From NCBI GenBank assembly GCA_020216805.1, contig JAIWNN010000116.1, positions 1 through 14,154 on the forward strand: a stretch of DNA of 14,154 nucleotides, in the 5' to 3' direction. Position numbers and translations under genes: made by a program. Below, in pieces: positions 1 through 14,154 of the stretch. The notes below the pieces were generated by a model, which did no database searches, had not been told where the DNA came from, and saw only the letters and a program-made list of their open reading frames with translations. The DNA comes from Desulfarculus sp. (GTDB taxonomy: Bacteria > Desulfobacterota > Desulfarculia > Desulfarculales > Desulfarculaceae). The stretch's first letter is position 1. Each line of letters starts with the position of its first letter.

Positions 1-144
1 TTTTTCCAGGTTGGCGACGTGGGGTCCCAGAATGAAGGACTGCTCCTCGAAGACCCGGCCCACCGCCGCCATCACTTCGTCCTTGATGGTGGCGAACTGG
101 GCCTTCAGGTCCAACAGGGGCACCGGGGAGTAGCTGGCGGTCAT
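1..144 (-). CDS. DegT/DnrJ/EryC1/StrS-family aminotransferase, N-terminal fragment (runs off the window)
   Basis: Only the first 48 codons are in the window; the gene continues past position 1. The minus strand reads from an ATG at 144-142, preceded by a strong Shine-Dalgarno sequence (AAGGAGGAAGC just before the ATG). The N-terminus contains [17 protein letters not shown], then an F-I-L-G-P-H-V segment. This matches the opening of PLP-dependent sugar aminotransferases of the DegT/DnrJ/EryC1/StrS type, which begin with a P-x-L-D-L-K-x-Q-x-x-x-I motif and then F-I-x-G-x-E/H-V. These enzymes transfer an amino group to nucleotide-linked keto-sugars during synthesis of surface polysaccharides. 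The catalytic lysine lies outside the window, so activity cannot be judged. It is divergent from the sirtuin gene across about 80 bp. The family call is firm; the sugar substrate is unknown. Confidence 0.85.
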
Positions 145-225
145 GCTTCCTCCTTCGCGACCAGCGCGCCTTTGGCGCGACAACTTAGCCCGCGCGCGAA
201 ACAAATCGCTCTTGGCAGGTATAAC

Positions 226-1008
226 ATGAAAGGCCATGAATTGCAGTCACGGCTTCGCGAGGTGGCCGAGTTGATCTGCTCCGCCGACCAGGTGGTGGCG
301 TTGACCGGGGCCGGCATCAGCGTGGAGAGCGGCATCCCGGCCTTTCGCGGGGCCCAGGGGTTGTGGGAAAAATACGACCCCATGGACTTCGCGGCCATCG
401 ATTCCTTCCTGGCCGACCCGGCCCGGGTCTGGAAGATGCTTTTGGAGTTGGACCACCTGGTGCGCCAGGCCCAGCCCAATCCGGCCCACCAGGCCCTGGC
501 CCGGCTGGAAAAGCTGGGCAAGCTGGGCGCGGTGATCACCCAGAACATCGACGGCCTGCACCAGGCGGCCGGCAACCGCAACGTGATCGAGTTCCACGGC
601 TCCGGCCGCCGCCTGCGCTGCCTCTCCTGCGGCCGGCAGGTCGCGCGCCTGGAGGTGATCATGGACCCCCTGCCCCCGCGCTGCGCCTGCGGTGGGCTGA
701 TCAAGCCGGACATCGTCTTCTTCGGCGAGCCGATCCCCGAGCGCGCGGCCATGACCGCCTTCACCCTGGCCAGCGCCTGCCAGGTGATGCTGGTGATCGG
801 CACCAGCGCGGTGGTGGCCCCGGCCAGCCACCTGCCGCTGCTCGCCAAAAGCGGGGGGGCCAAGGTGGTGGAGGTGAACCTGGAGCCCACCCCGCTCTCC
901 CAGCGGGTCAGCGACTATGTCTTCCACTTCGGGGCCGGGGACCTGATGACCTGGCTGACCCAGGCGGTGGAGGACCTGATGGAGGAGCGGGGGGAGAAGA
1001 CGGGATGA
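226..1008 (+). CDS. Sir2-family NAD-dependent protein deacylase (sirtuin)
   Basis: This 260-aa protein has every core sirtuin motif: [15 protein letters not shown] (residues 28-42), [12 protein letters not shown] (105-116) with catalytic His124 in the following FHGS, four zinc-ligand cysteines (132, 135, 153, 155), KPDIVFFGE (160-168) and a later GTS. It should remove acyl groups from protein lysines, using NAD+ and releasing nicotinamide and O-acyl-ADP-ribose in the cytoplasm. The segment after residue 60 ([13 protein letters not shown]) lacks the Tyr-x-x-Arg pair of SirT5/CobB-type desuccinylases, so simple deacetylation is the likelier activity (inference). I chose the ATG at 226 because family homology begins a few residues later and the longer frame from position 19 runs antisense into the aminotransferase gene. 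The Shine-Dalgarno sequence is weak (GGCAGG). The stop overlaps the next start as ATGA, implying translational coupling to the glycosyltransferase. Confidence 0.95.
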
Positions 1009-2225
1009 TTCCCGAGCGGGATGCTGGCCACGCCCTGCGGGTCTGCCACGTCATCACCACCACCGAGCGGGGAGGGGCCGAGACCCAGCTTCTGCGCCTG
1101 GTGGAAGCCCTGGGGCCGCCGCAGCACCGGCACCAGGTGATCTGCCTGCGGCCGGAGGGCGAGCTGGCCGGGCCCCTGCGCGCGGCCGGGGCCCAGGTCA
1201 CGGCCCTGAACCTGCGCCCCAGCCTGGGGGCGCTGGTGGGCGGGGCGCGGGCGTTGCGCCGGATCGTGGCCCAATCCGATCCCCACCTGGTGCAGACCTG
1301 GCTCTACCACGCCGACCTGCTGGGGGCCCTGGCGGTCTGGAAGCGACCCTTGGTCTGGGGCCTGCGCAACTCGGACCTGGATCTCTCGCGCCACGCCTGG
1401 ACCACCCGGGCGGTGGTGCGGGCCTGCGCGCTCCTCGCCCGGCGGCCCCGGGTCATCGTGGCCAACTCCCAGGCCGGGGCGCGGCTGCACCAGGACCTGG
1501 GCTATCCGGCCCGGAAGATGCGGATCATCCCCAACGGCTTCGACTGCGACCGTCACCGACCCGACCCGGCCGAGCGCGTCCGGCGGCGGGCGGAGCTGGG
1601 GCTGGACCATGACGCGTTGCTGGTGGGGATGGTGGCCCGCTTCGACCCGGCCAAGGACCACGCCGGCTTCCTGGACGCGGCCCGGGTCCTGGCCGGCCGG
1701 CTGCCCCGGGTGCGCTTCCTGCTCATCGGCAAGGGAGTCACCGCGGACAACCCGGCCCTGGCCGGGTGCGCCGCCCCGCCCCTGGCCGGGCGCTGCCATC
1801 TGCTGGGACCGCGCGACGACGTCCCGGCCTGGCTCAACGCCCTGGATCTGTATCTGCAAAGCTCGCGCAGCGAGGGGATGCCCAACGCCCTGGGCGAGGC
1901 CATGGCCAGCGCGGTGCCCTGCGTGGCCACCGACGCCGGCGACACCCGGCTGTTGTTGGGCGATTGCGGGCTGGTGACGCCCCCCGGCCAACCCTACGCC
2001 CTGGCCGAGGCCGCGGCCATGATCTTGGAACTGCCGGCGGCCCTGCGGGCCGGGCTGGGCGCGGAGGCGCGGGAGCGCATCCGGCGGCGTTTTTCCCTGG
2101 AGAGCATGGCCCGGGCCTTCGCCGAGCTCTATGGCGAGCTGGGCGGAACCACTTCCAGGCGATCCACCAGCACCGCGCAAACTCGCTCCGGACAGGCGGA
2201 CCAGACCAGCTCCAGCGAGTGTTGA
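1005..2225 (+). CDS. GT4-family (group 1) glycosyltransferase
   Basis: This 406-aa protein has the GT-B fold of retaining glycosyltransferases. The N-terminal acceptor domain begins with HVITTTERGGAETQLLRL (from residue 15), a Gly-Gly-Ala-Glu loop typical of family 4. IPNGFD (175-180) and GMVARFDPAKDH (about 207) mark the linker and the second Rossmann domain. The donor-site E-x7-E motif is E290...E298 inside SEGMPNALGEAMA. It probably adds a sugar from a nucleotide donor to a surface polysaccharide or lipid intermediate at the inner face of the membrane; the substrate is unknown. The ATG at 1005 overlaps the sirtuin stop and has a GGGGGAG ribosome site 8 bases upstream. Family homology ends near residue 382. 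The last 24 or so residues are a Ser/Thr/Arg/Gln-rich tail encoded opposite the 3' end of the convergent membrane-protein gene, so the native stop may have been lost. Confidence 0.93.
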   Translation: MIPERDAGHALRVCHVITTTERGGAETQLLRLVEALGPPQHRHQVICLRPEGELAGPLRAAGAQVTALNLRPSLGALVGGARALRRIVAQSDPHLVQTWLYHADLLGALAVWKRPLVWGLRNSDLDLSRHAWTTRAVVRACALLARRPRVIVANSQAGARLHQDLGYPARKMRIIPNGFDCDRHRPDPAERVRRRAELGLDHDALLVGMVARFDPAKDHAGFLDAARVLAGRLPRVRFLLIGKGVTADNPALAGCAAPPLAGRCHLLGPRDDVPAWLNALDLYLQSSRSEGMPNALGEAMASAVPCVATDAGDTRLLLGDCGLVTPPGQPYALAEAAAMILELPAALRAGLGAEARERIRRRFSLESMARAFAELYGELGGTTSRRSTSTAQTRSGQADQTSSSEC

Positions 2226-4489
2226 CCCCGGGGCACCTCACCCAGGGGGACTTCCAGGTCATGATAACGGTCCCGCCAGGGGAAGCGATACACAACCCCG
2301 CCATCCAGCACGATGCTCACCTCGCCCGGGCGGCCGGGCTTGCCCACCACCCGCAGCCCGGCCTCGCCGCCGGGGAAGAACAGCCGCCCCTGCAGCCGCC
2401 CGCCGTCCATCAGCACCGCCCCGCGCACGGTGTTGGGATAGACGTATTCCACGTATAGGCTGCCCCCGGAGACCCGCATCTGCTCGGCCTCCACGAAGGT
2501 CGGCGGCCAGAGCCGGGCCGCGCCCAGCCCCGCCGCCAAGAGCAGCAGCACGGCCAAGGCCAGGGCCGAGAGTTCGGTTCCGCTCCAGGCGGCCGGCGGC
2601 GGAGCGGCCGCGGCGGCGGGTCGTTCGGGAGCGGCCGGGGCTTCCGCCCGGGCCAGCCGCCGCCAGATCAACAGACCCAAGCCGGTGACGATCACGGCCA
2701 GCCCCAGGGTCCAGGGCTTGAACGCCGGGGAGCGGGTGAAGGCGCTGGGCAGCAGGTGGTGCAGGTCCAGGCCCAGGTTGTCCTGCAAACCCCGCAGCAG
2801 GGGGTTCACTCCCAGGGGCGGGGAGTAGCGGGCCTGGGCCACCAAGGTGGCCAGCCAGGCGTAGAGCAGGGTCTGGCTGGCTGGCAGCCAGGCCAGGAGC
2901 CGCAGCCAGGGGCGGTCCAGGGCCGAGAAGGCCAGCCCCAGGAACAGGGCCAGGGGCGGCAGGGCGGCGGCCAGGAAGCGGGCCGGGCCGGCAAAGCCGC
3001 CGTACCACTGGAACCAGCGGGTGTAGCAGAGCACCGCCAGGTAGATGACCAGGGGGACCAGGACTTGGAGGCTGGGCCGCAGGCGCAAGCGCAGTCCGGC
3101 CGGAATCCCGGCCAAGGCCAGAACGAAAACCGGGGCTACCACCGCCAGGCCGAAGGTCTGGTCCAGGGCCACTCCCCGCAAAAGGATCAGGATCGGCTGC
3201 AGGGGATGGCCGGCCCGCTCCAGGTTCCAGCGCAGGACGTCCACCTGGCTCCAGACCCAGCCCGGCCACCATTCCCGGGGCAACCACAGGGCCATCGCCC
3301 CGGCCAGCAGCACCAGCCCGACGGCGAGCGCGCCCACCAAGCCCCAGCCCAGGCGGCGGGCCAGCAACTGGCAACCACCCAGGAGCAGCAGCCCGCCGGC
3401 CAAGGGTGCCAGCCGGCCCTTGACCACCATCAGCAGCACCGCGCAGAGCACCAACCCCGCGCCCCTGAGCCAGGGGGAGTCCTCCAGGCGCAGGAGCAGG
3501 CGCAGCCCCACCATCAGCAGCAGCATGCCCACGGTGTCGGGAAAGACCTGCTGGCTGATCAGGAGCACCGGAGCGGAGAGCAGGGTCAGGCCCGCGGCGG
3601 CGGCGGCCGGGCCGGGGCGCAGGCGGCATTCGGAGAGCCAGGCCAGCAGTTGGCCGGCGGTGAGCGCCAGGATCGCGGCCAGCAATAGCAGCACCCCCAG
3701 GCGGCCGCCCAGCCAATAGGCGGGCGTGATCAACCAGGGAAAGACGCCTCCGGCGTGCCGGGTGGAAAAAGCCAGCTCCGGGGACCAGCGCGCCCAGTAG
3801 AACGACCGATACTCCTGGTCCTTGGCCGCCTGGGACACGTCGCTGGTGGCGTGGCGGGCCAGGCTGTGGGCGATGAGCAGATAGCCCACCTCGTCGCTGG
3901 CCGAGGACAGGGCCTGGTGGCTCCAGCCGGCCAACGGCCCCAACAGGGCCAGGCCCACCAGGAAGACCGCCAACTGCCGGCGCGGGCCCAGCCCCTCTCC
4001 CGGCTCCATCCCCTGGACCAGGAAACCCCGCCACAACACCCAGACCAGGAGCCCGCCCTTGGCCGCGGCCAGGCCCAGGTAGGCCAGGCCCAGGGCGGCC
4101 AGACCATTGCCCAGCTCGCGCCAAACCAGGGGCAGGGCCAGGAAGGCGGGCAGGGTCAGGTAGCTGTAGGCGTCCAGGCGCAGGGCGCGGCGGGCGGGGC
4201 GGGACTCGGCCCGGGAGCCGGGCCAGAGGAAAAGGAGCAGGTCCAGCACCAGGCTGGGCAGCCAGACCACCAGGGGCGGGGCCAGGCTGACAAACAGGCG
4301 CAGGCCCTCCGGCCGCGCCACCGCCGCCAGGGCCCCTTCCTGGGCCAAGTCGGGCAGGCCCAGGTGCTCCCACATCAGCCAGATCAAGACCGACCCCAGG
4401 GCCGCGGTCAACAGCCCCAGGCCCAGGTGCTGGCCCAACAGGGCCAACCCCGGCCAGGGGTCGGTCGCGGTCTTCCCCGCCTCCGACAC
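2129..4489 (-). CDS. Large multi-pass membrane protein, GT-C glycosyltransferase-like, with C-terminal beta-rich domain
   Basis: This 786-aa protein has roughly a dozen hydrophobic segments between residues 15 and about 655. After the early helices comes a loop with an acidic pair in SASDEVGYLLIAHSLA (D199, E200), then a soluble stretch rich in Trp, Tyr and Arg. This is the layout of GT-C enzymes (ArnT/PMT/GT39-like), whose first periplasmic loop carries catalytic acids and which use polyprenyl-phosphate sugars. The 125 or so residues from 661 on are hydrophilic and beta-strand-like, probably a periplasmic domain. Start: a GTG at 4489-4487, preceded by GGGAGGGG at good spacing. The 3' end overlaps the convergent glycosyltransferase by 97 bp; the final 31 residues here (L-V-W-S-A-C ... 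V-D-R-L-E-V) look like an ordinary beta domain. Related membrane families without enzymatic activity are possible. The donor and acceptor cannot be read from the sequence. Confidence 0.85.
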   Translation of the reverse strand: MSEAGKTATDPWPGLALLGQHLGLGLLTAALGSVLIWLMWEHLGLPDLAQEGALAAVARPEGLRLFVSLAPPLVVWLPSLVLDLLLFLWPGSRAESRPARRALRLDAYSYLTLPAFLALPLVWRELGNGLAALGLAYLGLAAAKGGLLVWVLWRGFLVQGMEPGEGLGPRRQLAVFLVGLALLGPLAGWSHQALSSASDEVGYLLIAHSLARHATSDVSQAAKDQEYRSFYWARWSPELAFSTRHAGGVFPWLITPAYWLGGRLGVLLLLAAILALTAGQLLAWLSECRLRPGPAAAAAGLTLLSAPVLLISQQVFPDTVGMLLLMVGLRLLLRLEDSPWLRGAGLVLCAVLLMVVKGRLAPLAGGLLLLGGCQLLARRLGWGLVGALAVGLVLLAGAMALWLPREWWPGWVWSQVDVLRWNLERAGHPLQPILILLRGVALDQTFGLAVVAPVFVLALAGIPAGLRLRLRPSLQVLVPLVIYLAVLCYTRWFQWYGGFAGPARFLAAALPPLALFLGLAFSALDRPWLRLLAWLPASQTLLYAWLATLVAQARYSPPLGVNPLLRGLQDNLGLDLHHLLPSAFTRSPAFKPWTLGLAVIVTGLGLLIWRRLARAEAPAAPERPAAAAAPPPAAWSGTELSALALAVLLLLAAGLGAARLWPPTFVEAEQMRVSGGSLYVEYVYPNTVRGAVLMDGGRLQGRLFFPGGEAGLRVVGKPGRPGEVSIVLDGGVVYRFPWRDRYHDLEVPLGEVPRGQHSLELVWSACPERVCAVLVDRLEVVPPSSP

Positions 4490-4518
4490 TAGCCCCTCCC
4501 GACGCCGCCAGGAGAAAG

Positions 4519-4539
4519 GCGCGCCGCCAAGGGGCGCGC
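4519..4539 (-). terminator. GC-rich hairpin between the 199-aa gene and the membrane-protein gene
   Basis: GCGCGCC (4519-4525) pairs with GGCGCGC (4533-4539) around a 7-base loop. It follows the stop of the minus-strand gene at 4610 by about 70 bp and precedes the next minus-strand start at 4489. On the minus strand the hairpin is followed by only a weak pyrimidine run (CTTTCTCC), so it may be a weak terminator or simply a stable leader structure. Confidence 0.25.
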
Positions 4540-4609
4540 GGCCTGGCCGCCGCCCCGAACCGGGCGACGGTCGCGGGTCAGTTTAGCATAACCAACGCCG
4601 GAGACGATG

Positions 4610-5209
4610 CTATTCCGGGGTGGTGGCCGGCCCGAACTCGTAGAGGAAGGCCAGCTCCAAGCGGCGGTCCAGCTCGGGCAGCAGGCGCTCCTGGAGATGG
4701 GCCACCAGGGGGGCCGGATCCGACAGGTGCTCGCCCAGCATGGTGGCGGCCAGGTGGGCGAAGGCCTCCAGAGGGTCGCCCTTCTCGCCGTCCAGATACC
4801 AGTCCACCCGGTCCAGGAACTGGTGCAGGGGGTCGGAGGGCTGGGCGTAAAGCTGGCTGTAGCAGAGGCTGAAACAGGGCAGCAGAAGGCCGCGCAAGAG
4901 CTCTGAGAGCCCGGAGCGGCTCAACGCCTCCTCGCGCCCCAGGCGCTCCAGGGCGTGCAGGGCCATGATCACCGGCAACTCGTCGGTCAGGACCTGGACC
5001 AACTCACGGCGTCCCTTTTTGCTCAACGAGCCGGCCGCCGCCCCCACCATGGCCGCCGCCTGTTCGGGGATGTCGCGGGAAAGCAGGCCGTAGATGCGCA
5101 GGCACAGGCGGTTCAGGCGCAGGAGCTGGGCCGGCTCCGGGGGCAGGGCCCCGCCCAGGTCGGGCAGGCGCAGGTTCTGGCGGTGATCGCTCAAGCTCGC
5201 GTTCCCCAT
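4610..5209 (-). CDS. Uncharacterised all-helical cytoplasmic protein (199 aa)
   Basis: I do not recognise this family. The protein is rich in Leu, Ala, Glu and Arg, with no signal peptide, no clear transmembrane helix and no catalytic motif; the pattern suggests a compact alpha-helical bundle. Visible landmarks are LLRLNRLCLRIYGLLSRDIP (about residues 29-48), SLSKKGRRELVQVLTDELP (about 62-80), a cysteine/tyrosine patch PCFSLCYSQLY (about 115-125) and FLDRVDWYLDGEKGD (about 136-150). Codon composition and frame openness match neighbouring genes, so I regard it as real. Start: ATG at 5209-5207, without a recognisable Shine-Dalgarno sequence; a TTG five codons downstream is a weaker alternative. 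It is transcribed divergently from the CoA-transferase-GNAT gene, and a plausible promoter lies at 5243-5273. Nothing in the sequence assigns a function. Confidence 0.75.
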   Translation of the reverse strand: MGNASLSDHRQNLRLPDLGGALPPEPAQLLRLNRLCLRIYGLLSRDIPEQAAAMVGAAAGSLSKKGRRELVQVLTDELPVIMALHALERLGREEALSRSGLSELLRGLLLPCFSLCYSQLYAQPSDPLHQFLDRVDWYLDGEKGDPLEAFAHLAATMLGEHLSDPAPLVAHLQERLLPELDRRLELAFLYEFGPATTPE

Positions 5210-5242
5210 GCAGAGAGAGGGTGGATGGAATGGGTAAAACCA

Positions 5243-5273
5243 ATCATATACCCCTGCCGGGCCGGCCTGGCAA
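5243..5273 (-). promoter_or_regulatory. Candidate sigma-70 promoter for the 199-aa gene
   Basis: On the minus strand, a -35-like TTGCCA (5273-5268, five of six consensus bases) lies 17 bp upstream of TATATG (5250-5245) and 19 bp upstream of TATGAT (5248-5243, five of six). Transcription would begin near 5236, giving a leader of about 27 nt before the ATG at 5209. It sits in the short, relatively AT-rich patch of this divergent intergenic region. The match is by eye only. Confidence 0.35.
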
Positions 5274-5344
5274 GCCCTGGGCGGCCCTCCCCGGGGGGCT
5301 TTATGTTGGACCGCGCCTGGGTTATGGTGGGAGCATCCCTGATT

Positions 5345-5349
5345 GGAGG
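5345..5349 (+). promoter_or_regulatory. Shine-Dalgarno site that decides the start of the CoA-transferase-GNAT gene
   Basis: GGAGG lies six bases before a GTG at 5356, which is in frame with the CoA-transferase ORF. The overlapping ATG at 5354 is in another frame. The alternative in-frame starts (GTG 5221, ATG 5230) have no such site, would add a Gly/Pro-rich segment unlike the family, and would leave only about 11 bp between divergent start codons. Confidence 0.6.
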
Positions 5350-5355
5350 CCGGAT

Positions 5356-7236
5356 GTGGGATGGCGGGAGATTTATGACCAGCGCCGCACCAGCGCCAAG
5401 CGGGCGCTGAAGGCGGTGCGAAGAGGGGCCCGGGTCTTCGTGGGCAGCGCCTGCGCCGAGCCCCGGGCCCTGGTCTCGGCCCTGTTGCAGCGGGCCGACG
5501 ACCTGCACGACGTGGAGATCCTGCACTTCGTGACCCTGGGCCAAGCCGATTACACCGACAAGCGCTTCGACCGGCGCTTTAGGCACAACGCCTTCTTCGT
5601 CGGCCCGGCCACCCGCGAGGCGGTCCACCAGGCCCGGGCCGACTACACCCCCATCTTCATGCACCAGATCGGCCGGCTCTTCAAACAGCGCGACCTGGAG
5701 CTGGACGTGGCCTTGATCCAGGTCAGCCCCCCGGACGAGCACGGCTTCGTCAGCCTGGGCATCGGGGTGGACGTGGCCCGCTCGGCGGCCGAGAGCGCCG
5801 CCCACGTCATCGCCCAGGTCAACCGCCACATGCCCCGCACCATGGGCAACTCCTACCTGCACGTGCGCCAGATCCACGCCTTCGTGGAGCAGGACGAGCC
5901 CCTGATGGAGTTCGTCTACCCTCCGGCCGACGCGGTGGGCCAGAAGATCGCCCAACTGGCCGCCCGGCTGGTGAACGACGGCGACACCGTGCACATCGGC
6001 TACGGCCACATCCCCTACCAGGCGCTCTCCTTCCTGGGCGACAAGCGCGAGCTGGGCTTCCACACCGAGGTGGTCAGCGACGCCTTCATCGACCTGATCG
6101 AGGCCGGGGTCATCACCGGCAGCCGCAAGACCCTCCTGCCCGGCCGCATCGTCTGCTCCTTCTGCATCGGCACCCGCCGCGTCTACGACTACGTGGACCG
6201 CAACCCCATCTTCCTCTTCCTGCCCAGCGAGCAGGTCTACGACCCCCTGGAGATCGCCAAAAACCAACACATGATCAGCCTGGGCAGCGCCATGGAGGTG
6301 GACCTGACCGGCCAGGTCTCGGCCGAGAGCGGCGGCTACCATTTCTATTCCGGCATCGGGGGGCGGCTGGATTTCATCCGCGGCGCGGCCATGAGCCAGG
6401 GCGGACGCTCGGTGCTCTGCCTGCCCAGCACCGACCGCCAGGCGACCCAAAGCCGCATCGTCCCCCGCCTGGCCGAGGGCGCCGGGGTCATCGCCACCCG
6501 GGGCGACGTGGACTACATCGTCACCGAGTACGGCATCGCCTACCTGCACGGCAAGAGCATCCGCGAGCGGGCCCTGGCCCTGATCAACATCGCCCACCCC
6601 CGCTTCCGGCCGCAACTCCTGGCCGCGGCCAAGGAAAACGCCTACGTCTATCCCGACCAGATCCTGTTGAACGCCGAACAGGACCTCTATCCCGAATGGG
6701 CCGAGGCCGACGAGATCATCAAGGGCGGCCTGGCGGTCCACATCCGGCCCATCCGCCCCACCGACGAGGTCCTGCTCCAGGAGTTCTTCTACAGCCACTC
6801 CGACGAGACCATCTACAACCGCTACTTCCGGCCGGTGCGCGCCCTGCCCCACGTCACCGCCCAGGGCCTGGTCAACGTGGACTACCGCCAGCACATGGCC
6901 CTGGTGGCCACCACCGGCCCCATCGGCAAGGAGAAGATCATCGGGGTGGGGCGCTACTCCCTGGGCGACGAGAGCGGCCTGGCCGAGGTGGCCTACACCA
7001 TCAGCGACCACTACCAGGGCCTGGGCCTGGGCGGGGTGCTGCAAAAACACCTGACCGCCTATGCCCAGCGCCAGGGCGCGCCGGGCTTCTGGGCGGTGAG
7101 CTTCGGCTCCAACAAGGCCATGCTCAGCGTCTTCGGCAAGCTGGGTCCCTACACCAAGACCGTGATCGAGCCCGGCATCTGGCGGGTGGAGCACTGGTTC
7201 AAGGACGGCGGGACCAAGGACGGCGCCGGGGATTAG
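5356..7236 (+). CDS. Acetyl-CoA hydrolase/CoA-transferase fused to a C-terminal GNAT acetyltransferase domain
   Basis: From the GTG at 5356 this encodes 626 aa. Residues 1 to about 440 form an acetyl-CoA hydrolase/4-hydroxybutyrate CoA-transferase fold: RVFVGSACAEP near the start, then FHTEVVSDAFIDLIEAGVIT with Glu238, the position of the glutamyl-CoA nucleophile in this family, then SGIGGRLDFIRGAA and VTEYGIAYLHGK. From about residue 457 (VHIRPIRPTDE) a GNAT domain follows, with an acetyl-CoA-binding loop YQGLGLGGVL near 552-561. The CoA-transferase half should move CoA between short-chain carboxylates or hydrolyse acyl-CoA; the GNAT half probably acetylates a small molecule or protein lysine. 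The fusion occurs in other Deltaproteobacteria (from memory). It is divergent from the 199-aa gene, and an AT-rich island follows its TAG stop. If the upstream starts were used, the protein would be up to 671 aa. Confidence 0.93.
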   Translation: MGWREIYDQRRTSAKRALKAVRRGARVFVGSACAEPRALVSALLQRADDLHDVEILHFVTLGQADYTDKRFDRRFRHNAFFVGPATREAVHQARADYTPIFMHQIGRLFKQRDLELDVALIQVSPPDEHGFVSLGIGVDVARSAAESAAHVIAQVNRHMPRTMGNSYLHVRQIHAFVEQDEPLMEFVYPPADAVGQKIAQLAARLVNDGDTVHIGYGHIPYQALSFLGDKRELGFHTEVVSDAFIDLIEAGVITGSRKTLLPGRIVCSFCIGTRRVYDYVDRNPIFLFLPSEQVYDPLEIAKNQHMISLGSAMEVDLTGQVSAESGGYHFYSGIGGRLDFIRGAAMSQGGRSVLCLPSTDRQATQSRIVPRLAEGAGVIATRGDVDYIVTEYGIAYLHGKSIRERALALINIAHPRFRPQLLAAAKENAYVYPDQILLNAEQDLYPEWAEADEIIKGGLAVHIRPIRPTDEVLLQEFFYSHSDETIYNRYFRPVRALPHVTAQGLVNVDYRQHMALVATTGPIGKEKIIGVGRYSLGDESGLAEVAYTISDHYQGLGLGGVLQKHLTAYAQRQGAPGFWAVSFGSNKAMLSVFGKLGPYTKTVIEPGIWRVEHWFKDGGTKDGAGD

Positions 7237-7433
7237 GCCTTCTCTTTAGATAAGGAAAAGTTTGATCAAGGTGCAAAATTAGCTCCTTTAGGGAATGTTC
7301 GTTTCAGAAAGAATCGTTTAATCTGATATCTGACGATGTGGCCGATCGCAGCAGGGTTTGTCTTCGCCGCAGTCAGCCACAAAGTAGATTGGCCCTCTTA
7401 AAACAAAGTTCCTGTAATTATAAGGAGTTAGCC
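7237..7433 (+). other. AT-richer leader region upstream of the small Tyr-rich ORF
   Basis: About 197 bp between the CoA-transferase stop and the small ORF are visibly AT-richer than the flanking genes. No intact gene is present. I found no convincing -35/-10 pair, and a search by eye for a GEMM c-di-GMP riboswitch core was negative. One weak inverted pair, TGTGGC (7337-7342) and GCCACA (7376-7381), encloses a 33-nt segment and might form a long-loop hairpin. A promoter for the small ORF presumably lies here. Confidence 0.4.
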
Positions 7434-7631
7434 ATGAGCACAAATGATCCCTTCATCAGAGACAGTTACAACTACCACACGAGCAATGGTACTTACGAAA
7501 CTACCTACACTACTTCTATGGCGGTCGGAGCTGACCAGGCACGACTCGGTTACTCCTGCTCGCCTCAACAACACTACGAATCGTATACTGAGTACAACAA
7601 CCGGCTTCTTGGCTACAATAATAACAAATAA
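7434..7631 (+). CDS. Small Tyr/Asn/Thr-rich protein of unknown function (65 aa)
   Basis: I do not recognise this protein. Of 65 residues, 9 are Tyr (12, 14, 21, 25, 40, 48, 51, 54, 61), 8 Asn, 8 Thr and 7 Ser, with a single Cys42 and a C-terminal YNNNK. It is hydrophilic, with no signal peptide or membrane helix, and looks like a low-complexity, possibly disordered polypeptide. Support for a real gene: a strong ribosome site (AAGGAG, 6 bases before ATG) and a strong intrinsic terminator whose stem begins seven bases after the TAA. Codons are AT-richer than those of every neighbouring gene (for example AAT, ACT, AGA), suggesting recent acquisition. An in-frame extension upstream to 7338 has no ribosome site. 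Alternatives are a leader peptide, a toxin, a peptide-natural-product precursor or a regulatory RNA with a chance ORF. Confidence 0.6.
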   Translation: MSTNDPFIRDSYNYHTSNGTYETTYTTSMAVGADQARLGYSCSPQQHYESYTEYNNRLLGYNNNK

Positions 7632-7637
7632 TTTATC

Positions 7638-7678
7638 GTGTGATTCAAAGGGTTTCCCGTCCTTTGAATCACACTTTT
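7638..7678 (+). terminator. Strong Rho-independent terminator after the small Tyr-rich ORF
   Basis: A perfect 14-bp stem, GTGTGATTCAAAGG (7638-7651) with CCTTTGAATCACAC (7661-7674), closes a 9-base loop and runs directly into TTTT (7675-7678). It starts seven bases after the TAA of the small ORF. It is the clearest intrinsic terminator in the window and could insulate the small gene from the HD-GYP gene downstream. The stem is symmetric and A-rich before the opposite side, so some activity on the minus strand is possible. Confidence 0.85.
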
Positions 7679-7875
7679 CAGTTAACACAAGGGTCTATAA
7701 ACTCAACTCACGAATAATGCTGTCACGTTGATTCTTAGCTCACCAATCTTCAACGACATTCCGGTGACATCTTCCGCCCGTTGCCGCGCGGTCATGCGGC
7801 CGTAATCATTTCCGGCTAAGGTGGACTCACGCCGAGGTTGGCGTCTGCCCTCCAACCTTAAGCTGGAAGCATCCC
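7679..7875 (+). other. Intergenic region upstream of the HD-GYP gene
   Basis: Nearly 200 bp separate the terminator from the HD-GYP start. The first 80 bp are AT-rich like the small-gene island; GC content then rises toward the coding region. A TATAAA near 7693 lacks a well-spaced -35 element, so I do not call a promoter. The only structure I can support is the hairpin just before the start codon, listed separately. Confidence 0.4.
7834..7859 (+). promoter_or_regulatory. Leader hairpin just upstream of the HD-GYP start codon
   Basis: AGGTTGG (7835-7841) and CCAACCT (7852-7858) form a 7-bp stem with a 10-base loop, extendable by one G-U pair. It ends 17 bases before the ATG at 7876. There is no U-tract, so it is not a canonical terminator; it could affect translation of the HD-GYP message. 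The repeat is seen directly; the function is inference. Confidence 0.35.
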
Positions 7876-8943
7876 ATGCCCCAGGATGCCCTGGCCCCCG
7901 TGGCGTCGGAAGGGCTGTTGGAAGCCCTGCCCGACCAGACCCGCAACGTCGAGGTCTTCGATCCCCTGTTCCACGGCATGCTGCCGGTGGGCCTGGGGAT
8001 GCTGACCCCGGGCCGGCCCTGCCCGGTGGACCTGTTCATGCCGCTCTATCTGGAGGACCAGGACCGGGTGGAGATGACCCAGGTCTGCCGCGCGGGCGAC
8101 GTCTTCCTGCCCGCCTGGCGGCAACGCCTGGTCAGCCTGCACCAGGGCCACCTCTACGTGCCCCGGGGCGCGGCCGCCGCCCTGCTGAGCCAAGTGACGC
8201 AGCGCGGCGCGGAGGAGCTGGCCCAGCGGCCGGCCATGCTCAAACGCACCTACCTGCGCGAGCTGGCCATCTTCGCCCTCTGGAACCTGATGCACGCCGA
8301 CGACGGCCCCGCGGCCCTGGCCGCCTGCCTGGCGGAGGTCCGCCGCCTGGTGGAGCTGATCGCGGCGCAGGAGGAGATGCTGGCCCGGTTGGGGCCGTTC
8401 CTGCGGGCCGACCCCAGCCTCTTTTCCCATTCGGTCAACGTCTGCCTGACCGCCATGGCCCTGGCCCGCCACCTGGACCTCTCAGACGCCCGCACCGTCA
8501 ACCTGGGCCTGGCCGGGCTGCTGCACGACCTGGGGCGCTCGCGCCTGCCCCGGGGATTGTGGGAAAAACCGGGCCGGCTCAACCTGGAGGAGACCCGGCT
8601 GATGCAACGCCACCCCAAGCTGGGCCACGAGATGCTGGCGGCGGCCGGGGGTCTGCCGCCCCAGGTGCTCTTGGCGGTGCTGCATCACCATGAGAACGCC
8701 GACGGCTCGGGCTATCCCGGCCGCTTGCCCGCCGCCTCCACCCCGATGCTGGCCCGCTGGCTGCGCCTGATCGATTCCTTCGACGCCATGACCAGCCACC
8801 GCTCCCACCGCAAGGCCCTGAGCGCCTTCGCCGCGGTCCAGGCCATCATGGCCGACGCCGACCGCTGCTTCGGTCCGGACATCACCCCCCAGTTCGTGGG
8901 CTTTCTCACCAGCCAGTTCGTGAACCGCCCCCCGGGGGACTAG
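7876..8943 (+). CDS. HD-GYP domain protein, probable cyclic-di-GMP phosphodiesterase
   Basis: This 355-aa cytoplasmic protein has an N-terminal domain of about 150 residues that I cannot name (it contains DVFLPAWRQRLVSLHQGHLYVP, broken by no obvious motif). A helical linker leads to a full HD-GYP domain: His185 in SHSVNV, the His217-Asp218 pair in GLLHDLGRSRLP, a downstream KPGRL and RHP, then HHHENADGSGYP with Gly279-Tyr280-Pro281, and finally RLIDSFDAMTS. HD-GYP enzymes hydrolyse c-di-GMP to pGpG or GMP using two or three metal ions. The metal ligands and the GYP signature all look intact, so activity is likely. The ATG at 7876 has only a weak ribosome site (GGAAG) and follows a leader hairpin. 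Its stop codon falls inside the left arm of an inverted repeat shared with the 3' end of the TerC gene. Confidence 0.93.
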   Translation: MPQDALAPVASEGLLEALPDQTRNVEVFDPLFHGMLPVGLGMLTPGRPCPVDLFMPLYLEDQDRVEMTQVCRAGDVFLPAWRQRLVSLHQGHLYVPRGAAAALLSQVTQRGAEELAQRPAMLKRTYLRELAIFALWNLMHADDGPAALAACLAEVRRLVELIAAQEEMLARLGPFLRADPSLFSHSVNVCLTAMALARHLDLSDARTVNLGLAGLLHDLGRSRLPRGLWEKPGRLNLEETRLMQRHPKLGHEMLAAAGGLPPQVLLAVLHHHENADGSGYPGRLPAASTPMLARWLRLIDSFDAMTSHRSHRKALSAFAAVQAIMADADRCFGPDITPQFVGFLTSQFVNRPPGD

Positions 8944-8954
8944 GGACTGTTAAC
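8938..8954 (+). repeat. Left outer inverted repeat of the intergenic element
   Basis: GACTAGGGACTGTTAAC here is the imperfect reverse complement of 9158-9174, which reads GACTAGGGCTGGTTAAC on the minus strand. The two differ by one inserted base on each side. The TAG stop of the HD-GYP gene lies inside this arm (8941-8943). Confidence 0.6.
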
Positions 8955-9021
8955 CCAAACGTAATTACCAGATTAGTAATCCGAATCGAGCGGACGACGA
9001 GCCCCGCGCAACTGCCTTTTT

Positions 9022-9126
9022 GTCATTGCGAGGAGCAAAGCGACGCGGCAATCTCTTTCTTGTTTTCAACACATTGGAAGCAACCAATAAGACCGCGGGA
9101 GATTGCTTCGCTGCGCTCGCAATGAC
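9022..9126. repeat. Palindromic intergenic repeat pair (GTCATTGCGAG...GCAATCTC type)
   Basis: The left arm (9022-9055) starts with GTCATTGCGAG and ends with GCAATCTC. The right arm (9099-9126), read on the minus strand, starts and ends with the same two blocks, separated by a different, six-base-shorter core. The 43 bp between them is AT-rich. From memory, repeats of this kind are scattered through many intergenic regions in Deltaproteobacteria and unrelated bacteria, and are thought to be small non-autonomous palindromic elements. Transcribed, it would fold into a long hairpin and may act as a bidirectional transcription stop between the convergent HD-GYP and TerC genes. Confidence 0.75.
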
Positions 9127-9157
9127 CACCAGAGGCGCATCACGTCAATCCAATGAC

Positions 9158-9174
9158 GTTAACCAGCCCTAGTC
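9158..9174 (-). repeat. Right outer inverted repeat of the intergenic element
   Basis: This is the partner of the repeat at 8938-8954, in opposite orientation. It ends exactly one base before the TAG stop of the minus-strand TerC gene (9177-9175). Together the outer arms bracket about 237 bp containing the palindromic repeat pair. Confidence 0.6.
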
Positions 9175-9933
9175 CTACGGCTGATCCCCGCCGGCCCCGC
9201 CCGCCCGGGCGGCCTGGTTGCGGGCGCGCAGGTTGAGCATCTCCACCCCCAGGCTGAAGGCCATGGCGAAATAGACGTAGCCCCGGTCCAGGTGTTGGCC
9301 CAGGCCCTCGGCGGTGAGCATCACCCCGATCAGGATCAAAAAGGCCAGGGCCAGCATCCGGATGGTGGGGTGCTTTTCCACGAAGCGGCTGACCGCCCCG
9401 CTGAAGACGATCATGACCGCCACCGCGATGATCACCGCCAGGATCATCACCAAAAGCTGGTTGGCCATGCCCACCGCGGTGATCACCGAATCCAGCGAGA
9501 AGACGATGTCGATGATCCCCACCTGGGCCACCACCGGCCAGAACCGGGCCCCGGCCCTGGTCGCCGCCTCGGCCGCCCGGCCGGCGTGCTCCAGCTGGGC
9601 GTGGATCTCGTGGGTGGCCTTGGCCAGCAGGAAAAGCCCCCCGCCCAGCAGGATCAGGTCGCGGCCGCTGAAGGCGTGGTCCCAGAGGCTGAACAGGGGC
9701 GCGGTCAGGCGCATCACCCAGGTGATGGCCAACAGGAGCAGGATGCGCGTGATCAGGGCCAGCGTCAGGCCCAGCCGGCGGGCCGAGGGCTGCTGGACCA
9801 GCGGCAGGCGGCCGGTGAGGATGGCGATGAAGACGATGTTGTCGATGCCCAGCACGATCTCCAGGGCGGTCAGCGTCACCAGGGCGATCAGGGCCTGGAG
9901 GGAGAAAAGGTCGGGCGGGAAAAGCTCGGCCAT
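9175..9933 (-). CDS. TerC-family integral membrane protein (putative metal-ion exporter)
   Basis: This 252-aa protein matches the TerC family in length and motifs. About seven hydrophobic segments are visible, with the paired acidic motifs ALEIVLGIDNIVFIAIL (E25, D31, N32) and VGIIDIVFSLDSVITAVGM (D142, D148) and the conserved KHPTIRMLALAFLILIGVML (187-206). There is no C-terminal CBS or CorC domain, so it is the short TerC type. Family members are tied to tellurite resistance and, more recently, to manganese or other divalent cation export that supplies secreted metalloproteins; the metal here is unknown. Start: ATG at 9933-9931 with a GGAG 11 bases upstream. It lies 77 bp downstream of the glycosyltransferase stop on the same strand, probably in one transcript. 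The two genes are separated by GC-rich competing hairpins without a U-tract. Its 3' end abuts the inverted-repeat element. Confidence 0.94.
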   Translation of the reverse strand: MAELFPPDLFSLQALIALVTLTALEIVLGIDNIVFIAILTGRLPLVQQPSARRLGLTLALITRILLLLAITWVMRLTAPLFSLWDHAFSGRDLILLGGGLFLLAKATHEIHAQLEHAGRAAEAATRAGARFWPVVAQVGIIDIVFSLDSVITAVGMANQLLVMILAVIIAVAVMIVFSGAVSRFVEKHPTIRMLALAFLILIGVMLTAEGLGQHLDRGYVYFAMAFSLGVEMLNLRARNQAARAGGAGGDQP

Positions 9934-10010
9934 GGCGATCTTCGCTCCGTGATCGGCCAGCCCCGCCCGGGGCTCCGAGCGGGGCGGTTACTTGGTCGAC
10001 GGCCGGTCGG

Positions 10011-11270
10011 CTAGCCGGCGTGGGGCAGGCCGCCGGCCTTGGCCTCCCAGACCCGGATCAGATAGGGTTTCTGCTCCTCGAACATCTGGGCCTGGGCCTC
10101 CACCAGGGCCTCGGCCTCGGCGCTGGTCATCTCCCAGCTCTCGCGCACGAAGCTGGCCACCCGGGCGTAGTACAGCGGCGTGACCAGGTCCACCAGGTTC
10201 ATGCGGTTGTGGGTCCAGGCGTGAAAGGTGGCGGCCAGCTCGTAAAGAATCTGGATCCAGGCCGGGGTGGGCAGGTGGAAGTTCTTGCGGCCCAGCTTGG
10301 CCGCCCGGCTGATTTGTGCAAAGCACTCCGGACAGAAAATCTCTTTCCAAAGGGCCTTGAACTGGCCGTAGCCCACCTTGAAATGTTTTATCAGGTTGTC
10401 CAGGTTGACCTTGACCTCCTCCGGCTCCACCGCGCTGGGGTGGTCGAAGGTGGGCACGGTCACGCTGCCCTGGATGTTCTTCCACTTGCCCTCGTTGCGC
10501 TCCATCAGGGTGAACAGCGTCCAGATCACCTGGCGGAACATGGGGCCCAGGTGTTGGCTGGGGTCCTTGGCGTCATGGATCTTGACCCCCAGGTTGGACT
10601 GGCAGATCTTGAACCCCCCGGCCACCGCCTCGGTGGTCATCCAGATGTCGATGCCGTAGCGGGCCACCTCGGTCTGCCAGAGGTCCTGCTCCACGTAGTG
10701 CTTGGCCAGATCGCGGGAGAGGGCGAAGTCGCCGCCGATGGGCTGGCGGACGCGCTTGCCGTAGAGCGCGCGGGTGAGGTTGTAGACGATGTTGTTGGTG
10801 ATGGTGCCGTCGTACTTGTGGCGCAGGTAGACCGGGGCCACGTACTGGTAGCCTTTTTCCAGCACCGGGTCCAGCAGGTAGGGCACCCAGTCGCTGGTGA
10901 TGGAGCGCAGGTCGGAATCCACCACCGCCAGGGCCGCGACCTTGAGCCGCTCGCCGGCCTCGAAGATGGAGCGCAGGGCGCTGCCCTTGCCCCCCGGGCC
11001 GCGATAGATGCCGATCAGCTTCTCCTGCCAGGGCTTGATCTGGAATTCCTTGGCCACCTCGCGGGTGTCGTCGGTGCTGCCGCCGTCGGCGACCATGATC
11101 ACGCAGCGCTGGTCCTTATAGTATTTGGCCAGGCCGTGGCTGAGCATCTGGATGACGTGGGCGATGGTGGCCTCGTTGTTGAAGCAGGGGATGCCCACCA
11201 GGATGTCGGCGCGGTCGATCTCCTCCAGGCGCTTGGCGGTGTAGCCGCGCAGGGCGGTGTTGAACTTCAC
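10011..11270 (-). CDS. GT-A glycosyltransferase, glucosyl-3-phosphoglycerate synthase-like (GT2/GT81)
   Basis: This 419-aa protein has an N-terminal GT-A domain: ILVGIPCFNNE (23-33), VADGGSTDDT (60-69), YRGPGGKGSALRSIF (89-103) and the metal-binding D118-S119-D120 in VVDSDLRS. A QPIGGDFALSR acceptor-site motif follows. The GPGGKG and DSDL motifs and the later helical region resemble glucosyl-3-phosphoglycerate and mannosylglycerate synthases, which make compatible-solute precursors from a nucleotide sugar. The C-terminal 100 or so residues are an extra helical extension with a Cys-Pro-Glu-Cys at 313-316. I chose the GTG at 11270-11268 because AAAGGAG sits five bases upstream and homology begins about 20 residues later; the frame open further upstream encodes an Arg/Pro-rich stretch with no such site and overlaps the NamZ gene. 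It is probably in one operon with TerC and possibly NamZ. The exact product could instead be another glycoside. Confidence 0.88.
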   Translation of the reverse strand: MKFNTALRGYTAKRLEEIDRADILVGIPCFNNEATIAHVIQMLSHGLAKYYKDQRCVIMVADGGSTDDTREVAKEFQIKPWQEKLIGIYRGPGGKGSALRSIFEAGERLKVAALAVVDSDLRSITSDWVPYLLDPVLEKGYQYVAPVYLRHKYDGTITNNIVYNLTRALYGKRVRQPIGGDFALSRDLAKHYVEQDLWQTEVARYGIDIWMTTEAVAGGFKICQSNLGVKIHDAKDPSQHLGPMFRQVIWTLFTLMERNEGKWKNIQGSVTVPTFDHPSAVEPEEVKVNLDNLIKHFKVGYGQFKALWKEIFCPECFAQISRAAKLGRKNFHLPTPAWIQILYELAATFHAWTHNRMNLVDLVTPLYYARVASFVRESWEMTSAEAEALVEAQAQMFEEQKPYLIRVWEAKAGGLPHAG

Positions 11271-11413
11271 GTCGGCTCCTTTCGCTGGCGGCCGGGAAAG
11301 GAAAGCGACCGGCCGGGGCGCGCCGGGCCTGGCCAGGGGATCGGCCAGGGTTGGGCGGCGGGACCGTGTCCGCACCGCGGGGCCGGCCGCTTTCCGCTTC
11401 CGGCGGGGTTGGG

Positions 11414-12613
11414 TCAATCTTCTCGCCGGTCGGGATATAGCAAAAAAGATAGCACCCTTTTTCGCCAGGCCGCCAGCCCCGGCCGCCACCGCGGCTCGAT
11501 CGCGGCGAAAAACTCCCCTCTTTGCAGCCGGTTGGCCGCATCCGGATCGCCCAGGAGCAGGTCCAGGGGTCGGCGGACGTGCTCGTATTCATAGGGCGGG
11601 GGGCGGAAGTCCCAGAGCCCGGGGTGGACCCGGTTGATGGCCGACAGGAGCGCGCAGGTCAGGCGCAGGGGGCGGAAGAGGTCCGGGTCGGTGACATGGA
11701 TCTGCCAGCCGCCACAGGTCAGCCCGGCGTGCTTGTGGAAGGTGGGCTCGAAAAAAAGCGGCCGGAGCCGGCAGCCGGCCAGGGCGTATTCCTCCACCGC
11801 CTCGGCCACCGCCCAGGGGTCCACCCCCGGCCCGCCGCTGATCTCGAAGGGCCGGGTGGTGCCGCGCCCCTCGCTCAGGGTGGTCCCCTCCAGGAGCACC
11901 TGGCCGGGATAGACCCGGGCGCTGTCCAGGGTGGGCAGGTTGGGGCTGGGCAACACCCAAGGCAGGCCGGTGGTGGCCAGATCCCCGCCGGTCCAGCCCT
12001 GGGCCTGGATCACCCGCAGGTCCAGGTCCAGGCCGCGCTCGGCCACCACCAGCCGGGCCAGCTCGCCCAGGGTCAGGCCGTGGCGCAGGGGCATGGGGTG
12101 GGGGCCCACGAAGCTCATCAACTCCGGGGGCAGGATCGGCCCCTCCTCGCCCCGGCCCAGAGGGTTGGGGCGGTCCAGCACCCAGACCGCCACCCCGGCC
12201 CCGGCGCACTGCTCCAGGCAGGCCACCAGGGTGGTGAAGAAGGTGTAGACCCGGCAGCCCACGTCGATCAGATCCACCAGGAGCACGTCCAGGCCAGCCA
12301 ACATCTCCGGGGTGGGGCGGCGGGTGTCGCCATACAGCGACCAAATCGGCAGGCCCAGGCGGGGGTGAATGGCGTGGGCGCTCTCCACCATGTTGTCCTG
12401 CTTGTCGGCGAAAAACCCGTGCTGGGGGCCGAAGATGGCCTTGAGGCGGCCGGGCAGGGCCCGGGCCACCGCCTCCGGGGCCGGGGTCAGGTCGGGCAGG
12501 ACCGCGGCCGGGTTGGATAAGAGGCCCAACCTGGCCCGGGCCAGGTCGGCCGGGGGTTGGGCGGCCAGGCGGGCCAGGCCGGTGGACACGCGGGGCTGAT
12601 CGGGGACGGACAT
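11414..12613 (-). CDS. DUF1343 / NamZ-type exo-beta-N-acetylmuramidase (GH171)
   Basis: This 399-aa protein carries the whole DUF1343 signature: LLSNPAAV (31-38), FGPQHGFFADKQDNMVES (61-78), SLYGDTRRPT (92-101), DLIDVGCRVYTF (114-125), LDRPNPLG (146-153), SFVG (167-170), SPNLPTLDSARVYPG (223-237) and EGTTLSEGRGTTRPFE (242-257). NamZ enzymes remove terminal N-acetylmuramic acid from peptidoglycan fragments, supporting wall turnover or recycling. Known members are often exported, but this N-terminus (MSVPDQPRVSTGLARL) has no signal peptide, so it should act in the cytoplasm unless the start is misplaced. Start: ATG at 12613-12611, with a weak AAGGG site. It is divergent from the diguanylate cyclase across 170 bp, and 143 bp precede the next gene on the same strand, so membership of one operon with the glycosyltransferase is possible but not certain. 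Confidence 0.93.
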   Translation of the reverse strand: MSVPDQPRVSTGLARLAAQPPADLARARLGLLSNPAAVLPDLTPAPEAVARALPGRLKAIFGPQHGFFADKQDNMVESAHAIHPRLGLPIWSLYGDTRRPTPEMLAGLDVLLVDLIDVGCRVYTFFTTLVACLEQCAGAGVAVWVLDRPNPLGRGEEGPILPPELMSFVGPHPMPLRHGLTLGELARLVVAERGLDLDLRVIQAQGWTGGDLATTGLPWVLPSPNLPTLDSARVYPGQVLLEGTTLSEGRGTTRPFEISGGPGVDPWAVAEAVEEYALAGCRLRPLFFEPTFHKHAGLTCGGWQIHVTDPDLFRPLRLTCALLSAINRVHPGLWDFRPPPYEYEHVRRPLDLLLGDPDAANRLQRGEFFAAIEPRWRPGLAAWRKRVLSFLLYPDRRED

Positions 12614-12633
12614 GCCGCTGGCCCTTTTCAGAT

Positions 12634-12642
12634 TGGTATAAA
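12634..12642 (+). promoter_or_regulatory. Candidate extended -10 promoter for the diguanylate cyclase gene
   Basis: TGGTATAAA is a TG-N-TATAAA extended -10 element (five of six -10 bases match TATAAT); no good -35 is visible. Transcription would begin near 12650, giving a leader of about 134 nt to the ATG at 12784. That leader contains a CCCGC/GCGGG hairpin around position 12720. I saw no c-di-GMP riboswitch core in it. Confidence 0.4.
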
Positions 12643-13057
12643 AGCTCTAGAATGAAAAACCACCATTGCGATCACCGCAGTATAAGCCGCTCCCCGTTCT
12701 CGCTCAAGGCCAGCCCGCCGGCGCGGGGGGAGCACTTCCCTCGCGATCGTTTCGCCCCGGCGGTCACGACCAGGCAGGAAACCATGGACCTGGACATCCG
12801 CACCCTCCTGCTGGCCATGATTGTGCTCCAGTTGGCCATCGGTCTGGCGATGCTGGTCTTTTGGCGCACCCAGAAGGTCTTCCCCGGTTTCGGCTACGTC
12901 GCCCTCTGCAACCTGGTGATGGCCGGCGCCTATCTGATGCTGGGCCTGCGCGGGGTGATTCCCCTGTGGCTGTCGGTGCTGGGCGGCAACCTGCTCCTGG
13001 CCCTGGGCGGCCTCTGGCGCTGGCTGGGGGTTCGCATCTTTTGGGGCCGGACCGGCC

Positions 13058-14101
13058 ATGGCCTGCCGCTCTATCTTCTGCCTCTGGCGGTGGGGCTATT
13101 TACTTGGCAAACAAGCCATCGGCCGCTACGGCCTGCCGCTCTATCTTCTGCCTCTGGCGGTGGGGCTGGGTTGCGCCTATTTCCTTTTCGCGCAGAGCAG
13201 CCTGGCCTGGCGCAATCTGGTCCTGACCCTGGGTCTGCTGCCCATGCTCCTGAACCTGACCTGGCTGATGCTCCAGGCCCGGGTGGGCGAGAACCGGTCC
13301 CTGTTGCGGATGGCGGCGGCGACGACCCTGGGTTTTGGGATCCTGATGCTGGGGCGGGCCGCGGCGCTCTTCGCCTGGGACCAGGAGGTCGACGACCTGC
13401 TCCGCGCCGCTCCGCCCTGGCAGGGCGGGCACTATTTCGCCCTTTTTTTCATGGAGGTTTTCTGGAACCTGGTCTTCGTGATGATCAACAACCAGCGCCT
13501 GGGCAACCAGTTGCGCGAAACCCAGGATGAGCTGGCCCGTCTGGCCTCCACCGACCCCCTGACCGGGATCCTCAACCGGCGCAGCCTGCTGCTCGCCGGC
13601 GAGCGGGAATTCCTCCGCGCCAGCCGCTATGGCCGCCCCCTGGCCGTGCTGGCCATGGACCTGGACCACTTCAAGCAGGTCAACGACCGATTGGGCCACG
13701 CCGCCGGCGACCGGGTCCTGGTGGCCCTGGCCCGGGTTCTCCAGGGGCAACTGCGGGCCAGCGACGCCCTGGGGCGGGTGGGTGGCGACGAGTTCATCGC
13801 CCTGTTGCCGGAGACGGTGCTGGAAGGCGCCCGCCGGGTGGCCGAACGCCTGCGCCAGGCCGCCGACCAGGAGCTGCGCCAGGTGTTGGGCGGCCAAGAT
13901 CTGGCGCTGAGCCTCAGCGTGGGCATCAGCGTCTCCCACCCCGAGGACGCCAGCCTGGACGAGCTGCTGGAGCGGGCCGATCTGGCCCTCTACGAGGCCA
14001 AGCAATCCGGCCGCAATTGCCAGGTCGGCGTGGAACGGGTCCAGACCGCGGGCGCGGACCCGTCGCCGGACCAAGCGGGGGCCGCCCCGGCGCTGGCCTG
14101 A
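13058..14101 (+). CDS. GGDEF-domain diguanylate cyclase, C-terminal part as encoded
   Basis: This is the longest intact frame of the disrupted gene: 347 aa from an ATG at 13058. The first 23 residues or so (MACRSIFCLWRWGYLLGKQAI) are mostly out-of-frame readings of the repeat, so the initiation site is doubtful; no good ribosome site precedes it. About four hydrophobic segments follow (near 24-42, 52-72, 84-110, 125-145), then a linker NNQRLGNQLRETQDELARLA and a complete GGDEF domain: STDPLTGILNRRSLLL, AMDLDHFKQVNDRLGHAAGD, VGGDEF (GGDEF at 242-246) and the C-terminal ADLALYEAKQSGRNCQ. The product inhibition site Arg-Ala-Ser-Asp lies five residues before GGDEF, so the enzyme should make c-di-GMP from two GTP and be feedback inhibited. 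If translated alone it would lack the first three helices. Confidence 0.85.
   Translation: MACRSIFCLWRWGYLLGKQAIGRYGLPLYLLPLAVGLGCAYFLFAQSSLAWRNLVLTLGLLPMLLNLTWLMLQARVGENRSLLRMAAATTLGFGILMLGRAAALFAWDQEVDDLLRAAPPWQGGHYFALFFMEVFWNLVFVMINNQRLGNQLRETQDELARLASTDPLTGILNRRSLLLAGEREFLRASRYGRPLAVLAMDLDHFKQVNDRLGHAAGDRVLVALARVLQGQLRASDALGRVGGDEFIALLPETVLEGARRVAERLRQAADQELRQVLGGQDLALSLSVGISVSHPEDASLDELLERADLALYEAKQSGRNCQVGVERVQTAGADPSPDQAGAAPALA
13060..13097 (+). repeat. Direct repeat copy 1 (38 bp) in the diguanylate cyclase gene
   Basis: These 38 bases are identical to 13130-13167, at an offset of 70 bp. The bases just outside each copy differ (13059 T against 13129 C; 13098 A against 13168 G), so the repeat is exactly 38 bp. 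In the first gene frame this copy encodes GLPLYLLPLAVG. Confidence 0.95.
13130..13167 (+). repeat. Direct repeat copy 2 (38 bp) in the diguanylate cyclase gene
   Basis: This is the second, identical copy. Read in the frame of the GGDEF domain it encodes the same peptide as copy 1 does in the upstream frame. Only 38 of the 70 bases are duplicated, so this is not a simple 70-bp tandem duplication. Confidence 0.95.
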
Positions 14102-14154
14102 ACCGGAACCGCTCCCGCCCCGCCCGCGCCCCCCGCCCGTCGTGGGGCCCATGC
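14102..14154. other. End of window: no feature
   Basis: The last 53 bp after the GGDEF stop are very C-rich and show no start codon with a ribosome site, no hairpin with a U-tract and no recognisable gene start. Confidence 0.5.

Follow-up and report, generated by a model that had tools for sequence, protein, structure and literature searches.

A 38-bp direct repeat with a 32-bp spacer breaks the reading frame of a membrane diguanylate cyclase gene in a draft assembly of Desulfarculus sp.

Introduction

Partial tandem duplications with inserted filler arise by replication slippage or template switching, and reversible repeat switches keep their repeats after each slip. Close short repeats recombine without RecA (PMC8047081), and in wrinkly spreaders of Pseudomonas fluorescens repeats of 6, 8 and 10 bp mediate deletions under selection, in-frame for awsX and mwsR (PMC6324874). 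Neo-CRISPR loci, which stem from non-canonical spacer integration (Nivala et al. 2018, as cited in PMC9456107 and PMC11788318), are repeat-spacer-repeat structures with a spacer of ~32 bp, lying outside an array. Here, we describe a direct repeat in a diguanylate cyclase gene of Desulfarculus sp. that invites comparison with each of these systems.

The locus resembles frame-breaking partial tandem duplications with filler in having a short direct repeat of gene sequence with its junction in the coding frame, and in being known, within the searches made, from a single genome; it differs in that its 32-bp filler has no template among the sequences searched. With the P. fluorescens wrinkly spreaders it shares direct repeats in c-di-GMP signalling genes; there a deletion changes the output (PMC6324874), whereas here the repeat is longer and comes with an insertion, and no deletion is seen. 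It is like neo-CRISPR loci in its geometry, spacer length and position outside an array, and unlike them in that the resident array differs from it in both repeat length and period and that neither a protospacer (IMG/VR, phages, plasmids) nor cas1 (own assembly) was found. Among the papers returned by literature searches on neo-CRISPR, repeat deletion, phase variation of diguanylate cyclases with a direct repeat, and template switching, none deals with the locus in its title or the opening of its abstract.

Methods

The window is the whole stretch of DNA that was analysed, 14,154 nucleotides (forward strand; GenBank assembly GCA_020216805.1, contig JAIWNN010000116.1), and constitutes an entire contig (C66) of a draft of 171 contigs that is 54.95% complete. 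Proteins were searched for in a collection of ~5.8 billion (7995 candidates scored; best 120 of 5494 examined), and orthologs were compared at the protein level. Direct repeats were surveyed in 64 pieces from 63 of the 171 contigs (676,879 bases, 37% of the assembly) as exact matches of at least 24 bp within 300 bp.

Results

A membrane diguanylate cyclase gene occupies positions 12784 to 14101 of the window. Within it lies a 38-bp direct repeat (A; 38/38 bases identical) at 13060-13097 and 13130-13167, with a period of 70 bp and a 32-bp spacer (S, 13098-13129) between the two copies, the second of which ends at position 13167. The features of the region are as follows.

12784..13097 (+): first 104 codons of the diguanylate cyclase gene, read in the native frame and covering the initial hydrophobic stretches up to the beginning of a further one, from hydropathy and collinearity with P0002-P0005
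13010..13032 (+): imperfect 23-bp copy (18/23) of 13150-13172, 140 bp apart as assembled and 70 bp apart in the uninterrupted order, from self-comparison
13060..13097 (+): first copy of A, in the native frame, an exact match to 13130-13167
13098..13129 (+): S, 32 bp, 50% G+C against 68% in the assembly sample, no source found in sequence searches
13130..13167 (+): second copy of A, native in the downstream frame, an exact match to 13060-13097
13168..14101 (+): rest of the diguanylate cyclase gene, with further hydrophobic stretches and the GGDEF domain, within the 347-aa frame, from PF00990 and orthologs
14076..14154 (no strand): 3' end of the contig, 79 bp that recur without change at the start of contig C87, from contig comparison

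Adding the five bases 5' of A lengthens the match to 43 bp at 95% identity. An exact match of 38 bases is far beyond chance, and nowhere else in the window are 20 exact bases repeated in direct orientation. The shift of 70 equals 1 modulo 3; the upstream frame, which opens at ATG 12784 with AGGA 5' of it, runs for 248 aa to a stop at 13528, and its first 104 codons are native. The GGDEF frame is open throughout, from ATG 13058 to 14101 (347 aa), and by eye no ribosome-binding-like bases were seen 5' of its ATG. PF00990 matches residues 163-320 of the 347-aa frame (E 2.1e-44; 151.6 bits against a curated cut-off of 23.8), and a simple hydropathy count gives four hydrophobic stretches in addition to GGDEF. 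The GGDEF motif is visible in the translation with RxxD five residues before it; the two together we take to be an intact diguanylate cyclase signature. The gene retains the GGDEF domain of a diguanylate cyclase and lacks the continuous full-length frame of its relatives. Judged from the sequence, it is conceivable that the broken gene still yields some product from the 347-aa frame, with its GGDEF domain and four hydrophobic stretches. The initial annotation had reported a 38-bp exact repeat with a 70-bp period that breaks the diguanylate cyclase frame, and its coordinates and frames were confirmed.

Among the best 120 of 5494 proteins, the 347-aa protein has a single member, on one contig of the window's own length, and the next protein is 86% identical. 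The same 120 include four close full-length orthologs, P0002 (417 aa), P0003 (414 aa), and P0004 and P0005 (413 aa each), with 74-86% identity to the 347-aa frame. At the protein level the insert is absent from all four, in which the site reads RIFWGR-x-x-x-x-L-x-LYLLPLAV. The uninterrupted order, that is, the gene without the 70 bp, is a 415-aa frame with a single terminal stop by codon count, and shares 375 identical residues with P0002 over an alignment with two gaps. The four orthologs also bear out the earlier description of the upstream frame as native before the repeat and of the downstream frame as native after it, and the seamless 415-aa frame that loss of one repeat plus the spacer was said to give is the form that all of them have.

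More distant relatives in four genomes (G005, G004, G002 and G007) and a paralog on contig C87 are single open frames of 421-442 codons that run through the site; the matches in G002 and G007 contain stops, which by coordinate comparison fall where those frames end and away from the insertion site. A scan of GTDB contigs for close orthologs returned only three relatives, all distant (32-33%). A class-wide search of 63 genomes (E <= 1e-60) gave matches in 5 of them, the own genome included, and none above 51% identity outside the window's own gene. Since the four full-length orthologs lack the insert, the short form is, on sequence grounds, ancestral and typical of the family; the 70 bp were either inserted later or are an artefact.

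The GGDEF gene has 11 matches in the draft. On contig C87, at about 245-1480, lies a second, intact membrane diguanylate cyclase in tandem (P0006, 411 aa, 55% to the 347-aa frame), and, provided that the two contigs truly join at their 79-bp overlap, ~220 bp separate its start from the end of the window's gene. Elsewhere in the window, positions 2130-4489 (-) encode a hydrophobic protein of 786 aa for which Pfam gave nothing at E 0.001. The interval 7338-7731, from an acetyl-CoA hydrolase-GNAT gene to an HD-domain gene, contains short overlapping frames only, one of them for a protein of 97 aa with abundant Tyr, Asn and Thr in its second half.

Just over half of the 70-bp insert, 38 bp, is the second copy of A. 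The remainder, S, has a G+C content of 50%, against 68% in a 22-piece sample of the assembly. Allowing up to 3 mismatches, a search of the own assembly (54.95% complete) returned only S itself, as did a search of 20 family genomes, own included (1/20). The 23-base core of S had no match in GTDB contigs (0) or IMG/VR contigs (0), and a wobble-tolerant query with free third positions gave 0, 0 and 0 in IMG/VR in its three phases. Searches against phages (blastn, 8 records, best E 0.9) and plasmids (37 records, E >= 3 for the best 20 of 37) returned chance-level matches. No local template of 10 to 12 bases was found in the window, and alignments of S with its flanks, with A and with the whole window were no better than shuffles (for flanks and A, 95 to 967 of 1000 shuffles reach the score); identity to the flanks is 28% (left) and 16%. 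The longest word that S shares with the 676,879 sampled bases of its own assembly is one of 14 bases, taken as chance. When the first 48 residues of the 347-aa frame, which span the S-A junction, served as a protein query, only the own protein was found (1 of 14 candidates). Beyond this locus, S is thus absent from everything searched; a copy could lie in the unassembled part of this 55%-complete draft.

Discussion

On balance, we somewhat favour an ordinary, private loss-of-function partial duplication whose filler came from a template switch in replication or repair. One private 70-bp event would have broken this gene, whose product is a membrane diguanylate cyclase with several helices: most likely an intermediate of replication or repair misaligned, perhaps on an imperfect repeat with a spacing of 70 bp, switched template for ~32 bases to give S, and then resumed at the start of A, with a frameshift that would part the first membrane stretches from the GGDEF domain. 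In the uninterrupted order, 13010-13032 and 13150-13172 (the 3' part of A plus its right flank; 18/23) stand exactly 70 bases apart, and an offset of 70 ranks first of 230 (offsets 20-249; score 13) in self-similarity around A. That the insert is exactly as long as this top-ranking offset is a hint of misalignment in replication or recombination; the offset-70 match was noticed before the ranking, which makes the rank post hoc, and scores of 13-16 occur at other offsets elsewhere in the gene. Plain slippage on the 70-bp imperfect repeat fits poorly: a second copy of the left flank would be expected, and S shares only 28% identity with that flank. Against a template switch, too, stands the fact that the template for S was not found in the sequences searched.

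Single-strand folds around the site were not significant over five pieces (z -1.40 to 0.37), and no Rfam family matched the window at gathering score. A consensus scan of 12600-14154 gave two promoter-like sites (0.1 expected), including one at 12625-12653 (+), upstream of the gene, and six terminator-like sites (1.0 expected), two of which lie inside the first copy of A and are treated as coincidences in coding sequence. If the 70 bp are real DNA, the insertion is probably recent because the gene shows no other break, and the broken gene is perhaps tolerated owing to the intact paralog directly downstream.

The main rival is a chimera of library or assembly, with the gene uninterrupted in the organism and the 70 bp produced by template switching in the library or by a wrong path through the assembly graph. 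We regard it as a serious possibility, albeit a doubtful one. The draft is fragmented (171 contigs, 54.95% complete); many of its contigs are exactly 10000 bp long, which suggests that contigs were cut for binning, and the last 79 bp of the window's contig equal the first 79 bp of C87. Such an end overlap would be the usual mark of de Bruijn assembly, and its length is perhaps the word length. The long form is on record in one assembly only (best 120 of 5494 proteins), and S is without a source in the sequences searched, both of which a chimera would accommodate. Against it, the contig continues across the site without interruption, a copy of A adjoining S at either end, and if the assembly word is indeed 79, longer than the 70-bp period, one word just spans nine flank bases, A and S, which mildly suggests that real reads lie behind the structure. 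The repeat survey, which returned 12 rows at the five places below, also speaks against it.

Place 1: the 38-bp repeat of the diguanylate cyclase gene
Place 2: a CRISPR array on contig C4 (6 rows)
Place 3: an intergenic 109-bp duplication on contig C87
Place 4: an in-frame 45-bp array on contig C60 (3 rows)
Place 5: a 24-bp pair on contig C75, 204 bp apart, in frame

An unrelated spacer of less than 100 bp occurs only in the diguanylate cyclase locus and the CRISPR array. Apart from that array, no similar short repeat-spacer-repeat was found in the surveyed 37% of the assembly, a sample that thus gives no hint of a systematic artefact. The repeat on C87 (49 bp exact, period 109) was considered as a parallel case and rejected: it is intergenic, its units are alike by eye over most of their length, its spacer has ungapped identities of 0.45 and 0.53 to the flanks, and it is taken as a plain intergenic duplication. 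This imperfect tandem duplication of ~109 bp occupies C87 4532-4689, between two genes; the 45-bp tandem repeats at C60 406-570 stand in frame within a long open frame.

The 38-32-38 geometry is like one repeat-spacer-repeat unit, and off-target CRISPR integration was examined for that reason. In such an event, Cas1-Cas2 would have inserted a foreign spacer of ~32-33 bp, and gap repair would have duplicated the target; we consider this improbable. Beyond the geometry, it draws on the G+C content of the spacer, which is lower than that of the genome sample, on a CRISPR array in the own genome (C4 1-295, with ~32-bp repeats, 34-35-bp spacers and a degenerate last repeat), and on genus member G004, whose cas1 contig bears an array with repeats of 37 bp and spacers of 34-36 bp, together with a second, less regular array. 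Integration outside arrays is reported upon Cas1-Cas2 overexpression (Nivala et al. 2018, as cited in PMC11788318) and in vitro into a plasmid without an array (PMC6895254).

The lengths argue against it. The duplication of 38 bp differs from the ~32-bp repeats of the own array, those of G004 being 37 bp long; S, at 32 bp, is shorter than the resident spacers, and the resident period is 66-67, not 70. A 32-bp duplication would need six chance matches to give 38, and in the systems studied, repeat length is held by a ruler mechanism (PMC6895254). The arrays of G002 and G003 have 31-33-bp repeats and 32-36-bp spacers. No cas1 was found in the own assembly (0/1; 55% complete), the gene being present in 3 of 6 genus genomes, own included; no foreign source was found for S, with no protospacer in IMG/VR and chance-level matches only in phages and plasmids, and it would go unexplained why the insert is just as long as the best self-repeat offset. 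The version in which the integrating module has 36-38-bp repeats and comes from the unassembled part of the genome, which would make Cas1-Cas2 a natural mutagen in the wild, is equally improbable in our view. In G004, the CRISPR arrays of contig C10 flank a cas1 match in a 761-codon open frame, possibly a fusion.

The initial annotation had gone on to suggest that repeat-mediated excision could make the gene a phase-variable on/off switch for a c-di-GMP enzyme. The comparison does not sustain this reading, and we judge such a phase-variable or reversible switch of c-di-GMP synthesis very unlikely. Its premise that a 38-bp repeat is long enough for excision is plausible in principle, in that repeats 70 bp apart could recombine without RecA (PMC8047081), and the same would be true of any such duplication; in P. 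fluorescens, moreover, genes of the c-di-GMP pathway undergo adaptive deletions between direct repeats that are short (PMC6324874). Losing one repeat, however, also deletes S, for which no second copy was found in the own assembly (55% complete) or in the other collections searched, so that excision looks one-way: a reversion that could happen at most once, not a switch. One form is on record (best 120 of 5494 proteins), and the repeat is not kept in relatives: the four close orthologs lack the insert at the protein level, and so nothing shows that selection keeps a switch.

That two homologous alleles were spliced, a diverged copy from another strain or a paralog having given S by unequal recombination or in assembly, is just as unlikely: the distance from the imperfect-repeat core to A is 36 bases in both the native gene and the insert, and S is open in the native frame with a best family match of LGKQAIGR to LGRPAAGR of P0009, but 32 of 500 shuffles equal that match, the first 48 residues of the 347-aa frame match only their own protein, and S does not recur in its own assembly at up to 3 mismatches.

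We thus return to the private partial duplication with filler. To all appearances the gene is no on/off switch but a copy damaged in an ordinary way, or possibly an error of assembly or library, and as found it matters little: one draft genome, with one broken copy among several GGDEF genes. The CRISPR reading, if true, would show from a natural case that host genes are mutated by spacer integration. For direct repeats of this kind the locus carries a caution, that a repeat around a frame break makes no switch unless both states can form each other.
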